Below are positions 1 through 64,000 of a DNA stretch of 64,000 bases, piece after piece. Source of the stretch: Bacteroidota bacterium (GTDB lineage Bacteria; Bacteroidota; Bacteroidia; Chitinophagales; Saprospiraceae); NCBI GenBank assembly GCA_017858735.1, contig JAFMBH010000009.1:1-64000 (forward strand). Direction: 5' to 3'. Both the position numbers and the translations under genes were made by a program. Under the pieces are notes generated by a model, which searched no databases, had not been told where the DNA came from, and saw only the letters and a program-made list of their open reading frames with translations. Position 1 is the first letter of the stretch. Every line of letters begins with the position of its first letter.

Positions 1-234
1 AAAGGTGAACTGACTTGGATAGGATACGGAAATGAAACATTGCAAGACGAAAAGCAACATTTACCATCAATTCCTGATGGCGTTCTAACACTGTCGGAAA
101 TATCGTATGCTATAAATAAAAAGAACCCGTCGCAGGAGAAGGTGAGTGGGGAAAATATTATTTACGCCCGACATTATACCTTTAATGCGGACGTAAATAA
201 GTTGTTTCAATATGTTTTTAGCCGTTTTAAATAA
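1..234 (+). CDS. C-terminal fragment of a probable lipopolysaccharide/exopolysaccharide sugar transferase
   Basis: The frame is open to the left edge, so only the last 77 residues are present. The fragment starts with KGELTWIGYG and runs through LPSIPDGVLTLSE to IIYARHYTFNADVNKLFQYVF. This order (a 'K-W-I/V-G-Y' segment, a 'LP.I..GVL' segment, then 'YAR-Y....D' near the end) resembles the C-terminus of Bacteroidota glycosyltransferase/bacterial sugar transferase proteins that prime surface polysaccharide synthesis. That match is from memory and rests on short motifs only. The gene converges on secG, 21 bp away. The catalytic part lies outside the window. Confidence 0.4.
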   Translation, partial: KGELTWIGYGNETLQDEKQHLPSIPDGVLTLSEISYAINKKNPSQEKVSGENIIYARHYTFNADVNKLFQYVFSRFK

Positions 235-255
235 ATACGGCGAATAGAAATGGAA

Positions 256-522
256 TTATTGAGAAAGAAGTTGTTCTCCTCCTCCAGCAGCTGCTCCACC
301 ACCTGCAAGCACTGCGGCAACGATGCAAAGTACAAAAACCAAAGCAGCTAAAACAATGGTTGCCTTTTCAATAAAATCAGCCGATTTAGCAGCGCCAAAT
401 AGTTGATTTGCCTGTGCACCACCAAAAGTAGCATCAACGCCACCACCTTTTGGATTCTGGATTAAAATAACAACCATTAACAAAAGGCTGACAAATGCAA
501 TAAGAACAGTTATAAAGGTCAT
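256..522 (-). CDS. secG: SecG, preprotein translocase subunit
   Basis: Small (88 aa) inner-membrane subunit of the SecYEG channel. It has two hydrophobic helices (about residues 3-21 and 53-74). Between them is the family's conserved loop: IQNPKGGGVDATFGG followed by QLFGAAKSADFIEKAT. The C-terminal tail is Ala/Gly-rich, as is common in Bacteroidota SecG. The start lies 1 bp after the stop of the upstream TPR-like gene, so it is the last gene of a four-gene minus-strand operon (unknown protein, rdgB, TPR-like, secG). Identification is firm from the loop motif and topology. Confidence 0.93.
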   Translation of the reverse strand: MTFITVLIAFVSLLLMVVILIQNPKGGGVDATFGGAQANQLFGAAKSADFIEKATIVLAALVFVLCIVAAVLAGGGAAAGGGEQLLSQ

Positions 523-523
523 G

Positions 524-1186
524 CTAAATATTTTTTAAGTTTTCTATTTCGGCTACAAATAACGCACTTTTTTTAGGAAATATCAAAATTAATCGCTCAT
601 AAACTTCAATGGCTTTGGCAATTTGATTTTGTTGCACTAAAATTTTGGCATACGTTTCACTCACTGGCATGGAATTTTCTTGTATGCTGCGCTCCGCCTG
701 TACTGATGCTAATTGTGCGGAATTTCTAAAATGATTAATGGAAACAGGAAGATGTTCAGGAGGGCTTTTTTTATTTATAGCTTTATGTTTACTGGCGAAG
801 GGTGTACCAACTGATTCATTCCATGACGAAAAAAAATCTTTCGATGCAGGTATTAAAATATTTTCTTCCTCTTGTTCTAACTGAAAATAGGGGATGGAAG
901 GCGGTGATTCCGGGGGCATAGAAGTCTCCGTTTTACCGTTTTCCAAAAAGGACTGCAACAGGTCAAATTTTTTGGACAAGTATTTGCGATCTATGCTGTA
1001 TAAGGCCGCCATTTGCAAATTTTTTTCACTTTCCAAATGATTTTCAAGCTGGCTTTTTTCCCATAGTATTTGCCTCAAATTGGCGGAGTAAGGAAAATGA
1101 TGAACCAGCGTCTTAAGTTCCTGGTAAGAAACCATTTTTAACCTAAGGGGATTTTCAATACAGGCTATGAATAAATCGATATTCAT
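524..1186 (-). CDS. Conserved Bacteroidota protein with a C-terminal TPR-like helix pair, upstream of secG
   Basis: A 220-aa protein without signal peptide or membrane segment. The only recognisable part is the end, about residues 178-212, where ETYAKILVQQNQIAKAIEVY leads into ERLILIFPKKS. That is one TPR-type helix pair. The middle (about 105-170) is low-complexity, polar and probably disordered. The N-terminal third is helical (LVHHFPYSANLRQILWEKS). From memory, a TPR-ended protein of this size often precedes secG in Bacteroidota. It is translationally close to secG (1 bp gap) and lies 36 bp after rdgB. No enzymatic motif is visible and its role is unknown. Confidence 0.7.
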   Translation of the reverse strand: MNIDLFIACIENPLRLKMVSYQELKTLVHHFPYSANLRQILWEKSQLENHLESEKNLQMAALYSIDRKYLSKKFDLLQSFLENGKTETSMPPESPPSIPYFQLEQEEENILIPASKDFFSSWNESVGTPFASKHKAINKKSPPEHLPVSINHFRNSAQLASVQAERSIQENSMPVSETYAKILVQQNQIAKAIEVYERLILIFPKKSALFVAEIENLKNI

Positions 1187-1222
1187 TATCAGTTCGTTTT
1201 CAGTAAAATGCGAAATTATGCA

Positions 1223-1828
1223 TTAATTTTCAAATGAGTCAGATAAATATTTCACTAGTTTTGAAAGGGCTTGTTTTCTATGGCTGATTTTATTTTTTTG
1301 GCTATCTTCCATTTCACCCAATGTTAAGTTGTAACCACTGGGTTTAAATATGGCGTCATAACCAAATCCATTGCTTCCATGGGGTTCGTTGCTAATTTCG
1401 CCCTCCAGAATACCCTCGAAATAAGTTATTTTTCCGTTCTCATATAAAGCTATGACCGTTCGAAAGCGCGCGCGCCTGTCTGTTTTTCCTTCCAGTAATT
1501 GTAGTAACTTTTTTTTATTTGCTTCATCGCTCCTTTCCAGACCTGCAAATCGGGCTGAAAAAACACCAGGCTGTAAGTCAAGGGCATAAACTTCGAGGCC
1601 TGTATCTTCCGCAAAACAATTCAAATTAAATTTTTCTGCTACAAACGTCGCTTTTTGGCAGGCATTTTCAGGAAGTGTAAAAAAATCTTCAGGAAGTTCC
1701 TCCTCATTTTCTAATGCAGGCGGAGATGAAACATCGTATTTATCGCGTAATATCTCAATGGCTTCCTTAAGTTTATTTTTATTCTGTGTAGCAAATAATA
1801 ATTTTTTCAATGGATGAAATTTAAACAA
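1223..1828 (-). CDS. rdgB: XTP/dITP diphosphatase (RdgB/HAM1 family)
   Basis: House-cleaning nucleotide pyrophosphatase that hydrolyses XTP, dITP and ITP to monophosphates, keeping deaminated purines out of DNA and RNA. At 201 aa it has the usual family length. The opening LLFATQNKNKLKEA matches the family's (V/I)xATxNxxKxxE nucleotide-binding start. AEDTGLEVYALDLQPGVFSARFAG is the catalytic acidic/substrate loop (written here as the two adjacent blocks AEDTGLEV and PGVFSARFAG). GSNGFGYDAIF and ISHRKQA are the remaining signatures. The first Met (MFKFHPLKK) is 3 bp from the upstream stop and was kept, although the family usually starts nearer LLFATQN. Confidence 0.95.
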   Translation of the reverse strand: MFKFHPLKKLLFATQNKNKLKEAIEILRDKYDVSSPPALENEEELPEDFFTLPENACQKATFVAEKFNLNCFAEDTGLEVYALDLQPGVFSARFAGLERSDEANKKKLLQLLEGKTDRRARFRTVIALYENGKITYFEGILEGEISNEPHGSNGFGYDAIFKPSGYNLTLGEMEDSQKNKISHRKQALSKLVKYLSDSFEN

Positions 1829-1831
1829 TGA

Positions 1832-2308
1832 CTAATCTTTTTTTAAAATATTCAATGCAGTCCACAATGCTGCCGCCTTGGGTCTGATGGTCTGATTTCT
1901 TTCTGCAAAAATAGCTCCTAAGGGGTCAGCCCAAAGCCATTTACAACCCAAAAATGGAAAAACGGTGTAGGGAGGTATTTGAATATTCAAACTCAACAAA
2001 TGAGGCTGGATGCCAAAAAGTAAAATCTTTCTCGACGCCGTATGAAGCAAAAAATGACTCAAATTGATTTCAGTACCCGGGGGTAAATTCAGGTAGTGGG
2101 TATCATTATCCATTTGCACACCCAAAGCGGTTAAAATCTTTTGCAAATAAGGATTTAACTCCTTTTCGTCCTCTTCGGGACAAGAGAAAATAATTAAAAA
2201 TTGTTCTTTGTTTAAGCCCCTGACCATTTTTTCAACTAATTCATTGTCAGGAAATTGATAGACATCAAAATCAAAAAAATCGGAGGGAATGGCGTTTTTA
2301 GGGAACAT
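1832..2308 (-). CDS. Uncharacterised Bacteroidota protein, first gene of the rdgB-secG operon
   Basis: The start was set at the ATG at 2306-2308 (MFPKNAIPSDFF), giving 158 aa. The frame is open farther upstream, but those 35 residues would overlap the divergent ilvE start and look like translated spacer. No signal peptide or membrane helix is seen. The second half has alternating segments: ILLFGIQPHLLSL, YTVFPFLGCKWLWADPLGAIF, KAAALWTALNIL. The last three segments loosely recall small psi/HolD-like DNA polymerase accessory proteins reported in Bacteroidota; this is a weak memory-based resemblance and is not offered as a call. It ends 3 bp before rdgB and is almost certainly cotranscribed with it. 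Confidence 0.6.
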   Translation of the reverse strand: MFPKNAIPSDFFDFDVYQFPDNELVEKMVRGLNKEQFLIIFSCPEEDEKELNPYLQKILTALGVQMDNDTHYLNLPPGTEINLSHFLLHTASRKILLFGIQPHLLSLNIQIPPYTVFPFLGCKWLWADPLGAIFAERNQTIRPKAAALWTALNILKKD

Positions 2309-2360
2309 CTTATTTCTGTTATGAACAAATTTTCGTAAATTAGCAAAAAAAAACAACAAC

Positions 2361-3428
2361 ATGTCAACTGCCATAAAGGTACAACGAATTGAAGCTACCA
2401 AAATACATAACATTGATTTTTCTAACTTAACTTTCGGGGCTAATTTTTCAGATCATGTTTTTATAGCTGATTATAAAAATGGAGAATGGAAGAACTTTAG
2501 AATTGAGCCATTTGGTTCTCTTTCTATTTCTCCCTCCGCAATGGCGCTTCATTACGGACAGGCTATTTTCGAGGGTATGAAAGCAACGAAAGCGCTGGAT
2601 GGAAAACCCTATTTTTTCCGGCCCGAACAACATGCCAAAAGATTAAATAGATCGGCAGAGAGATTGTGTATGCCTTCTTTACCTGAACAGATTTTTATCG
2701 ATGGTCTGCAGGCCTTAATTTCTTTAGACCAGGACTGGATTCCCAATATTCAAGGGAGTTCTCTTTATATCAGACCGTTTATGTTTGCCACTGATCCCTT
2801 TTTAGGGGTAAGACCTGCAAATGAATATACATTTATGATTATTACCTGCCCCGTTGGTCCTTATTATGCTCATCCAGTTAAATTGCTGGCCGAAACAACT
2901 TATGTTCGCGCAGTAAAGGGTGGTACAGGAGAGGCGAAGGCAGCGGGCAACTATGCTGGCAGCCTTTTACCAACTAAATTAGTTCAGGAAAAGGGTTATG
3001 ATCAGGTTATGTGGTTAGATGGTGTCCATTTTGAAGAAATTCAAGAGGTTGGTACCATGAATTTAATGTTTGTCATTGACGGCAAAGTGATCACCCCTAA
3101 AACAGATGGGGCTATCTTAAAGGGAATAACCAGAGATACTATTTTACACATTTTGACCTACATGAATATCCCTTTCGAAGAGCGGGTGATTACTATTTCT
3201 GAAGTTTTAGCGGCCAATGCAAAGGGATCACTAAAAGAAATATTTGGTGTCGGTACTGCCGCTTTAGTGGTTCCTGTTAAAGAGTTGACTTACAAAGATG
3301 AAACCATTCTCGTCGAAACGCCGACGGCTTCCTCTATTGGGTCTATATTGAAAAAAGAAATCGAAGATCTTAGAGCAGGTACTGTAGCTGATTCAAACGG
3401 TTGGCTGGTGCCTGTCGTTGGCGTATAA
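2361..3428 (+). CDS. ilvE: Branched-chain amino acid aminotransferase
   Basis: Fold-type IV PLP transaminase that interconverts Leu, Ile and Val with their 2-oxo acids, using glutamate/2-oxoglutarate. At 355 aa it belongs to the longer eukaryote-like BCAT group. Visible features: ALHYGQAIFEGMKA near residues 62-75, the RPFMFATDPFLGV substrate region near 138-150, and GEAKAAGNYAGSL, whose Lys193 is the expected PLP lysine. EEIQEVGTMNLMFV and GITRDTILHI are the C-terminal cofactor-binding signatures. The start ATG overlaps the noncoding head of the divergent operon. The tail ends GWLVPVVGV, a little longer than the usual 'GWM-V' ending. A repeat-rich gap follows. Confidence 0.95.
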   Translation: MSTAIKVQRIEATKIHNIDFSNLTFGANFSDHVFIADYKNGEWKNFRIEPFGSLSISPSAMALHYGQAIFEGMKATKALDGKPYFFRPEQHAKRLNRSAERLCMPSLPEQIFIDGLQALISLDQDWIPNIQGSSLYIRPFMFATDPFLGVRPANEYTFMIITCPVGPYYAHPVKLLAETTYVRAVKGGTGEAKAAGNYAGSLLPTKLVQEKGYDQVMWLDGVHFEEIQEVGTMNLMFVIDGKVITPKTDGAILKGITRDTILHILTYMNIPFEERVITISEVLAANAKGSLKEIFGVGTAALVVPVKELTYKDETILVETPTASSIGSILKKEIEDLRAGTVADSNGWLVPVVGV

Positions 3429-3475
3429 GTTGTTTAGCTATGCACCTGACTAAACTTGTCGAAGGGCTGAATGAT

Positions 3476-3704
3476 GCCGCCAGGGGCATTGATGGGATTT
3501 TGTGGAAATTTTTGCCGCCAGGGGCATTGATGGTCTATAGACGTGTGACCCCAGAGGGGTCATGGACAGTGACCCGTCCTGAAAAAAGTTTACAGATTTA
3601 ACAATTTTTTAAAAATAGTCCTGATACAAATTTACACTTTACACTTTTCATGCCTGACCCCTTCGGGGTCACACGCCTATTGTGATTATTAGGCCCCTGG
3701 CTGC
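3476..3704. repeat. Intergenic repeat cluster: 20-bp direct repeats and GACCCC/GGGGTC palindromes
   Basis: The gap after ilvE holds two identical 20-bp copies of GCCGCCAGGGGCATTGATGG (3476-3495 and 3514-3533). It also holds two 17-bp hairpins, TGACCCC-AGA-GGGGTCA (3546-3562) and TGACCCC-TTC-GGGGTCA (3655-3671), and a reversed GCCCCTGGC core near 3692-3700. The same words recur at 15449-15533. The block is more G+C-rich than its surroundings. A 66-codon open frame across it (3401-3601) is an artefact of the repeats. Confidence 0.75.
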
Positions 3705-3730
3705 ACAATTCCACCCATACAAGGTGTCAA

Positions 3731-3767
3731 AAAAAAGAGGCTATCTATTTAGACAGCCTCTTTTTCT
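3731..3767 (-). terminator. Rho-independent terminator of the aldo/keto reductase operon
   Basis: Hairpin GAGGCT(A)TCT-ATTT-AGA(C)AGCCTC flanked by an A-run on the left and a T-run on the right, so it can work both ways. On the minus strand it directly follows the stop codon of the aldo/keto reductase and ends in a run of eight T. The GAGGCT...AGCCTC core recurs in three other intergenic hairpins of this window. Confidence 0.85.
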
Positions 3768-4750
3768 TAGTATTTTGTTTCCTTTGGTTTGTTTTGAAGA
3801 ATTTTCTCGATGGAATGATTGACTTCCACCGTCATTTTTGGTAATAAATTAATGGATGATAGTGTTTCTTTAAGTTGAACTACTTTTGAAGCGCCTAAAA
3901 TAGCGGTACTCACATTTTTATTCTGGATGCACCAGGCTACCGCTAATTTGGCTAAAGAGGTATTTAACTCAAGGGCTATATTATTTAATCCGCGTATTTT
4001 ATCTAGTTTTTCCTGCGTCAAGCTTCTGGTCTTTAGCCATTCCTCCCCGGGTAAATCCATGCGCGTACCTGTTGGGATTTCCTTTAAGTACTTGTCAGTC
4101 AGTGTACCTGAAGCAAGAGGTGACCAAATAGTGGTGCCTAGTCCAACCGTTTTGTAAATAAGTTTATACTCCTCTTCTACTCTGTCACGGTGAAACATAT
4201 TGTAGTGAGGTTGTTCCATCGTCGGCCCAATCAAACGATATTCTTTTGCTACCATCTGGGCAGCCATTAACTCCTGAGCTGACCATTGAGAAGTTCCCCA
4301 ATAAAGTATTTTACCTTGTTGAATGAGCTGATTCATGCTCCAGACGATTTCCTCCATCGGAGTATTTTTGTCTGGTCTGTGACAAAAATAAAGGTCAAGA
4401 TAATCAAGTTGCAATCTTTTTAATGCAGCATGACAAGCTTCAAAAATATGCTTTCGGCTCAATCCTGTTTGATTGGGACCCTTTGGACCACAGCCAAAAA
4501 ATACTTTACTTGAAACAATGTAGGATGTTCGGTCCCAGGCCATTTTTTTGAGAATATTTCCCATCACTATTTCCGATTTGCCTTCGGCATATCCCTCAGC
4601 ATTATCAAAAAAATTGACCCCTTGATCGTAGGCTTCAATCATAAGTTCTTCGGCAAGTTCATCTGAAATTTGGTTGCCAAAAGTGAGCCAAGAACCGAAG
4701 GATAACAAGCTTACTTGTAAGCCGGAATGGCCTAATCTTCTATATTCCAT
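3767..4750 (-). CDS. Aldo/keto reductase, Kv-beta (AKR6)-like
   Basis: NADPH-dependent oxidoreductase with a TIM-barrel fold. From the ATG at 4750 (MEYRRLGHSG) it is 327 aa. A longer start at 4777 would overlap the upstream gene and lacks family support. The catalytic tetrad is visible: Asp and Tyr in FFDNAEGYAEGKSE, Lys in IVSSKVFFG, His in LYFCHRPD. GTSQWSAQELMAAQ, WSPLASGTLTDKY and AILGASKVVQL are typical of the voltage-gated K+ channel beta-subunit-like branch. The substrate is unknown. It follows the DUF5683 gene by 10 bp and so is probably the fourth gene of the parA-parB operon, though functionally unrelated. Confidence 0.88.
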   Translation of the reverse strand: MEYRRLGHSGLQVSLLSFGSWLTFGNQISDELAEELMIEAYDQGVNFFDNAEGYAEGKSEIVMGNILKKMAWDRTSYIVSSKVFFGCGPKGPNQTGLSRKHIFEACHAALKRLQLDYLDLYFCHRPDKNTPMEEIVWSMNQLIQQGKILYWGTSQWSAQELMAAQMVAKEYRLIGPTMEQPHYNMFHRDRVEEEYKLIYKTVGLGTTIWSPLASGTLTDKYLKEIPTGTRMDLPGEEWLKTRSLTQEKLDKIRGLNNIALELNTSLAKLAVAWCIQNKNVSTAILGASKVVQLKETLSSINLLPKMTVEVNHSIEKILQNKPKETKY

Positions 4751-4760
4751 ATAATTAATT

Positions 4761-5357
4761 TTAAAACGTGTAAACAAATTGAAGGCCAGGCATTTTTACC
4801 TTTATACTCAAATCATCACTTATGTCAAAATTCTGTAAGTGAGCATCCACAAACGCTTCAATGGCAACAATACCATACACCACTACGACGCCAATATAAC
4901 TTGTTTGGGTGTTTTTATCATATTTATTACGCAAATTTCTGAGGGCTTCTGCGCTATTTATTTTACCAGTGAACTCATGTGGCTTTTTTGCTAATTCTAA
5001 TTCCAGTGCTGTTTTAAATCTTTTATAACGGGATTGGTTGAATTGCAGATAGGCGATAGAGCCACCAATAGCGGCATAAACAAAGGGTGTTTTCCACCAA
5101 TTTCCATTATAAATTTGACCTGATCCTGGTAAAACAAGGGAATATAGGGCTGATTTTTTAGGGTTTGGTGGCGTTTTTATTTTTATGCTATCAAGAGACG
5201 AGCTATCAATAACGATAGGTTTATTTACAGAAAGGGGGGTAACAAGTAAGGTATCTTGAGCACATAAAAGGCCAAAATGTAAGAAAAAAATGAAAAAAAA
5301 GGTAAAAAACCGGTTAATCTTCAATTTTTTCCAAAAGATTATTGAGATCATTGACAT
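4761..5357 (-). CDS. DUF5683 domain membrane/secreted protein
   Basis: A 198-aa protein with a hydrophobic N-terminal signal segment (FFTFFFIFFLHFGLLCAQ). After it, KSALYSLVLPGSGQIYNGNWWKTP carries the hallmark 'lPGsGQiYNg..wK.P' of DUF5683 (the key part being LPGSGQIYNGNWWK). A second hydrophobic stretch is YAAIGGSIAYLQF and a third is YIGVVVVYGIVAIEAFVDA, followed by DAHL. DUF5683 proteins commonly sit next to parB in Bacteroidota; their role is unknown. The reading frame overlaps the 3' end of parB by 44 bp, so the exact start (5357 or the Met at 5351) depends on translational coupling. Confidence 0.8.
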   Translation of the reverse strand: MSMISIIFWKKLKINRFFTFFFIFFLHFGLLCAQDTLLVTPLSVNKPIVIDSSSLDSIKIKTPPNPKKSALYSLVLPGSGQIYNGNWWKTPFVYAAIGGSIAYLQFNQSRYKRFKTALELELAKKPHEFTGKINSAEALRNLRNKYDKNTQTSYIGVVVVYGIVAIEAFVDAHLQNFDISDDLSIKVKMPGLQFVYTF

Positions 5358-6213
5358 TTTGAAAAGGTATAATTATCTGCCCTTTGCCGTCCTCTCTAAG
5401 TTTGAGTTGAAGTTTACCATTCCCAAAAAACGCCCGAAATTGCTTTTGAATAAAATCGTAATCGTTAGGTAAGGGAATTTCTGTTTTTTTAGGTTCAACC
5501 TGGTTAAACTGTTGGATTAGCTTTTCAAGAGCCCTCACGGATAGGTCGTCTGAAATGGTTTGTCGAAACAAGGTGGACTGCCAGGCAAAATCTTCCATAC
5601 CAGCTAAGGCTTTTGCATGGCCCATGGTCAGCTTTTTATCCTTGATAGCCTGTTGAATTTCAGGAGAAAGACGCAATAATCTCAAATAATTTGTGATAGT
5701 ACTTCTACTTTTTGTTTTCCCCGTTCTCTCCGCTAATTGTTCATCAGTTAAGCTGCATTCTTCCTTTAAACGTTGGAAGGAAATAGCTACTTCAATCGCA
5801 TTTAAATCTTCCCGTTGTATATTTTCAATCAGGGCCATTTCAAGTAAAGCCTGATCATTCGCTATTCTGATATAAGCGGGTACCTCGGTAATGCCTGCCA
5901 ATTTAGAAGCTCTGAGTCTTCTTTCCCCTGAAATTAACTGGTAGGCATTGGTAGTTAACATTCTTACGGTAACGGGTTGTATCAATCCATGGATTCGTAT
6001 GGAATCAGCCAATTCTTCTAAAGCCGCCGGATCAAAATCATGTCTCGGTTGAAACGGATTAACCTCAATCTGATCCAATGGAATCATTGCTATGGAGTGT
6101 GCCAGCTCCTTGACAACAGAAACGGAATCTTTCTGTATCTCATTATCAATATTGGTTAGTAAAGCACGAATACCTAAGCCTAATTCCTGCTTATGAAATA
6201 ATTTTTTTGCCAT
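5314..6213 (-). CDS. parB: ParB chromosome partitioning protein
   Basis: CTP-dependent DNA clamp that loads at parS sites and works with ParA in origin segregation. At 299 aa it has normal length. The N-terminal ParB/Srx CTPase domain shows NPFQPRHDF, HGLIQPVTVR, ISGERRLRASKLAG (the GERR nucleotide-binding box) and ENIQREDLNAIE. The central helix-turn-helix lies near residues 150-185 (LAERTGKTKSRSTITNYLRLL). The C-terminal part carries MGHAKALAG and a dimerisation tail. It lies 43 bp after parA. No canonical TGTTTCACGTGAAACA-type parS site was seen in the window. Confidence 0.95.
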   Translation of the reverse strand: MAKKLFHKQELGLGIRALLTNIDNEIQKDSVSVVKELAHSIAMIPLDQIEVNPFQPRHDFDPAALEELADSIRIHGLIQPVTVRMLTTNAYQLISGERRLRASKLAGITEVPAYIRIANDQALLEMALIENIQREDLNAIEVAISFQRLKEECSLTDEQLAERTGKTKSRSTITNYLRLLRLSPEIQQAIKDKKLTMGHAKALAGMEDFAWQSTLFRQTISDDLSVRALEKLIQQFNQVEPKKTEIPLPNDYDFIQKQFRAFFGNGKLQLKLREDGKGQIIIPFQNVNDLNNLLEKIED

Positions 6214-6256
6214 GCTATTTCCTATTGCCTGTTTATTTATCCCTTATAAACCTAAA

Positions 6257-7051
6257 TTAAACGGGGATAGTCTGCGCGATTTGTGAATCTTTATTTCTAG
6301 TGAGAAACTCTTGTGCCAGGTTCAGATAATTTATGGCACCCTTACAAGTTGCGTCCATCAATACCACAGGGGTATGCATATTAGGTGCTTCGCCTATTTT
6401 AGCGTTTCTGTGAATAATCGTTTGATAAACCTGTTGGGGGAAAATATCTCTGACTTCCGAAATGACTACATTGGCCAATCGTAAACGGGCATCGTACATG
6501 GTGAGTACAATACCTTCAATAGATAGTTTGGGATTTAAATTTTTCTTAACTAATTGTATGGTTTCCTGTAATTTAGCTAATCCCTCAAGGGCGAAAAATT
6601 CACATTGTACGGGAATCAACACGGTATCTGCAGCACACAAAGCATTGACCGTTACAATGCCTAATGAGGGTAAACAATCTATGATAATATAATCGTAATC
6701 TGGGCGAAGTTTTTCAACGACGGCCTGCATATAAAATTCCCTGTTGGGTTGATTGACCAATTCTATTTCAGCTCCTACCAAACTAATGGAGGAGGGGAGA
6801 ATATGCAGATTAGGGGTATCCGTTTCGAAGATAGTTTCGTAAGGATCCACGCCATTAAGCAGGCAATCATAGATGCTTAATGTTACATCTGATGAAAGTA
6901 CGCCAACACCACTCGAAGAATTCGCCTGAGGGTCTGCGTCTATCAACAGTACTTTTTTGTCCAGAATGGCTAAACTAGCAGCCAGATTTATAGCCGTTGT
7001 TGTTTTACCAACACCACCTTTTTGGTTAGCAATCGCCACTATTTTTCCCAT
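6257..7051 (-). CDS. parA: ParA/Soj chromosome partitioning ATPase
   Basis: Deviant Walker-A ATPase that binds the nucleoid and drives segregation of ParB-parS complexes. It is 264 aa, typical of chromosomal Soj-type ParA without an N-terminal regulatory domain. The deviant Walker A motif is KGGVGKTTTAINLAA at residues 10-24. VLLIDADPQANSSSG is the A' motif, and DYIIIDCLPSLGIVTVNAL carries the Walker B Asp. PVQCEFFALEGLAKL is also family-typical. First gene of a parA-parB-DUF5683-reductase operon. Confidence 0.96.
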   Translation of the reverse strand: MGKIVAIANQKGGVGKTTTAINLAASLAILDKKVLLIDADPQANSSSGVGVLSSDVTLSIYDCLLNGVDPYETIFETDTPNLHILPSSISLVGAEIELVNQPNREFYMQAVVEKLRPDYDYIIIDCLPSLGIVTVNALCAADTVLIPVQCEFFALEGLAKLQETIQLVKKNLNPKLSIEGIVLTMYDARLRLANVVISEVRDIFPQQVYQTIIHRNAKIGEAPNMHTPVVLMDATCKGAINYLNLAQEFLTRNKDSQIAQTIPV

Positions 7052-7101
7052 TTTTACTCGAGTATTCTTTGGGTATTTAATAATAAAACCTGAATGTTAC
7101 A

Positions 7102-7109
7102 CAAAGATA
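7102..7109 (-). promoter_or_regulatory. -7 promoter box upstream of parA
   Basis: On the minus strand the sequence reads TATCTTTG, an exact match to the Bacteroidota TAnnTTTG box, about 50 bp upstream of the parA start. No clear TTTG -33 element at 19 bp spacing was found, so support is moderate. Confidence 0.45.
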
Positions 7110-7148
7110 ACAATAATTAAACAGAGAAAATATAGTTTAACAACAATA

Positions 7149-8927
7149 TTAATGAACAGGCACTCTGCTTAGCATTCTTGCCTGTATTCCTTTTGCCGAC
7201 CTAAGTTCATGTAAATCCTGAAGATAAGGTCTCCAGGTTGGAAATTCTGCCGACATTAACTTTATGGCTGTTTCTGTATCATTAGGATTCATAAGTTCCT
7301 CAATCAACTGCTCTACACTATTTTTTACCTGCGGGTATTCCGAAATGCGATAATCCGTTGATTTTGACATTTTTGCAGCTACTTTAATGGCATCCTGAAG
7401 ATTTCCAATTTTATCTACCAATCCAATTGGTATGGCATCTGATCCACTCCAGACTCTGCCCTGGGCTATGGCATCCACCGCATTTCGCGATAGCTTTCGT
7501 CCGTCACTTACTCTTTTAAGGAAGGTTTCATACATTAATTCAACTTGTTTTTGCATGATTCTACCTTCATCTTCTCCGATATCGAAAAATACATTTAATC
7601 CCTGTGAATATTTTCCAGTTTTAACTGTATCAAAAGTAACTCCTACCTTATCTTCCAACAAGCCACCTACACTTGGGATAATTCTGAACACACCAATAGA
7701 ACCCGTTACGGTATTTTCCTCAGCCAGGATACTGTCTGCCAAACAGGCAATATAATAGCCTCCGGAGGCTGCATAATTCCCCATAGATACGACAAGAGGT
7801 TTCCCTGTCTTTTTTAATTTTTTCAAGGCATACCATATATTTTCAGAGGCCAGAGCACTTCCTCCCGGCGAATTAACTCTTAATACAACAGCTTTTACTC
7901 TATCATCGCCAGAAACTTTTTCAATATCCTTGATATAGGATAAATCTCCGATATTTCCCGGCGTGTTCTTTCCGTCCGAAATGGTACCTTCCGCATAGAT
8001 TACGGCAATTTTGTCATCGGCACTATAATTTTTTGAAGGAGCATTGGCTTTATGATAGCCGGCGAGACTAACAAATGGAATCTTTTCATTTTCTTTAAAG
8101 CCCAATTTCTTTCTAAAAATATCCATGACATCCTGACGATAAATCACCTCATCTACTAATCCGTGAACTTTTGCATTCTCAGGACTATCCGCTTTATAAT
8201 TACCAACAATATCAGCTACTTGTGTAGGGCTCAATTTTCTTGAGGTGGCCACATCATTCAGGAAGCTGGTATAAAAATCGTTTAGTAGTTCGCGATATTG
8301 AAATTTATTTTCTGTACTTAGTTGGGTTAATCTGTAAGGTTCTGTGGCTCCTTTGAATTTACCAGCGTAATAAATTTGCATTTTGACGCCTAGTTTATCC
8401 AACAGGTTTTTATAAAATGGAACTTCGGCAACCATGCCCCTCACTTCAAAAATACCCACAGGATTAGCATATACTTTATCGGCTACACTGGCCAGATAGT
8501 AATCTGACTGCATGTAAAACTTAGAATGAGCAATGATAAATTTACCACTCTTTTTAAAGGATACCAAAGCATCGCGCAATGATTTTACCGTGGCATACCC
8601 TGAAAATGAAGGCATTTCCATATCTAAATAGATACCTTTTATTCTGGAATCATTTTTGGCATTCTCTATGGTTGCAATGATTTCATGCAAACCCAATAAA
8701 TCGTCTCCTTTTATGGACTGAAAAGGATCTAATTCCGCATTATTGGTTAACTCTGGAATCGATTCATTAAATGTGAGTCTTAATATGGTGTTAGGAGTCA
8801 GTTCAGGGGGCGTATTTCCCTCGCTCGCAAAGGAAGCGGCAATAGCTATGCCAATAAGAAGGATGGCAACTAAGGCAAGAATAGTTCCTAAACAGGACGC
8901 AAACAATGTTCTGAAAAAATGTAGCAT
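7149..8927 (-). CDS. sppA: Signal peptide peptidase SppA, 67K type
   Basis: Membrane-anchored serine/lysine protease of the S49 family that degrades cleaved signal peptides. At 592 aa it is the long tandem-domain form like the E. coli enzyme. A single N-terminal transmembrane helix (about residues 10-33, LGTILALVAILLIGIAIAA) is followed by two S49 domains. The first carries the general-base Lys region YYAGKFKGATEPYR. The second carries the nucleophile Ser in NYAASGGYYIACLAD, preceded by RVNSPGGSALASE. It is monocistronic and divergent from the radical SAM operon. A TAAATTTG -7 box lies 15 bp upstream. Confidence 0.95.
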   Translation of the reverse strand: MLHFFRTLFASCLGTILALVAILLIGIAIAASFASEGNTPPELTPNTILRLTFNESIPELTNNAELDPFQSIKGDDLLGLHEIIATIENAKNDSRIKGIYLDMEMPSFSGYATVKSLRDALVSFKKSGKFIIAHSKFYMQSDYYLASVADKVYANPVGIFEVRGMVAEVPFYKNLLDKLGVKMQIYYAGKFKGATEPYRLTQLSTENKFQYRELLNDFYTSFLNDVATSRKLSPTQVADIVGNYKADSPENAKVHGLVDEVIYRQDVMDIFRKKLGFKENEKIPFVSLAGYHKANAPSKNYSADDKIAVIYAEGTISDGKNTPGNIGDLSYIKDIEKVSGDDRVKAVVLRVNSPGGSALASENIWYALKKLKKTGKPLVVSMGNYAASGGYYIACLADSILAEENTVTGSIGVFRIIPSVGGLLEDKVGVTFDTVKTGKYSQGLNVFFDIGEDEGRIMQKQVELMYETFLKRVSDGRKLSRNAVDAIAQGRVWSGSDAIPIGLVDKIGNLQDAIKVAAKMSKSTDYRISEYPQVKNSVEQLIEELMNPNDTETAIKLMSAEFPTWRPYLQDLHELRSAKGIQARMLSRVPVH

Positions 8928-8941
8928 ATCTGGCTTTTTTA

Positions 8942-8949
8942 CAAATTTA
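8942..8949 (-). promoter_or_regulatory. -7 promoter box upstream of sppA
   Basis: On the minus strand this reads TAAATTTG, an exact TAnnTTTG match. It ends 14 bp before the sppA start codon, which would give a very short leader. No matching -33 TTTG was found. Confidence 0.4.
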
Positions 8950-9003
8950 CAAACCTTATGGGCTAATTTCTTTACTTTTTTCGATGAAGGGCCTAAAAAA
9001 TCC

Positions 9004-9011
9004 TATTTTTG
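9004..9011 (+). promoter_or_regulatory. -7 promoter box upstream of the radical SAM operon; decides its start codon
   Basis: TATTTTTG matches TAnnTTTG exactly. Transcription would begin near 9018, so the upstream in-frame start at 8984 would not be transcribed. This supports the ATG at 9029 and a leader of roughly 11 nt. Confidence 0.55.
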
Positions 9012-9028
9012 TCAAAAATTATGAATTT

Positions 9029-10327
9029 ATGCCTCTAACTTCTACCCCTTTTCTTCTTTATGCCGACGAAAATGGTAATGTTTTTGAAGATACTTCTTTA
9101 TATGCTCTGGGGCGTAGTGGTTGGTATGCCGATGAAGTTCCATTGGACGATTGGATTGAATTGCCCGATGGAGGTTCGCTTTACACCCTCCCCGATAGAA
9201 TTCCTTATGGCAAAGATGTAGCGTCAGGTGAAATCAGGTTTTGTGACAAGGGAAATGCGGTAGCTGCTTTTATTCCTCCAGCTTATACTGGTTTATACCT
9301 CGCTACTTTCGATAGGAAGGAAAATGCACCTGTCCTCTCTTTATTTTGCTATACCGCGGTGGGTTTTTTTAATGAAAAATTTTATGTCCCCGCCGTGCGC
9401 ATTGAAGAGGATATAAGACAGGAATGTGCAGGTTTTGATGACCTTAGTGTAAAGGCAGGGATTGACCTTTTTAGAAAATCCTATCCCAATAATCGCTTGG
9501 TTGAACATCTGGCTTCTAATTGTGCCCTGACTTACACCTGTCCTGCAGCAAGAAATTATTTTATGGGACGTTGGGAATGTCCGGTGCCTGTTTCTCCCGC
9601 TTGTAATTCCAATTGTTTAGGTTGTATTTCCCTTCAACCCGACGAGGAACCCATAGTTTCCAATCAGGAGCGTTTAAATTTCAAGCCTTCCGTTCATGAA
9701 ATTGTGGAGTTTACCGTGCCTCACCTGGAGTCAGCTCCTTTTCCTATCATTAGTTTTGGACAGGGTTGCGAAGGGGAATCACTCCTTATGTGGGAAACAT
9801 TGGTGCCGGCAATAAAGGAAATTCGAAAGTTTACCGATAAAGGAAGTATTAATATAAATACCAATGGAAGTAAACCCGATGCCGTTGAAGCGCTTTGTAA
9901 AGCTGGCCTCAATAGCATGAGGGTGAGTATGAATTCTGCCCAACCCGCCATCTATACTGCCTATTACAGACCCAATAATTACACTTTCGATGATGTATTG
10001 AAAAGTATTAAAATAATGAATGATTATGGCGGTTGGACTAGTCTCAACTATTTCGTTTTTCCAGGTATGACCGATTCTCCCGAAGAACTCGATGCGCTCA
10101 TTTCCCTTATTCAGAAAACCGGACTAAAAATGATCCAATGGCGAAATTTTAATATCGATCCAGATTGGTATCTCGGAAGAATTAATGTAGCCGATACCCC
10201 TGAATATATCGGTATTAAAAATATGATGGCGCATCTTTCTGAATTATTCCCTCACCTCAAATTTGGGTATTATAATCCCGCGATAGAAAGAATAGAGGGT
10301 GATTTTAATGTACATTTTGCCCATTAG
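9029..10327 (+). CDS. Radical SAM protein of unknown specificity
   Basis: Translation from the ATG at 9029 (MPLTSTPFLLYADENG) gives 432 aa. Cys192, Cys196 and Cys199 form the CNSNCLGC motif (CX3CX2C) that binds the [4Fe-4S] cluster for SAM cleavage. GQGCEGESLL and ININTNGSKPDAVEAL are the 'GGE'-like and strand-4 segments of the half-barrel. The 190-residue N-terminal region has no recognised domain and is rich in acidic and aromatic residues. There is no SPASM-like C-terminal Cys cluster, so a peptide maturase or sulfatase maturase is not supported. It is the first gene of a five-gene run; a PLP decarboxylase follows 11 bp later, which suggests a shared small-molecule pathway. Confidence 0.8.
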   Translation: MPLTSTPFLLYADENGNVFEDTSLYALGRSGWYADEVPLDDWIELPDGGSLYTLPDRIPYGKDVASGEIRFCDKGNAVAAFIPPAYTGLYLATFDRKENAPVLSLFCYTAVGFFNEKFYVPAVRIEEDIRQECAGFDDLSVKAGIDLFRKSYPNNRLVEHLASNCALTYTCPAARNYFMGRWECPVPVSPACNSNCLGCISLQPDEEPIVSNQERLNFKPSVHEIVEFTVPHLESAPFPIISFGQGCEGESLLMWETLVPAIKEIRKFTDKGSININTNGSKPDAVEALCKAGLNSMRVSMNSAQPAIYTAYYRPNNYTFDDVLKSIKIMNDYGGWTSLNYFVFPGMTDSPEELDALISLIQKTGLKMIQWRNFNIDPDWYLGRINVADTPEYIGIKNMMAHLSELFPHLKFGYYNPAIERIEGDFNVHFAH

Positions 10328-10338
10328 TACTCAATAGT

Positions 10339-11799
10339 ATGATTGAAAAGGAGTTTAATTATATCCAGGATGCCTACCACCCTGAAAATTTTAGGAAGGA
10401 AGGTCATGCCTTGGTTGATTTGTTAGCAGATTACCTTAAAAAACTGGAGGAAAGACAGGAAGATATAAAGGTTTTACCTCACTTTGCTCCTGACGAGGCT
10501 TTCTCTCACTGGGAAAGTGAGCTCGAAAATCCAGGGACTAAAAGTTTGACAGATTTATTTTCTAAGGTGTTAAATGAGGGTATTCACCTTCATCATCCTG
10601 GTTATATGGGGCATCAAATCAATCCTCCGGCTCCCTCCGCAGCTTTAGGCAGTTTGCTCAACGCTTTTATGAATAATGGTATGGCGGTTTTTGAAATGGG
10701 TGTCCCGGGAACGTCTATGGAACATGCCGTTATAAAGGTGGTAGCTAAAACCTTTGGTTTTTCTGATCATGCAAATGGCCTGCTTTGTAATGGAGGAACT
10801 TTGGCAAATCTAACCGCTTTGCTTACTGCAAGAGCATGTATTTCAGCTTTTCCCGTTTGGAACGCAGGAAATAAGTCTAATATGGCGCTCATGGTTTCTG
10901 AGGAAGCCCATTATTGTGTGGAACGGGCAGCGAGAATTATGGGTTGGGGGAGTGAAGGCATTATCAAAATTCCCGTGGATGACCAATTTAAAATGAAGAC
11001 CAATTTATTGCCTCAATATTTGAGGGAGGCTAAGTCAAAGGGTATAGAGGTCATCGCCGTGGTAGGTTCTGCATGCTCTACTGCTACGGGTTCATTTGAT
11101 AACTTAACAGAAATAGGTGCTTTTTGTAAGGCGAATAATATTTGGTTTCATGTCGATGGTGCTCACGGTGCTGCCAATGCTTTTTCTGAGGATTGGAAAT
11201 TTTTGGTGGAGGGTATCGACACAGCGGATAGCGTAGCTATGGATTTTCATAAAATGCTCCTCGCTCCATCATTGATTACCGCACTCGTGCTAAATGATGG
11301 GAGAAACCAATTTAAAACTTTCGCCCAACATGCTCACTATCTTTGGGAAAATGATGCCTCTTTTGAATGGCATAATGTGGCCAAAAGATCTTTCGAATGC
11401 ACGAAATCTATGCTCAGCCTTCCCGTTTATACGCTTCTTTACCAATATGGAACCTCTCTTTTTTCTGCCTATATAAACCGTGTCAATTATTTATGCCAAT
11501 ATGTTTACGGCCAACTAAATGTTAATAAAAACTGGGAAGTGCCCGTGCCTCCATCCTGTAATATTATCTGTTTTCGATTTTTACCATCAAAATCTATTGA
11601 TTTAATTGACATTAATCATCTAAATAAGTATATTAGAGAACAAATAATCCTCGGGGGGAAATTTTATATCGTTCAGACGGTTCTTTCAGATAATGTTTTT
11701 CTTAGATTAAGCATCACTAATGCCTTAACTACAGAAGCAGATTTGGATGCCTTGCTCGATGCCGCAATGGGTTATGCAAATAAATTTATAGCCATTTAA
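10339..11799 (+). CDS. PLP-dependent group II decarboxylase (aromatic amino acid/glutamate decarboxylase family)
   Basis: A 486-aa fold-type I decarboxylase. HVDGAHGA with Asp273 is the pyridine-nitrogen-binding site. DFHKMLLAPS with Lys305 is the Schiff-base lysine; family members usually show 'DxHKW' or 'NPHK'. LCNGGTLANLTALLTAR is the phosphate-binding region and GSACSTATGSFDNL a further family signature. The N-terminal swap region (HPGYMGHQINPPAPSAALGS) matches the 'HP.f.g...p.p..s.l' pattern of the family. The 'DGAHG' form instead of the usual 'DAA(Y/W)GG' suggests a divergent subgroup. The substrate cannot be read from sequence. It sits 11 bp after the radical SAM gene and 9 bp before the M43 protease. 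Confidence 0.85.
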   Translation: MIEKEFNYIQDAYHPENFRKEGHALVDLLADYLKKLEERQEDIKVLPHFAPDEAFSHWESELENPGTKSLTDLFSKVLNEGIHLHHPGYMGHQINPPAPSAALGSLLNAFMNNGMAVFEMGVPGTSMEHAVIKVVAKTFGFSDHANGLLCNGGTLANLTALLTARACISAFPVWNAGNKSNMALMVSEEAHYCVERAARIMGWGSEGIIKIPVDDQFKMKTNLLPQYLREAKSKGIEVIAVVGSACSTATGSFDNLTEIGAFCKANNIWFHVDGAHGAANAFSEDWKFLVEGIDTADSVAMDFHKMLLAPSLITALVLNDGRNQFKTFAQHAHYLWENDASFEWHNVAKRSFECTKSMLSLPVYTLLYQYGTSLFSAYINRVNYLCQYVYGQLNVNKNWEVPVPPSCNIICFRFLPSKSIDLIDINHLNKYIREQIILGGKFYIVQTVLSDNVFLRLSITNALTTEADLDALLDAAMGYANKFIAI

Positions 11800-11808
11800 T
11801 TCTTTAAA

Positions 11809-13062
11809 ATGAGGTATCGTTCTGTGTTCTTTTGTGTTTTTTTATTTCTTCTTTTTTCCACGCCAGGAAAAAGTCAGAAGAAGTGTGGAACTGAAAATAA
11901 GCGATTTGAAGCCCTGGCCAGGAATCCTGGTCTGATTAAAGAAAGACAAATCATAGAGGAATTTACAAAAAATTGGATCGACAAGGAGGATGCAGCCAAA
12001 TCGGGACAAGCAGTGGTCAAAATTCCTGTCGTCGTTCATGTGGTCTGGAGAACCGCTGCACAAAATATTTCAGACGAACAGATCAAATCTCAAATTGATA
12101 TACTAAATAAAGATTTTAGAAAACTAAATAGTGATGTCAATAAAACCCCTGCTTTTTTTAAGAATCTTGTGGCTGACGTAGGTATTGAATTTTGTTTAGC
12201 TGCCCGCGATCCGTCGGGTATGGTTACCAATGGTATTACCAGAACAAAAACAACCGTGGTCGATATTGGAGATAAAGACAGATGGTTTACTACCTTAAGA
12301 GGGGGTAAAGATCCATGGAATAATAAGAAATATATTAATATATGGGTTTGTGAAGCAGGTGAAGATTTATATGGCTTTGCCTATTTACCTGGTACCGCAG
12401 ATCCTCCCGAAGCTGATGGACTGGTTATTTCTTCTGAATATTTTGGTAGTACGGGAACGGCTATCGCTTCGTATCCTAATCATAAGGGAAGAACGACGAC
12501 ACATGAAATGGGGCATTATTTTAATCTCGAACATCTTTGGGGACCTGACGAAAGTGAATGTGAAGAAGGTGATTATGTGGAAGATACGCCTTTACAATAT
12601 GAAGCTACCTACGATTGTGCCAGCTATCCTTTAAAAGATGATTGTTCGCCAACAGACAACGGTATTCTTTTCTTTAACTATATGGATTATGTCGATGATG
12701 AATGTATGTACATGTTTACAGAAGGTCAAAAGAAACGTATGAATGCCTCATTAAATGGATTCAGATCCACTCTTTTGGGCCAAACAAATTGCTCTTTATC
12801 AACTTCAACGGAAGATAATCTAATTGAAAATCAAATACAGATTTATCCTAATCCTGCCTCAGGGTACCTTCAGGTTATTTCGAAAAATAGGTCCTCTGAA
12901 AAAACTTCTACTTTGTATCTATTTGATTTTATGGGACGAATGCTTCAAAGCAAAATTTCCTTTGGTGCTTGTACCTTTGATATTGCCGGGTATTCTTCAG
13001 GCGTTTACTGGTTAAAGGTAGATGATAATCCCCATCCTCATAAAATAATTATTTCTCCCTAA
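11809..13062 (+). CDS. Secreted M43 (pappalysin/cytophagalysin-type) zinc metalloprotease with T9SS sorting domain
   Basis: A 417-aa exported protease. An N-terminal signal peptide (VFFCVFLFLLFSTPGKSQ) is followed by the pattern KIPVVVHVVW and the zinc site HEMGHYFNLEH, in which His232, Glu233, His236 and His242 form HExxHxxxxxH (the Gly usual before the third ligand is Asn-Leu here). A Met-turn follows in FNYMDYVDDECMYMFTEGQ. The last ~80 residues begin IQIYPNPASGYLQV and end in a hydrophobic KIIISP. That is a type A Por sorting domain, so the protein should leave the cell through the type IX system. It is third in the radical SAM run; the link to the enzymes upstream may be positional only. 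Confidence 0.92.
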   Translation: MRYRSVFFCVFLFLLFSTPGKSQKKCGTENKRFEALARNPGLIKERQIIEEFTKNWIDKEDAAKSGQAVVKIPVVVHVVWRTAAQNISDEQIKSQIDILNKDFRKLNSDVNKTPAFFKNLVADVGIEFCLAARDPSGMVTNGITRTKTTVVDIGDKDRWFTTLRGGKDPWNNKKYINIWVCEAGEDLYGFAYLPGTADPPEADGLVISSEYFGSTGTAIASYPNHKGRTTTHEMGHYFNLEHLWGPDESECEEGDYVEDTPLQYEATYDCASYPLKDDCSPTDNGILFFNYMDYVDDECMYMFTEGQKKRMNASLNGFRSTLLGQTNCSLSTSTEDNLIENQIQIYPNPASGYLQVISKNRSSEKTSTLYLFDFMGRMLQSKISFGACTFDIAGYSSGVYWLKVDDNPHPHKIIISP

Positions 13063-13082
13063 TGTACCGCTAATTTTCATGA

Positions 13083-13880
13083 ATGAATCGTATTAAAAAT
13101 TCATTTTCAAGGTTTTTGCGTAAAATCAGATTACTTTATGTAGCTGATTATCTAAGGTATTTTTTCGTGAAATACCAGAATAAAAAAGATAATGAGGCAT
13201 TTAAAGAGAACTTTCCCGACATTGTTTTACCACCCGATTATTTAATGTATGAATCATTCAAATTAGATTATGCAAGTTATTATTTTGGTGGAAAAAAAAC
13301 AGCTGAATGGGTTCAAAATATAACGAAAGAGTGGTTGCCAGAGGGAAATTGGATAGTTTTAGATTGGGGATGCGGTCCCGGTAGGGTAATCAGACATTGG
13401 CCGGAAAATAATTTTACTTGTTTTGGTTCCGATGTAAATGATAAATCTTTAGCCTGGTGTAAGCATAATTTTCCTTCTATTCGGTTTTTACATCAACAGG
13501 TTCTCCCTCCTTTAGATATTGCGGGGGAAACATTCGATTTAATTTATGGCATTTCTATCCTGACTCACCTGTCTTTGTCGGCTCATTTTTTATGGATAAA
13601 AGAGCTCGATAGAATTTTAAAACCTGGTGGCTTATTATTCCTAACCACTCAAGGAACCGCTTTTAAGGATAAGCTTACGGAAAGCGAAAAACGGGATTTT
13701 GACCAAGGGAATTTGATTGTCAGAGGAGCTGTTAAAGAGGGGCACAGAACATTTTCCAGTTTTCACCCAGTTTCATTTATGGAAAAATTGTTCCATCCTT
13801 TTGTAATTTTGAAACATATATCCACTGAAAATGAGGGCAATGTTCAAGATGTTTGGATAGTTAGGAAGTTTTCTCACTAA
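13083..13880 (+). CDS. SAM-dependent class I methyltransferase
   Basis: A 265-aa cytoplasmic enzyme. The SAM-binding motif I is VLDWGCGPGRVIRHW near residues 97-111. FGSDVNDKSLAWCKHNF supplies the acidic end of strand 2, FDLIYGISILTHLS is motif II/post-II, and LDRILKPGGLLFLTTQG is motif III, as in UbiE-like enzymes. The N-terminal ~75 residues are basic and helical and hold no known domain. The substrate is unknown. It lies 20 bp after the protease and 11 bp before the next gene, so it is part of the same transcript. Confidence 0.85.
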   Translation: MNRIKNSFSRFLRKIRLLYVADYLRYFFVKYQNKKDNEAFKENFPDIVLPPDYLMYESFKLDYASYYFGGKKTAEWVQNITKEWLPEGNWIVLDWGCGPGRVIRHWPENNFTCFGSDVNDKSLAWCKHNFPSIRFLHQQVLPPLDIAGETFDLIYGISILTHLSLSAHFLWIKELDRILKPGGLLFLTTQGTAFKDKLTESEKRDFDQGNLIVRGAVKEGHRTFSSFHPVSFMEKLFHPFVILKHISTENEGNVQDVWIVRKFSH

Positions 13881-13891
13881 AAAATGATATT

Positions 13892-14332
13892 ATGAAAATC
13901 TTAACCGTTATGTTAAAAGGATTATTTATCCAAATACTATTTTTATTGCCTTTGACTTTGCCAGCGCAAACGCGCGGTATAGTTTGGGAATACCAGATTG
14001 TTACTGCGGTAGAAAGTGTTATTCCAGGGGGGCTGGGTAGATCACGACTTTTATTAAGTGATGATGGAGGAGTGTTGGAAGAGTATAAAATGGAAAACTT
14101 TTTCAGCTTATTGGGCATTAACTTTAGAAATATTAAGGCAAATGACCTTCTTGTCGTTCAAAAATTTAATGAATTAGGGGAAGAAGGGTGGGAATTATCC
14201 AATACCGTTTCCGGAGTTTACAGTAAAAGTGATGTGAGTATTACAGATTCAAAGTCGGGCGTTGGAGCATCTTCCAGCGGTGAAGGTATTTTTATAACAA
14301 GATATATTTTTAGGAGACAAAAAAACAGATAA
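13892..14332 (+). CDS. Small exported protein, DUF4177-like
   Basis: A 146-aa protein with a signal peptide ending LPLTLPAQT. The mature part starts [13 protein letters not shown] and contains [15 protein letters not shown], ending in [10 protein letters not shown]. The order 'WEY-V....L-N-LG.eGWEl......FkR' is what DUF4177 proteins show. A 60-residue acidic/Ser insertion separates the halves. There is no catalytic motif. Last gene of the five-gene run from 9029. A separate promoter for the next gene starts 18 bp later. Confidence 0.6.
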
Positions 14333-14349
14333 TCATGCATCTAAAATGG

Positions 14350-14357
14350 TATTTTTG
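14350..14357 (+). promoter_or_regulatory. -7 promoter box of the exported SOD gene; decides its start codon
   Basis: TATTTTTG is an exact TAnnTTTG match, which puts transcription start near 14364. The in-frame ATG at 14346 is therefore upstream of the transcript. The ATG at 14388, which begins a clean signal peptide, is the better start. Confidence 0.55.
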
Positions 14358-14387
14358 TGGTTTAATTTGATAAAAAATCAATCGACA

Positions 14388-15389
14388 ATGAAAAAATCAA
14401 TCTTATTATTTTTCATGGCACTTGGATTAACGAGCACTTTGTTTGCCCAGTTTACCTTGCCTAAGTTGCCTTATGCCTATAATGCATTAGAGCAGGCCAT
14501 CGATGCTCAAACTATGGAAATACATCATAGTAAGCACCATGCAGCCTATATTAATAATCTTAATAATGCTGTAAAAGGTACACCGACGGCTGAAATGTCG
14601 ATTGAGGACATCGTAAAAAATATTTCTAAGCATTCCATGGCTATTAGAAATAATGGTGGCGGGCACTTTAATCATTCTCTTTTTTGGAGTATCATGACGA
14701 GTGAAAAAAACACAATGCCTAATGCTGGTCTTCAAAAAGCCATCGAAAAGCAATTTACCTCTGTGGATAGTCTAAAAAAATTAATGAATATGGCAGCATC
14801 CACCCGTTTTGGATCGGGCTGGGCCTGGCTTATTGTTACCCCTGATAATAAACTGGCTGTTTGTTCTACGCCAAACCAAGATAATCCTTTGATGGATATT
14901 GCTGAAGTAAAAGGTACTCCTATCTTAGGTATCGATGTTTGGGAACATGCATATTACCTGAAATATCAAAATAAACGCCCCGATTATCTGGCCGCTATTT
15001 GGACGGTTATAAATTGGACCGAGGTGAGTAAAAGATACGATGCAGCTATGCCTCCTAAAAAAAGTATTTGGGAACAGTGGCCTTCGTTGAACACCTTCCA
15101 TGGTGTGATGGCCAGTACTTTCCACCCAAGCGAAGAGGGTAATTTAAAGCCCATTAAAGCAAGAAGTGCAGAAATGGTTACTAAAGCCGAAGCACTGAAT
15201 GCTCAGGCTTATCCTGATGATTATGCTACGCCAGCTATAAAAAATGCCGTAACAAGACTCATTTCCGGGAGTAAAGAATTAGATGCCCTGGTTAAGAAAA
15301 AGACTAAAGACGCTGTTTTAACACAAAAATTAACGGCACTCCATGATGTTTTTCATGAAATTGTCGGTCTTTGTAAGGACAGCCACTAA
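14388..15389 (+). CDS. Exported Fe/Mn superoxide dismutase with a C-terminal His-containing helical extension
   Basis: From the ATG at 14388 the protein is 333 aa. Residues 1-21 are a signal peptide ([18 protein letters not shown]). Residues 22-218 are a complete Fe/Mn-SOD: His46, His96, Asp183 and His187 align with the metal ligands, with family signatures [11 protein letters not shown] and [13 protein letters not shown]. The last 115 residues (219-333) are not part of SOD. They are predicted helical and place His in [15 protein letters not shown] (His238, His246) and [12 protein letters not shown] (His319, His323), which could form a metal site. The cytosolic paralogue at 29649 lacks both the signal and the extension. 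Likely role is periplasmic superoxide defence. Confidence 0.9.
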
Positions 15390-15411
15390 TAAATAATCAA
15401 ATCTTCTTATC

Positions 15412-15448
15412 AAAAAAGAGGCCGTCTATAAAGATAGCCTCTTTTTTT
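15412..15448 (+). terminator. Terminator of the exported SOD gene
   Basis: AAAAAGAGGC(CG)TCT-ATAA-AGA(TA)GCCTC followed by eight T, 23 bp after the SOD stop. It shares the GAGGC...GCCTC core with the hairpins at 3731, 47128 and 62408. Two weak pairs interrupt the stem. Confidence 0.8.
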
Positions 15449-15533
15449 ATAGACATGTGACCCCACAGGGGGCAGGCAAATAAATGACCCCAGAGGGGTC
15501 ACACGTTTATAGCATTTTTGCCGCCAGGGGCAT
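15449..15533. repeat. Second copy of the GACCCC/GCCGCCAGGGGC intergenic repeat cluster
   Basis: Contains the perfect 17-bp hairpin TGACCCC-AGA-GGGGTCA (15485-15501), identical to 3546-3562. It also contains ATTTTTGCCGCCAGGGGCAT (15514-15533), identical to 3508-3527, and a degenerate TGACCCCACAGGGGGCA at 15458-15474. The leading ATAGACATGTGACCCCA resembles ATAGACGTGTGACCCCA at 3536-3551. The unit is thus dispersed rather than local. Confidence 0.75.
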
Positions 15534-15554
15534 AATAATTTATTGATTTATTGA

Positions 15555-16337
15555 TTAATAAATAATACCATTGGTATCAGAAAGTTGTATAATAATATTT
15601 TCTTTATGTTTCAACCTAAAAGTATTTACGAGATGTAAAATGAGATCGACATCTGCCTGTTGGTTTCTAATTATTGGTAAGGTGGATAAATCAGCCGGAG
15701 TATCCCTGAATTTTATTATTTCATTTTGAACAGAAAAGTATCCGTACTCACCGTCGTCTAAAAGATTATTTCTTGTTAACTTTTTCAAATCCTCGATGAA
15801 CACTCTGGCGGTTGCTGCGTATTCAGGTTTGTAAGAAATAGTGCCCCAAATGGTCCCATTGGGTATTTGTTTTAAATCTTTTTGAATCAATGATATGCCG
15901 TGGGTACTTTCAAGAATCAATTGATAAGTACCTTTTGAAATGAAAAGTTTTCCAGGATTACGGATAATACGCTGAATATTTATGTCTATAGGCCAGGAAC
16001 CTTCAGAAAGATTTTGCGCGGTCTCGGAACCTTTAGCTATAGCAGCGTTACCAATACAAGTACTATTTTTTGTTATACCATCAATATTGAGCGTAAGGAG
16101 AGAAGGACTTTGTTGCCAGGAAGTTTTTACTGTGTAATTTCCGCAGGGTTGATTATTTATGGTGCTCACCTCAAATTGTAGGAGACGACCTGTTTTAGAA
16201 AATTTTTCTACATAACCTATTACAAATTCCCTTTCAATATTTGCAACAATGATGGTAGGTTCTAAAACTTCCTTTTTACAGGTCGTCAATCCTGACACGA
16301 TAGTAAATAACAATATAATTCTAAGATGCATATTCAT
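15555..16337 (-). CDS. Putative lipoprotein, function unknown
   Basis: A 260-aa protein with a short hydrophobic N-terminus (LRIILLFTIVSGLTTCKKE) ending in Cys-Lys-Lys, which suggests lipid attachment; the LTTC lipobox is not ideal. The rest is beta-rich, with segments such as FVIGYVEKFSKTGRLLQFEV, WPIDINIQRI and LFISKGTYQLILEST. No known domain was recognised. It stands alone, convergent with the SOD gene across the repeat cluster and divergent from lepA. It may bind an extracellular ligand or a metal, but nothing in the sequence shows this. Confidence 0.65.
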   Translation of the reverse strand: MNMHLRIILLFTIVSGLTTCKKEVLEPTIIVANIEREFVIGYVEKFSKTGRLLQFEVSTINNQPCGNYTVKTSWQQSPSLLTLNIDGITKNSTCIGNAAIAKGSETAQNLSEGSWPIDINIQRIIRNPGKLFISKGTYQLILESTHGISLIQKDLKQIPNGTIWGTISYKPEYAATARVFIEDLKKLTRNNLLDDGEYGYFSVQNEIIKFRDTPADLSTLPIIRNQQADVDLILHLVNTFRLKHKENIIIQLSDTNGIIY

Positions 16338-16444
16338 TTTTGTTTTATTTAAACGTCATGAATGTCAAAATGCTGCCTTATAAAAATACATATTTATTAA
16401 AATTTATCTGTAGTTGACCTAAAGTCCCTAAGCTTGCTTATTTT

Positions 16445-16452
16445 TACATTTG
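16445..16452 (+). promoter_or_regulatory. -7 promoter box of lepA; decides its start codon
   Basis: TACATTTG matches TAnnTTTG exactly. Transcription would start near 16459. The in-frame TTG at 16450 is then outside the transcript and the ATG at 16486 is favoured. A TTGAC lies upstream at 16414 but the spacing (over 25 bp) is too long to call a -33 element. Confidence 0.45.
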
Positions 16453-16485
16453 ATTTTGAATAGCAGAATTTATTTAAACAACAAT

Positions 16486-18282
16486 ATGAAATTTATAAGA
16501 AACTTTTGTGTCATTGCTCATATCGATCACGGAAAAAGTACGTTGTCTGACAGATTAATGGATTTCACACATACCATTGATAAACGGCAGATGAAAGATC
16601 AGGCGCTGGACAGTATGGATCTTGAAAGGGAGAGAGGCATTACCATAAAAAGTCATGCCGTTCAGATGTATTATCCTCATGACGATGGTAATAGGTACAC
16701 TTTTAATCTTATTGATACCCCGGGACACGTTGATTTTTCTTATGAGGTTTCTCGTTCTATTGCCGCTTGTGAAGGTGCTTTACTCCTTATTGACGCTACA
16801 CAGGGTATTCAGGCTCAAACTATTTCAAATCTTTATTTAGCTATTGAGCACGATCTTGAAATTATTCCTATCCTAAATAAGGTGGATATGGAAAATGCCA
16901 ATATTGAAGAAGTATCTGACCAGATAATTGACCTTATTGGTTGCAAAAAAGAGGATATTATTCTGGCGAGCGGAAAAACGGGTATTGGTGTTCCTGATAT
17001 TATGAAAGCAGTAGTAGATAGAATTCCCTGCCCAAAAGGTAATTCTGATGAGCCGTTGCAAGCACTGATTTTCGATTCCGTTTTTAACTCCTTCCGTGGG
17101 GTGATTGCCTATTTTAGAATTATGAATGGTACCTTGAAAAAGGGGGATAAAATCAGGTTTTTTTATGGTTCAAGGGAATATTTAGCTGATGAAATAGGCA
17201 TCTTACAAATAAATCAGATGCCTAGGGATGTACTGAAAACTGGTGATGTAGGTTACGTAATTACAGGTATAAAAGAGTCTAAAGAAATTAAAGTTGGAGA
17301 TACTATTACTCATGTGGACAGGCCTTGTAATGAGGCTATTCATGGATTCGAGGAGGTCAAACCAATGGTCTTCGCGGGTATTTTTCCTATCGATAATGAT
17401 GATTTTGAAGATTTAAGAGATAGTCTCGAAAAATTACAGCTAAATGATGCTTCCCTGGTTTTTGAAGCAGAAACTTCCCAGGCGCTGGGTTTTGGATTTC
17501 GTTGTGGATTCCTCGGTATGCTTCACCTGGAAATTATCCAGGAACGTTTATCAAGAGAGTTCAATATGGAGGTGATCACCACCGTTCCTAACGTTTCTTA
17601 TACCGTTACTACCACCAATAATGAAAAAGCGGTCGTTCGTACTCCCTCTGATTTGCCTGATCCCTCAAGGATAAGTAGCGTGGAAGAGCCTTATATTAGA
17701 GCGCAGATTATTACTAAGCCGGACTATATTGGCTCAATCATGAGCCTTTGTCTCGATAAAAGAGGTATTCTCTCCAGGCAGGTTTATCTGACGCCATATA
17801 GAGTTGAATTGAGTTTTGAACTTCCTTTAGCTGAAATTGTATTTGATTTTTATGATAGACTCAAATCTATTTCAAGAGGTTATGCTTCTTTCGATTATGC
17901 GTTAATTGATTACCGGGTTTCTGATTTGATTAAATTAGACATAAAATTAAATGGCGAAAATGTGGATGCCCTAACCGCATTGGTCCATAGGGATAAAGCG
18001 GATTATATAGGCAGGAAAATTTGTAAGCGCCTTAAGGATTTACTTCCAAAACAACAGTTTGTAATAGCTATTCAGGCAGCTATTGGTGCTAAAGTTATTG
18101 CAAGAGAAACTATTTCCGCTCTTCGAAAAGACGTTACGGCCAAATGTTATGGTGGAGATATTTCAAGGAAAAGAAAACTTCTGGAGAAGCAGAAAGAGGG
18201 TAAAAAGAAAATGAGACAAATTGGTTCAGTAGATGTTCCTCAAAAGGCTTTTCTTGAAGTGTTAAAGTTAGGTAATGATTGA
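16486..18282 (+). CDS. lepA: Elongation factor 4 (LepA) GTPase
   Basis: Ribosome-binding GTPase that remodels stalled or back-translocated ribosomes. From the ATG at 16486 ([19 protein letters not shown]) it is 598 aa, the usual LepA length. G1 is [10 protein letters not shown]3 DTPGHVDF, G4 NKVD (ILNKVDME), and RERGITI is the switch I region. The LepA-specific C-terminal domain is present, ending in [20 protein letters not shown], which is diagnostic. It is monocistronic; the following lipoprotein gene is 149 bp away. Confidence 0.97.
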
Positions 18283-18431
18283 TTTTTATGAGAATTATGT
18301 CCATTATATTGAGGGGGTGATGCAAGCAATAAGGTAGGTCGAAAAAAATCAGGTATTCGTTTTTTTTCACCTTGTTGTTTGTATTTGTCCTGTTTTTATT
18401 CATAAGCTAAGGTTCAACACACCTCGTCCTA

Positions 18432-18914
18432 ATGTATAAATATTTTATTTTCCTCTTCTTGTTGTGTCTCTCTTTTTCTTGTACAAATGATATACCCAAT
18501 GAAAAGGCTGTTTTAAAAGAAAAGGTTGTTTCCTTTGAACGAATCTCATGGAAAAATCTTGATAGTTTGAAAATAGCATACTATTATGACGCAGACTATG
18601 GAGACTATTTGGGAAAACCTACTTTTTCTAAGGAATCTATGGCGTGGAATGGTAAAAATGTTATTATAGAAGGATATTGGATTCCTGTGTCTGAAATAGG
18701 CGATAGTACCGTTTCTGTCTTGTCAGCGCTACCTTATGCTCAATGCTTTTTTTGCAGTGGGGCGGGCATAGAAACCGTTATACAAATAAAAGCGGAAGGA
18801 AATATTAAAAGAATGGAAACAGATGAAAAGGTTTCGTTGAAAGGTAGATTGTTTCTCAATAGCGATAATCCAATGGAACTATATTATCAATTGGTGAACG
18901 CCTCCTTACATTAA
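18432..18914 (+). CDS. Small lipoprotein with a CFFC motif
   Basis: A 160-aa protein. The signal peptide ends LLCLSFSC, so the Cys is a likely lipidation site (with TNDIP following). The mature part has MAWNGKNVIIEGYWIPVSE, then LPYAQCFFCSGAGIETVI and VSLKGRLFLN. The pattern 'G-v-i-GY-iP...(s)lP...CfFCgga' resembles DUF3299-like lipoproteins that may bind metal through the two Cys, but the assignment is weak. Ends at a terminator. No operon partner. Confidence 0.6.
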   Translation: MYKYFIFLFLLCLSFSCTNDIPNEKAVLKEKVVSFERISWKNLDSLKIAYYYDADYGDYLGKPTFSKESMAWNGKNVIIEGYWIPVSEIGDSTVSVLSALPYAQCFFCSGAGIETVIQIKAEGNIKRMETDEKVSLKGRLFLNSDNPMELYYQLVNASLH

Positions 18915-18952
18915 AAAACCGCCACTAAACTTAATTAATGACGGTTTTTTTT
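18915..18952 (+). terminator. Terminator of the CFFC lipoprotein gene
   Basis: AAAAACCG-CCACTAAACTTAATTAATGA-CGGTTTTT with a run of eight T, immediately after the stop codon. The stem can extend by CA/TG pairing with one mismatch. Confidence 0.75.
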
Positions 18953-18974
18953 GTTTTTTCAAGCCGGAAGTAAA

Positions 18975-19070
18975 TTAGAAACGACGCGATGAACGCTGAA
19001 AAGAATTCATTGTCGCTATAATAGTACCTCCCAAAGCAAAAGAAGCAAAAGCTGTGTAAATAATTAACAT
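18975..19070 (-). CDS. Possible 31-aa single-span membrane peptide
   Basis: In the otherwise empty 367-bp gap at 18915-19281, a complete ATG frame on the minus strand encodes a peptide starting MLIIYTAFASFALGGTIIAT and ending SFQRSSRRF. One hydrophobic helix with Gly-Gly is followed by an Arg-rich cytoplasmic tail, as in genuine small membrane proteins. A TATTTTTG box on the same strand (19137-19144) lies about 67 bp upstream, and no larger gene competes for the space. Conservation is unknown, so the call is tentative. The rest of the gap (19145-19281) is AT-rich with nothing recognisable. Confidence 0.35.
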   Translation of the reverse strand: MLIIYTAFASFALGGTIIATMNSFQRSSRRF

Positions 19071-19136
19071 GACCTTTAGTTTTAATCGTTAATGATTGCG
19101 GATATCCGCGTTCTAAGGAGTCATGTTCATTGGGAT

Positions 19137-19144
19137 CAAAAATA
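19137..19144 (-). promoter_or_regulatory. Candidate -7 promoter box for the 31-aa peptide
   Basis: On the minus strand this reads TATTTTTG, an exact match to the Bacteroidota box. No -33 partner was found. Confidence 0.3.
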
Positions 19145-19281
19145 GCACCTGTAAAAAGCGACTTTTCGCCTTCTTTGGTGCTTTACTGTGACAATAATAA
19201 TTAAAATATTTATAAACGAAAAACTTTTCACAAAAAAAATCTGCTAAAATTTATTTTTTTATTTAAAAGAAGATTTAAGAG

Positions 19282-19485
19282 TTAGTTCAGTTGATTTTTC
19301 TTTGTGAAGGCAGAATTTTGGAGTTTCACCCAATACCTAAACTTATTTTCAAGCAATACTACCTGATTTTTCCAATCGGGATTGATTTCAAGCAGGGCGG
19401 CTATTTTTGCGCATTCGATAGGGGAGGCAATACCAAGGAGGTATTTCTTTAACAAACCTGATTTAAAAAATTGATCCTTCTGCAT
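19282..19485 (-). CDS. 67-aa protein resembling the N-terminus of an anti-sigma factor
   Basis: The sequence SGLLKKYLLGIASPIECAKIA resembles the 'SGLLE-YvlGlaspEEaaeve' opening of Bacteroidota anti-sigma factors. ALLEINPDWKNQVVLLEN matches the helix that follows. After that the protein stops, with no transmembrane helix and no periplasmic domain. There is no sigma factor gene beside it. It follows the membrane phosphoesterase gene by 23 bp and is probably cotranscribed. It may be a stand-alone sigma-binding domain or a remnant of a longer gene. Confidence 0.5.
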   Translation of the reverse strand: MQKDQFFKSGLLKKYLLGIASPIECAKIAALLEINPDWKNQVVLLENKFRYWVKLQNSAFTKKNQLN

Positions 19486-19508
19486 TTCATTAAACTTTGA
19501 AAAAATAA

Positions 19509-20729
19509 TCAGACGATTTCTATTAAAGTTACCTCAGGCAATATACCAACCCGACCCGGGTAGCCCAAATGCCCTAAACCACGATTAACATAAAGCATTT
19601 GATTTCCCTTTTTGTATATACCTGCCCATTGTTTGTAAACATATTGTATCGGGCTCCATTGAATAATTCCTGGTATTTCAACGCCAAACTGAAATCCATG
19701 AGTATGACCCGAGAAAGTGATGGCAATTTCCTTAAACTCAGTAACCACCTCATGTGACCAATGGGAGGGGTCATGTGATAAAAGTAACTTCAGATCTGTT
19801 TTTTCAACACCGGCAAAAGATTCTTTTAATTTTCCATATTTAGGAAATCTCATGTGCGTTGAATAATTTTCAACACCAATAATTCCCACGCTCTTACCAT
19901 TAATTTCAACGACACTATGCTCATTTGTTAGCAGTGACCAACCCATCTCTTTATGGTACAGCTTTAATTGATCTAAATTAGCTTGTTTCTTTTCTGAACT
20001 TTCCCATTGGACATAATCACCGTAATCGTGATTTCCTAATATAGAAAATACGCCATATTTAGATTTTATATTCTTTAAAATAGGGAGAAGAGGAACGACC
20101 TCGTCTGCTGTATTGTTTACTAAATCTCCTGTAAAAAATACCAGGTCGGCATTTTGTGCATTGACGATATCCACCGCCTTTTTTACCTCATCGGGGTACA
20201 AAAAGCTGCCGGAATGAATATCAGATATTTGAATAATTTTTAACCCAAGGAGTTGTTCTGGAATACCCGCTATGTTAACTTGAGTCTTTCGAAGTTGGAA
20301 GCGATAAGCATTTCTAAATATTCCGTAAGTTAAGCTGATTAAAGGTATAGCACCTATAAATAGGCCAAATTGGCTTAAAAACCTTGACCTAGACGGATTA
20401 AATGACTCACTGGGCTTAAAATAATCAAAAATCCATTGAAAACCTCTGTAAATATCATCTATAAATAGAAAGGGCAGAACGAGAAATTTCGAGAAATAAG
20501 TTATAAAAACTAAGGATCTTAATATGGTTAAAGCTACTTTATCCCACTCCGACAGTAAGCCAGCAGTGTAGGCCATAGTAAAGGAAATCATGATAATATT
20601 CAAACTGAAAAAAATGACTTTTGACCATGTCCTTGCCGACAAGGAATAATTGGCAAAAACTACTTTTAATGCCTGGTAAGCATACAGATCGATGGATATT
20701 AATAAAAGGACTAAAAAAAGGGTGCGCAT
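19509..20729 (-). CDS. Membrane-anchored metallophosphoesterase (YkuE-like)
   Basis: A 406-aa protein. The first ~140 residues contain about four or five hydrophobic helices (LFLVLLLISIDLYAYQAL, FFSLNIIMISFTMAYTAG, ILRSLVFITYFSKFLVLPFLF, FGLFIGAIPLISLTYGIF). A calcineurin-like domain follows, with IIQISDIHSG (metal-binding DxH), FFTGDLVN (GDxx), ILGNHDYGDY (GNHD), LLSHDPSHW and FSGHTHGFQFG (GHTHG). The motif order fits bacterial YkuE-type enzymes that act at the membrane. The substrate is unknown. First gene of a pair with the anti-sigma-like protein. Confidence 0.88.
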   Translation of the reverse strand: MRTLFLVLLLISIDLYAYQALKVVFANYSLSARTWSKVIFFSLNIIMISFTMAYTAGLLSEWDKVALTILRSLVFITYFSKFLVLPFLFIDDIYRGFQWIFDYFKPSESFNPSRSRFLSQFGLFIGAIPLISLTYGIFRNAYRFQLRKTQVNIAGIPEQLLGLKIIQISDIHSGSFLYPDEVKKAVDIVNAQNADLVFFTGDLVNNTADEVVPLLPILKNIKSKYGVFSILGNHDYGDYVQWESSEKKQANLDQLKLYHKEMGWSLLTNEHSVVEINGKSVGIIGVENYSTHMRFPKYGKLKESFAGVEKTDLKLLLSHDPSHWSHEVVTEFKEIAITFSGHTHGFQFGVEIPGIIQWSPIQYVYKQWAGIYKKGNQMLYVNRGLGHLGYPGRVGILPEVTLIEIV

Positions 20730-20799
20730 TATTTATTTATTTATTAGCCTTAGCATAACACAACAAGCGGGGTAATGGTTTATTTAATTTAAAATGAAT

Positions 20800-20807
20800 T
20801 AACTTTG
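20800..20807 (+). promoter_or_regulatory. -7 promoter box upstream of the 20839 gene
   Basis: TAACTTTG matches TAnnTTTG exactly, about 31 bp before the ATG at 20839. It would drive the short secreted-protein gene and perhaps the flavoprotein/DoxX genes downstream. Confidence 0.45.
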
Positions 20808-20838
20808 CCACTGATTACTCAATACTCAAGCATTGAAA

Positions 20839-21255
20839 ATGTCTCTGAACGTGTTTTATTTTATTTTTTTATTATTATCACTTATACCATTTCAGCTGAG
20901 AGCACAATGGTCTAAAACAGTTCATCAGTCCATTGTACTTCCAGATACGATAACTCGATTTTCTATTCAATCCCATACGTCTTTTGATACTGTTTTTTGG
21001 ATAGGCTCAGATATCATTTTGGAGACAAACGTATCCATGTCAGGGGCAAAGGAATCTGTTTTCGAATACTTTATTGTTTCGGATCGTTATAAATGGAAAC
21101 TTGTTCATGACAGTATCTGGTCCTTAAAACCTGTTTTTCCAACATTGAATAAGCTTCAGGATATCACAGAACAGGTGAAAATAAAGATGTATATTCCTGA
21201 ATATTTCCAGCATTCGGTGGATTCTATTTTTGTTAGAAATCCTTTAAAAGATTAA
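20839..21255 (+). CDS. Small secreted protein of unknown function
   Basis: 138 aa from the ATG at 20839; a TTG two codons upstream is also in frame but less likely. A signal peptide (VFYFIFLLLSLIPFQLRAQ) ends in a typical AQ cleavage site. The mature part is beta-rich with TITRFSIQSHTSFDTVFW, WIGSDIILETNVSMSG and VKIKMYIPEYFQHSVDSIFV. The repeating hydrophobic/polar pattern, with VKIKMYIPE near the end, recalls adhesin-like (DUF2807-type) beta-helical proteins, but it is too short to say. It precedes the COG2509 gene by 24 bp. Confidence 0.6.
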   Translation: MSLNVFYFIFLLLSLIPFQLRAQWSKTVHQSIVLPDTITRFSIQSHTSFDTVFWIGSDIILETNVSMSGAKESVFEYFIVSDRYKWKLVHDSIWSLKPVFPTLNKLQDITEQVKIKMYIPEYFQHSVDSIFVRNPLKD

Positions 21256-21279
21256 TCAGCGAGTTTTTAGACGGAAAAT

Positions 21280-22839
21280 ATGACTAAAGACATGGAAATT
21301 GGAATTTTGCCTGACTTTGCCTCTAATCAAGAAGCAATTAAAACAACTATTAGCCAAACTTTAGGTATTGATGAAACAGATTTTACTTTTAAAATAGTGA
21401 GACGATCTGTTGATGCAAGAGGTAAAACACCGCTTATTCGGCTAAAATGCCAGGTCTTTATTTCTGTGCCTCCTCCGGAGGAATTGGCATTTGACCCACA
21501 TTGGCAATGGGTGGGAGGTAAAAAAAAGGTCATTATTGTGGGTGCCGGACCCGCTGGCTATTTTGCCGCTTTACAATGCATTACTTTAGGGTTGTTGCCC
21601 ATAATCATTGACAGAGGTAAAGATGTAAGGGCGCGACGTCGCGATTTAAAAGCCATACAGCAAAATGGTCTGGTAGATCCTGATTCAAATTATTGTTTTG
21701 GTGAAGGGGGGGCAGGCACCTATTCGGACGGTAAGCTTTATACCCGATCACATAAAAGGGGCTCCATTGAAAATGTTTTGCAAATATTGGTTAAACATGG
21801 CGCAAATCCGGATATACTGGTTGACGCTCATCCACATATTGGTTCCAATAAGTTACCCCAGATCGTTACTAATCTTAGAAACACCATTCTGGCCTTCGGA
21901 GGAGAGGTGCATTTTGAGGAAAAAGTCGTCGATTTTGTAAAAAAAGGAAATAGGTTGACTGGCGTCATCACGCAAAATGAAAAAAAATGGGAAGGTGACG
22001 CTGTTATTTTAGCTACTGGACACTCGGCGCGTGATATTTATTATTTGTTAGCTAAGCACGGTATTTTAATTGAACAAAAACCTTTTGCTTTGGGCGTAAG
22101 GATAGAACACCCACAGCCGTTAATAGATAAAATTCAATATGGGCAGGAAAATCGGCCCGACGCACTGCCCGCCTCTAGTTATAAACTGGTCACTCAGGTT
22201 GAAAATCGAGGTGTTTTTTCCTTTTGTATGTGTCCAGGCGGCCTCATTGTTCCTGCTTCAACCTCCCCCGGTGAAATAGTCGTCAACGGTATGTCTATGT
22301 CCAGGAGGGATTCACCATTTGCCAACGCAGGTACTGTTGTTTCTATTGAAATGGATGACCTGAAAGCTTATCAGGATAAGGGTGTTTTTGCCGGTCTCGC
22401 TTTTCAACAAGACGTGGAACAGAATATGTTTAGTGTGACTAATGGTACACAAAAGGCACCTGCTCAGAGACTTACTGATTTTGTAAATGGTAAGTTAAGC
22501 CAGTCACTTCCAAAAAGTAGTTACATACCCGGACTTACGCCTGCCTATTTGAATGCTTTATTACCCTATTTTGTGTATAAAAGATTAAAGAAAGGGGTAC
22601 AGGATTTTGCTAAAAAAATGAACGGATATTACACGTCGGAAGCGGTCGTTGTCGGTATTGAGAGTCGAACGAGTTCTCCCGTGAGAATTCCAAGGGATAA
22701 TCAGACACTAATGCATCCTGAATGCATAGGTTTGTTTCCAAGTGGAGAAGGCGCCGGGTATGCAGGCGGAATTTTATCGGCAGCTATGGACGGGCAGAAT
22801 GTGGCCCGTGCCGTATTTAATTTTTTAAATGAAAACTAA
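21280..22839 (+). CDS. FAD-dependent oxidoreductase, COG2509 family
   Basis: A 519-aa uncharacterised flavin dehydrogenase. The Rossmann FAD site is VIIVGAGPAGYFAAL near residues 84-98. GEGGAGTYSDGKLYTR and CMCPGGLIVPAST are highly typical of this family, as are ILATGHSARDIY and FPSGEGAGYAGGILSAAMDG near the C-terminus, which completes the FAD site. The N-terminal ~80 residues form a small ferredoxin-like domain (IVRRSVDARGKTPLIRLKC) that is usual in COG2509. The substrate is unknown. The DoxX-like gene follows 5 bp later, so the two are probably cotranscribed. Confidence 0.88.
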   Translation: MTKDMEIGILPDFASNQEAIKTTISQTLGIDETDFTFKIVRRSVDARGKTPLIRLKCQVFISVPPPEELAFDPHWQWVGGKKKVIIVGAGPAGYFAALQCITLGLLPIIIDRGKDVRARRRDLKAIQQNGLVDPDSNYCFGEGGAGTYSDGKLYTRSHKRGSIENVLQILVKHGANPDILVDAHPHIGSNKLPQIVTNLRNTILAFGGEVHFEEKVVDFVKKGNRLTGVITQNEKKWEGDAVILATGHSARDIYYLLAKHGILIEQKPFALGVRIEHPQPLIDKIQYGQENRPDALPASSYKLVTQVENRGVFSFCMCPGGLIVPASTSPGEIVVNGMSMSRRDSPFANAGTVVSIEMDDLKAYQDKGVFAGLAFQQDVEQNMFSVTNGTQKAPAQRLTDFVNGKLSQSLPKSSYIPGLTPAYLNALLPYFVYKRLKKGVQDFAKKMNGYYTSEAVVVGIESRTSSPVRIPRDNQTLMHPECIGLFPSGEGAGYAGGILSAAMDGQNVARAVFNFLNEN

Positions 22840-22844
22840 TTATA

Positions 22845-23258
22845 ATGAAAGATATTTTTGATTTATTGGGACGAATTTTTATTTCCTTTATTTTCTTTTT
22901 TGAGGCTTATGATGCTTTATTTTTTTTCAAGGATACAAAAAATCAGATGACCGAATATGGTCTTTTGTGGCAACAGGACTTCTTGCTTTATTTGTCTATT
23001 TTTGTTCTCATTTTAGGCAGCCTTTTAATCCTGTTGGGTTATAGACCGTCTTTCGGAGCTATTCTTATCCTTTTGTATTGGTTGCCAATGACTTTTATTG
23101 TCTTTCCGTTTTGGGAAGCAGAAAATGAGGTGAGAAGAGAAGTATCGGTGCATTTTATGAAGAATATGGCCATTTCCGGAGGCTTGTTCCTCGTTCTGGT
23201 AAATGGTGCAGGAAGGTGGAGTATGCGCAGACTCTTTGCAACAAGTTATGTTCGCTAA
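22845..23258 (+). CDS. DoxX-like four-helix membrane protein
   Basis: A 137-aa inner-membrane protein with four predicted helices: near 8-26 (GRIFISFIFFFEAYDALFF), 47-66 (LLYLSIFVLILGSLLILLG), 70-90 (FGAILILLYWLPMTFIVFPF) and 109-125 (MAISGGLFLVLVNGAG). FEAYD in helix 1, LGYRPSFGAILLL-type loop, and the 'HFMKNMAISGGLFLV' segment fit the DoxX/TQO_small family. Coupling to the upstream flavoprotein suggests an electron-transfer role, but this is unproven. No catalytic residues are obvious. Confidence 0.75.
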   Translation: MKDIFDLLGRIFISFIFFFEAYDALFFFKDTKNQMTEYGLLWQQDFLLYLSIFVLILGSLLILLGYRPSFGAILILLYWLPMTFIVFPFWEAENEVRREVSVHFMKNMAISGGLFLVLVNGAGRWSMRRLFATSYVR

Positions 23259-23297
23259 ATAAAGTTGGCTATTTTTTAAAACTCAAAATATGAAAAG

Positions 23298-24059
23298 GTG
23301 ATTCAAGCAGTTATTGTTGAAGATGAGCTGAGTAGTCGCAATAATCTAAAGAATTTATTGGCTCAGTACGCAAAGGATATTGAAATTGTAGGTGAAGCTG
23401 AAAGTATTGACGACGCCGTAATTACTTTTAAAGGGCTTTCAAAACAACCCGATGTAGCTTTTTTAGATATTAATCTTTCCGATGGATTGGTTTTTAGTTT
23501 ATTGAATAAACTCAGACCTTTCCAATTCGAAATTATTTTTGTCACCGCATTCGAAGAATATGCAGTGAAAGCTTGTGAATATAGCTCTATCGGTTATATA
23601 TTGAAGCCTATAGATCCCGATGCCTTGAAAGAAGCAATAGATCGGATTCCTAAAAATGGAAAAAATCAGATTGAAAAAAGACTGGAGATTTTTAATAGCC
23701 ATTATAATAATCCTAATGTTTTTTCGAAAATGAGTATCGCCGCCGTTGATGGTATTTATTTTGTCAATATCACAGATATTATCCGATTTGAAGCAGAAGA
23801 TAATTATACCCATATTTTCTTGCAAACAGGGGAGAAGATAACAGCGTCAAAAACCATCAAAGCCTACGAGGAATTATTAGCTTCTTATAATTTCTACAGA
23901 GTACACAAAAGACATGTGATAAACCTTAATTGTATGAAAAAATACCTGAAGGGCGATGGGAATATTGTTATTATGGAAGATGATACCCATATTGAGGTTT
24001 CAAGAAGGAGAAGGGCGTCATTTCTTGAAAAATTAAGAGACCTGCAGGAAGGCAATTAA
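23298..24059 (+). CDS. LytTR-type response regulator of the peptide cassette
   Basis: A 253-aa regulator. The receiver domain (residues 2-115) has VIVEDE, the phosphoacceptor Asp57 in DVAFLDINLSDG, Thr83 in FVTAFEEYAVKA and Lys103 in YILKPIDPDAL. A LytTR DNA-binding domain (about 145-245) shows IIRFEAEDNYTHIFL, KAYEELLASYNFYRVHKRHVI (shown as FYRVHKRHVINLN) and SRRRRASFLEKL. The start codon is GTG, overlapping the stop of a three-codon ATG-AAA-AGG-TGA frame. It lies next to a GG-leader peptide gene (75 bp downstream) and a LytS-type kinase, its likely partner. Confidence 0.92.
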   Translation: MIQAVIVEDELSSRNNLKNLLAQYAKDIEIVGEAESIDDAVITFKGLSKQPDVAFLDINLSDGLVFSLLNKLRPFQFEIIFVTAFEEYAVKACEYSSIGYILKPIDPDALKEAIDRIPKNGKNQIEKRLEIFNSHYNNPNVFSKMSIAAVDGIYFVNITDIIRFEAEDNYTHIFLQTGEKITASKTIKAYEELLASYNFYRVHKRHVINLNCMKKYLKGDGNIVIMEDDTHIEVSRRRRASFLEKLRDLQEGN

Positions 24060-24075
24060 AATGTAATGCATTTCT

Positions 24076-24106
24076 TTTGAAATATTGTTTTTTTTCATTA
24101 ATTTTG
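24076..24106 (+). promoter_or_regulatory. Near-consensus Bacteroidota promoter of the GG-leader peptide gene
   Basis: TTTG at 24076-24079, a 19-bp spacer, and TAATTTTG at 24099-24106 match the TTTG-N19-TAnnTTTG consensus exactly. Transcription would start near 24113, giving a leader of about 22 nt. An ATTTC-TTTT-GAAAT inverted repeat (24070-24083) covers the -33 element and could be an operator. Confidence 0.7.
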
Positions 24107-24134
24107 CCATACTACATTTTAATTTTTATAAACT

Positions 24135-24275
24135 ATGAGAAAAAAAGAACTAAAATTAGAGGAGCTTCAAAAAAAATTAAAGGTCGTGAAAAATCAGGAT
24201 CTTAAAAAAGTGACGGGCGGCAAACAATCTGGCGGCTCGTGGAATAACGGTTGTGGAGGTATCATTCCCCTATGA
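24135..24275 (+). CDS. 46-aa double-glycine-leader peptide (RiPP, bacteriocin or pheromone precursor-like)
   Basis: An ATG frame encoding 46 aa. The leader starts MRKKELKLEELQKKLKVV and runs NQDLKKVTGG, with Gly-Gly at residues 28-29. The core is KQSGGSWNNGCGGIIPL (17 aa) with one Cys and six Gly. A charged amphipathic leader of this form ('LSREELKKVxGG') is known from ComC/Blp-type bacteriocin and pheromone leaders and from natural-product precursors of Bacteroidota, cut after GG by C39-peptidase transporters. The gene sits between a near-perfect promoter and a strong terminator and between the genes of a two-component pair. No exporter or modifying enzyme lies nearby. Processing, modification and target are unknown. 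Confidence 0.75.
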   Translation: MRKKELKLEELQKKLKVVKNQDLKKVTGGKQSGGSWNNGCGGIIPL

Positions 24276-24297
24276 TTTTATTCTAACTTTCTTCAAA

Positions 24298-24331
24298 GGG
24301 CTGTAATTAATTTTAATTACAGCCCTTTTTA
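24298..24331 (+). terminator. Strong intrinsic terminator of the peptide gene
   Basis: GGGCTGTAATTAA followed by TT and its exact complement TTAATTACAGCCC, then TTTTTA. The 12-13 bp stem is perfect. It ends 22 bp before the kinase start codon, so it separates a short monocistronic peptide mRNA from the kinase gene and may allow limited read-through. Confidence 0.9.
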
Positions 24332-24352
24332 TTTACCTTTTAATTGCAGAAA

Positions 24353-26272
24353 ATGGATCATTCGCTCTTACATCTGCCTTCAAGTGATAAGATTATTTCG
24401 TCCATCACTCAATGCAGAAACCTGGAGGAAAAGTACGGTTTACTAGATAAGCTTTTATCTCAATTAGTATATACTGATGTTAATCAGGCAGTTAAATATG
24501 TTGAAAAATTAAAAAAAATTAATAGTTTTGATCTGGAGTCAAAAGTCAACCTTTCCTATTATTGGTATAAAGCATTGATAGATAATCAGAAATATCAATA
24601 TAAAAAAGCTTACGATAATTTTTTAAAAGCCGTTAAACTGTCCGAAGAAAGTACTAATCTTCAGGTAAAAGCCGCGTTATTTATAGATCTTGCGGGTACT
24701 TCCATTAATTTACATAAAATGGATGAGGCTGAGCTGCTGATTGAAAAGGCAAAAAAATGTCTGAAGAAAAATCCCTCGCCCGTCTTAAACGCAAGAATAA
24801 TTAGTAGAGAGGCTTTTGTTCAATTGCACTATGCCAACTATCCCCGAGCCATTGAAGGCTTTTTAAAGGCCGAAAAAATCATTAGGAATCTGTCAAATAA
24901 TGAAATAACCCATAAAGATTTATTCTTCCTGCAAATTATTCAAGCTGGCCTGGGCAATCTGTATGAAATAATTGGCGACGCCGATAAAAGCATTGCTGCC
25001 TATCAAAATGCCATTGAACTGGCAGAATTATCAGATATTAAAACACGATTATCCTGGTTATGCCTTTTTGTAGGCAAAGGTTATCTGGTACTTTCAAATC
25101 TGGAGCGCGCCACCTTGTTTTTTCAAAAAGTACTTCACATTGAAAATGATGATAACGCTTTTTCCCGGGCCAGCGCTTATGCTAATCTTGGTTACGTTCA
25201 TCTTTTACAAAATGATTTTCCGGAGGCTCAACTTCTTTTAAATAAAGCGGAGGAGCTCTTTACTAATATAGGGGAGAAGGATTCTGAAAATTTGGTTTCC
25301 ATTGAAATATGGCGCGCGCAAATGGCTATGAAAAGCAATGATTTTAAAAAAGCAGAATTTTATTTGCTTCATGCTTATAGAATGGCCTCAAAATCGGCTA
25401 ATGTTAAAAGATTATCTTTTATTTGTAAAGAATTGGCGACTTATTATGCGGAGAATGAGCAATTTAAATTAGCCTACACTTATGAGAAGCTTCATGCCGA
25501 TTTGTCTGCCAAGTATGTGGAGGAACTCAATCAGCACAAAATATGGGAGTTAGAGGCTAAATATGATTTTGAACGAAGAAAGCAGGAAGCTGAATTACTT
25601 ATTTTACAAGCTAATAGGTTGCAGTTGAAAGCTTTACGTGCGCAAATGAACCCTCATTTTCTTTACAATGCCTTAAATAGTATACAAAATTATATTACCT
25701 CAAATGATATGACTCATGCAGCAAAATATTTAGCCAAATTTGCAAAGTTGATGAGGCAAAGTCTTGAATACTCCGATGTTGAGGTCATCAGCCTGGAAAA
25801 AGAAATAGCGTTTTTAGAGAATTACCTTTTCATTAATGAAAAATTGAGATTTGCAGATAGAATGTCTTACCGGATAAAAGTGGATGATGATATTGAAGAA
25901 GATTTGATAGGCGTTCCCGCAATGATTGTTCAGCCTTATCTTGAAAATGCCATTGAACACGGACTCAGATCTAAAAAAGAGGGTCTTTTAGCCGTTCAAT
26001 TTCTATCTTTTAATGAACAATGTATTTTGTGTATTATTGAAGATAATGGGGTAGGAAGAGATAAAGCTATGGCCTTACAAAGAGAAAATTTCAAATATCA
26101 ACACCATAAGTCAAAGGGTACCTTGATTACAGAACAAAGACTTCGGCTACTCCACAAATCTTTAGGCGCTCAACCCGCGGTGAAAATAATAGATTTGAAA
26201 GACCCACTGACCGGTGAAGCCACAGGAACAAGGGTAGAGGTGCTTATTCCCATAATGGAACTGGACAGGTAG
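24353..26272 (+). CDS. Cytoplasmic TPR sensor histidine kinase (LytS/His_kinase family)
   Basis: 639 aa from the ATG at 24353; a TTG nine bases upstream is also in frame. Residues ~30-380 are a long array of about seven TPR-like helix pairs (for example YKKAYDNFLKAVKLSEES and DADKSIAAYQNAIELAELS). A coiled coil (~385-430) leads straight into AQMNPHFLYNALNSIQNYI, with phosphoacceptor His435. The N box is QPYLENAIEHG (Asn532) and the G box EDNGVGR (565-568). No signal peptide or transmembrane helix is visible, unlike most Bacteroidota TPR kinases of this type, which carry one before the coiled coil. It probably phosphorylates the LytTR regulator. A TPR array can bind peptides. Confidence 0.88.
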   Translation: MDHSLLHLPSSDKIISSITQCRNLEEKYGLLDKLLSQLVYTDVNQAVKYVEKLKKINSFDLESKVNLSYYWYKALIDNQKYQYKKAYDNFLKAVKLSEESTNLQVKAALFIDLAGTSINLHKMDEAELLIEKAKKCLKKNPSPVLNARIISREAFVQLHYANYPRAIEGFLKAEKIIRNLSNNEITHKDLFFLQIIQAGLGNLYEIIGDADKSIAAYQNAIELAELSDIKTRLSWLCLFVGKGYLVLSNLERATLFFQKVLHIENDDNAFSRASAYANLGYVHLLQNDFPEAQLLLNKAEELFTNIGEKDSENLVSIEIWRAQMAMKSNDFKKAEFYLLHAYRMASKSANVKRLSFICKELATYYAENEQFKLAYTYEKLHADLSAKYVEELNQHKIWELEAKYDFERRKQEAELLILQANRLQLKALRAQMNPHFLYNALNSIQNYITSNDMTHAAKYLAKFAKLMRQSLEYSDVEVISLEKEIAFLENYLFINEKLRFADRMSYRIKVDDDIEEDLIGVPAMIVQPYLENAIEHGLRSKKEGLLAVQFLSFNEQCILCIIEDNGVGRDKAMALQRENFKYQHHKSKGTLITEQRLRLLHKSLGAQPAVKIIDLKDPLTGEATGTRVEVLIPIMELDR

Positions 26273-26419
26273 TGTTTTTTATTTTTTTGCATCTTTTATT
26301 AGATAAATGAATCATACCTTTCCCCGCTCATTTGATACCGTTTAGTAATTAGAAAGTGATAATTGTCTTAACTAAAGCATTCTGAAGAGTTAAAGAAAAA
26401 AAGTGTATATTAAAATGAT

Positions 26420-26427
26420 TACTTTTG
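26420..26427 (+). promoter_or_regulatory. -7 promoter box ahead of the candidate small RNA
   Basis: TACTTTTG is an exact TAnnTTTG match, about 150 bp after the kinase stop. It would start transcription near 26434 and run directly into the hairpin that follows. No -33 TTTG was found at the standard spacing. Confidence 0.35.
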
Positions 26428-26433
26428 AGCTGT

Positions 26434-26499
26434 AGTTTTCTCATAGTATTTAATAGCTCCTGTGTGCATCGGTCTCCCCCGAACAGGAGCTATCTTTTT
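26434..26499 (+). ncRNA. Candidate ~65-nt small RNA or terminator hairpin with a C-rich loop
   Basis: ATAGCTCCTGT (26453-26463) pairs perfectly with ACAGGAGCTAT (26483-26493). Inside, TCGG pairs with CCGA around the loop TCTCCC. The hairpin is followed by CTTTTT on the plus strand. Its right arm overlaps the pbpC stop codon on the minus strand, where no T-run follows, so it is oriented for plus-strand transcription. It could also be only the distal terminator of the kinase transcript. Confidence 0.4.
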
Positions 26500-28895
26500 G
26501 AATAGCTCATAATTTCAAAAGTAGTTTCTATTCTATTCCCTTCTTCATCCATAGCCATCAAAAGGTGTCTTCCTATGCTTGGGTTCATGATCATTTGATG
26601 GTAAATGCGTGTTTTACCAATAAATACCCCATCTATATGCCAGTAAACTGTTTTTTCCGGACGTCGGTGTGCGAGTTGAAATACCGTTTTTGAGACAGAA
26701 CCATCCAAATTCTTAGGAATTTTTATTTGTGTAAACTCCCTTGGGTAAATCCATTCCATGGTTTCATTTTCATCAAAAGGAGTATTATTCTGAAGGCATA
26801 ATGGGTGCCAGTTTGGCAAGGGATGATAATCGGGATTATTTTTCCGGAAATAGAAGGCCTCCAAAGGAGGTAAAACTAATCGGTTTTCAGGTTTTCCCGC
26901 TTCATTTTCCAGGCAATTAACATTCACGAGATGTTGTTGATCGCTGGTTAAATAAACCTTTTTATGAAAGGGACAAACATCACTTGTTTTAATGGTTTTA
27001 GGAGCAAGGATAGTTTCTTGTGGGCAAAAAGGGCCCGCTAACCAACCGGAGGATTTACATATATCTACCGAATGTAAGTCGGCATTGGGAATGGGAAAAA
27101 GTTTGCCTTTTTCAGGTAACTCGTTAAACAGTGAAAAAAGCAAAGGTGCAGCGACTTTTATCCCTGTAAGGCCAGGTTTTCCTTCTCCGCTCGCATTTCC
27201 AACCCAAACGCCTACACAATAGGAGGTAGAAGTACCGATAGCCCATGCATCGCGAAAACCAAAACTGGTACCAGTTTTCCAGGCAATAGGCTGATTACCG
27301 GAGAATTGCTGCCAGTTTCCATCTTCATCTGGTCGCTTTAAGGCAATCATGGCCTGCCAGGTGCTATATATGGCGCCTGGTTGAATGACGGGAACTTGTC
27401 TGTCGGTCAAAGCCATTGCTTTATTTTTAGTATTTACATACCATGGCGAATGCCAGTTATAGTATTTTTCCGTTTCGTTTCCGGGGGTGTAAAACAGAAG
27501 GGATCGGGCCATAGAACTGTAAATGCCACATAGATCCCATAAATTAACTTCTGCCCCACCCAGAATCAAAGACAAGCCATAATGGTCGGCGGAAAATGGT
27601 AAGGAATGAATCCCCATTTTTTTTAATTGGTTATGGAATCGTCCTACATTATATTTTTTAAGTAACTGAACGAAAGGGATATTCAAAGACCTTATCAGTG
27701 CCTGATCAGCGGCTACCATTCCACTATAAGATTGATCAAAATTTGCTGGTCTGTAGCCCCGATAACTCAAAGGGACATCGCTTAACCAGGAGCCAGGCAG
27801 AATGAAACCTTCCTGAAGGCTTAAAGCATAAAGGAAGGGTTTCAAAATGCTTCCACTGCTGCGATTGGCCATAATTAGATCGACCTGCCTGCCATGACTC
27901 GATGCTTCATTTGGTGAATTTCCGAGATAGGCAAGGACTTTTCCACTGGAAACCTCAAGAACCAGAATAGCGGCATTTTCAATACCGTTAGCTGACAATT
28001 GATATTGATATTGCTGGAGTCTTTCCTGCATTCTCTCTTGGATATCAACGTCAAGCGTAGTAGGTACAATGCCACCACTATGTTGAGGGAATGTTCTGCT
28101 TAACAAATGATTAGCTAATTGGGGAAGAGGAAAAACTTCTTCAGGTAAAGGTTCTTCTCTGGCTAATTGCCATTTTTCATGGTCTATAATTTTCTTCTTA
28201 TAAAGGTTATCGAGTAATCTGTCTCTTTTATCCTTCAGCTTATCTCTATTTCTTCCGGGATGAATTAAACCCGGACTATTGGGTAAAACAGCTAATAAAC
28301 AAGCTTCTGACCAGGTGATTTGTGAAATATTTTTACCAAAGTATCGCCAGGCAGCAGCGTCAATGCCCACTACATTGCCACCAAAAGGAGCGTGAGCGGC
28401 ATACCAGTTTAAAATTTCTTTTTTAGAATAGGTTATTTCTAAGACAGACGCCAACACCAATTCTTTTATTTTTTGCCCGTAAGTTCTGGGTGGATTATCC
28501 AGTGACATGCGGATAACCTGCATGCTTAAGGTGCTTCCACCGCGTTTACGGCGGGGGTTGCCCGCATTGTATTTAAATGCGGAAGCGAGTGCAATAAGGT
28601 CAACACCTCGGTGGTAGTAAAATCTTTTATCTTCATATTCAACCAAGGCCACTGCGTACTTTTCTACTGCCTGACTTGAAGATGGAAACCTCCATTGCCC
28701 GTCTTTTGCAATTCTTGCGCTGAGAAGATGCCCATTTTTATCGGTTAAAACAGCGGCATAAGGAACCTTGAACAAGGGCCTGGGAAGAGATAGATAAATA
28801 TACATCAGCACAGCCCATCCCAATAGAATAAGTAATATTTGGGTGATATGCACCTGTTTTTCAGGAAAAGAAAGGGAAAATTTTCGTCGAATCAC
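26490..28895 (-). CDS. pbpC: Penicillin-binding protein 1C (bifunctional class A PBP)
   Basis: An 801-aa inner-membrane enzyme that polymerises glycan and cross-links peptidoglycan. After a single N-terminal anchor (LLILLGWAVLMYIYLSL) comes the GT51 transglycosylase domain with EYEDKRFYYHRGVDL and RGGSTLSMQVIRM. The transpeptidase domain follows with SSGSILKPFLYAL (SxxK), and AWKTGTSFGFRDAWAIG (KTG). The C-terminal BiPBP_C domain (~705-800, ending IETTFEIMSYS) is typical of PBP1C. It is transcribed alone, towards the kinase gene. The 1C subtype is supported by length and the C-terminal domain. Confidence 0.96.
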   Translation of the reverse strand: MIRRKFSLSFPEKQVHITQILLILLGWAVLMYIYLSLPRPLFKVPYAAVLTDKNGHLLSARIAKDGQWRFPSSSQAVEKYAVALVEYEDKRFYYHRGVDLIALASAFKYNAGNPRRKRGGSTLSMQVIRMSLDNPPRTYGQKIKELVLASVLEITYSKKEILNWYAAHAPFGGNVVGIDAAAWRYFGKNISQITWSEACLLAVLPNSPGLIHPGRNRDKLKDKRDRLLDNLYKKKIIDHEKWQLAREEPLPEEVFPLPQLANHLLSRTFPQHSGGIVPTTLDVDIQERMQERLQQYQYQLSANGIENAAILVLEVSSGKVLAYLGNSPNEASSHGRQVDLIMANRSSGSILKPFLYALSLQEGFILPGSWLSDVPLSYRGYRPANFDQSYSGMVAADQALIRSLNIPFVQLLKKYNVGRFHNQLKKMGIHSLPFSADHYGLSLILGGAEVNLWDLCGIYSSMARSLLFYTPGNETEKYYNWHSPWYVNTKNKAMALTDRQVPVIQPGAIYSTWQAMIALKRPDEDGNWQQFSGNQPIAWKTGTSFGFRDAWAIGTSTSYCVGVWVGNASGEGKPGLTGIKVAAPLLFSLFNELPEKGKLFPIPNADLHSVDICKSSGWLAGPFCPQETILAPKTIKTSDVCPFHKKVYLTSDQQHLVNVNCLENEAGKPENRLVLPPLEAFYFRKNNPDYHPLPNWHPLCLQNNTPFDENETMEWIYPREFTQIKIPKNLDGSVSKTVFQLAHRRPEKTVYWHIDGVFIGKTRIYHQMIMNPSIGRHLLMAMDEEGNRIETTFEIMSYSKR

Positions 28896-28960
28896 AGAGG
28901 TAAAATAATAAAAGTTTTCTAATATTATAAAAAATATTGCATTATATAAATAATTTAGAT

Positions 28961-29135
28961 TATTTTTGTGTTAGGGTTTTTAAAAGTGAAGACCCCATGA
29001 AAAGTCGGTATTTTTTTTGCCTTTATCTTCGGAGTGTTTTTAACCTAATGTTCTTGCCATTCTCATTTGTTAATTGGCCTGTGTTTTACCTTCTTTTCTT
29101 GTTATTTTTTTTATTTAATATTAATTTTTTTAAAG
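28961..29135 (+). promoter_or_regulatory. Promoter and ~160-nt pyrimidine-rich 5' leader of the RRM gene
   Basis: TATTTTTG at 28961-28968 is an exact -7 box, so transcription would begin near 28975. About 160 nt of T-rich/C-rich sequence precede the ATG at 29136, with a T-run and an AT-rich end. No known riboswitch fold is recognised. Long leaders of this kind are typical of cold-shock and RNA-binding protein genes, where they can be thermosensors or autoregulatory targets. Confidence 0.5.
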
Positions 29136-29585
29136 ATGAACATTTTTGTTGCAAAACTGAATTTTGACACTCAGAGCGAAGACGTGCAGCGGGCATTTGA
29201 AGCGTTTGGTGCAGTAGATTCTGCTAAAGTTATCATGGATCGCGAAACTGGCCGCTCAAGAGGCTTTGCTTTCGTTGAAATGGCTAATGATGACGAAGCA
29301 CAATCTGCGATTGATGCGCTTAACGAAACAGAGTTAGATGGCAGTACAATTGTAGTTAAAAAAGCTGAACCACGTCCACAAAAGCCAAGAGGTTTTGGTG
29401 GTGGAGACCGTGGTGGTTTCGGCGGTGGAGACCGTGGTGGTTTTAACCGTGGCGGAGGCGGCGGCGGTGGAGACCGCGGTGGTTTCAGTCGTGGTGGAGA
29501 CCGCGGAGACCGTGGTGGTTTCGGCCGTGACCGTAACGACAGATTTGGAAGTTCAGGATTTGAAAGCGATTACAGTCGCCGTTAA
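29136..29585 (+). CDS. RRM-type RNA-binding protein with Gly-rich tail
   Basis: 149 aa from the ATG at 29136. Upstream in-frame starts (29067) lie in a T-rich spacer and are rejected. A single RNA-recognition motif (residues 1-80) has RNP2 (NIFVAKLNF) and RNP1 (RGFAFVEM in SRGFAFVEMANDDEAQ). The tail is Arg/Gly-rich, built from GGGDRGGF- and DRGGFGRDR-like units, and ends in a Ser/Tyr segment (DYSRR). This is the cyanobacterial/Bacteroidota RNA-binding family induced by cold. It would bind mRNA in the cytoplasm, with the RGG tail promoting RNA binding or condensation. The repeated codons GGT GGA GAC CGT in the tail are easily miscounted in assemblies. Confidence 0.92.
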   Translation: MNIFVAKLNFDTQSEDVQRAFEAFGAVDSAKVIMDRETGRSRGFAFVEMANDDEAQSAIDALNETELDGSTIVVKKAEPRPQKPRGFGGGDRGGFGGGDRGGFNRGGGGGGGDRGGFSRGGDRGDRGGFGRDRNDRFGSSGFESDYSRR

Positions 29586-29599
29586 TTCCTTCCTTTATA

Positions 29600-29638
29600 A
29601 AAAAGGCGGTTATTTTTTAAATGACCGCCTTTTTTTTG
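29600..29638 (+). terminator. Bidirectional terminator between the RRM gene and sodB-like gene
   Basis: AAAAAGGCGGT-(13-nt loop)-ACCGCCTTTTTTTT: a 6-bp G+C core with long A and T tracts on the two sides, 15 bp after the RRM stop and 11 bp before the SOD stop on the other strand. It can terminate both. Confidence 0.9.
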
Positions 29639-29648
29639 CCTTTTTTTA

Positions 29649-30263
29649 TTATCCTTTAGCAGATAGGTAGCGTCTGTTAACTTCTTCCCAGTTTATAATC
29701 GTAAAAAATGACTGAATATAATCGGGTCTTCTGTTTTGATAATTCAGGTAATACGCATGCTCCCATACATCTAGACCTAATACAGGGGTACCTTTCTGTT
29801 CAGCTATATCCATGAGAGGATTATCCTGATTAGGTGTGGAAGAAACAAACAATTTTCCCTGACTATCTACACTTAACCAAGCCCAGCCAGATCCAAAACG
29901 CGTAGCTGCAGCTTGAGAAAAGGCTGTTTTAAAAGCCTCCATTCCGCCAAGTTCCGTGTCGATCGCTTGAATAACAGGAAGACCCTGGTCAGCTTTGGAA
30001 GAGGAAGACAAAATAGTCCAGAATAAATTGTGATTATAGAATCCGCCACCATTATTTCTGATTGCCGGAGAGAATGTTGAAATACTATGTAATATTCCTT
30101 CTATGTCTAAACCTGTAGCCGCCGCATTTCCCTCTAAAGCAGCGTTCAGATTATTTGTGTAAGCGGCATGGTGTTTGCTATGATGAATTTCCATCGTTCG
30201 CGCATCTATGACGGGTTCTAATGCTGTATAAGCATAGGGTAGTTCTGGTAATGTAAAAGCCAT
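29649..30263 (-). CDS. Cytosolic Fe/Mn superoxide dismutase
   Basis: 204 aa, the standard length. It begins MAFTLPELPYAYTALEP without a signal peptide. Metal ligands are His27, His78, Asp165 and His169, in [19 protein letters not shown] and DVWEHAYY. The signature [12 protein letters not shown] is present. It is the cytoplasmic counterpart of the exported SOD at 14388, with which it shares about half its residues by eye. Metal preference (Fe or Mn) cannot be settled from sequence. Monocistronic. Confidence 0.95.
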   Translation of the reverse strand: MAFTLPELPYAYTALEPVIDARTMEIHHSKHHAAYTNNLNAALEGNAAATGLDIEGILHSISTFSPAIRNNGGGFYNHNLFWTILSSSSKADQGLPVIQAIDTELGGMEAFKTAFSQAAATRFGSGWAWLSVDSQGKLFVSSTPNQDNPLMDIAEQKGTPVLGLDVWEHAYYLNYQNRRPDYIQSFFTIINWEEVNRRYLSAKG

Positions 30264-30353
30264 TATTTGAAATTTTAGTGATAAAATTATAGATTAAATA
30301 TAAACTAAAAAACCTTATGAACAGATAATTGGTTCAAACAATGACAATCATTA

Positions 30354-30384
30354 TTTGGAAAAATGGAACATTCATTTAATTTTG
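30354..30384 (+). promoter_or_regulatory. Near-consensus promoter of fumC
   Basis: TTTG (30354-30357), 19-bp spacer, TAATTTTG (30377-30384): the same architecture as the peptide-gene promoter at 24076. It lies about 29 bp before the fumC ATG. Confidence 0.65.
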
Positions 30385-30412
30385 CCCAAAATTAATTTTA
30401 AATACGAAAGCC

Positions 30413-31804
30413 ATGGCATTCAGACAAGAAAAGGATAGTATCGGTTATGTCGACGTACCCGCAGAAAGGTATTGGGGAGCTCAAACTCAACGCTCTTTTG
30501 AAAATTTTAAAATTGGCGGTCACCTTATGCCCATAGAAATTATTCGGGCATTTGCTATTTTGAAAAAGGCCGCTGCGCTGACAAACAACGAAGCGGGGAT
30601 TCTTGATGCTGAAAAAACAAACTTGATTTGCCAGGTTTGTGATGAAATTAGCGAAGGTTTGCTCGACGATGAGTTCCCTTTAGTTGTTTGGCAAACAGGT
30701 TCTGGTACCCAGTCTAACATGAATCTTAATGAAGTTATCGCCAATAGAGCCCACGTATTAACAGGGAGAAAATTAACGGATGCCAAAAAAATATTGCATC
30801 CAAACGATGATGTGAATAAGTCTCAGTCTTCCAACGACACCTTTCCAACTGCTATGTCTATCGCGGCTTATTCCTATTTAGTAAAGCATACAATACCAGC
30901 AATCAAGCAGTTGCAAAATACATTAGATAAAAAAGCGAAGGATTTTGTCGATATCGTAAAGACGGGTAGAACGCATTGTATGGATGCAACGCCGCTAACG
31001 CTGGGTCAGGCTTTTTCTGGATTTGTTTCTCAACTTGATCATGCGGTCAGAGCTATTTCCTATACTTTACCCCATGTTGCTGAACTGGCGCTGGGAGGAA
31101 CGGCGGTCGGAACAGGACTAAATACCCCTCCGGGTTATTCTGAAAATGTGGCTAAGCATATTGCCGTTTTGAGTGGTTTACCTTTTATCACGGCGGAAAA
31201 TAAATTTGAATCGCTGGCTTGCCATGACGGTATTGTAGCTGCCCATGGGGCTTTGAAAACCGCGGCAGTGGCTTTAATGAAAATAGGAAATGATATCAGA
31301 TTGCTTTCCAGTGGACCGCGATCAGGTATCGGGGAAATTATAATTCCCGCCAATGAACCTGGTTCGTCGATTATGCCTGGTAAAGTGAATCCGACGCAAT
31401 CGGAGGCACTAACTATGGCAATGGCACAGGTTATGGGTAATGATGTGGCCATAAATATCGGTGGTATGAATGGTCATTTTGAGCTTAATGTTTTTAAACC
31501 CCTAATCATTTTTAATTTTCTAACCTCTGCCCGTCTTATTGCGGATGCTTGTTTGAGTTTCGATGAACATTGCGCCATAGGCATTGAAGCTAATCATGCC
31601 CGTATTAAAATGCATCTCGATAATTCCCTGATGTTAGTTACCGCACTCAATACAAAAATTGGGTATGATAATGCCGCAGCGATAGCAAAAAAAGCTTACA
31701 ACGAAAATACGACCCTGAAAGAAGCCGCCGTGGGTCTCGGACTTTTAACGCCCGATGAATTTGACGCTTGGGTGAAACCAGAGGATATGATTAGTGGAAT
31801 GTAA
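30413..31804 (+). CDS. fumC: Fumarate hydratase class II
   Basis: TCA-cycle enzyme that interconverts fumarate and L-malate, iron-independent and tetrameric. At 463 aa it has the normal length. [16 protein letters not shown] (near 318-333) is the signature of the fumarase/aspartase superfamily. [19 protein letters not shown] is the second conserved region and [20 protein letters not shown] the third (here [15 protein letters not shown]). The last conserved block is [15 protein letters not shown]. Monocistronic, with its own promoter and terminator. Confidence 0.97.
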
Positions 31805-31841
31805 AAGTATATTTACTTTAACAAACATTTAACCTTTTGGT

Positions 31842-31888
31842 AACAGGCTGAATACTATTTATTTAAAAAAATATTCAGCCTGTTTTAT
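31842..31888 (+). terminator. Terminator of fumC
   Basis: AACAGGCTGAATA (31842-31854) pairs with TATTCAGCCTGTT (31872-31884), followed by TTATTTT. A 13-bp perfect stem starting 37 bp after the stop. Confidence 0.9.
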
Positions 31889-31982
31889 TTTACTTTTGTT
31901 TGACACCTATTGCAGATTATCCATTCTCTTCGGATATTGCATTGCATTCGACGTATAATCCCTTGAACAAAAAACTACAACC

Positions 31983-32066
31983 ATGATTATTTTTTCAGTA
32001 TTAGTTTTGATTTTATTCGTTTTTCGTACTGAAATTTTCGGGTCAACTAAAGTAAGTCATTTCTAA
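31983..32066 (+). CDS. Possible 27-aa hydrophobic peptide
   Basis: A complete ATG frame, starting MIIFSVLVLILFVFRTEIFG, in the space between the fumC terminator and a convergent lipoprotein gene. The first 15 residues form one hydrophobic helix. A TACTTTTG box at 31891-31898 could drive it, with a leader of about 80 nt. AT-rich spacer can produce such frames by chance, so support is weak. Confidence 0.2.
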   Translation: MIIFSVLVLILFVFRTEIFGSTKVSHF

Positions 32067-32558
32067 TTATTGGCTAACGGCGTCGAACAATTCTCGTGTT
32101 TGTTCCATGGTAAGTTCACTGCCCAGTGCGGTTGAAATGACGTAAAGCTGTGATCCTTGTACAATGACGTACCGAAAATGGTAAGTGGGTTTATCTTTGG
32201 GCACCAGCTCATAGATGAACCCATTTTCATTTTCCTCCATAATTCTGGTGAAATACACATTGTTTCTGACATCTTCAATTTGAAGATATTTATTCCATGC
32301 CAAATCTTCAGATTCCGAAGGTAAATTTTGGACAATTAACTCAAACCACGATTTTTCATCTTTGCCTTTAACAATGACTTCAGTAATATTTCCGACAATT
32401 CGACGGGTAATATCCACATCTTTTGGTATGTTTACATACAAAGGAATTCCATAGCTTAATAAACTGGTACTTCCTTTTTTGTGGGGCGCTTTGGCATTAC
32501 TGCAATTTTGCAGAAGTCCGAGAGAAGCGATAAGGATTAAATAAAAATTAATCTTCAT
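32067..32558 (-). CDS. Putative lipoprotein of unknown function
   Basis: 163 aa, with a signal peptide ending LILIASLGLLQNCSN, where Cys19 is the likely lipidated residue. The mature part is a compact alpha/beta sequence with IPLYVNIPKDVDITRRIVG, ITEVIVKGKDEKSWFELIVQ and YHFRYVIVQGSQLYVIS. The final helix is TMEQTRELFDAV. It recalls outer-membrane-anchored small stress-type lipoproteins, but no family was recognised. It lies between fumC (convergent, after an intervening terminator) and recN (divergent). Confidence 0.6.
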   Translation of the reverse strand: MKINFYLILIASLGLLQNCSNAKAPHKKGSTSLLSYGIPLYVNIPKDVDITRRIVGNITEVIVKGKDEKSWFELIVQNLPSESEDLAWNKYLQIEDVRNNVYFTRIMEENENGFIYELVPKDKPTYHFRYVIVQGSQLYVISTALGSELTMEQTRELFDAVSQ

Positions 32559-32650
32559 GTTTTGTAATTTTGAACGTTGGAAACAAAAATAGCTATTTGG
32601 CTCGAAAATACAGGATTCTTCATTAATTCTAACAAAGGGCAGTAAAAAAC

Positions 32651-34306
32651 ATGATAAAGAAACTCCTCATTCAAAATTATGCGCTTATTGAAGCACTGGA
32701 ACTGGAATTTCCCTCCGGCTTGACAATTATAACAGGTGAAACTGGTGCAGGAAAATCTATTCTCTTAGGTGCATTGGGACTAATTATGGGTAATAGAGCG
32801 GATTCACGTTCATTATTTGATGAAAATAAAAAATGTGTCGTTGAAGCCTATTTTTCTATAGAAAAATATGGCTTAGCTTCATTTTTTGAAAATAATGAAA
32901 TTGATTATGAAGATGATCTGATTATTCGAAGGGAATTGACGCCCGCTGGAAAATCCCGTTCTTTTATTAATGATACGCCGGTGAATTTAAAAACGCTCCA
33001 GGATTTAAGTGCAGAGCTTATAGATTTACATCAACAATTCGATACCAGTGACATCCACGACCAGAATTTTCAACTAAAAATGGTTGATGCTTTGGCTGAT
33101 AATGCTCACTTACTTGCGAATTATAGAAAGGAATTCAGAGAATATGCAACACTGAAAAAGCAAAGAGACGAAATTATTAGCATGAGTCAGGCTTCTCAGC
33201 GTGAAATTGAATTTCTGAATTTTCAATGGGATGAATTAGATAAAGCGAATCTGCAATTGGGAGAAGAAGATTCCCTGGAAGAGGAGTTGACCCGGCTTAC
33301 CCATGCGGAGGATATAAAAAGAATTCTGGGGGCCACTTTTAGTCAATTGGAGGAAAGCGAAACGTCTATTTTAACGCAGTTATCAGATGTCGCTCAGTCT
33401 CTGAGCCAGGTAAGAAGATTCGATGATGTGGTGGGACGCTTGTATGAAAGACTGGCCACCTCCCAGATTGAACTGCGCGAATTAAGCCGGGATATTGAAA
33501 ATAGATATGACGCCATAGAATATGATCCGGATAGGTTGAAAACGGTTCAGGAAAGGCTGGATATGTTGAACCGCCTCCTTAATAAACATCAGGTCGCCAA
33601 TATTGGGGAGTTAATAAAGTTTAGAGCGCAACTGGCATCGAGATTAGAAAGTTTTGCGAACAGGAACATGGATATTGCTGCCATTGAAGCACGTATTTCT
33701 CATTTGCAAAACCATTTGGAACAAGTGGCCGGTGTTTTAAATGAAAGGAGAATTGCCGTTATTCCTTCCTTTGAGGACAAAATTCATCAGAGATTGTCTC
33801 TTCTGGCCCTTGAAAATGCAAGATTAGAGGTTCACTGTCAATCGGTGGAAGATCTTGGGCCAAATGGTAAGGATGCTGTATTCTTCCTTTTCGCAGCAAA
33901 TAGGGGCAGTAGAATGTTGCCTATTAAAGATGTTGCATCAGGGGGTGAACTTTCGCGATTAGCCTTAGTAATAAAATCGCTGGTTGCCAGTGCCATACCT
34001 TTACCTACTTTGATATTTGATGAAATTGATGCAGGTATTTCCGGAGATGTCGCCCTTAAAATGGGTAATATCCTTAGAACTTTGAGCAATGAACATCAAG
34101 TGATAACCATTACGCATTCCCCGCAAGTGGCAGCGAAGGCCGATACCCATTATTTTGTTTACAAAGAGGAAATGCCGGAAAGGACCCTTACCTGCGTGAA
34201 ATCATTAGATAAAGAGGGTAGAATATTTAGTATCGCGGCTATGTTGAGTCAAAATCCGCCCAGTGCTTTTGCTATTGAAAATGCAAAAGAACTGTTAGGT
34301 CTATAA
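32651..34306 (+). CDS. recN: DNA repair protein RecN
   Basis: SMC-like ATPase for double-strand break repair. 551 aa, normal length. Walker A is TGETGAGKSIL near residues 28-38. A long central coiled coil (about 150-370) carries LRELSRDIENRYDAIEYDPDRLK (the RecN marker 'RYDAIEYDPDRL' is present). The signature is VASGGELSRLALVIK, Walker B PTLIFDEIDAGISGDVA, and HSPQVAAKAD is the His switch. The start ATG opens with IKKLLIQNYALIEALELEF, the standard beginning. fabI follows 45 bp later with its own -7 box. Confidence 0.97.
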   Translation: MIKKLLIQNYALIEALELEFPSGLTIITGETGAGKSILLGALGLIMGNRADSRSLFDENKKCVVEAYFSIEKYGLASFFENNEIDYEDDLIIRRELTPAGKSRSFINDTPVNLKTLQDLSAELIDLHQQFDTSDIHDQNFQLKMVDALADNAHLLANYRKEFREYATLKKQRDEIISMSQASQREIEFLNFQWDELDKANLQLGEEDSLEEELTRLTHAEDIKRILGATFSQLEESETSILTQLSDVAQSLSQVRRFDDVVGRLYERLATSQIELRELSRDIENRYDAIEYDPDRLKTVQERLDMLNRLLNKHQVANIGELIKFRAQLASRLESFANRNMDIAAIEARISHLQNHLEQVAGVLNERRIAVIPSFEDKIHQRLSLLALENARLEVHCQSVEDLGPNGKDAVFFLFAANRGSRMLPIKDVASGGELSRLALVIKSLVASAIPLPTLIFDEIDAGISGDVALKMGNILRTLSNEHQVITITHSPQVAAKADTHYFVYKEEMPERTLTCVKSLDKEGRIFSIAAMLSQNPPSAFAIENAKELLGL

Positions 34307-34322
34307 ATTAGCGGGGAAATTG

Positions 34323-34330
34323 TATTTTTG
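34323..34330 (+). promoter_or_regulatory. -7 promoter box of fabI; decides its start codon
   Basis: TATTTTTG matches TAnnTTTG exactly. It overlaps the in-frame TTG at 34328, which therefore cannot be a start, and supports the ATG at 34352. Confidence 0.5.
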
Positions 34331-34351
34331 TGGCAATTTAAAATTAATAAA

Positions 34352-35155
34352 ATGGCAAATAATTTACTTGAAGGGAAAAGAGGGGTAATCTTTGGCGCCC
34401 TCGATGAAAAATCAATAGCTTGGAAAATAGCTGAACGGTGCGCAGAACAGGGTGCCAAGCTTACTTTGACCAACGCTCCCGTGGCTTTAAGGTTTGGTGA
34501 ACTCGATAAACTTGCTGAAAAATTAAACGCTACCATTATTCCTGCCGACGCAACAAGTGAGGAGGATCTGGAGAATTTGTTCGTCAAGTCTCAGGAAATC
34601 TTAGGTGGTAAACTAGATTTTGTTCTCCATTCTATTGGTATGTCCCTAAATGTTCGTAAAAAAAGAGATTATACCGATTTGAACTATGATTATATGCTCA
34701 AAACGTTTGATATCTCCGCGATCTCTTTTCATAAAATGATGCAGACTCTCTGGAAATTGGATGCTATGGCACAAGGTGGCTCTATTTTGGCGCTTACTTA
34801 TATCGCCGCTCAACGTGTTTTTCCAGATTATAACGAAATGGCTGAAAGTAAATCTTTACTGGAATCTTTCGCGCGTAGTTTTGGTTATCATTGGGCGGTA
34901 AAAAATAAGGTGAGAGTGAATACCGTTTCTCAATCTCCGACGATGACAACGGCCGGTTCTGGTGTAAAAGGATTTGATGTTTTCTTTGATTATGCCGATA
35001 AAATGTCTCCTCTTGGAAATGCCTCCGCTGAGTCTTGCGCCGATTATTGTGTTTGTCTGTTCTCCGATTTTACACGTATGGTGACCATGCAAAATTTATA
35101 CAACGATGGTGGCTTTTCTAACATGGGCATGAATCCGGCTTTATTGGATCTCTAA
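34352..35155 (+). CDS. fabI: Enoyl-[acyl-carrier-protein] reductase (FabI type)
   Basis: Final reductase of each type II fatty acid elongation round. From the ATG at 34352 (MANNLLEGKRGVIFGALDEK) it is 267 aa. The NAD(P)-binding start GVIFGALDEKSIAWKIAERC matches FabI 'G.a...SiA..iA' (shown GALDEKSIAWKIA). LDFVLHSIG is the 'lHsig' motif, and Tyr160 with Lys167 in DYNEMAESKSLL form the catalytic YxxxMxxxK. SPTMTTAGSGVKGF is the substrate loop. The following porin gene begins at the base after its stop codon, so the two are cotranscribed. Confidence 0.95.
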   Translation: MANNLLEGKRGVIFGALDEKSIAWKIAERCAEQGAKLTLTNAPVALRFGELDKLAEKLNATIIPADATSEEDLENLFVKSQEILGGKLDFVLHSIGMSLNVRKKRDYTDLNYDYMLKTFDISAISFHKMMQTLWKLDAMAQGGSILALTYIAAQRVFPDYNEMAESKSLLESFARSFGYHWAVKNKVRVNTVSQSPTMTTAGSGVKGFDVFFDYADKMSPLGNASAESCADYCVCLFSDFTRMVTMQNLYNDGGFSNMGMNPALLDL

Positions 35156-37177
35156 ATGCAAAAATGGTTTTTTAGGCTTCTTCCTTTGGCTATCTTCTTG
35201 ATAGCCAAAGGTGAATTACTTTCCCAACGACCTAATTTTAGTAATTCAGGGAGTGGAGGGGGTTCTTCTATGGGGCGTTCCGGTGGTACAGGAGGGAATC
35301 AAAGGGACATTGAACCCGATACTTTTCCCATGTTCTTTCATTACCCGGGGGATAAAAATAAAGTGTATCCTTTTTTAGATAGTAGCTTAACCAACGATTT
35401 TCACCAGCACGATCCCGCCAGAAAACAGGCTTTCGAATACTTTAATTTAGGTTTTCCAGGCTCTCCCGCTTATCCTATTTATTATAAACCTGTTCAAAGA
35501 AAGGGCTTTGATCTTGGTTTACACGCTTTTGATCTCTATTTGTTAACGGCCGACAGAGTGCCGGCTTATTCATTGAAGCGTGCTTTTACCCAAACCTCTT
35601 TTTATCAGACGGGGGAGCAAAATGATGGTTTTTTTGGTATTCAGTTCAGTAGAAATTTCGCCCAGGGGATAAATTTCTCTATCGATTATAATAGGTTGAA
35701 TCAGATTGGAAATGCTTCTCATTTTAGTAATCAGAAAAGTCGCACTTCCTCCCTGGGAATAAATTTTTGGATTAAGCCAGAGAAAGGTAGGTATGAAAGT
35801 TACCTGATCATGGCTCAAAATGGAATTTTACAAAGGGAAAATGGAGGCATTATTGTCTTACCTGACCCCGGGGCCGATTTTTTTTCGTTGAGCCTTGCTA
35901 CCGTTCAATTGAAAAATGGAGCATCCGAAATGAAACAACAAGAGTTTAGTATCAGACAATTTTTCACTATTCTACCCCGAAAACCTACGCCCATTGCTGT
36001 CGATTCTGCCCTGTTAAACAGCGTAACTGATTCCTTATCTCTTCGTCCAAGGCCTATTCCTCCCCTGAAACCTGACACACTGACAGGTGGGTATTTAAAA
36101 TTGACACACAAATTGGGTTGGAAAAATAGTTTTTATCTGTTTTATGACGACGCCTTGACGGAAAATAACATAAATGATTATTATAAATCATTTGCTACAG
36201 ATCCAAGGGGATTGAGAAATAGAATTCAAGCTAATACACTGGATAATTCGCTTTATATTCAAACGCAAATAGGAAAAAAATGGATTATTGATGTAGAGGC
36301 AGGTCTTTCCCAGCAATTACATTTTTTAAAACTTGAACCAGGTGATTCCACCGTTCATAATCTTTCCCTTGATGGATCGGCTTCCCTTAAATATAGCGAA
36401 CGATTATCGTTAAGTGGAAAAGCTAATTTTCAAATTCTTGATAATAGGGGGGATTATTTTATTTCAGGAGATATGAAATTAGGATTAGGAAAATTGGGTA
36501 ACATACACCTGACCGCATTTAATCAATTAGCCAGTCCTGATTTAATGCAAAGACAATTTTTCGTATCTCAACGGCCAATATGGGAGAATGATTTTAAAAG
36601 GTCTTTGACTACTCAAATTGGTGGCGAGATGGATATAAACCGGTTAAAAAGTAAATTAGGTTTGACTTTAAGCATCATTGACAATGCTATTTATTATAAT
36701 GTGGCTGGAAAACCAGCGCAAGTCGATGCACCCGTTTCCATTCTACAGTCTAGTTATAAGCAACAAATTCAATTTGGAAAATTTAGTTGGGAAGGGATTT
36801 TTGTTTTTCAAATAACAAATCGTGAGGACGTTCTTTCTTTACCTCGGTTATGGACACGCCATACATTGAGTTTGAATACCCGTTTATTCAAGGTATTAGA
36901 AACAAGAATGGGGGTTGAATTTCGTTATTTCACCCCATTTTCCACCTATACCTACTTTCCACTAACTGCTCAATTTCAAATAAATGGAGGTAATCCCGAT
37001 GCTCCATATCCATTATTAGACGCATTTGCAAGCTTCAAAATTACAAAATTCAGAATTTTCCTTAAATTTGAAGATATCTCAGCGGCGTTTATGCAAACCA
37101 GATATTCTCAGGTCCATCGGTACTATTTACCGACAGGCGGACTTCGATTTGGATTTAAATGGCGGTTTTTACAATAG
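35156..37177 (+). CDS. Putative outer-membrane porin (Porin_10-like)
   Basis: 673 aa, with a signal peptide (RLLPLAIFLIAKGELLSQ). A short Gly/Ser-rich segment (SNSGSGGGSSMGRSGGTGG) follows. Conserved Bacteroidota porin segments are FNLGFPGSPAYPIYYKP, AYSLKRAFTQTSFYQTGEQ and FSRNFAQGINFSIDYNRLNQ. From residue ~170 alternating beta strands run to the end, finishing YYLPTGGLRFGFKWRF with a C-terminal aromatic residue pair near the last strand. That is a barrel of about 20 strands. It starts immediately after the fabI stop. Substrate unknown. Confidence 0.8.
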   Translation: MQKWFFRLLPLAIFLIAKGELLSQRPNFSNSGSGGGSSMGRSGGTGGNQRDIEPDTFPMFFHYPGDKNKVYPFLDSSLTNDFHQHDPARKQAFEYFNLGFPGSPAYPIYYKPVQRKGFDLGLHAFDLYLLTADRVPAYSLKRAFTQTSFYQTGEQNDGFFGIQFSRNFAQGINFSIDYNRLNQIGNASHFSNQKSRTSSLGINFWIKPEKGRYESYLIMAQNGILQRENGGIIVLPDPGADFFSLSLATVQLKNGASEMKQQEFSIRQFFTILPRKPTPIAVDSALLNSVTDSLSLRPRPIPPLKPDTLTGGYLKLTHKLGWKNSFYLFYDDALTENNINDYYKSFATDPRGLRNRIQANTLDNSLYIQTQIGKKWIIDVEAGLSQQLHFLKLEPGDSTVHNLSLDGSASLKYSERLSLSGKANFQILDNRGDYFISGDMKLGLGKLGNIHLTAFNQLASPDLMQRQFFVSQRPIWENDFKRSLTTQIGGEMDINRLKSKLGLTLSIIDNAIYYNVAGKPAQVDAPVSILQSSYKQQIQFGKFSWEGIFVFQITNREDVLSLPRLWTRHTLSLNTRLFKVLETRMGVEFRYFTPFSTYTYFPLTAQFQINGGNPDAPYPLLDAFASFKITKFRIFLKFEDISAAFMQTRYSQVHRYYLPTGGLRFGFKWRFLQ

Positions 37178-37180
37178 CCA

Positions 37181-37687
37181 TTAATGTTTTGGTTGTAATA
37201 TCCAGGAAATGGCAAAAGTTCCCGCGGCCAGTAAAACAGCCATGGGTGTTCCCGGTTTGACAAGCATAAGCAAGGTGCCAAGAAATAATAAAGCAAAAAC
37301 CTGATAAAAATGAGCGCCAATAATGGAGGGAAGTGTGACGGCAGGTAAGCTAAACGGTCCGTTTTTATCCGTTATTTTATTTAGCGATTTATTTAAACGG
37401 AAAAATACTACGGGAATGATTAGCAGGGTGGTAATTATTGAAATGTCGAGCCATCCTAAAAACCAGCCCCAACCTTCGTTGATTAACCCAACACCTGAAA
37501 TACTTAATAATAGGGCACCTATAGGCACGAGCCATTGAGAAAATATAGCTATTCGCATGGGTGTTTTCCTGTCGTCCATTGGTTTTTTAATGGCTGCTTT
37601 CGCCATAATTAAGGAAAGTATGGCACCTCCCCAAAGGAAAAGAGTTCCTACAATGTGTAATCCGTAAATTTTGTCGTGAAGGGTCAT
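37181..37687 (-). CDS. DUF2269-type integral membrane protein
   Basis: 168 aa from the ATG at 37687 (MTLHDKIYGLHIVG). Five predicted helices: IYGLHIVGTLFLWGGAILSL, MRIAIFSQWLVPIGALLLSISG, WLDISIITTLLIIPVVFF, IIGAHFYQVFALLFLGTLLML and TPMAVLLAAGTFAISWIL. The 'LHIVGTLFLWGG' N-terminus with a His in helix 1 is typical of DUF2269/CopD-like predicted integral membrane proteins. A longer start at 37714 is open but adds spacer residues. Function unknown; convergent with the porin gene. Confidence 0.7.
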   Translation of the reverse strand: MTLHDKIYGLHIVGTLFLWGGAILSLIMAKAAIKKPMDDRKTPMRIAIFSQWLVPIGALLLSISGVGLINEGWGWFLGWLDISIITTLLIIPVVFFRLNKSLNKITDKNGPFSLPAVTLPSIIGAHFYQVFALLFLGTLLMLVKPGTPMAVLLAAGTFAISWILQPKH

Positions 37688-37745
37688 TTTTTTAATATTT
37701 AATGCAAAATACAACTAGATTTTGGCAAGAAAAAATCAAAGTTTT

Positions 37746-38894
37746 TCAATATTTTTTCCAGGCTATGTAAGCTGCAAATAAAGCTAGTATTCCCAGTCCA
37801 TTAAAAGCAACAGAAAGGGAGAAAACTTCTCCAACCATGCCTATTACCGCCGGGCCTATCAAAAAACCAATGACGCCCGAAGTGGCAATGCCAGAAATAC
37901 CTATCGTCGGATTATCAGGATTTTGCATCGCGGATAAAACAAACAATAAGGGGATGATAATGGAAAAACCTATGCCTGTTAAGGAAAAACCTGAAATTAT
38001 ACCTGCCGTAAATGGCAAATTTGCTGCAACCAAAAGGCCGCCGGCACCTATTAAAATACCATATCGCACAAGGATGATAGGTTGATAATATTTGCGCACG
38101 TAATCCCCTAAAAAGCGTCCTCCTGCCATAGATATTGAATATCCGGCATATCCTAACGTACTTAACATTACAGAAACCTTCATTTCATCTCTAAGATATA
38201 AAGTACTCCAATCAGTTACCGCCCCTTCGCAGACCATAACAATGAGTCCGATAATCATCAATTTTAAAAGCCAGGGTTCAGGTAGATTGAATTCTTTACG
38301 AGCTTCCCGTTTTTGTAAAGGTTGAATTACATCAAAATATTTATAAGCAAAAGCTACATAAGTAGCCATAAAAATACTAATGACGGGTAGATGGATCGTT
38401 AAAGGTATTTGAGCAGTAGCAAATATACCGGAGCCAATGATTCCCAGGAAGCCTCCCAAACTGTACATACCATGACAAGTGGCTAAAATGGGGGTATTCA
38501 GTTTAGTTTCCATTTGACTGGCGGCGGCATTGATAGAAACATTTAACCAGCTATTTGCAGCACCCATAAAAAATAGAACACTAGTAAGTGTCCATTGATT
38601 CTTTGCAAAAGGTATCAACAGGATACCCAGGCTTAAAAGCCAGCAACTAACACTAATAACCAAAGAGGGTTTCCATTTTTCACAAATGGTTGATGCCATT
38701 TGAGCACCTAAAAAAGCACCAGAGGCCATGCCAAAAAAACAAAGGCCAATATCACTTTCCGATAAATGCAGTAAATGCTTTGTTTCGGGGATTCGTCCTA
38801 TCCAATGCCCGAAACCAAAGCTTAACATAGAGAAGGCTATGGTAATGGGAAATAATACAGGATGATCCTTGCGGTGACGCCAAATAACAAACAT
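37746..38894 (-). CDS. Major facilitator superfamily transporter
   Basis: 382 aa with about 12 predicted helices and MFS spacing. LRDEMKVSVMLSTLGYAGYSISMAGGRFLGDYVRK carries the family's 'aG...gR..gd' loop between helices 8 and 9 (shown YSISMAGGRFLGDYVRK). DIGLCFFGMASGAFLGAQMAS is helix 2-3. IGISGIATSGVIGFLIGPAVIG is the C-terminal repeat of the loop. The sequence resembles sugar/inner-membrane proteins of the fucose-permease (FucP-like) type. A TAATTTTG box on the minus strand (38902-38909) puts transcription start at the ATG, so the mRNA may be leaderless. Divergent from the AraC gene; the two may be regulator and target. Confidence 0.85.
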   Translation of the reverse strand: MFVIWRHRKDHPVLFPITIAFSMLSFGFGHWIGRIPETKHLLHLSESDIGLCFFGMASGAFLGAQMASTICEKWKPSLVISVSCWLLSLGILLIPFAKNQWTLTSVLFFMGAANSWLNVSINAAASQMETKLNTPILATCHGMYSLGGFLGIIGSGIFATAQIPLTIHLPVISIFMATYVAFAYKYFDVIQPLQKREARKEFNLPEPWLLKLMIIGLIVMVCEGAVTDWSTLYLRDEMKVSVMLSTLGYAGYSISMAGGRFLGDYVRKYYQPIILVRYGILIGAGGLLVAANLPFTAGIISGFSLTGIGFSIIIPLLFVLSAMQNPDNPTIGISGIATSGVIGFLIGPAVIGMVGEVFSLSVAFNGLGILALFAAYIAWKKY

Positions 38895-38989
38895 TTTTGC
38901 GCAAAATTAATCTTTCTCCCTTTAATTTCAAGAATATTTATGGTAGCAAAAGAGTAAACTATTGGGCAGGTTTAATCGTTTTTCAAAGG

Positions 38990-39856
38990 ATGAAACCACA
39001 ATTAGAGAAAATAAATCCAGGTTTTGGACATTCGTTTACCCTGAGATCTTTTATTCATTCACCGGAGAAGGAGGGGCCTCACTGGCATTTTCACCCTGAA
39101 TTTGAAATAGTTTATATAAGTAACGGAAAGGGGAAGAGACATATCGCTAACCACATATCATATTATTCAGAGGGAGACCTCATTTTTCTGGGACCGAATC
39201 TGCCTCATTTTGGATTCACTGAGGAGATGGCGCAAGGTGAAATTGAAATCGTTGTTCAAATGGAAGAAGGATTTCTTGGCCCTGACTTTTTTTCAATTCC
39301 TGAAATGACCTTAATAAACCAGCTTTTCGAAAGATCGAAAAAGGGTGTCATTTTTCACGGCGAAACAAAGAAAATGGTGGGGGACTTACTTATTTCCCTG
39401 CTGGAGGTGGATCATTTTAGTAAATTATTAGGATTATTAAAGGTTTTACAAATGATGGCTGTTTCCGATGAATATGATTTACTTCAGGTTGAAGGTTTTT
39501 CCCTTGAAGTGAATGCTCAGCATCTTACCAGAATGGAAGCCATTTATCGCTATGTGGATCAGAATATCGGTGACGAAATACATTTAGAAACCGCCGCAGA
39601 AAAGGTAAATCTATCAGTGCCAGCTTTTTGTAGGTACTTTAAAAAATTAACAGGAAAAACTTTTTCGCATTTTGTAAATGAAGTTCGCATCGCCCAGGCA
39701 GCAAGTTTACTAAAAGAAGAGCATTTATCTATTTCAGATGTATGTTTTGCTTGTGGTTTCAATAATTTATCTTATTTTAACAAACAATTTAGAGAAATCA
39801 CCGGCCTTAATCCAAAAGCCTACAGAGCATCTAATAAAAAGTTAATTTCTGATTAA
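38990..39856 (+). CDS. AraC-family transcriptional regulator with cupin sensor domain
   Basis: 288 aa from the ATG at 38990 (MKPQLEKINPGFGHSF). An upstream start at 38897 would overlap the region of the divergent MFS promoter and adds unlikely residues. The N-terminal cupin (about 20-110) contains PHWHFHPEFEIVYI and GDLIFLGPNLPHFGF. The C-terminal domain has two helix-turn-helix motifs, LETAAEKVNLSVPAFCRYFKKLTGKTF (key part SVPAFCRYFKKLTG) and ISDVCFACGFNNLSYFNKQF, followed by the family's FREITGLNPKAYR. It may control the divergent MFS gene 95 bp away. The lipoprotein gene follows 6 bp later. Confidence 0.9.
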   Translation: MKPQLEKINPGFGHSFTLRSFIHSPEKEGPHWHFHPEFEIVYISNGKGKRHIANHISYYSEGDLIFLGPNLPHFGFTEEMAQGEIEIVVQMEEGFLGPDFFSIPEMTLINQLFERSKKGVIFHGETKKMVGDLLISLLEVDHFSKLLGLLKVLQMMAVSDEYDLLQVEGFSLEVNAQHLTRMEAIYRYVDQNIGDEIHLETAAEKVNLSVPAFCRYFKKLTGKTFSHFVNEVRIAQAASLLKEEHLSISDVCFACGFNNLSYFNKQFREITGLNPKAYRASNKKLISD

Positions 39857-39862
39857 TAAAAT

Positions 39863-40306
39863 ATGGTAACATCTACAGCCCGTTCGGTATTTTTCACTTA
39901 TACTACTTGTTTTTTACTCGTGTATAGTCTGTTTTTTTCTTGCGTAAAAACAGAAGTTAAAAATAATCTTTGCCAATCATGGCAGTACAATTTATTGGCA
40001 ACCAGAGAGGAACTTGCCAATAGAAAGGCTTCTGTCAAAACACAGGAATTAATGGAAACGTGGATGCTCGAGAAGCAGTTTACAGAATTGAAATTTTCCA
40101 AAGATGGGACTTTTCAGATGACATGGAAAGATCTGTTGACCACAGGAACCTGGAAATTTAAAAAAAGAGGGAAGGAAATTCAAATAGTTATTGATGAACA
40201 GAAGCAATTATTAACCATTGATTTGATAACTCAGGACAGCCTGATAATAACACCAATTACGGAGGACGATGAATTCACCCGCGTTTTATTAGCTAAGAAT
40301 TCATAA
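39863..40306 (+). CDS. Putative lipoprotein (lipocalin-like)
   Basis: 147 aa. The signal region VFFTYTTCFLLVYSLFFSC ends in a Cys likely to be lipidated. The mature part begins QSWQYNLL and has FSKDGTFQMTWKDLLTTGTW and KEIQIVIDEQKQLLTIDLI, then DSLIITPIT. The 'l.f..dGt....w....l..tGtW...' pattern is that of lipocalin-like lipoproteins (DUF4488/DUF5004-type). It follows the AraC gene by 6 bp and overlaps the 3' end of the convergent LpxH-like gene by 14 bp. Function unknown. Confidence 0.6.
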   Translation: MVTSTARSVFFTYTTCFLLVYSLFFSCVKTEVKNNLCQSWQYNLLATREELANRKASVKTQELMETWMLEKQFTELKFSKDGTFQMTWKDLLTTGTWKFKKRGKEIQIVIDEQKQLLTIDLITQDSLIITPITEDDEFTRVLLAKNS

Positions 40307-41117
40307 GGATTTCCTTTAATTCGCTTTCTTTATTTGTTGTTTTATCTGTTTGTAGCCAGGGATTCAACACTTTATAATCTACCTCATTGTATTCATATAT
40401 ACTCCAATCATTATACACATATTCTAGTGCAGTAAGGCTTTCCACCCAATCTCCAGAGTTCATATAGGTTATTTCACCAGAGGATGTTTGTACTTTTTTC
40501 AACTGAGCTTTGTGGATGTGACCGCAAACAACATATTGGCAACCTTGTTTTGATGCTACATCGATGGCTGTTTGCTCAAAATCATCCACAAATTTTACCG
40601 CTTTTTTAACACTCTCTTTTATTTTTTTGGCGAACGAAAGAGGGTTTAAACCAAATGATATTCTTAATCTGTTAATAAATCGGTTTAAAACGATGAGCCA
40701 ATCGTACGTTTTACCACCCATTTTAGCTAAAAAGGGAGAAAGATTAATAGAAAAATCAAAAACATCTCCATGAAAAATAAGATATTTTTCCCCTTTTATT
40801 TCTAGTTCCAGTTTATCTCTCAGGTGAATGTTTCCATTATTAAAATCGCTGTAATGTCTCAGGGCATCGTCATGATTACCTGTCAGGTAATAGATTTCCG
40901 TACCCTTGGTTGACATTTTTAGTAATTTTTGTATTATTTTCAAGTGATCAACAGGGAACCAATTTTTTTTAAATTGCCATATATCTATGAAATCTCCATT
41001 TAAAATAAGGGTTTTTGGTTTAATACTATTGAGGTAATTTAATAGCTCTTTGGCGTGACAACCATAAGTACCAAGATGAACATCGGAAATGATGGCGATA
41101 TCGAGTTCTCTTTTCAT
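40293..41117 (-). CDS. UDP-2,3-diacylglucosamine diphosphatase-like metallophosphoesterase
   Basis: 274 aa. Calcineurin-type metal site: DIAIISDVHLGT (DxH), LILNGDFIDIW (GDxxD), YLTGNHDDALR (GNHD), YLIFHGDVFD and CGHIHKAQL (GHxH), with NSGDWVESLT near the end. The combination fits the LpxH-like branch that cleaves UDP-2,3-diacylglucosamine to lipid X in lipid A synthesis. The longer length (LpxH of E. coli is 240) and ~30-residue C-terminal tail are as in Bacteroidota homologues. It is monocistronic and overlaps the upstream lipoprotein gene at the 3' ends. Confidence 0.85.
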   Translation of the reverse strand: MKRELDIAIISDVHLGTYGCHAKELLNYLNSIKPKTLILNGDFIDIWQFKKNWFPVDHLKIIQKLLKMSTKGTEIYYLTGNHDDALRHYSDFNNGNIHLRDKLELEIKGEKYLIFHGDVFDFSINLSPFLAKMGGKTYDWLIVLNRFINRLRISFGLNPLSFAKKIKESVKKAVKFVDDFEQTAIDVASKQGCQYVVCGHIHKAQLKKVQTSSGEITYMNSGDWVESLTALEYVYNDWSIYEYNEVDYKVLNPWLQTDKTTNKESELKEILMNS

Positions 41118-41184
41118 TTAATTTATTTAATACAAAATTGAGTATTTATTGTTAATTCAATGTAAATACTATATTATCAAAAGA

Positions 41185-43956
41185 TTAAAAAGAGAATTTT
41201 AGATTTAAATTAGGGGTGATGCCTAACATTTGTAATTCGGTACCTACTACTAATTCTTTGGACGTTGGAGCTGATTTAAGTTGATACGGTAATTGGAAGA
41301 TAAATTGTCTGTATTTTACATTTTTCCTGTTGAATATATTAAATATTGAACCTTCAATGGTTAAATTCGAGGTTTCTCCCAATTGAAAACATATACTTGT
41401 TCCAATATCAAAACGCTGATAATCATCTAAATAACTTAACCTATCCAATGGATTTACAACCTCACGTCGGTTGTTAGGCATATTTGACATGGGGTTGCCT
41501 GGATTTAGCCTAGGATTATTCTGTATTTTTCCATTATTATCCAATACTTTGGATAAGTCGGTGTAAGGCCTTCCACTGGCAAAGTTATAAGTGGCAAAAA
41601 AGTCAAACCTGCCTAGGTGCAGATTACCATTAATTTTCAGCTGATGTCTCCTGTCGTTTGAGGAAGGAAAAGCGATGCCATTGCCAATTTCCTTAAATTG
41701 GTTCGTTGATTTACTCAAGGTGTAGGCAACCATGCCTGTAAAGAATTTCCCTGTGTGTTGAATGAAAAAATCCATTCCTTTTGTTTGTCCTTTCCCATCA
41801 TATAAGATGAAACTCGGCGGTCGCTGTGTACTGTCTGGATTATTCACATTGTTGACGGCTAAGGCTTGTTCCAATACACCCTGACTGTTTTTCTGATAAA
41901 ATTCGACATCAAATTCCCAATTGTTCCATTTTAAGTTAGTACCAATCATGGAATTATTACTACTAAGAACGGGAAATTGTTTATTGCTCAAAACCCAGTA
42001 GCCATAATTTCTGCCATATCGATCTTCATGATTTAGCTGTCTTAAAAATTGATAATACCTGCCAAATGATCCTTTTAAAGTAAATGGAGTGTTTGATTTA
42101 TGATAGTTTACATCGATACTTGGCGAAAAATAGAAGTTCTTTTCATAAAAATTTAATCTGCCTCCAATATTAAAAGTCCAGTTGTTCGTATGTTGGTTTA
42201 ACTCAACGAATGCTGCGGATTGCAACGCTTCATTTTGACCAGTTAAGGGTTTAATTCTATCTTGTCTGATATCGTAATTAACTTGATTATTAGTCGTTTG
42301 AAGGCCATAAATCCAGGATTGTGTCTTTGAAACGGTATATCGGCTTATCCATTTTAAGTCCTGCCCGGCGACTTTATTAAAATGGGTGTTTTCAAAATTA
42401 AAAATTTTATCTACTTTTTTATCCTCAACAAATTTAAAATCATTGATTATACTGGCATTATTTTGAAATTCAGTGATGGAAACATGAAGCGTGTGTTGCC
42501 AGTTTTCAGTTGGAGTAAAATTCCATAAAAGGGAAGAACCCATATTATTCCAATCTGCTATTTCCTTAAAATATTCCTTCCGATAATAAAATGATTTCCC
42601 AACTTCCGTTTTAATGAATTTATTATAGGAATAGTCCATCTCGTCATAGCCATAAAAAAAGGCTACTTGTAACTTTTGCTTGTCACTTATTTCCCAATTC
42701 CATTTACCCTGGAGGTCATGAAATTTAAAATTTGGATTATAGGCAGCTATTTCTCTGGTGACCGTTGCATTGGGATCCAAAGGTTTTATAATGGGAGTAA
42801 CAATTTGTTCCTGAAGTGCTCCAAATAATTTCGAATCACCAAGATTTCCATAAGTGGTTCTTCCGGAAAATAAGATGCTTTGTTTAGGAGCGATCTGCCC
42901 TTGAAGGACCGCTTGAGAAGTCAGTAAATTACTACTTATTTTTCCTGATAACTTAATATTTTCTGGAGGAGACAAGGTATTCATCTCTATGATCGAAGCT
43001 GTTTTTCCTCCGTAAGAAACAGGTAAAGCATTTTTAAATAATTTCACCTCTTTGATGGCATCGGAATTTACCAGACTAAACATGCCTGAAAAGTGGGTCA
43101 CGTTATATAGTGTTATACCATCAAGAATGAGGAGATTTTCATCGCCATTGGACCCTCTTACCTTTAACTCGGCAGACAAATCATCAGTGGATGAAATGCC
43201 GGGTAATTGCTGAAGGCTGCGAAGTATATCATTTCCGGCGGCAAAAGAGGGCATTTTACCCCAGAAGCTGGGATGTAAATGAGAATAAATGCCACTTGAT
43301 TTATTGGTTAAGCCAGGAATTTTCGCACTGATTTCTATAAGCGGTAATGCGCTTAATTTTGGAACTAATCTTAGGATAACATCCTCTTTATTTGTCGAAA
43401 ATGTCAATATTTTAGATTCATACCCAAGATATCTGAAAGTAACAGGACGGTTTATGTTCACATTTAGGTTGAACCTACCGTTTTCATCTGAGGAAAAACC
43501 CTCCCCATTTTCTCCAACTACATCACCAAAAGGCAGTATTTCCCCGGTCCAGGCATCTATTAATTTACCCTTTATTTTAACGGTAGTTAGTTCAGGGGGA
43601 GTCTCTACTTTTGTTACAGTTCTTTTTCTCAGAAGGATTTGACCGTCCAATGCCTGAAAATATTCTAAGGGAAGGGAGGCGCTAATTAATTGGAGGGCAC
43701 TATGAATATTTTCGGAAGCCAGAATTTTTTTATTCAGGCTAAGGGTTTTTATTATTTCAGGGTCATATCCAAACCTTATATTGAACCTAACCTCAAGAAG
43801 AGGTAAAACCTTGGTGAGTAAAATGTCGGGTTGGTTAGATTGCGCATTCACAAAGGAAGAGCAAATCCCCAAAAAGAGGAATAGAAAAATAAATATCCTT
43901 GTTTTGATAGATGTTAGTCTATTCAACAGCTGATTTTTGTACAATATATTTACCAT
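41185..43956 (-). CDS. TonB-dependent outer-membrane receptor with STN signalling domain
   Basis: 923 aa, last gene of an ECF sigma/FecR operon. After a signal peptide (TRIFIFLFLFLGICSSFVNAQ) there is an STN domain (~45-105, FNIRFGYDPEIIKTLSLNKK), then a CarboxypepD_reg-like domain (~130-215, VKIKGKLIDAWTGEILPFGD). The plug domain contains ILRSLQQLPGISSTDDLSAEL and LILDGITLYNVTHFSG. The 22-strand barrel finishes ITPNLNLKFSF, an aromatic C-terminal end. STN plus FecR indicates that substrate binding is signalled to the sigma factor. It overlaps the fecR-like gene by 38 bp. Substrate not deducible. Confidence 0.92.
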   Translation of the reverse strand: MVNILYKNQLLNRLTSIKTRIFIFLFLFLGICSSFVNAQSNQPDILLTKVLPLLEVRFNIRFGYDPEIIKTLSLNKKILASENIHSALQLISASLPLEYFQALDGQILLRKRTVTKVETPPELTTVKIKGKLIDAWTGEILPFGDVVGENGEGFSSDENGRFNLNVNINRPVTFRYLGYESKILTFSTNKEDVILRLVPKLSALPLIEISAKIPGLTNKSSGIYSHLHPSFWGKMPSFAAGNDILRSLQQLPGISSTDDLSAELKVRGSNGDENLLILDGITLYNVTHFSGMFSLVNSDAIKEVKLFKNALPVSYGGKTASIIEMNTLSPPENIKLSGKISSNLLTSQAVLQGQIAPKQSILFSGRTTYGNLGDSKLFGALQEQIVTPIIKPLDPNATVTREIAAYNPNFKFHDLQGKWNWEISDKQKLQVAFFYGYDEMDYSYNKFIKTEVGKSFYYRKEYFKEIADWNNMGSSLLWNFTPTENWQHTLHVSITEFQNNASIINDFKFVEDKKVDKIFNFENTHFNKVAGQDLKWISRYTVSKTQSWIYGLQTTNNQVNYDIRQDRIKPLTGQNEALQSAAFVELNQHTNNWTFNIGGRLNFYEKNFYFSPSIDVNYHKSNTPFTLKGSFGRYYQFLRQLNHEDRYGRNYGYWVLSNKQFPVLSSNNSMIGTNLKWNNWEFDVEFYQKNSQGVLEQALAVNNVNNPDSTQRPPSFILYDGKGQTKGMDFFIQHTGKFFTGMVAYTLSKSTNQFKEIGNGIAFPSSNDRRHQLKINGNLHLGRFDFFATYNFASGRPYTDLSKVLDNNGKIQNNPRLNPGNPMSNMPNNRREVVNPLDRLSYLDDYQRFDIGTSICFQLGETSNLTIEGSIFNIFNRKNVKYRQFIFQLPYQLKSAPTSKELVVGTELQMLGITPNLNLKFSF

Positions 43957-44884
43957 CCTTTTTTTCAGCTTTCAAGTTTAGCGGCCATAATATATTAAAA
44001 AGGGCGGAGGCTATATTTTTATTGTCAAAAGAAGTGGTGATAACCCTATTTTCTTCTGATTCAGGCAAATGAATAACCGCATCATATTGTCTTGATAATT
44101 CCGCAAGAACCTCTTTCAATGAGGCATTTTGAAAATAGAATGACCCATTGCGCCATTTTAAACCTTCATTAAGAGCAGTTGGTTGAGCATCCTGCATTAT
44201 TTCACCTGGAAGTTTAGCTGTTTTTTTTCCTTTAGTAAGATAAACGGCTTTAAATTGATCACTAACTTTTACTTTTCCTGTATAGCAAAATACCGATAAT
44301 TTTTCATCTCTGCTTCGGACATTGAAGGTAGTACCCAGGACAGTAACGGTTCCTTCCGTTGTAACCACAGAAAACGTATTGCCTTTTGATACTTTAAAAT
44401 AGGCTTCACCCGTTAGTTGGACTTTCCGATGGGTATTAAGCCTATTCCCACTATAAACAACCTTAGTTCCGGCGTTTAATGTTACCTGAGAATGATCTGG
44501 TAGGGTTACCGTAGCTAATTCACCATTTTCTGTTTGAAAGGTTTCAACCTGGGGTAAAAGACCAATAACCAAAAAAATAAGGACAGCGGCAGCCGAAGCG
44601 GCGTATAGATAAATGGATCTGAAAGGACGTATTCTTCCTTTTTCAGTGGTTGCCTTATCTATTTTATTCCAGATTCCATCGAGATAGGCCTTTTCAACGG
44701 TTGAATCATTTGAGCTGAAATGCTCAATTAATTTCTTTGCGGCCGCAGTATCTTCCATAATTTCGGGATTTTGTCGTATTTTTTCTTCCCAATCATTGGC
44801 ATCTTGCCAGGAATTGTTTTTTACCCAGCGAATGAAAGATTCATCCTCTACAATCTCTTTAAATGAAGGTAATCGTTCTTCCAT
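43919..44884 (-). CDS. FecR-type anti-sigma factor
   Basis: 321 aa. Cytoplasmic N-terminus (~1-85), a single transmembrane helix (SIYLYAASAAAVLIFLVIGL, ~86-105), then a periplasmic FecR domain with VTLPDHSQVTLNAGTKVVYS and VQLTGEAYFKVSKGNTF. DUF4974 follows in the last ~70 residues (LKWRNGSFYFQNASLKEVLA ... TSFDNKNIASALFNIL). It relays the TonB-receptor signal to the ECF sigma factor encoded upstream. It begins 3 bp after the stop of the zincin lipoprotein gene and overlaps the receptor gene. Confidence 0.93.
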   Translation of the reverse strand: MEERLPSFKEIVEDESFIRWVKNNSWQDANDWEEKIRQNPEIMEDTAAAKKLIEHFSSNDSTVEKAYLDGIWNKIDKATTEKGRIRPFRSIYLYAASAAAVLIFLVIGLLPQVETFQTENGELATVTLPDHSQVTLNAGTKVVYSGNRLNTHRKVQLTGEAYFKVSKGNTFSVVTTEGTVTVLGTTFNVRSRDEKLSVFCYTGKVKVSDQFKAVYLTKGKKTAKLPGEIMQDAQPTALNEGLKWRNGSFYFQNASLKEVLAELSRQYDAVIHLPESEENRVITTSFDNKNIASALFNILWPLNLKAEKKDGKYIVQKSAVE

Positions 44885-44887
44885 AGC

Positions 44888-45349
44888 TTATTGTGAAAAA
44901 AGTTCATCTAAATATTTACTTCTGTTTTGAGCATTGTAAACCATCTTACAACTGCCATTCCCACTTTGCATCATACTTGTACAGGTACCATTCTTATTTG
45001 TCGCATCCAGATGACGTCGATTCAATGCACAGTGCCCCAATTCATGAAAAATAACATATTCCTTTTCTGTCATATTAGCAGTTTCCCAAAATAACTTGTC
45101 AATCATCAGGTGTTTTGCCCCTGAAGTTAATTGATTGCATCTGCCTAAGACACCGTCGGTTTCAATATCAATTATTTGCCCTATGATATCTTCCATATTT
45201 ATGTTTTGGCCCCTTGAAGAACCTTCTTTTTTAAAAGATTCAAAGAAAAAAGTTAATCTTTCGTCCACTTCAGGTGCTATCAAATTTTCTTCTTTCTGAC
45301 ATGAAAGAAATGAAATAAACAAGAATGGGAACAAATGAATTTTTTTCAT
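44888..45349 (-). CDS. Small zincin-motif lipoprotein in the ECF sigma operon
   Basis: 153 aa. The signal peptide LFPFLFISFLSC ends in a lipobox, making it a lipoprotein. The mature part carries HELGHCALNRRHLD, an HExxH zinc site followed six residues later by a third His. Cys pairs (GRCNQL, GTCTSM, GSCKMV) may form disulfides. TEKEYVIFHELGH places the site on a helix, as in zincins. The gene lies between the sigma factor (70 bp downstream of it) and fecR (3 bp). That position is unusual. It may be a regulated periplasmic or surface protease, or it may take part in receptor signalling. No close family was recognised. Confidence 0.7.
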   Translation of the reverse strand: MKKIHLFPFLFISFLSCQKEENLIAPEVDERLTFFFESFKKEGSSRGQNINMEDIIGQIIDIETDGVLGRCNQLTSGAKHLMIDKLFWETANMTEKEYVIFHELGHCALNRRHLDATNKNGTCTSMMQSGNGSCKMVYNAQNRSKYLDELFSQ

Positions 45350-45419
45350 TAAAAATATTTACACAGTTAATTATATGTTAAGAAGCAATAAAATGGAATT
45401 TTGTACTCATTCTTTAAGT

Positions 45420-46004
45420 CTATTTTAAAAATAAAAAAATAAGTACTAAAACAGATGTCATACTTTTCCTTAAAGCCTCCAATGCGCGGGTGACTAAATT
45501 ACGGGCTGACTGGTAATTTAGTCCCATAATTTCAATAATCTGATCGTAATCCATTTCACTGTGAAACTTAAGGTACAAAATTTCTTGTTGCCTGCTACTC
45601 AATTTACTTATGGCAGCGGATAGTTCTTTTGACCGCAGTTCCGTCTCCTCATTTTCGATCCAACTATTTTCCACGGAGAAAGAAATATCATTTTTAAGAT
45701 CGGTTTCAGGATCTAAGGTTTGGGTTTTAAGGCTTTTATTGAGATCCTTAATTAGCCTTCGCCTAAAGGATACATATAAATATTTTCTAATGTGATCTGT
45801 TTGTCCTATGGTTTCTCTGGTTCGCCATAATTCTACAAAAAGATCCTGGAGGCTGTCTGCAATAAGTTCCTTATCGGCGGTAAATTTTTTGCCATAGTTG
45901 GTCAGGGCATCCGCTTCATTTCGGAAAATGGATTCAAGGGCATTTTTATTTCCCAACTTTAGTTGTTGCCAAAGTTGGGTATCATCCGAAAACGTATTTG
46001 GCAT
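45420..46004 (-). CDS. RNA polymerase ECF sigma-70 factor
   Basis: 194 aa from the ATG at 46004 (MPNTFSDDTQLWQQLKLGN); the start at 46034 is open but less typical. Sigma region 2 is seen in ALTNYGKKFTADKELIADSL and QDLFVELWRT (region 2.4). Region 4 is in LSSRQQEILYLKFHSEMDYDQ and IIEIMGLNYQSARNLVTRAL. A hydrophobic tail (SVLVLIFLFLK) ends the protein. It is the first gene of the operon with the zincin lipoprotein, FecR and TonB receptor. It is divergent from the triple-repeat lipoprotein, with 138 bp between starts. Confidence 0.93.
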   Translation of the reverse strand: MPNTFSDDTQLWQQLKLGNKNALESIFRNEADALTNYGKKFTADKELIADSLQDLFVELWRTRETIGQTDHIRKYLYVSFRRRLIKDLNKSLKTQTLDPETDLKNDISFSVENSWIENEETELRSKELSAAISKLSSRQQEILYLKFHSEMDYDQIIEIMGLNYQSARNLVTRALEALRKSMTSVLVLIFLFLK

Positions 46005-46142
46005 AATAAGCGGTGTCAGAAGGAATAGTTTCAAAAGGAATTTGGTAAAATTAAAATTATTTTAATTAAAGTGAGTACAAAATAAACGGTAGAGTCTTAT
46101 CCAAGTATAGAAACAACATTCCAGAACACAAAACGTAGAATT

Positions 46143-47093
46143 ATGTTAAAGCAAATGTTTAAATTAGGAAGTTTGGTAGCCATTTGTGGTACCCTTTTAT
46201 TTACAGGTTGTGAGCAAATGGATGCTGACATTGCATTGAGCGAAGATTTCAATCCCATTGAACGACTTGCCTTTGGTGTGGCGGGACATGAGGGAGCGGG
46301 TCCAAAAGGACATGGTGGAGGACCTAAAGGCTTTGGAAAATGTTTTGACATTGTTTTTCCAGTTACCGTAATTTATCCTGATAAAACAACCAAAGAGGTT
46401 GCCAGTAAGGAGGCTTATATGACCTTAATTAAAAGCTGGAAAGAAGCAAATCCTGCAAGTAAAGAGAGACCAACGTTAGCTTTTCCTTTTGAAGTTACCC
46501 TGGAAGATGGCAGCACAGCTACCATTGAAAATGAAGATGGATTAAAGACATTAGCGATGAGTTGCCGACCACAAGTTGGACCAAAAGGAGGTATATGTGG
46601 CGGTTGTTTCACTCCGGTTTTTCCTGTAACTATCTCATTTCCGGATGGTACATCCAAAGTAGCAGCATCAGCTACAGATTTTAAAGCTCAATTAATAGCA
46701 TGGAGAGCGGCCAATTCAAGTGCAACGGGTCATCCTCAGATTACCTTTCCTTACTCTGTAAAATTGAAATTAGACAGTAGTATTGTTGTGTTAAAAAATA
46801 CTGATGATTTGAAAGCATTGATGGCTGCTTGTAAAGAGGAGAGACCTCACAGACCTTCTTGTTTCAGTGTGGTATTTCCTGTGACCATTGTTTATCCAGG
46901 CGGTAAAGAGGAGAGTGCTACTGATCAGAAAGATTTTGTTACCAAGGTAAGAGCCTGGAGAACCGCTAATCCTACCTCAACGGGACGTCCTGAAATGAAG
47001 TTTCCATTAACGGTGAAATTTACAGACGGAACAACCAAAGTGGTCAGTTCAAAAGAAGATTTTAAAACTACTGCCAGTGCATGTAAAGGTTAA
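46143..47093 (+). CDS. Lipoprotein with three tandem ~75-aa Cys-bounded repeats
   Basis: 316 aa. A lipoprotein signal (LVAICGTLLFTGC, Cys23) is followed by a Gly/His-rich segment (GAGPKGHGGGPKGFGK, 51-66). Then come three repeats at residues 67-141, 155-230 and 240-314. Each starts with CF and 'VFPVTI.(Y/F)P(D/G)', continues through a W..AN and a 'P...FP..V' pair, and ends in AC or SC, so each unit has one Cys at each end. Linkers are 13 and 9 residues. No known domain was recognised. The gene is divergent from the ECF sigma operon and could be its target. The repeats are too diverged for recent duplication. Confidence 0.75.
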   Translation: MLKQMFKLGSLVAICGTLLFTGCEQMDADIALSEDFNPIERLAFGVAGHEGAGPKGHGGGPKGFGKCFDIVFPVTVIYPDKTTKEVASKEAYMTLIKSWKEANPASKERPTLAFPFEVTLEDGSTATIENEDGLKTLAMSCRPQVGPKGGICGGCFTPVFPVTISFPDGTSKVAASATDFKAQLIAWRAANSSATGHPQITFPYSVKLKLDSSIVVLKNTDDLKALMAACKEERPHRPSCFSVVFPVTIVYPGGKEESATDQKDFVTKVRAWRTANPTSTGRPEMKFPLTVKFTDGTTKVVSSKEDFKTTASACKG

Positions 47094-47127
47094 AAAAATT
47101 AGGTTTTTGTAAAACTAATGTGCTTTT

Positions 47128-47158
47128 GAGAGGCTGTCTAAAAAGATAGCCTCTTTTA
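47128..47158 (+). terminator. Terminator of the triple-repeat lipoprotein gene
   Basis: GAGAGGCTGTCT-AAAA-AGATAGCCTCTTTT: same GAGGCT...AGCCTC core as at 3731, 15412 and 62408, 34 bp after the stop, with TTTT. Confidence 0.8.
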
Positions 47159-47181
47159 GTTATGCAACTTTATTCATAGGG

Positions 47182-47230
47182 GTAGAGACGCGATGCTTCG
47201 CGTCTTCTCCCCAATGCTTCACGTCTCTAC
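47182..47230. repeat. Nested palindromic intergenic repeat
   Basis: GTAGAGACG (47182-47190) pairs with CGTCTCTAC (47222-47230). Between them AGACGCGA-TGCT-TCGCGTCT (47186-47205) makes a second, 8-bp hairpin. The word GTAGAGACGCGATG(CT)TCGCGTC(T) is a common genomic repeat in several bacterial phyla. The remainder of the gap (47231-47446) holds no recognisable gene. Confidence 0.6.
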
Positions 47231-47446
47231 GCCGGTGTTGAATCAGGTTTTACAAGATTTTTAGGATTACAGCTAACGTCCTTGGTTTGGAGGTAATGTT
47301 TATTTGTAAATATATTATTTTGTATAAACTCAAAGGGACATAGCCCAGCCATCTTCGTTACCAACGAACTATAACAATAATATATTTAGCGCTTTAATTT
47401 TTAACATTATTTTATCTATCTTGGTAGTGGAAACGGATGAAATAAA

Positions 47447-48922
47447 ATGTCAAAAATGAATACAGATAAAAAAACACGCAGGAAATTTTTAAAAGAGTCC
47501 GCTGCTTTAGCGCTAACTACGATGGCATTTCCAGCATGGAAAAATGAAGCAATATCCTTATCTGTTTTTCAAGCCATGGGAACCAGAGTTGGAGAGGTTA
47601 CTGATGCTACCGCCATTATCTGGACGAGGTTAACTGCGAAGAAAGAAAGAAATAATAAAGGAATAGTAATTCCTGGTCGTGCTCAGGATTTTAAAAATAA
47701 ACAGTTACCAGAACCAAAAGTTCCTGCAGAGGAGCTTGAAGGTGCCTGTCAGGGTATTTCTGGTTTTGTGAGAATTCATTACGGTACCGAAGAATCACTA
47801 AGAAATGCTAAAAGGAGTGATTGGGTAGGGGTTTCTGAAAAAACTGATTTTATCCATCATTTTCATTTAAAAAATTTACAGTCGAATACTACATATTTCT
47901 ATGAAAGTGAAGTTTCAGATAATAAAAACGAAACAGAATCTTTTAAAATTAAGGGAAAATTTCAAACGGCGCCCGCTCAAAATGATGTCTCAGATATACG
48001 ATTTTGTTTGATGACCTGCCAGGGATATCCAGACAGGGGGCATCCGGATGGGCATGATATTTATCCTGCTATGTTAGCCTTAAAGCCTCATTTTGCTTGT
48101 CTCACCGGAGATTTAGTTTATTATGACAATGATATGCCTCGTGCTAACAATGCGCGCCTTGCCCGGTATCATTGGGAAAGAATGTTTAGTTTGCCACGAT
48201 TGGTTGACTTCAATAAGAACGTAAATACCTATTGGTTAAAAGATGATCACGACACGCTTGATAATGATTCCAGTCCAGGGGCTAATATGGGGGAATTGTC
48301 ATTTGCCGAAGGTCAGCGTATTTTTCGTCAACAAGCCCCCATTTCAGATGGATTAAGTTATAGAACTTTTAGATGGGGTAAAGATCTTCAAATATGGCTT
48401 ACCGATGGAAGAGATTTTCGTTCAGATAACGATATGCCAGATGGTCCGGAAAAAACAATATGGGGTGCAGAACAAAAAGCCTGGTTTAAGAAAACGGTTA
48501 AAGAAAGCACTGCTACCTGGAAAATTTTAGTAAGCCCAACACCATTAGTTGGGCCCGATCGTGTGCAGAAGAACGATAACCATAGTAATCCCGGGTTTAA
48601 ATATGAAGGCGACGAAATAAGAAACTGGATTAAGGAAAATGTACCCGATCATTTTTTTATAATATGTGGCGACCGTCATTGGCAATACCATTCCGTTCAT
48701 CCTGAAACAGGCTTAAACGAGTTCAGTATTGGCGCAGCGAGCGACGAACATGCTGGAGGTACACCAGGAGAGAACAAAGATTATCACCAATTTCATCTGG
48801 TAAAAGGTGGCTTTATGTCGGTCGATGTAAACCGTCTAAAGAATAAAAGTCGTATTTCATTTCAGCATCACGATATTTATGGAACTGTTGTTTATACATG
48901 GGAAAAAGAAAGGAATATTTGA
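47447..48922 (+). CDS. PhoD-like alkaline phosphatase/phosphodiesterase
   Basis: 491 aa. It begins with KTRRKFLKESAALALTTMAF, a Tat-like export signal (RRKFLK). The PhoD-type metallophosphatase domain follows: DIRFCLMTCQGYPD, LTGDLVYYDND, WLKDDHDTLDND (metal ligands), LTDGRDFRSD and ICGDRHWQYHS. The N-terminal beta domain (~40-170) includes WTRLTAKKE and HHFHLKNLQSNTTYFYESE. The enzyme probably releases phosphate from organic phosphates in the periplasm. The stop is followed immediately by a remnant of an unrelated SDR gene (48926-49100). Confidence 0.9.
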   Translation: MSKMNTDKKTRRKFLKESAALALTTMAFPAWKNEAISLSVFQAMGTRVGEVTDATAIIWTRLTAKKERNNKGIVIPGRAQDFKNKQLPEPKVPAEELEGACQGISGFVRIHYGTEESLRNAKRSDWVGVSEKTDFIHHFHLKNLQSNTTYFYESEVSDNKNETESFKIKGKFQTAPAQNDVSDIRFCLMTCQGYPDRGHPDGHDIYPAMLALKPHFACLTGDLVYYDNDMPRANNARLARYHWERMFSLPRLVDFNKNVNTYWLKDDHDTLDNDSSPGANMGELSFAEGQRIFRQQAPISDGLSYRTFRWGKDLQIWLTDGRDFRSDNDMPDGPEKTIWGAEQKAWFKKTVKESTATWKILVSPTPLVGPDRVQKNDNHSNPGFKYEGDEIRNWIKENVPDHFFIICGDRHWQYHSVHPETGLNEFSIGAASDEHAGGTPGENKDYHQFHLVKGGFMSVDVNRLKNKSRISFQHHDIYGTVVYTWEKERNI

Positions 48923-48925
48923 TTT

Positions 48926-49100
48926 TTTCTTCAAAAGGAGTATGGATCAAAGATCATAGTTACCGATATTCGGCCTGGATTTGTTAATACTGCCATGGCT
49001 AAAGGCGATGGTCTTTTTGGGTATAGGAAAGAAAAAAGTGGTTTATGTCACAAAAAGATGGAGTTTAATCGGTATTTTATTAAAAATACTTCCCTTATGA
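48926..49100 (+). pseudogene. C-terminal remnant of a short-chain dehydrogenase/reductase gene, with a frameshift
   Basis: Right after the PhoD stop, one frame reads YGSKIIVTDIRPGFVNTAMA then KGDGLF, matching the C-terminal 'D(V/I)(R)PGFV.T' segment of SDRs. That frame then drifts into unrelated sequence. The next frame over resumes with KKKVVYVTKRWSLIGILLKI and LPL, ending at TGA (49098-49100), which is the expected SDR C-terminus. About 20 codons seem missing between the two segments. The N-terminal Rossmann part and catalytic Tyr/Lys are absent. This is a decayed gene fragment. Confidence 0.75.
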
Positions 49101-49109
49101 GGAAATATA

Positions 49110-49595
49110 TTAGGGTCTCCATTTAAAAGATTTTTCATCTATGGCTCGCATGGTACACAAAACACCGTCTAAATGGTCGTACTCATGCTGCAATAACTCA
49201 GATAAGTCATCTGCCATATTCCATTCCTGGGTTTGCCAATTTTCATCTAAATATTTTATTGTCAAATTTTTATGTCTTTTTACTTTGACTAAAAGGTTTG
49301 GAAAACTCATGCAGTCATCCCAAAGTTCAAACATTTCTTCACTCAAAAAGGTGAATTCAGGATTTATAAATACGATTGGTTTGTCAATATTCATGTAAAT
49401 CAATCGCTTCATAATGCCTAATTGTGGTGCAGCAATGGCTCGTCCGAAATTATATTTTTCTCTGATTTCCTGCATTACGTTGTGTAAGTCTGCTACCCAA
49501 TCTTTAACTAAAGGTAATTCTGATGGTAAAACAGGTTTACAAACTTCGTAGAGTAAGGGATTGCCTAATTGTAATAAGTTTTCTAATCGTTTCAT
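49110..49595 (-). CDS. Peptide deformylase-like protein with a variant motif 2
   Basis: 161 aa. It has the three deformylase regions in order. Motif 1 is GRAIAAPQLG (usually GxGLAAPQ). Motif 2 is DDCMSFP, with Cys95 in place but Asp-Asp instead of Glu-Gly before it (EGCLS in the family). Motif 3 is HEYDHLDGVL, with His137, Glu138 and His141. Metal ligands are thus all present. A variant motif 2 with a 'D-D-C' is seen in the diverged, type III-like proteins; a second, canonical def gene is likely elsewhere in the genome. Monocistronic, convergent with the SDR remnant. Confidence 0.8.
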   Translation of the reverse strand: MKRLENLLQLGNPLLYEVCKPVLPSELPLVKDWVADLHNVMQEIREKYNFGRAIAAPQLGIMKRLIYMNIDKPIVFINPEFTFLSEEMFELWDDCMSFPNLLVKVKRHKNLTIKYLDENWQTQEWNMADDLSELLQHEYDHLDGVLCTMRAIDEKSFKWRP

Positions 49596-49685
49596 ACATT
49601 TTACAACTAAAAGTCGATTTAATAATTCTTAAAGTTCCGATAAAACTAGGTACTTTTGAAAATTAAATAATTTTAATCATAAACT

Positions 49686-49880
49686 ATGTCAGAAATTAAG
49701 AATAGAAACGCTGGGAACGGCATTGCTCTTGGTGCATGTTTTGGTGTAGTTTTTGGAGCAGCTTATGGAACTATTTCTGGAGACATGGCAAAAGGTACAG
49801 GTTTAGGGTTGTCAATAGGCGTTTTTATCGGAGCCATTTTCGACTTTGTGAAAAATAGAAAACAAAATAAAGCTGTTTAG
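49686..49880 (+). CDS. Small glycine-zipper-like membrane protein
   Basis: 64 aa. Two Gly-rich hydrophobic segments, IALGACFGVVFGAAYGTISG and LGLSIGVFIGAIFDFV, with a basic tail (KNRKQNKAV). The spacing of Gly every three or four residues is a glycine zipper. An exact TACTTTTG box lies at 49651-49658. Function unknown; such proteins are often stress-related or phage-like, but nothing around it indicates either. Confidence 0.65.
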   Translation: MSEIKNRNAGNGIALGACFGVVFGAAYGTISGDMAKGTGLGLSIGVFIGAIFDFVKNRKQNKAV

Positions 49881-49955
49881 GTATTTTAAACCCTAATTTC
49901 CTGAAAAGTAATTAAAAGCCAAATTAAATCGCGAGTCAACGCCAAAAAAAATATT

Positions 49956-50495
49956 ATGATAATTAAAAGAACCATTTTTTCCTGCCTCATTATTCTGTTA
50001 ACAGGCGTAATGTATTTTCCCTTACAAGCACAACATAAAAAAGGGACAACCCTTGCTAACTTTTCTGGCGAGTGGAAATCTAAAGAATCAATAAGTATGG
50101 GCGGAAATATTTATTGCGCTTATTCATTGGACGACCGTATGTGTTCTAAAACAATGAAAATAGCAAATCAGGCAAATTTTCTTTCCATAGAAACAGCAAA
50201 TTTGTCTGCTGGATTAGCTCTGACAACAAGCCATGAAAAACTAATCTTCGATGGTAAAGAAAGTCAAGTTAATTATGGCCCGGGAATAGAAAAGAAGTTT
50301 ACCGTAAAATGGTCCGCTGAGGAACAAACGATGACGGTTAACTCAATTTCCTATCAGGGTCAAGTCATTCATTACGTGACAGAAGTCTGGAAGTTGAGCA
50401 GTGATGGTAAGTCTATTTCTGTTCAGGCAAATGCCAAATCAAACGTATGGGATGAAGAGCGTTCCTGGAAGACCGAATTCGAAAAAACTAATTAG
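49956..50495 (+). CDS. Secreted beta-rich protein, function unknown
   Basis: 179 aa. Signal peptide IFSCLIILLTGVMYFPLQAQ. The mature part starts FSGEWKSKESISMGGNIYCA and continues with a beta pattern: SIETANLSAGLALTTSHEKL, KKFTVKWSAEEQTMTVNSIS and HYVTEVWKLSSDGKSISVQA. It resembles small lipocalin/META-like secreted proteins. Two Cys near the start (YCAYSLDDRMC) may be bonded. Neighbours give no functional hint. It is followed by the convergent Rpn-type nuclease gene. Confidence 0.6.
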   Translation: MIIKRTIFSCLIILLTGVMYFPLQAQHKKGTTLANFSGEWKSKESISMGGNIYCAYSLDDRMCSKTMKIANQANFLSIETANLSAGLALTTSHEKLIFDGKESQVNYGPGIEKKFTVKWSAEEQTMTVNSISYQGQVIHYVTEVWKLSSDGKSISVQANAKSNVWDEERSWKTEFEKTN

Positions 50496-50546
50496 TTTTC
50501 AAATATATTTGGTAAAGGAATGACTGTTGTGAAAATCCTTCAGGAA

Positions 50547-51533
50547 TTATGAATTATACCTGTTTTTGAAATCTTCAATGATTTTGTTTTTCTCCATCAA
50601 TTCCTTAGTCATCAGGTCTAATTCCTTTTTAACTTCACCCAGTGCTATGTCTTTTTCACCCAATTCCTTTTTAAATTCGCCCAATGCTTTGTCCTTTTCA
50701 CCCAATGCTATGTTCTTTTCACCTATGGTTTTAATATAGTCTCGCTCTTGATTTTCTAACAAGGCATTAATACTTCGCCAGGCTTCCTGTTCAATCTCAA
50801 TAAGTTTCTTTTGTTCCGGATCAACGCCAGTATGGTGCAGAATATCTGTAACCATCTTTAAATCTTCGTTATCAATCTTATGTTTAAAATCTTTGATGAT
50901 TTTTCCGCCATCTAAGAAATTGGATTGTTCAAAGATACTTAAAAGCTTATCCAGGCTGGTTTGATACCTTTCGGTAATTCTATTTACCTGAACGATAAAA
51001 CTATCGTGGGTTAACTTTTCAACAAAATCACTTTTAATATGAATAATTTTTTTTGCGATGAGATCCTTATAATTCCGTTCTACTTTAATGCAGGCCGTTT
51101 CAATTTCAGGCAGGTTAAATCCTAAGATATATATCGTGGTAATGGGCAAAATATGTTTTTCATTATTAACCATATCTTCCCTCTTATACTGTTCTCCCAG
51201 ATAATTTCTGAACCTCATCAGGTCGATATTATTCTTCACTTTTTGAATTTCGATGAGGACTTTTTTTCGTTCACCCGAATCTGTTAAAATAGTAGCGATA
51301 AAGTCTAATCGAAAGAAATTAATAGATAATTGCTCTTTAATTTGTTGTTTTATGAATTTTTTTTTACCAGGAGTACTTTTTTCATAATTTTTTGAATAAA
51401 TAAATTCCTGAGGTTTTACCTCGACGGCTTCAATATTTTCCTCTAAAAGCGTACCCATAAAGAATTTAGCAACCCTATCATTCTCCATCAATCTTTTAAA
51501 CACAATGTCATAAATAGGATTAGCAATAACCAT
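50547..51533 (-). CDS. Rpn/PDDEXK-type nuclease (transposase-like) with a heptad-repeat tail
   Basis: 328 aa. It starts MVIANPIYDIVFKRLMEND, typical of the PDDEXK_2 (Rpn family) 'recombination-promoting nuclease/putative transposase' proteins. The nuclease signature is RLDFIATIL ... KKVLIEIQK, the D-ExQ motif. YILPITTIYILGF and RFRNYLGEQY are the following conserved positions. Residues 271-305 are five tandem 7-residue units (GEKDxAL/GExKKEL). A coiled-coil tail of this kind is common in this family and varies in copy number between strains. No terminal inverted repeats or target duplication were found, so it is not itself an element. Confidence 0.8.
   Translation of the reverse strand: MVIANPIYDIVFKRLMENDRVAKFFMGTLLEENIEAVEVKPQEFIYSKNYEKSTPGKKKFIKQQIKEQLSINFFRLDFIATILTDSGERKKVLIEIQKVKNNIDLMRFRNYLGEQYKREDMVNNEKHILPITTIYILGFNLPEIETACIKVERNYKDLIAKKIIHIKSDFVEKLTHDSFIVQVNRITERYQTSLDKLLSIFEQSNFLDGGKIIKDFKHKIDNEDLKMVTDILHHTGVDPEQKKLIEIEQEAWRSINALLENQERDYIKTIGEKNIALGEKDKALGEFKKELGEKDIALGEVKKELDLMTKELMEKNKIIEDFKNRYNS
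50619..50723. repeat. 21-bp tandem repeats within the Rpn-type gene
   Basis: Five imperfect 21-bp units, coding for the seven-residue GEKDxAL/GExKKEL steps at residues 271-305. Unit number keeps the frame, so the tail can lengthen or shorten without disrupting the gene. Confidence 0.75.
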
Positions 51534-51692
51534 GTTATTATTTATTTTATCAAAGGTACGCCATAATCACATCAGAAACCGTGACTTGAAAAAATGATAC
51601 ATTTTAGGATGAACTAATGAGTTTAGCCATTTTTTGATGCCAAAGGAATTAATAGCATTATAAAAATGAAACAGGAAAAATATTCATCCTGA

Positions 51693-54134
51693 CTAGACCG
51701 GATTTAACTGTTTATCAAGGGACGCTATCCCCATTTGTTGCAATAAACGTTGAAAAGTATCCATAGATAAGGATCCGTTCGCTAGTTTTTTTCGGAAAGA
51801 TGCTGCACCGGATTCACTGAAAATAAAATTTTGACTTCTCCATAAATTCAAGGATAATGGAATACGTTTTACAATGGTTAAGAGGGTAATTAAGTCAGAA
51901 CAGGTAGTATCAACGTTTTCATCCGTATTTGCCAAATCAACTAAACCAGCATAAATTTTTTCATTGGCGAGTTGCGTTAGTTCTGGTATTTCCATTATTT
52001 CAAATTTCCAATCACTCATAATTTGAAGAATGGACTGAACCTGTTTAAGGTCCATATCCCTGGATAATAATTGATTTTTAAATTCAATATTATAGATATG
52101 GGCAGCGGTATCTTTAAATGGGGCAGGAATGGGCATGTCAATTTCCTTTAATCCCAACATTAGGGGATAGGTTTCCTGAAACATTCCCCTAAAGGTATAT
52201 TCTACAGATTTAAGACTTTGTTGATTAATCTGGTCCACAATTTTCCTTTTTTCATCACGGAAAAGATGCCAGAATGAAAATCTTTCCCCGCCACAATAGT
52301 CTTGCATAATACCTATAACGCTGCCTAAATCAGTACCTTTAATGGCGGCATCAATTTTATTTGTCATTTTTTCAAAGGTCTCCACAGGCATATCCAGGGA
52401 AATCTGCCCATATAGGTTATACTGACCAAGATAAAGGACCACAAAGGCAAATTCTTTTACTTTAAAGGTCGTTTGAGAAACTATGAGCGTTCTTCCAGCA
52501 GCGATGGCATGCGTACCTGATTTCCAACGATTAAAATTCAAACTTTTCATTTGATAACTGAAGAGAATTAACTCTTCAGGATAATCTTCAAAAAGAGAGG
52601 AAGCTGCATAGTGCATACCCACTCTTTCCAATGAAACGGCAGCAGGAATTACATTTTTCTCATAGCTAACAGAACCATTTTCATACACATTACTTGGTAT
52701 TTCTTTCAATTTTTGAAGAAATAAATCCCTGAATTGGTAAGAAGTCACTTGCTCGGCATAATGCATGGCCCGATGGGCATATTGTAAAATCTGATCTGTT
52801 TCCAGTCCGGAAATTTCATCAAAAAACCAACCGCAACTCGTAAACATTAACAGCGTATGTCGCTGCATTTCCAGTAACCTCAATAATTTAACTTCCTCTT
52901 CAGGTGTCAAAGTTCTTGTGGCATGTTTTTCAAAAAAAGATTTTATGGACGATGATTTTCTATGTAAAATCACCTCTATATAATCATTTCTGGCTGACCA
53001 GGGATCACTCAGTAAACCAGCAGTTTCCTTCTCAAAAATGGGAATAAGATTATCTCTAAGGTCATTTAAAATATCCCGGAGCGGCCTTCTCCATTTTTGA
53101 TTCCAGGCATTGTTTCCTCCGGTATGGCACCCACAATCGTCCTGCCAACGATCCACGCCATGAACGCAACTCCAGGAACTATTTTCATGAATTTGGGCCT
53201 CATAAAGGGGAGGATTCTCCGATAAATACTGCCCGTAATTGGTAAGCGTTACGTTTTCATTGTGCATCAATGAATCAAAACAGGCCGCCAAAGCCATTTC
53301 TCCAAATTGATGGTGGTGACCATAGCTCTCACCATCGGTGGCAATGTGACTAAGTTGGGGCGCATCATTTGCATCGAAAACACGAATCATTCTCTCAGCA
53401 AAGGATTTTCCGTCATTCAACAAGCCATTAAATGCGACCGATTGGGCGATACCACCGTCATAAAAGAAAAGAGTAATCGATTTACCTGATGGCAATTTAC
53501 ATAAATAGGAATTCCTTGGATCTATATTATCATGAGAACAGTCTGTCCATTTTTCATCAGATAATTTCCTGAACGCTTTACCTTGTCTGGGCGCCAATAT
53601 GGTATAAAGTATATTATTTTCTGCCAGAATTTCCAGGGTTTCTGTATCGACGGCTGTTTCTGCCAACCACATACCCTCGGGTTTCCGTTGAAAACGAGAT
53701 TCAAAATCACGAATACCCCATATAATTTGTGTCTCCTTATCACGCTTATTTGCCAGCGGCATGATAATGTGGTTATACACCTGAGCGATAGCAGAACCAT
53801 GACCATTATAATAGGTAAGGCTCTGTTTATCAGCATCTAAAATAGCTTGATATGAGTTTGGGTCAAACTTTTCCATCCAGGCCAGGAGCGTTGGACCAAT
53901 ATTAAAACTCATGTAGGTATAATTGGAAACGATCCCTTTTATTTCTTGCTTATGGTTGAGCAATCTCGCCGCAGAATTTGGAGCATAACACTCAAAATTT
54001 ATTCTTTCATTCCAGTTGTGGAAAGGAGCCGCTGATTCCTGATATTCGATCTCGCCTAACCACGCATTTTCGCGCGGAGGCTGATAAAAATGTCCGTGAA
54101 TACAAACGAATTTTTTCAGGTCTGATTTTAACAT
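51693..54134 (-). CDS. GH57 family glycosidase with DUF3536
   Basis: 813 aa from the ATG at 54134 (MLKSDLKKFVCIHGHFYQPP). The GH57 N-terminal domain has the opening IHGHFYQPPRENAWLG (motif 1), catalytic Glu in GMWLAETAVDTETLEIL and Asp in HIATDGESYGHHH. HENSSWSCVHGVDRW is also diagnostic, and its continuation DDCGCHTGG is Cys-rich. The C-terminal ~350 residues match DUF3536, usually found in this arrangement. GH57 enzymes act on alpha-1,4/1,6 glucans (amylase, branching). The exact activity is unknown. No signal peptide. Divergent from the PIG-L gene, 38 bp away. Confidence 0.88.
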   Translation of the reverse strand: MLKSDLKKFVCIHGHFYQPPRENAWLGEIEYQESAAPFHNWNERINFECYAPNSAARLLNHKQEIKGIVSNYTYMSFNIGPTLLAWMEKFDPNSYQAILDADKQSLTYYNGHGSAIAQVYNHIIMPLANKRDKETQIIWGIRDFESRFQRKPEGMWLAETAVDTETLEILAENNILYTILAPRQGKAFRKLSDEKWTDCSHDNIDPRNSYLCKLPSGKSITLFFYDGGIAQSVAFNGLLNDGKSFAERMIRVFDANDAPQLSHIATDGESYGHHHQFGEMALAACFDSLMHNENVTLTNYGQYLSENPPLYEAQIHENSSWSCVHGVDRWQDDCGCHTGGNNAWNQKWRRPLRDILNDLRDNLIPIFEKETAGLLSDPWSARNDYIEVILHRKSSSIKSFFEKHATRTLTPEEEVKLLRLLEMQRHTLLMFTSCGWFFDEISGLETDQILQYAHRAMHYAEQVTSYQFRDLFLQKLKEIPSNVYENGSVSYEKNVIPAAVSLERVGMHYAASSLFEDYPEELILFSYQMKSLNFNRWKSGTHAIAAGRTLIVSQTTFKVKEFAFVVLYLGQYNLYGQISLDMPVETFEKMTNKIDAAIKGTDLGSVIGIMQDYCGGERFSFWHLFRDEKRKIVDQINQQSLKSVEYTFRGMFQETYPLMLGLKEIDMPIPAPFKDTAAHIYNIEFKNQLLSRDMDLKQVQSILQIMSDWKFEIMEIPELTQLANEKIYAGLVDLANTDENVDTTCSDLITLLTIVKRIPLSLNLWRSQNFIFSESGAASFRKKLANGSLSMDTFQRLLQQMGIASLDKQLNPV

Positions 54135-54172
54135 AAAATTTTGTAATATTGAGGTTGTAAAAGTAATCACCC

Positions 54173-56686
54173 ATGCGTAAACTATCCTTATTCTTACCTT
54201 TATTTTCTTTATTTCTTTTTAATGGTCTTTATTCGCAGGCTCCTGAGAAATGGAATTCAGCTAAAATTTACCATGAAATTCAGAAACTTAATTTCCTTGG
54301 TTCAGTCCTTTATCTGGCTGCTCACCCCGATGATGAAAATACGAGGCTCATCACCTATCTCGCAAATCACGGAAAAGCAAACACGGCCTATTTGTCATTA
54401 ACCAGAGGAGATGGCGGCCAGAATTTGATTAGCCCAGAGATAAGAGAATTGTTAGGTTTAATAAGAACTCAGGAATTATTGGGCGCCAGACAAATAGACG
54501 GGGGAAAACAGTTTTTTTCCAGAGCAAATGATTTTGGATTTTCTAAAAATCCGGACGAAACTTTCAGGATTTGGGAAAAGGAGAAAGTTATGGAAGATTT
54601 AATTGCCGTGATAAGATATTGGCAACCCGATGTTATCATTAATAGGTTCGATCACAGAAGCCCCGGGAGAACGCATGGTCATCATACTGCCTCGGCGATG
54701 CTGGGTGTTGAAGCATTTGATATGGCTGCCGATCCAAAGGTTTTTCCAAATCAGTTGAGTCGTTTACCCCTGTGGCAACCCAAAAGATTATTTTTTAATA
54801 CCTCCTGGTGGTTTTACGGTAGTCAAAAGGCATTTGACGAAGCTGATAAGAGTAAATTGCTTCAATTTGAAGTAGGCGTTTATTATCCTTTATTGGGTAA
54901 ATCAAATAATGAAATTGCCGCCGAAAGCCGGAGTATGCACAAAAGCCAGGGCTTTGGTTCTTTGGGTGTAAGAGGGTCGGAAACAGAGTATCTGGAATTA
55001 TTGAAAGGTGATTTGCCTGAAAATAATAATCTTTTCGCAGGTATAAATACTACCTGGAGTAGGGTGAAGGGAGCAGAAAAGGTGGGCGCCTTATTAAAAA
55101 AGGTGGAAAGTAATTTCTCCATGCAGTCGCCATACACCGTTTTACCCGATTTGTTACTGGCCTTAAAAGAGCTGGAAAAATTACAGGATAGTTATTGGAA
55201 GAGAGAAAAATTAAAAGATATTAAGCTCATTATCAAGCAATCTTTAGGTCTCTTTCAGGAGGCAGTAGCCATGGAATCTGCAGCTACACCAGGTGAAAAT
55301 ATCAAAGTTCAGCTGGAGTTCATTCATAGAAGCCCGGTCAAAGTTACCTTGCAGTCTTTACAAGTTTTACCCACAAGCATGGATACTGTAATGGGCATGG
55401 AGCTGGCAAATAATAAGGGTTTCAAATTATCAAAGCAAATTCAGGTACCTAAAAATATTCAATTAACTAGTCCCTACTGGTTAATTGACCAATGGAATTT
55501 AGGTGTTTATACCGTAAGCGACGAAAAATTAAGAGGTTTACCTGAAACGCCAAAATCATTAAAAATAAAAGCAAATTATCTGATTGATGGCATTCCTTTT
55601 TCACTGGAATCTGATATTGTGTATAAAATAGATGATCCGGTGGCTGGCGAAGTCTATCAGCCTTTCGAAATTATTCCTGCCATAACAGGTAGTTTTCAGG
55701 AATCTGTCAATGTGTTTGCTAATAGAGATAGCCAAAGATTAGAGGTAGTAGTGAAGGCAAATAAGTCAACCCTTTCAGGTGTGGTTACTCTGGATGTTCC
55801 AAACGGCTGGACCTTTTCTCCTAAAGAACAAGAGGTTCAATTTGGAAGAAAAGGAGAAGAAAAAGTACTCTCCTTTTGGGTAACACCTCCTTCGTTTCAG
55901 TCAGAGGGAAATGCACGCGTTTTGATGAAAGCGGACGGTGAGGTGTACGACAAAAAAATACTGATTATTAAGCATGCCCACATACCTGCGCAAACCGTAT
56001 TGCTCTCGTCCAATGCAAAGTTAGTGCGCATAGACCTGGAGAAATCAGGAGATAAAATAGGATATCTCATGGGGGCAGGTGATGTGGTGCCCGCCAGTCT
56101 ATCCCAAATGGGTTTCCAGGTGACGATGTTAAATGTAAATAATCTGACGGAGGAAAATCTGAAATCTTTTGATGCCGTGGTCTTGGGTGTAAGAGCTTAT
56201 AATACCGTTGAAGGTATTGAGTTCAAACAAAAAGCATTATTCAAATACGTCGAAAATGGAGGTAATCTGATTGTTCAATATAACACAACGGGCGATTTAA
56301 AGGTAACGGAAAAGGAATTAGCTCCTTTCCCAATGACGCTATCCCGGGAAAGAATTACTGACGAAGATGCCCCCGCAACATTGTTGGTCCCTAATCATAG
56401 CATATTGAATTTTCCAAATAAAATAAGCGATAACGATTTCAAAGGTTGGGAACAAGAAAGAGGTTTATACTTCCCAGGAAAATGGGATTCCGCTTTTACC
56501 CCCATTTTAAGGTTTAACGATCCCGGGGAAAAACCAATTGATGGTGCGCTTTTGGTTGCAAAGCATGGTAAAGGTTATTACATATATAGCGGTCTTTCCT
56601 TCTTTAGAGAATTACCTGCCGGGGTACCAGGCGCTTTCCGCTTATTCGCAAACATGATTTCAATGGGTAAAGAAATAAAGCCATGA
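54173..56686 (+). CDS. Exported PIG-L (LmbE-type) N-deacetylase
   Basis: 837 aa. A signal peptide (LSLFLPLFSLFLFNGLYSQ) is followed by the PIG-L/LmbE domain with YLAAHPDDENTRLITYLA (zinc ligands His51 and Asp54), TRGDGGQNLI and HGHHTASAMLGVEAFD. LmbE proteins deacetylate GlcNAc-type amides. The remaining ~550 residues form several beta domains with VVTLDVPNGWTFSPKEQEV and VVLGVRAYNTVEG-type segments (NEW3-like and a ThuA/GATase-like fold near 660-780). Exported PIG-L proteins are common in Bacteroidota, here with a symporter and dehydratase downstream. The next ORF overlaps its stop by 4 bp (ATGA). Confidence 0.85.
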   Translation: MRKLSLFLPLFSLFLFNGLYSQAPEKWNSAKIYHEIQKLNFLGSVLYLAAHPDDENTRLITYLANHGKANTAYLSLTRGDGGQNLISPEIRELLGLIRTQELLGARQIDGGKQFFSRANDFGFSKNPDETFRIWEKEKVMEDLIAVIRYWQPDVIINRFDHRSPGRTHGHHTASAMLGVEAFDMAADPKVFPNQLSRLPLWQPKRLFFNTSWWFYGSQKAFDEADKSKLLQFEVGVYYPLLGKSNNEIAAESRSMHKSQGFGSLGVRGSETEYLELLKGDLPENNNLFAGINTTWSRVKGAEKVGALLKKVESNFSMQSPYTVLPDLLLALKELEKLQDSYWKREKLKDIKLIIKQSLGLFQEAVAMESAATPGENIKVQLEFIHRSPVKVTLQSLQVLPTSMDTVMGMELANNKGFKLSKQIQVPKNIQLTSPYWLIDQWNLGVYTVSDEKLRGLPETPKSLKIKANYLIDGIPFSLESDIVYKIDDPVAGEVYQPFEIIPAITGSFQESVNVFANRDSQRLEVVVKANKSTLSGVVTLDVPNGWTFSPKEQEVQFGRKGEEKVLSFWVTPPSFQSEGNARVLMKADGEVYDKKILIIKHAHIPAQTVLLSSNAKLVRIDLEKSGDKIGYLMGAGDVVPASLSQMGFQVTMLNVNNLTEENLKSFDAVVLGVRAYNTVEGIEFKQKALFKYVENGGNLIVQYNTTGDLKVTEKELAPFPMTLSRERITDEDAPATLLVPNHSILNFPNKISDNDFKGWEQERGLYFPGKWDSAFTPILRFNDPGEKPIDGALLVAKHGKGYYIYSGLSFFRELPAGVPGAFRLFANMISMGKEIKP

Positions 56687-56838
56687 TGAATACGGAAAAT
56701 GAATCGTCACTTCCTGAAAAATTTAACGAGGATGTGCCACCCATACTGGGAACGTGGAATAAATTATACCTTTTTGTATTGGTTTTCCATGCCCTGCTCA
56801 TCATTCTGTTTTATTTATTCACGAAAGCTTTCTCTTAA
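56683..56838 (+). CDS. 51-aa membrane protein, probable small partner of the sodium:solute symporter
   Basis: Starts at ATG 56683, whose ATGA overlaps the PIG-L stop TGA, the classical sign of translational coupling. It opens MMNTENESSLPEKFNEDV and PPILGTWNKLYL, then has one membrane helix (FVLVFHALLIILFYLFTKAF). It ends 13 bp before the symporter start. A short N-terminal acidic part, the 'P.lGsW..lY..V...l...I.l.y' form and position match small subunits found ahead of sodium:solute symporter genes in Bacteroidota. It probably associates with the symporter. Confidence 0.8.
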   Translation: MMNTENESSLPEKFNEDVPPILGTWNKLYLFVLVFHALLIILFYLFTKAFS

Positions 56839-56851
56839 ATAAATTGTCATC

Positions 56852-58597
56852 ATGGCTTTAATCGATTGGATTGTACTGGTAGGAACTATCACTGGCATTA
56901 TCATTTATGGTATTTGGAAAACACGAAATGTCAATACGACGCAGAGTTATCTCCAGGGTGATCACGATCTAAAATGGTGGTCTATTGGTCTATCCATTAT
57001 GGCCACTCAGGCAAGTGCCATTACATTTTTATCGACACCTGGCCAGGCTTATGAAGACGGCATGGGTTTTGCCCAATTTTATTTTGGTCTGCCTTTAGCT
57101 ATGGTCATTTTATCTGTTTTTGTCTTGCCCATTTATTATAAGTTAAAAGTCTATACAGCTTATGAATATCTGGAAGGACGATTTAATCTGGCTACAAGAA
57201 CATTTACAGCCATCTTATTTTTGATTTCAAGAGGATTAGCGGCAGGTTTGACCATATTTGCACCAGCTATAATCATTTCTACCATACTTGGATGGCAATT
57301 AAACCTGACCATTTTGATTTTGGGAGCTGGCGTTACCTTATATACTGTTTCTGGTGGTACAAAAGCGGTCAGCGTAACCCAATTTCACCAAATGGTCATT
57401 ATTTTGGCTGGTATGTTCGTTGCTGCCATAGTACTTGTTTACAAACTTCCCGAGGATGTAGGTTTTACTGATGCTGTTCGTTTTGCCGGATCCATGAACA
57501 AGTTGCAAGTGGTTGATTTTTCATGGGATCTTTCCAACAGATACACTTTCTGGTCAGGAATGATTGGAGGTGTTTTCTTGTTTTTAAGTTATTTTGGTAC
57601 CGATCAATCGCAGGTTCAACGGTATTTATCGGGAAAAACGCTGACGGAAAGTAGATTGGGGCTTATGTTCAATGGATTACTAAAAGTCCCCATGCAGTTT
57701 TTGATATTATTTGTAGGTATTTTAGTTTTTGTCTTTTTTCAATTCAATAAAAGTCCTTTACATTTTAATGAGGGGAATACCAATGCCATAAAGAAAAATG
57801 ATAGCTATGCCCTTCAGTATGAGGCGTTAAATAAAGAACACGAAACCTTATTTGAAAGAAAAAAAGAGGTGATTCACCAATATATCAGCCAGTTAAAATC
57901 GGGAGACAAAAAAATGATTGCCGAGGGAAAAGCGCAGGTAAATCAAGTAATGAAGGAGGAAAAAGATTTAAGAGTAGAAGCTGGAACCCTTATTAAAAAA
58001 GCATTGCCAGCGGCGTCTATAAAGGATACAGATTATGTTTTTATCACTTTTATACGCGATTTTCTTCCCGTAGGTATTGTCGGACTACTTTTAGCGGTTA
58101 TTTTTTCTGCATCCATGTCTTCCACCTCCTCCGAATTAAATTCTCTGGCAACCACCACCGTCATTGATATTTATAAAAGGTCATTTGTGAAAGACCAAAC
58201 GGATCAACATTACCTGTTTGTCTCCAAGGCATTTACCTTATTGTGGGGTGCGATAGCGGTTGTATTTGCCCTTTCAGCCCGATTATTTGAAAATCTGATT
58301 CAGGCAGTAAACATAGTTGGTTCCCTTTTTTATGGCACCATTCTGGGCATATTTTTAGTAGGCTTTTTCATAAAAGCAGTAAAGGGTCAGGCTGTTTTTA
58401 TAGCGGCTATTGCCACAGAATTAATTATCCTTCTTCTATTTTATCTGAATGAAACGGGGACACCTATTTCCTTTGGAGGGAAAGAAATGGTGGTAAATAT
58501 TGGCTATCTCTGGTTGAATCTCATTGGATGTAGTTTAGTCATGATTGTTTCGTGGATTTTAAATAAAATATTGGTTCCCGCCTCAAAAAAATTGTAA
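56852..58597 (+). CDS. Sodium:solute symporter (SSS family)
   Basis: 581 aa with about 14 predicted helices. SSS signatures: WSIGLSIMATQASAITFLS (TM2, with the A-S-A-T-F sodium site region), GMGFAQFYFGLPLAMVI, LEGRFNLATRTFTA and LFGLFLAVIFSASMSSTSSELNS-type (shown LAVIFSASMSSTSSELNS). Between TM helices a long hydrophilic loop (~310-385) with Lys/Glu is an insertion often seen in this Bacteroidota subtype. It likely imports a sugar acid or amino-sugar derivative coupled to Na+, in line with the dehydratase downstream; the substrate is inferred only. First residues MALIDWIVLVGTITG start in the periplasm-side helix. Confidence 0.9.
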   Translation: MALIDWIVLVGTITGIIIYGIWKTRNVNTTQSYLQGDHDLKWWSIGLSIMATQASAITFLSTPGQAYEDGMGFAQFYFGLPLAMVILSVFVLPIYYKLKVYTAYEYLEGRFNLATRTFTAILFLISRGLAAGLTIFAPAIIISTILGWQLNLTILILGAGVTLYTVSGGTKAVSVTQFHQMVIILAGMFVAAIVLVYKLPEDVGFTDAVRFAGSMNKLQVVDFSWDLSNRYTFWSGMIGGVFLFLSYFGTDQSQVQRYLSGKTLTESRLGLMFNGLLKVPMQFLILFVGILVFVFFQFNKSPLHFNEGNTNAIKKNDSYALQYEALNKEHETLFERKKEVIHQYISQLKSGDKKMIAEGKAQVNQVMKEEKDLRVEAGTLIKKALPAASIKDTDYVFITFIRDFLPVGIVGLLLAVIFSASMSSTSSELNSLATTTVIDIYKRSFVKDQTDQHYLFVSKAFTLLWGAIAVVFALSARLFENLIQAVNIVGSLFYGTILGIFLVGFFIKAVKGQAVFIAAIATELIILLLFYLNETGTPISFGGKEMVVNIGYLWLNLIGCSLVMIVSWILNKILVPASKKL

Positions 58598-58637
58598 ATA
58601 AGACGGAAAAAGGTTATTTTGAGTAAAAATAATATCC

Positions 58638-60353
58638 GTGGAAGTAAATAATTTGAGAAGTAGAAACTGGTTCGCCAGGGAAGGTAAGGATGGCATCATC
58701 TATAGGGCATGGATGAAAAACCAGGGAATACCTGCGCATCATTTTGAAGGTAAGCCAGTCATTGGTATTTGTAATACATGGAGCGAATTGACGCCTTGCA
58801 ATGCGCATTTCAGAGAATTGGCTCAAAAAGTTAAAAATGGCATTTACGAGGCCGGAGGTTTTCCCGTCGAGTTTCCCGTTATGTCAACAGGGGAAACTTT
58901 AATTAAACCTACCGCCATGCTTTATCGAAATCTGGTAAGCATGGACGTGGAGGAAAGTATTCGCGCAAACCCCTTAGATGGAGTAGTTTTACTTTGCGGT
59001 TGTGATAAAACGACGCCATCGCTAGTTATGGGCGCTTGTAGCGTCGATATTCCTACCATAGTTGTGAGTGGAGGTCCTATGCTAACAGGAAAATATAAAG
59101 GGACAAATATTAGTACTTCCGATTTATGGCGTTTCAGTGAAGCCCAGAGAATGGGCGAGATTACTCAAAAGGATATGCAGGAGGTGGAAGCGGGCATGTG
59201 CCGCAGTGCAGGTCACTGTGGCGTTATGGGCACTGCCTCAACTATGGCATGTATGGTGGAGGCTTTGGGTCTGACCCTTCCAGGAAATGCTGCCATTCCG
59301 GCCGTGGACTCCAATAGAAGAGTATTGGCGCATCATTCTGGTATGCGTATTGTAGAAATGGTAAATGAAAATCTGACCCTTAAAAAAATATTGACCAGAG
59401 AGGCATTTGAAAATGCGATTATTGTGAATACGGCCATTGGTGGATCCACAAATTTTGTTCTGCATTTACTGGCTATCGCGGGCCGTATTGGCATCGAATT
59501 GACCTTAGATGATATGAATAATTTAGCAAAGGATATTCCGTTATTGCTGAATTTGCAACCTTCCGGAGAATATTTCATGGAAGATTTTTACTATGCCGGC
59601 GGACTTCCAGCTGTCTTGAAAGAATTGGATAAATATCTTCGTGGACAGGTAATTACAGTTAATGGTCATACGGTGAAGGAAAATTTCAGCTCGGCAAAAT
59701 CATACAATGATCGTGTTATCAGCCCCATAGATCAACCCGTAAATACCGTTTCCGGCGTGGCCGTACTCAAAGGTAACCTATGTCCTGATGGTGCCGTGTT
59801 AAAACTCTCTGCGGCAAGTCCTGAATTGATGAAACATAAGGGGCAAGCAATAGTATTCGAAGATATTGACGATTATAAAAACAGGATTAATGACCCTGAG
59901 TTGCCTGCAACGGCTGACAGTGTGCTTGTACTTAAACAGGTAGGTCCAGTGGGTTATCCAGGCATGCCAGAGGTGGGAAATTTAGGTCTCCCTCCCAAAT
60001 TATTGCTTGAAGGGGTAAGGGATATGGTTCGTATTTCTGATGGAAGGATGAGTGGAACAGGTTTTGGTACCTGCATTTTACACGTGTCACCTGAATCAGC
60101 AGTTGGTGGGCCTTTAGCTATCGTACAAGACGGCGATTGGATTGAACTGGACGTTCCGGCGCGAAGCCTAAATTTGTTGATAAGTCAGGAAGAGATTAAT
60201 GAGCGTTTGGCCAAAGCGCCTCAGTTTAACGGCATCGTCGATCGTGGATACGTTCGTTTACATCAAACGCACGTGGAACAAGCCCACCTGGGTGCGGATC
60301 TTGATTTTCTAAAAGGAGGATCAGGAAGTAAGGTAACGAGAGATTCACATTAA
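58638..60353 (+). CDS. Sugar-acid dehydratase of the IlvD/Edd family (arabinonate/xylonate dehydratase-like)
   Basis: 571 aa with a GTG start, 40 bp after the symporter stop. Cys54, Cys122 and Cys194 (in NTWSELTPC, GCDKTTPS and GHCGVMGTASTM) are the expected [2Fe-2S] ligands. Other markers: YFMEDFYYAGGLPAVLKEL, VFEDIDDYKNRIN, and the ending GADLDFLKGGSGSKVTRDSH. This C-terminus matches L-arabinonate/D-xylonate dehydratases better than dihydroxy-acid dehydratase (IlvD). The reaction would be sugar acid to 2-keto-3-deoxy sugar acid plus water. With the symporter it forms a catabolic unit. Confidence 0.88.
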   Translation: MEVNNLRSRNWFAREGKDGIIYRAWMKNQGIPAHHFEGKPVIGICNTWSELTPCNAHFRELAQKVKNGIYEAGGFPVEFPVMSTGETLIKPTAMLYRNLVSMDVEESIRANPLDGVVLLCGCDKTTPSLVMGACSVDIPTIVVSGGPMLTGKYKGTNISTSDLWRFSEAQRMGEITQKDMQEVEAGMCRSAGHCGVMGTASTMACMVEALGLTLPGNAAIPAVDSNRRVLAHHSGMRIVEMVNENLTLKKILTREAFENAIIVNTAIGGSTNFVLHLLAIAGRIGIELTLDDMNNLAKDIPLLLNLQPSGEYFMEDFYYAGGLPAVLKELDKYLRGQVITVNGHTVKENFSSAKSYNDRVISPIDQPVNTVSGVAVLKGNLCPDGAVLKLSAASPELMKHKGQAIVFEDIDDYKNRINDPELPATADSVLVLKQVGPVGYPGMPEVGNLGLPPKLLLEGVRDMVRISDGRMSGTGFGTCILHVSPESAVGGPLAIVQDGDWIELDVPARSLNLLISQEEINERLAKAPQFNGIVDRGYVRLHQTHVEQAHLGADLDFLKGGSGSKVTRDSH

Positions 60354-60764
60354 ATAAATTTTTATATCTCTCTTTGAATAGATAGTTGTCACCTTGTTTA
60401 TTGTATTTATGACATTTCAATGTATAGAAATGCTACTTGTTTTTATGTTTTTATACCTGTTTTGAGGCAGTTTTGATGAAGCGTTTTAAAGGTCGGTTTA
60501 TAAATAGCTGTAGCCCTGTGTATTGAATTTATATTTTTCAATATATTTAAATGGTATGGTCGGAGGTATAATGGAAGATAGCTTTATTTTTGAAATATTG
60601 TAGGGTATTTTATTTGTCGGGATTTTCTTTCCCATTTCAGTCTATAGTGTTTTGACAATCTAACAGGAATTTTAATGAGGACTTAAGGGAATTCGTGGTT
60701 GCTTTTTTAGTAATGCTGAAATAAAGCTATGCCTTTCTTAATGACTTTGCAATAAACGCTTAAT
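60354..60764. other. 411-bp AT-rich gap before the sulfatase gene
   Basis: No credible ORF, tRNA or hairpin was seen. It contains one exact TATTTTTG box (60585-60592), about 170 bp before the sulfatase start, and a near-match TGACTTTG at 60742. Either could be the sulfatase promoter; a long leader would follow from the first. Confidence 0.5.
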
Positions 60765-62390
60765 ATGATTTTTAATATGAATATTCACAAAACTGCTCTT
60801 TACTCCGGTAGATTTCTTTGCCTCTTTTATTTGATTTTATCGTTTGAAGCCACCCTTTTTGGACAGGATAAACCCAATATTATCTGGATTTCTGCAGAAG
60901 ATATGAGCCCAAGATTGCCAGCTTACGGCGATTCAACCATCAAAACACCTCATATTTCCCGATTGGCAAAGGAAGGTATCATTTATGACCATGTTTATAC
61001 TACCGCAGGGGTATGTGCGCCAAGTCGAAATGCCATCATTACGGGGTCCTACCAAACCTTTAACGGGGGACATAATATGCGAACCTTAAATAATACTTAT
61101 CCGGAACAAACAGGTCTTCCCAAATCGTACAGTGCGGTTATGCCTGCTGAAATACGTTGTTTTCCGGAATATTTAAGGCAGCAAGGCTATTATACGACCA
61201 ATAATAATAAAACAGATTACCAGTTTGAGGCACCTCCAACCGCGTGGGACGAGGTTTCTAACAAAGCTACCTGGCGAAACAGACCCAAAGGAAAACCATT
61301 TTTTAGTGTATTTAATTTTAATACCACCCACGAATCACAGATATGGGCGAATGCAGATAAACCTTTGCGGGTTAATCCCTTAAAAGTGTTGTTACCTCCA
61401 TTTTATCCTGATAATCTTGTCGCAAGAACAGAAGTAGCCAGGCATTATTCTAATATTTCTACCTTGGACGATGAAATAGGTGTGTTATTAAAAAAGTTGG
61501 AAGAGGATGGGCTGCTTGATAATACCATTATTTTTTTCTGGACAGACCATGGGGATGGTTTACCCTTCTATAAAAGAGAAATTTATAGGAGAGGGCTACA
61601 TGTCCCTCTTATCATAAGGTTTCCAAACGGAAAAGGAGGCGGTGTAAGAGATTCTCGTTGGATCAGTTCGATTGATTTTGCCCCGACAGTTCTCTCACTG
61701 GCGGGTATCAAAACGCCAAATGGTTTAGCAGGTATTCCGTTTTTAGGTAAATATGCTAAAACAAAGGGCAGAGAAATGGTTTTTGCCGCCAGAGATCGTC
61801 TTGATTCTCATTATGATAGAGTGAGAACGGTGCTTGCCCCAAAATATCAATATGTTAGAAATTATTTGCCTGAATTACCCCGATATATGGATTTGGAATA
61901 CAGGAAACAACAACCATTAATGCGGAATATCCTAAAAATGAGGGACGAAGGTACCTTGACAGGTTTTCAAAATCTATGGTTTGAAAAAACTAAACCTAAA
62001 GAAGAATTATACGATTGGGAAAAGGATCCTTTTGAATTAGTTAATTTGGCTGATGACCCAAAATATGCAAGCATTCTAAAGAAAATGCGGCAGCAGATGG
62101 ATGAATGGCAACAAAAATTCCCTGATAAGGGTGGGGTACCTGAAAAGGAGCTGATAAAAGAATGGTGGAATGGAGATAATAAGCCTCCCATCACCGCATT
62201 ACCCAAGGTGACGAAAATAAATGGAAAACTCCATCTTGTTTGCACAACAGCGGCAGCCTCTATAGGTTGGAGAAATAAAGGGGAAAAAAGTTGGAATGTT
62301 TATATCGAACCCATAAATATGCCAACCCAAACCATAGAATATGTAGCCATGAGAATTGGATATGTATCGAGTGAAATAGGAACTTATTAA
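60765..62390 (+). CDS. Secreted sulfatase, SGSH-like (S1 family)
   Basis: 541 aa. A signal peptide (FLCLFYLILSFEATLFGQ) precedes the type I sulfatase domain. Cys84 in AGVCAPSRNAIITG is the residue converted to formylglycine (CxPSR). Metal ligands are in IIWISAEDMSP and FFWTDHGDGLPFYKREIYRRG. GGHNMRT and the end TPNGLAGIPFLGKY are typical of the N-sulfoglucosamine sulfohydrolase branch. The C-terminal ~80 residues (after EWWNG) form an extra beta domain. It needs an anaerobic-type or FGE maturase encoded elsewhere. It probably desulfates a sulfated polysaccharide. Followed by a TonB receptor on the other strand. Confidence 0.88.
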   Translation: MIFNMNIHKTALYSGRFLCLFYLILSFEATLFGQDKPNIIWISAEDMSPRLPAYGDSTIKTPHISRLAKEGIIYDHVYTTAGVCAPSRNAIITGSYQTFNGGHNMRTLNNTYPEQTGLPKSYSAVMPAEIRCFPEYLRQQGYYTTNNNKTDYQFEAPPTAWDEVSNKATWRNRPKGKPFFSVFNFNTTHESQIWANADKPLRVNPLKVLLPPFYPDNLVARTEVARHYSNISTLDDEIGVLLKKLEEDGLLDNTIIFFWTDHGDGLPFYKREIYRRGLHVPLIIRFPNGKGGGVRDSRWISSIDFAPTVLSLAGIKTPNGLAGIPFLGKYAKTKGREMVFAARDRLDSHYDRVRTVLAPKYQYVRNYLPELPRYMDLEYRKQQPLMRNILKMRDEGTLTGFQNLWFEKTKPKEELYDWEKDPFELVNLADDPKYASILKKMRQQMDEWQQKFPDKGGVPEKELIKEWWNGDNKPPITALPKVTKINGKLHLVCTTAAASIGWRNKGEKSWNVYIEPINMPTQTIEYVAMRIGYVSSEIGTY

Positions 62391-62407
62391 CAGAATAGCA
62401 AATAAAG

Positions 62408-62443
62408 AAAGAGGCTACCCTGACCTGCAGGATAGCCTCTTTA
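62408..62443. terminator. Bidirectional terminator between the sulfatase and the TonB receptor gene
   Basis: GAGGCTA...TAGCCTC hairpin (62411-62439) with A-run and T-run on the two sides, 20 bp after the sulfatase stop and 15 bp from the receptor stop. An inner CCTG/CAGG stem adds stability. Same GAGGCT core as at 3731, 15412 and 47128. Confidence 0.8.
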
Positions 62444-62453
62444 TTATTTATGG

Positions 62454-64000
62454 TCATATTAAAACAGAAAACCCAATAATGGCATTAAAGCCGGGTGCTA
62501 CTATGCCAGAACTATAGGTTCTATACCTTTGATTCGTTAAGTTTTCAAGGCCAATATTTAAGGTGCTAGATTTAAAAACGGTAAACATTCCTTTCATGTT
62601 TAAGGTGTACCAACTGGGTGAATAGGGTTTTCCATTTTCATCTCTGGCATAAATGGCTGGTTTTTGGCGTTCCTCTTCATTTAAATTTTCATAAGGGACG
62701 GATGAACTATAAACAGCGTTTAGCTGAAGATTCATTTTTTCTTTTTTATAACCTAAAGTACTCAATCCAAAAGCTGGTGCTGCATGTCGGGAATTAGTTG
62801 TTGCGACATTGTTCAGTTCTTCTTTACCAATTTGGACATTATATCTGCTGGAGAGATAAAAGCCCAATGGTAAATCGATTTCGAAACCGGCATGAAAACC
62901 ATAAATTTCTGCAAAAGCGGCATTCTGTATGCTGTAGGCTTTACTCATTTTGCCATTATAAAGGATGCTATCTTTTCCTTCCACTTTAGTTGACCTGCGA
63001 ACCATCGCATTTTGGAGATAAGTATAATATCCAGTAAGATCTATTTTTAGCGAACTTCCAATTAATTTTGAGATATTTATTTCTCCATTATAGGCTATTT
63101 CAGCAGTTAAATCAATATTGGGAACAACTACTTCACCCGATACAAAATCAAATAATTTACCCATATCATCTACATTGGGTGCCCGAAATCCTGTTGCTGC
63201 ATTGAGGCTTATTTTGGTTTTATCATCAGGTGAAATGACAAGTCCTGCATTACCATTAAAGGCTCCGTTCTGGATATTCGTTGTTTTAAATGCAAAAGGG
63301 AAAAAGGCAAGATTCTGCGAAAAATCAGCCTCCATGTTAAATAAATTATATCGAATACCAATTTGTGCGGTATATTTTTTTGTTAATGGGTATTGGTAGT
63401 TTCCAAATAGTGCGTAACTGTTCCATTGTGCTTGCGGATAGCGATCGGCAACTAAAATGGGTGCTAGCGTCTGGATATTTTTAGCCGTTCCAACAGAATT
63501 CACTTTGTTGCCAATAGTTTCCAAACCGTAATAAAGAATACCTTTTTCTATGTTCTTTTTCAAATCAACGTTCATAGATAAGGCATTAACCGTTTCAACC
63601 TGAGATCTCAATCTAAATCTATTGATTCCAGAAAAATTCCTATCCAATCTACTTTCTTCAAAAAATTGATGTGCCATTCGTAAGGTCAATCCATCATAAA
63701 ATGCATTATTCCCTACATGATTTACCGTAAAATGAATCATTTGCCAAATTTGAGGGCCATAATCCCAAACGGCGGAAATGGGAGTCCCCGCAGTATTTAC
63801 TTCTATGAGCCGGTCATATCTTGAATAAGCTGTGGTACCCGAGTAATGAAAGCCATATTGGAATGCCCATTTTTCATTAGGTTTATATAGTAGTTTTTGC
63901 ATGATATTTTGTTGATCATAGCCAGAAGGAACTTGAATTCGTGGATTAGCATTTTTAATAATTTTATCCATATTTTCGACCTGATCTACATAGAATGGCC
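62454..64000 (-). CDS. TonB-dependent outer-membrane receptor, C-terminal part
   Basis: The frame runs off the right edge of the window; 515 residues are present, with no plug domain visible. The content is barrel: alternating strands such as YGFHYSGTTAYSRYDRL, SYALFGNYQYPLTKKYTAQI, GYYTYLQNAMVRRS and LSTLGYKKEKMNLQLNAVYS. SLNAATGFRAPNVDDMGKLF is the 'GFRAPn..ei' segment of siderophore/vitamin B12-type receptors (TonB_dep_Rec), and LNIGLENLTNQRYRTYSSG is the usual C-terminal box, followed by a hydrophobic last strand. This type is the non-SusC branch. Substrate is unknown; the sulfatase beside it is convergent. Confidence 0.88.
   Translation of the reverse strand, partial: PFYVDQVENMDKIIKNANPRIQVPSGYDQQNIMQKLLYKPNEKWAFQYGFHYSGTTAYSRYDRLIEVNTAGTPISAVWDYGPQIWQMIHFTVNHVGNNAFYDGLTLRMAHQFFEESRLDRNFSGINRFRLRSQVETVNALSMNVDLKKNIEKGILYYGLETIGNKVNSVGTAKNIQTLAPILVADRYPQAQWNSYALFGNYQYPLTKKYTAQIGIRYNLFNMEADFSQNLAFFPFAFKTTNIQNGAFNGNAGLVISPDDKTKISLNAATGFRAPNVDDMGKLFDFVSGEVVVPNIDLTAEIAYNGEINISKLIGSSLKIDLTGYYTYLQNAMVRRSTKVEGKDSILYNGKMSKAYSIQNAAFAEIYGFHAGFEIDLPLGFYLSSRYNVQIGKEELNNVATTNSRHAAPAFGLSTLGYKKEKMNLQLNAVYSSSVPYENLNEEERQKPAIYARDENGKPYSPSWYTLNMKGMFTVFKSSTLNIGLENLTNQRYRTYSSGIVAPGFNAIIGFSVLI

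Follow-up and report, generated by a model that had tools for sequence, protein, structure and literature searches.

Does the 46-codon gene that lies between a LytTR response regulator gene and a histidine kinase gene in this Saprospiraceae genome encode a peptide signal, and does the neighbouring kinase read it? The original prediction was made from the window (the whole stretch of 64,000 nucleotides that was analysed) and proposed a peptide signalling cassette. Our analysis supported this interpretation, taken as a whole, in part.

Gene layout and expression signals

The coordinates and the Pfam domains agreed with the predicted trio, and all three genes lie on the + strand. The response regulator gene (23298–24059) encodes 253 amino acids with a receiver domain (residues 5–114) and a LytTR DNA-binding domain (residues 152–246), and the Response_reg and LytTR models both scored above the Pfam cut-offs. 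Its orthologs lie 5' of the peptide gene in most relatives. The precursor gene (24135–24275) encodes 46 amino acids, and the ORF holds the leader end and the core that had been described: the leader (residues 1–29) ends in LKKVTGG and is followed by a 17-residue core (residues 30–46; KQSGGSWNNGCGGIIPL). The TPR-LytS histidine kinase gene (24353–26272) encodes a TPR superhelix up to about 25453, a coiled coil, a DHp domain with the likely phospho-acceptor histidine (codon at about 25655) and an ATPase domain; the His_kinase and TPR models were above the Pfam cut-offs. The start codon of the kinase is probably the ATG at 24353 and not the TTG at 24344, as the alignment position of M4 is nearly invariant.

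Reading by eye, with what we take to be the −33/−7 promoter consensus of Bacteroidota, gave a promoter-like sequence upstream of the peptide gene (24076–24106, + strand), with TTTG at −33 (24076–24079), TAATTTTG at −7 (24099–24106) and a 19-nt spacer. TAnnTTT boxes were also found upstream of the peptide genes of relatives. An intrinsic terminator with a 15-bp stem and a U run is predicted downstream (24295–24328, + strand; −20.8 kcal/mol, z −7.48). Judged from these two signals in the DNA, the peptide gene appears to be a transcription unit of its own.

The peptide family in Saprospiraceae

The small ORF had been expected at the same place in relatives, and this was borne out. In a search of 199 Saprospiraceae genomes, a related peptide was present in 96 of the 102 that carry the kinase, mostly in the same position, which indicates that the ORF is more than chance and, judged from the alignments, is a member of a real peptide family. 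It is very improbable that it is a chance ORF or a decayed gene without a product. The peptide of the window does fall below the cut-off of every curated family model scanned, but the family-wide conservation, the promoter-like sequence with the terminator, and the few amino-acid changes within the genus of the window argue against such an origin; the seven peptide genes of this genus differ pairwise by 0–2 amino-acid changes and 0–5 silent changes.

The peptide was not detected in six kinase-bearing genomes (G010, G026, G131, G063, G121 and G181), two of which (G121 and G181) matched the kinase only in part. Four genomes with weak matches were scored as having the peptide because of its position and C-terminus (G061, E 0.2; G079, 0.5; G169, 0.1; G197, 0.01). 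One weak match (L145, E 0.5) was spurious, lying inside a kinase gene, and was left out of the counts. No members were found outside Saprospiraceae, since all matches, in 7 of the 149 genomes of the order-level sample and 2 of the 395 of the phylum-level sample, were from Saprospiraceae.

The C-terminal end is conserved over dozens of genera, with the consensus W-N-N-G-C-G-G-I-x-P-Q. It was tallied in 96 genomes, namely 95 of the 96 kinase-bearing genomes with the peptide and G171 (G187, with a cut peptide, was left out). The penultimate proline was found in 91 and the Pro-Gln end in 76 of these genomes. The core is 13–28 residues long across the family, with one value corrected by eye; the shortest lengths of the tally (12) are artefacts, because in a few rows, including that of the window, a second GG had been taken as the split point. 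The expectation of a GG-type leader in relatives held for all but two of the members tallied and failed in one genus (G079 and G169), which kept the C-terminus and the C39 exporter and lacks the GG.

The predicted gene order of regulator, peptide and kinase was found in 69 of the 102 kinase-bearing genomes. In the rest of the 96 genomes that also have the peptide, it adjoins the regulator only (16), the kinase only (8, three of them, G068, G111 and G185, at a contig end), lies elsewhere (2) or is at a contig edge (1). Where the order is broken, the peptide thus mostly remains beside one partner, and in a genus with a strongly diverged regulator (39–40% identity) it still adjoins the regulator.

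When 38 diverse members were scanned singly, only weak and mixed family matches were obtained, and the peptide of the window belongs to no curated family at the model cut-offs. For TIGR01847, a short signature, one of ten members passed (16.9 against a cut-off of 15.7) and the window's peptide was below it (12.5). The ComC precursor family NF033214 matched 3 of the 38 members weakly (best E 0.0062; the score shown was 14.0 against a cut-off of 50), and the radical-SAM-modified RiPP family TIGR04149 matched 11 of the 38 weakly (best E 0.00023; score 21.0 against 25); both were rejected.

Exporter and importer genes

The search for a C39 transporter elsewhere in the genome, which had been suggested with the prediction, gave exactly one C39 protein in the genome of the window, with peptidase, membrane and ATPase domains; an HlyD protein is also present, and the exporter does not adjoin the peptide gene. 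The expected traits of a C39 substrate were found together: a short precursor, a hydrophobic-patterned leader ending in GG, and a C39 exporter in the same genome. The exporter was present in 83 of 84 genomes positive by the peptide profile and in 42 of the 115 others, and in 98 of 102 kinase-bearing genomes against 27 of 97 without the kinase, with descent handled by genus counts only; at least two of the 84 (G071 and G128) match by leader only, with different cores. Three of the four kinase-bearing genomes without C39 (G010, G026 and G131) were also without a detectable peptide. Profile search of 30 exporter loci gave no peptide copies beside the exporter. Other peptides in several genomes carry a like leader on unrelated cores, which is expected of an export leader, and in the stretches examined these paralogs were not near exporters. 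The genome of the window also has an importer-like gene set (C138) of SBP_bac_5 and two BPD_transp_1 permeases.

These data bear on the idea that the small protein stays in the cell as a feedback subunit on the kinase or the regulator, so that the GG matters little or export only clears the peptide. The kinase looks cytoplasmic, G079 and G169 retain the C-terminus without the GG, and the leader as well as the core tracks the regulator (see below), all of which would fit. However, the GG is retained in all other members listed, the exporter accompanies the peptide profile in nearly every genome, and the leaders recur on unrelated cores. We consider such a role improbable.

The kinase and its TPR sensor

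The kinase had been called cytoplasmic, and no membrane segment was visible in 94 orthologous kinases by crude hydropathy, the highest 19-residue mean (1.71) lying inside the ATPase domain. The AlphaFold2 model (mean pLDDT 90) showed a confident TPR superhelix, and the TPR and coiled-coil parts look soluble. The membrane-embedded receptor kinase of ComC/ComDE-type systems was not found here, on this hydropathy and the soluble model. FimS-type TPR kinases of Bacteroidota share the TPR sensor and the LytS-type kinase. They have membrane segments, which were not seen in the Saprospiraceae kinase, and the score for the FimS model NF053520 was 35, below its cut-off of 600. Among 198 order-level genomes, kinase relatives outside Saprospiraceae reached at best E 9.7e-55 and matched mostly in the catalytic half.

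In fold comparison, the TPR sensor resembled NprR (Z 24.2), RapI and RapF-peptide (Z 24.0) over 315–355 aligned residues, but LGN scored above all three (Z 27.3), so that the fold alone is no argument for peptide sensing. Membership of the kinase in the RRNPP group is not established by a likeness that is common to other TPR proteins. Near-invariant Asn and Arg residues were found in the TPR A helices (N81, N122, R155, N281 and N316). The A helices form the lining of the groove, and in RapF a conserved Asn there is described as holding the peptide backbone (PMC3601957). Position 242 is Phe in the kinase of the window and Asn in 61 of 71 kinases; the structure alignment used these 71 of the 79 kinases that had been retained at below 80% identity.

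Upstream element and coevolution

In relatives, a conserved element, AATAAAAAWATGTR, lies at a distance of 53–56 bp from the −7 box, a spacing peak without a shuffle control. Of 90 relatives, only 24 carry it at this distance, and it is absent from the usual spacing in the window. Counting both strands, the composite element gave 17 rows in 33 named loci (904,150 bases): 10 rows, from 9 sites, were upstream of the peptide gene, 5 were at one conserved spot elsewhere and 2 were single. When one mismatch was allowed, the short core of the element was found in 56 of 90 upstream and 12 of 90 downstream regions; it is less telling, since 23–34 matches were obtained in shuffles. The element was not found before the exporter in 30 exporter loci and L033, within flanks of roughly 1.5 kb.

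Partial Mantel tests covered 74 genomes in which the regulator, the kinase and a GG-split peptide were all present (from 81, 94 and 88, respectively). The peptide core did not track the TPR domain, given the catalytic domain and the regulator (r = 0.06, p = 0.27). It tracked the regulator (r = 0.29, p = 0.003), and so did the leader (r = 0.36).

It is possible, though somewhat unlikely, that the peptide is an output and not an input: the regulator would control a peptide exported onto other cells as a bacteriocin, a predation factor or a surface factor, and the kinase would sense another cytoplasmic cue. The promoter-like sequence and the upstream element of relatives fit a regulated output, the core tracks the regulator and not the sensor domain, and weak TIGR01847 and LcnG-beta matches among the members suggest that bacteriocin GG leaders look alike. 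Toxins in an arms race usually diversify, whereas this C-terminal end is conserved; the core is very short, and the peptide adjoins the kinase with the regulator absent in 8 of 102 genomes (three at a contig end). For the first two reasons, a bacteriocin is the weaker alternative. That Bacteroidota make peptide toxins is documented by the bacteroidetocins (PMC6671954), for which cleavage after a GG motif is predicted (PMC10352776).

Discussion

We give a probability of about one half to the reading that a short exported peptide is paired with a two-component system dedicated to it and is probably the signal of that system. The 46-residue precursor would be made from its own promoter, as the promoter-like sequence and the terminator suggest. 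The GG leader would then be recognised, cut and exported by the single unlinked C39 ABC exporter with HlyD, as the motif and the co-occurrence suggest. The conserved C-terminal end of the mature peptide (about 17 residues) or of the precursor may be bound in the TPR groove of the kinase; a signal that acts in its exported form would first be re-imported by an oligopeptide-type ABC importer, for which importer-like genes are present. The kinase would alter the phosphorylation of the LytTR regulator, which may control the peptide promoter and other genes, in keeping with the gene order and the upstream element of relatives. A narrower version, in which a GG pheromone is exported by C39, re-imported and read by a Rap-like TPR domain fused to a histidine kinase as Gram-negative quorum sensing, is more tentative and rather doubtful.

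Several observations were counted against the signal model, namely the Mantel null between core and TPR, the loss of GG in G079 and G169, the LGN score, Phe 242 and the element spacing in the window, the unlinked exporter, and the C39 exporters of kinase-less genomes.

The original prediction knew of no described system with exactly this arrangement, and our full-text literature search likewise found no description of a Saprospiraceae regulator–peptide–kinase cassette. In the streptococcal ComC and Blp systems, the receptor kinase sits in the membrane and encounters the peptide on the outside of the cell. ComC/ComD/ComE and BlpC/BlpH/BlpR share with our cassette the GG precursor, the C39 exporter, the short basic core and the LytTR regulator beside the peptide gene, but in Saprospiraceae the kinase has a TPR sensor and appears to be soluble, the exporter is encoded elsewhere in the genome, and the cells are bounded by two membranes. 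GG peptides have been reviewed (PMC7595303).

The RRNPP systems (Rap-Phr, NprR-NprX and PlcR-PapR) are alike in the cytoplasmic TPR superhelix, the conserved Asn in groove-lining helices and a short peptide encoded near the receptor. Their peptides leave by other export routes, and their receptors are phosphatases or DNA-binding proteins. In our cassette, in contrast, the peptide carries a GG leader, and the TPR forms one protein with a LytS-type kinase. RRNPP receptors are described from Gram-positive bacteria (PMC7564271). The bacteroidetocins and other Bacteroidota GG-leader peptides, including TIGR04149, also combine a GG leader with a C39 exporter. They are toxins or radical-SAM-modified products of biosynthetic clusters, whereas the gene of the window adjoins no modification enzyme and shows a short core, a conserved C-terminus and a steady two-component linkage.

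To our knowledge, Gram-negative bacteria have seldom been shown to communicate by peptides, a mode that is well established in Gram-positive bacteria. The widely kept cassette supplies candidate genes for signal, sensor and regulator in two named strains, Phaeodactylibacter xiamenensis KD52 and Flavilitoribacter nigricans DSM 23189, so that direct tests could be made with a synthetic peptide about 17 residues long. Should the kinase turn out to read the peptide, peptide sensing of the TPR type would be extended to histidine kinases and to Bacteroidota, and a class of candidate ligands would be at hand for other soluble TPR-LytS kinases. If the narrower pheromone version is true, a signal made as in the ComC systems would be read as in the RRNPP systems. 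Saprospiraceae are reported to be abundant in wastewater treatment plants (PMC9304909), where group behaviour of this family would carry practical weight.

Gene order and distribution of the cassette

The cassette at 23298-26272 of the window consists of a LytTR response regulator (23298-24059, +; ORF reading and Pfam), a small gene of 46 codons (24135-24275, +; ORF reading) encoding MRKKELKLEELQKKLKVVKNQDLKKVTGGKQSGGSWNNGCGGIIPL, and a TPR-LytS histidine kinase (+; Pfam) that ends at 26272, and the noted placement of a small gene between a LytTR regulator and a LytS-type kinase on one strand was confirmed. The kinase more likely starts at ATG 24353 than at TTG 24344, because the Met of the former is nearly invariant in an alignment of 71 kinases. 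The peptide gene looks like a transcription unit of its own, since a promoter-like sequence, found by eye with the Bacteroidota promoter consensus, precedes it and a strong terminator follows it. By Pfam, a DoxX-like gene (22845-23258, +) lies upstream of the regulator, and a bifunctional, PBP1C-like penicillin-binding protein gene with a BiPBP_C end (26490-28895, -) is convergent to the kinase; comparable neighbours were observed, by appearance, in several relatives.

A similar small gene stood ahead of the kinase in 24 of the first 30 kinase loci read, and a peptide-family profile was built from 22 peptides found before kinases. The profile matched 84 of 199 genomes and 53 of 112 genera of Saprospiraceae, the window's family, although at least two matches (genomes G071 and G128) were to the leader only, with different cores. 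No match fell beyond this family, as the 7 of 149 genomes in an order sample and 2 of 395 in a phylum sample were all family members. Among the named carriers are Phaeodactylibacter xiamenensis, Flavilitoribacter nigricans, one metagenome bin of Haliscomenobacter hydrossis and numerous Saprospiraceae bins.

Kinase-bearing genomes, defined by a kinase match of E < 1e-60, numbered 102, and locus reading placed the peptide in 96, including four calls with weak scores (E 0.01 to 0.5; G061, G079, G169, G197) that were counted by position and C-terminus. The order regulator-peptide-kinase, which the original prediction proposed to search for with a small GG ORF, was present in 69 of these 96 (69 of the 102 kinase genomes). 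The peptide was with the regulator and apart from the kinase in 16 of the 96, with the kinase and apart from the regulator in eight (three at a contig end), elsewhere in two and on a contig edge in one. It was not found in six kinase genomes (G010, G026, G063, G131, G121, G181), and the kinase of G121 and G181 was matched in part only. Between its regulator and kinase, G046 has a tandem pair of different peptide genes (locus L105, 3084-3655); the peptides both end in Pro-Gln and their cores differ.

The peptide and its probable exporter

Met1 and both glycines were invariant in 38 aligned peptides, all selected for having GG. Among the 96 genomes tallied, the GG-type leader expected in relatives held in 94 and failed in G079 and G169, two genomes of one genus (loci L110 and L118) whose leader lacks GG and whose peptide, between regulator and kinase, keeps an end like KWNSRCGDLLPH. 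These two still have a C39 exporter, 53% identical to that of the window's genome. The core is 13-28 residues long after GG, with net positive charge in 86/94 cores, a penultimate Pro in 91/96 genomes and a Pro-Gln end in 76/96. The Cys is not strictly needed, because 71/96 genomes have one among the last 12 residues. Seven same-genus peptide genes differed pairwise by 0-2 amino-acid and 0-5 silent changes, which suggests purifying selection, as judged from a small number of changes.

The C39 transporter sought elsewhere in the window's genome was located on another contig, as a single protein of 729 aa (peptidase-membrane-ATPase) followed by an HlyD protein. C39 was present in 83/84 profile-positive genomes versus 42/115 others, in 98/102 kinase genomes versus 27/97 without the kinase, and, by a derived count, in 53/53 profile-positive genera versus 24/59 remaining ones. 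Four kinase genomes lacked C39, and in three of them (G010, G026, G131) no peptide was detected either; in G010 the regulator abuts the kinase. These joint absences are suggestive only, because the genomes are drafts. Exporter relatives more than 50% identical were common among the matches listed, some peptide genomes (e.g., G092 and G105) had distant relatives only, and the exporter neighbourhood was alike, by appearance, in G073 and G165.

In several genomes, additional peptides combine a similar leader with unrelated cores, and some of their genes are arranged in tandem; this fits an export-leader role. Such GG-leader peptides, with PPP-containing or acidic cores, were read in L241 (2548-3147), L243 (82-246), L244 (2722-3320) and L245 (1923-2522), with no exporter nearby in the stretches read.

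The window's genome also carries one SBP_bac_5 protein gene followed by two BPD_transp_1 permease genes (L268, 4005-8326), on another contig than the exporter. Some 3 kb ahead of the sole C39 exporter, a further protein contains two stretches of ABC ATPase (L033, 4865-6337), a type that occurs in peptide importers. With these components present, re-import across the inner membrane would be possible.

The upstream element and the kinase sensor

An element like AATAAAAAWATGTR often precedes the peptide promoter in relatives. Its exact core AAAAWATGTR, on either strand, occurred in 17/90 upstream versus 0/90 downstream regions (the latter often shorter) and in 0-4 regions over 20 shuffles; allowing one mismatch weakened the contrast (56/90, 12/90 and 23-34 in shuffles). 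When up to three mismatches are allowed, 24/90 regions have the element at 49-58 bp from a TAnnTTT box, with a peak at 53-56; the window's own peptide promoter does not show the element at that spacing. We infer that the neighbouring regulator binds this element. A conserved AT-rich stretch, CAATAATAATTAAAATATTTA, at window 19199 and near 3065 in L080, L082, L083, L084 and L086, is genus-wide; taken as the promoter element, it was a false match.

No clear membrane segment was found in 94 kinases by crude hydropathy, the highest 19-residue mean (1.71) lying within the ATPase domain. In the AlphaFold2 model (mean pLDDT 90, pTM 0.72), a TPR superhelix extends to about residue 370 and is followed by a long coiled coil and the LytS-type kinase. 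The closest solved folds were LGN (Z 27.3), NprR (24.2), and RapI and the RapF-peptide structure (24.0). The modelled fold allows peptide sensing and does not demonstrate it, because LGN outscores NprR and RapI/RapF and identity is 11-18%. The A helices are more conserved than the B helices (mean entropy 1.84 versus 2.18 bits), and N81, N122, R155, N281 and N316, all in groove-lining A helices, are among the most conserved TPR residues. The backbone of the peptide bound by RapF is held by an Asn of the groove (PMC3601957). Position 242 is Asn in 61/71 kinases and Phe in the window's kinase.

The core did not track the TPR domain given the catalytic domain and regulator (partial Mantel, 74 genomes, r = 0.06, p = 0.27), which lends no support to direct sensing by the kinase, in a test weak for so short a peptide. 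The regulator was tracked by core (r 0.29) and leader (r 0.36; p = 0.003 each, 74 genomes). Among 198 order-level genomes, none outside Saprospiraceae was seen to carry a full-length relative of the kinase.

Full-text searches, judged mostly by titles and abstract openings, found no description of such a Saprospiraceae cassette or of any pairing between a TPR histidine kinase and a GG peptide. Bacteroidales RiPP clusters include one with a kinase and regulator, and identity with it was ruled out, since that cluster has radical-SAM enzymes and lacks an exporter (PMC10352776). We conclude that the parts of the cassette are of known kinds and their combination is new; the reading we favour is an exported peptide coupled to a dedicated two-component system, probably as its signal.
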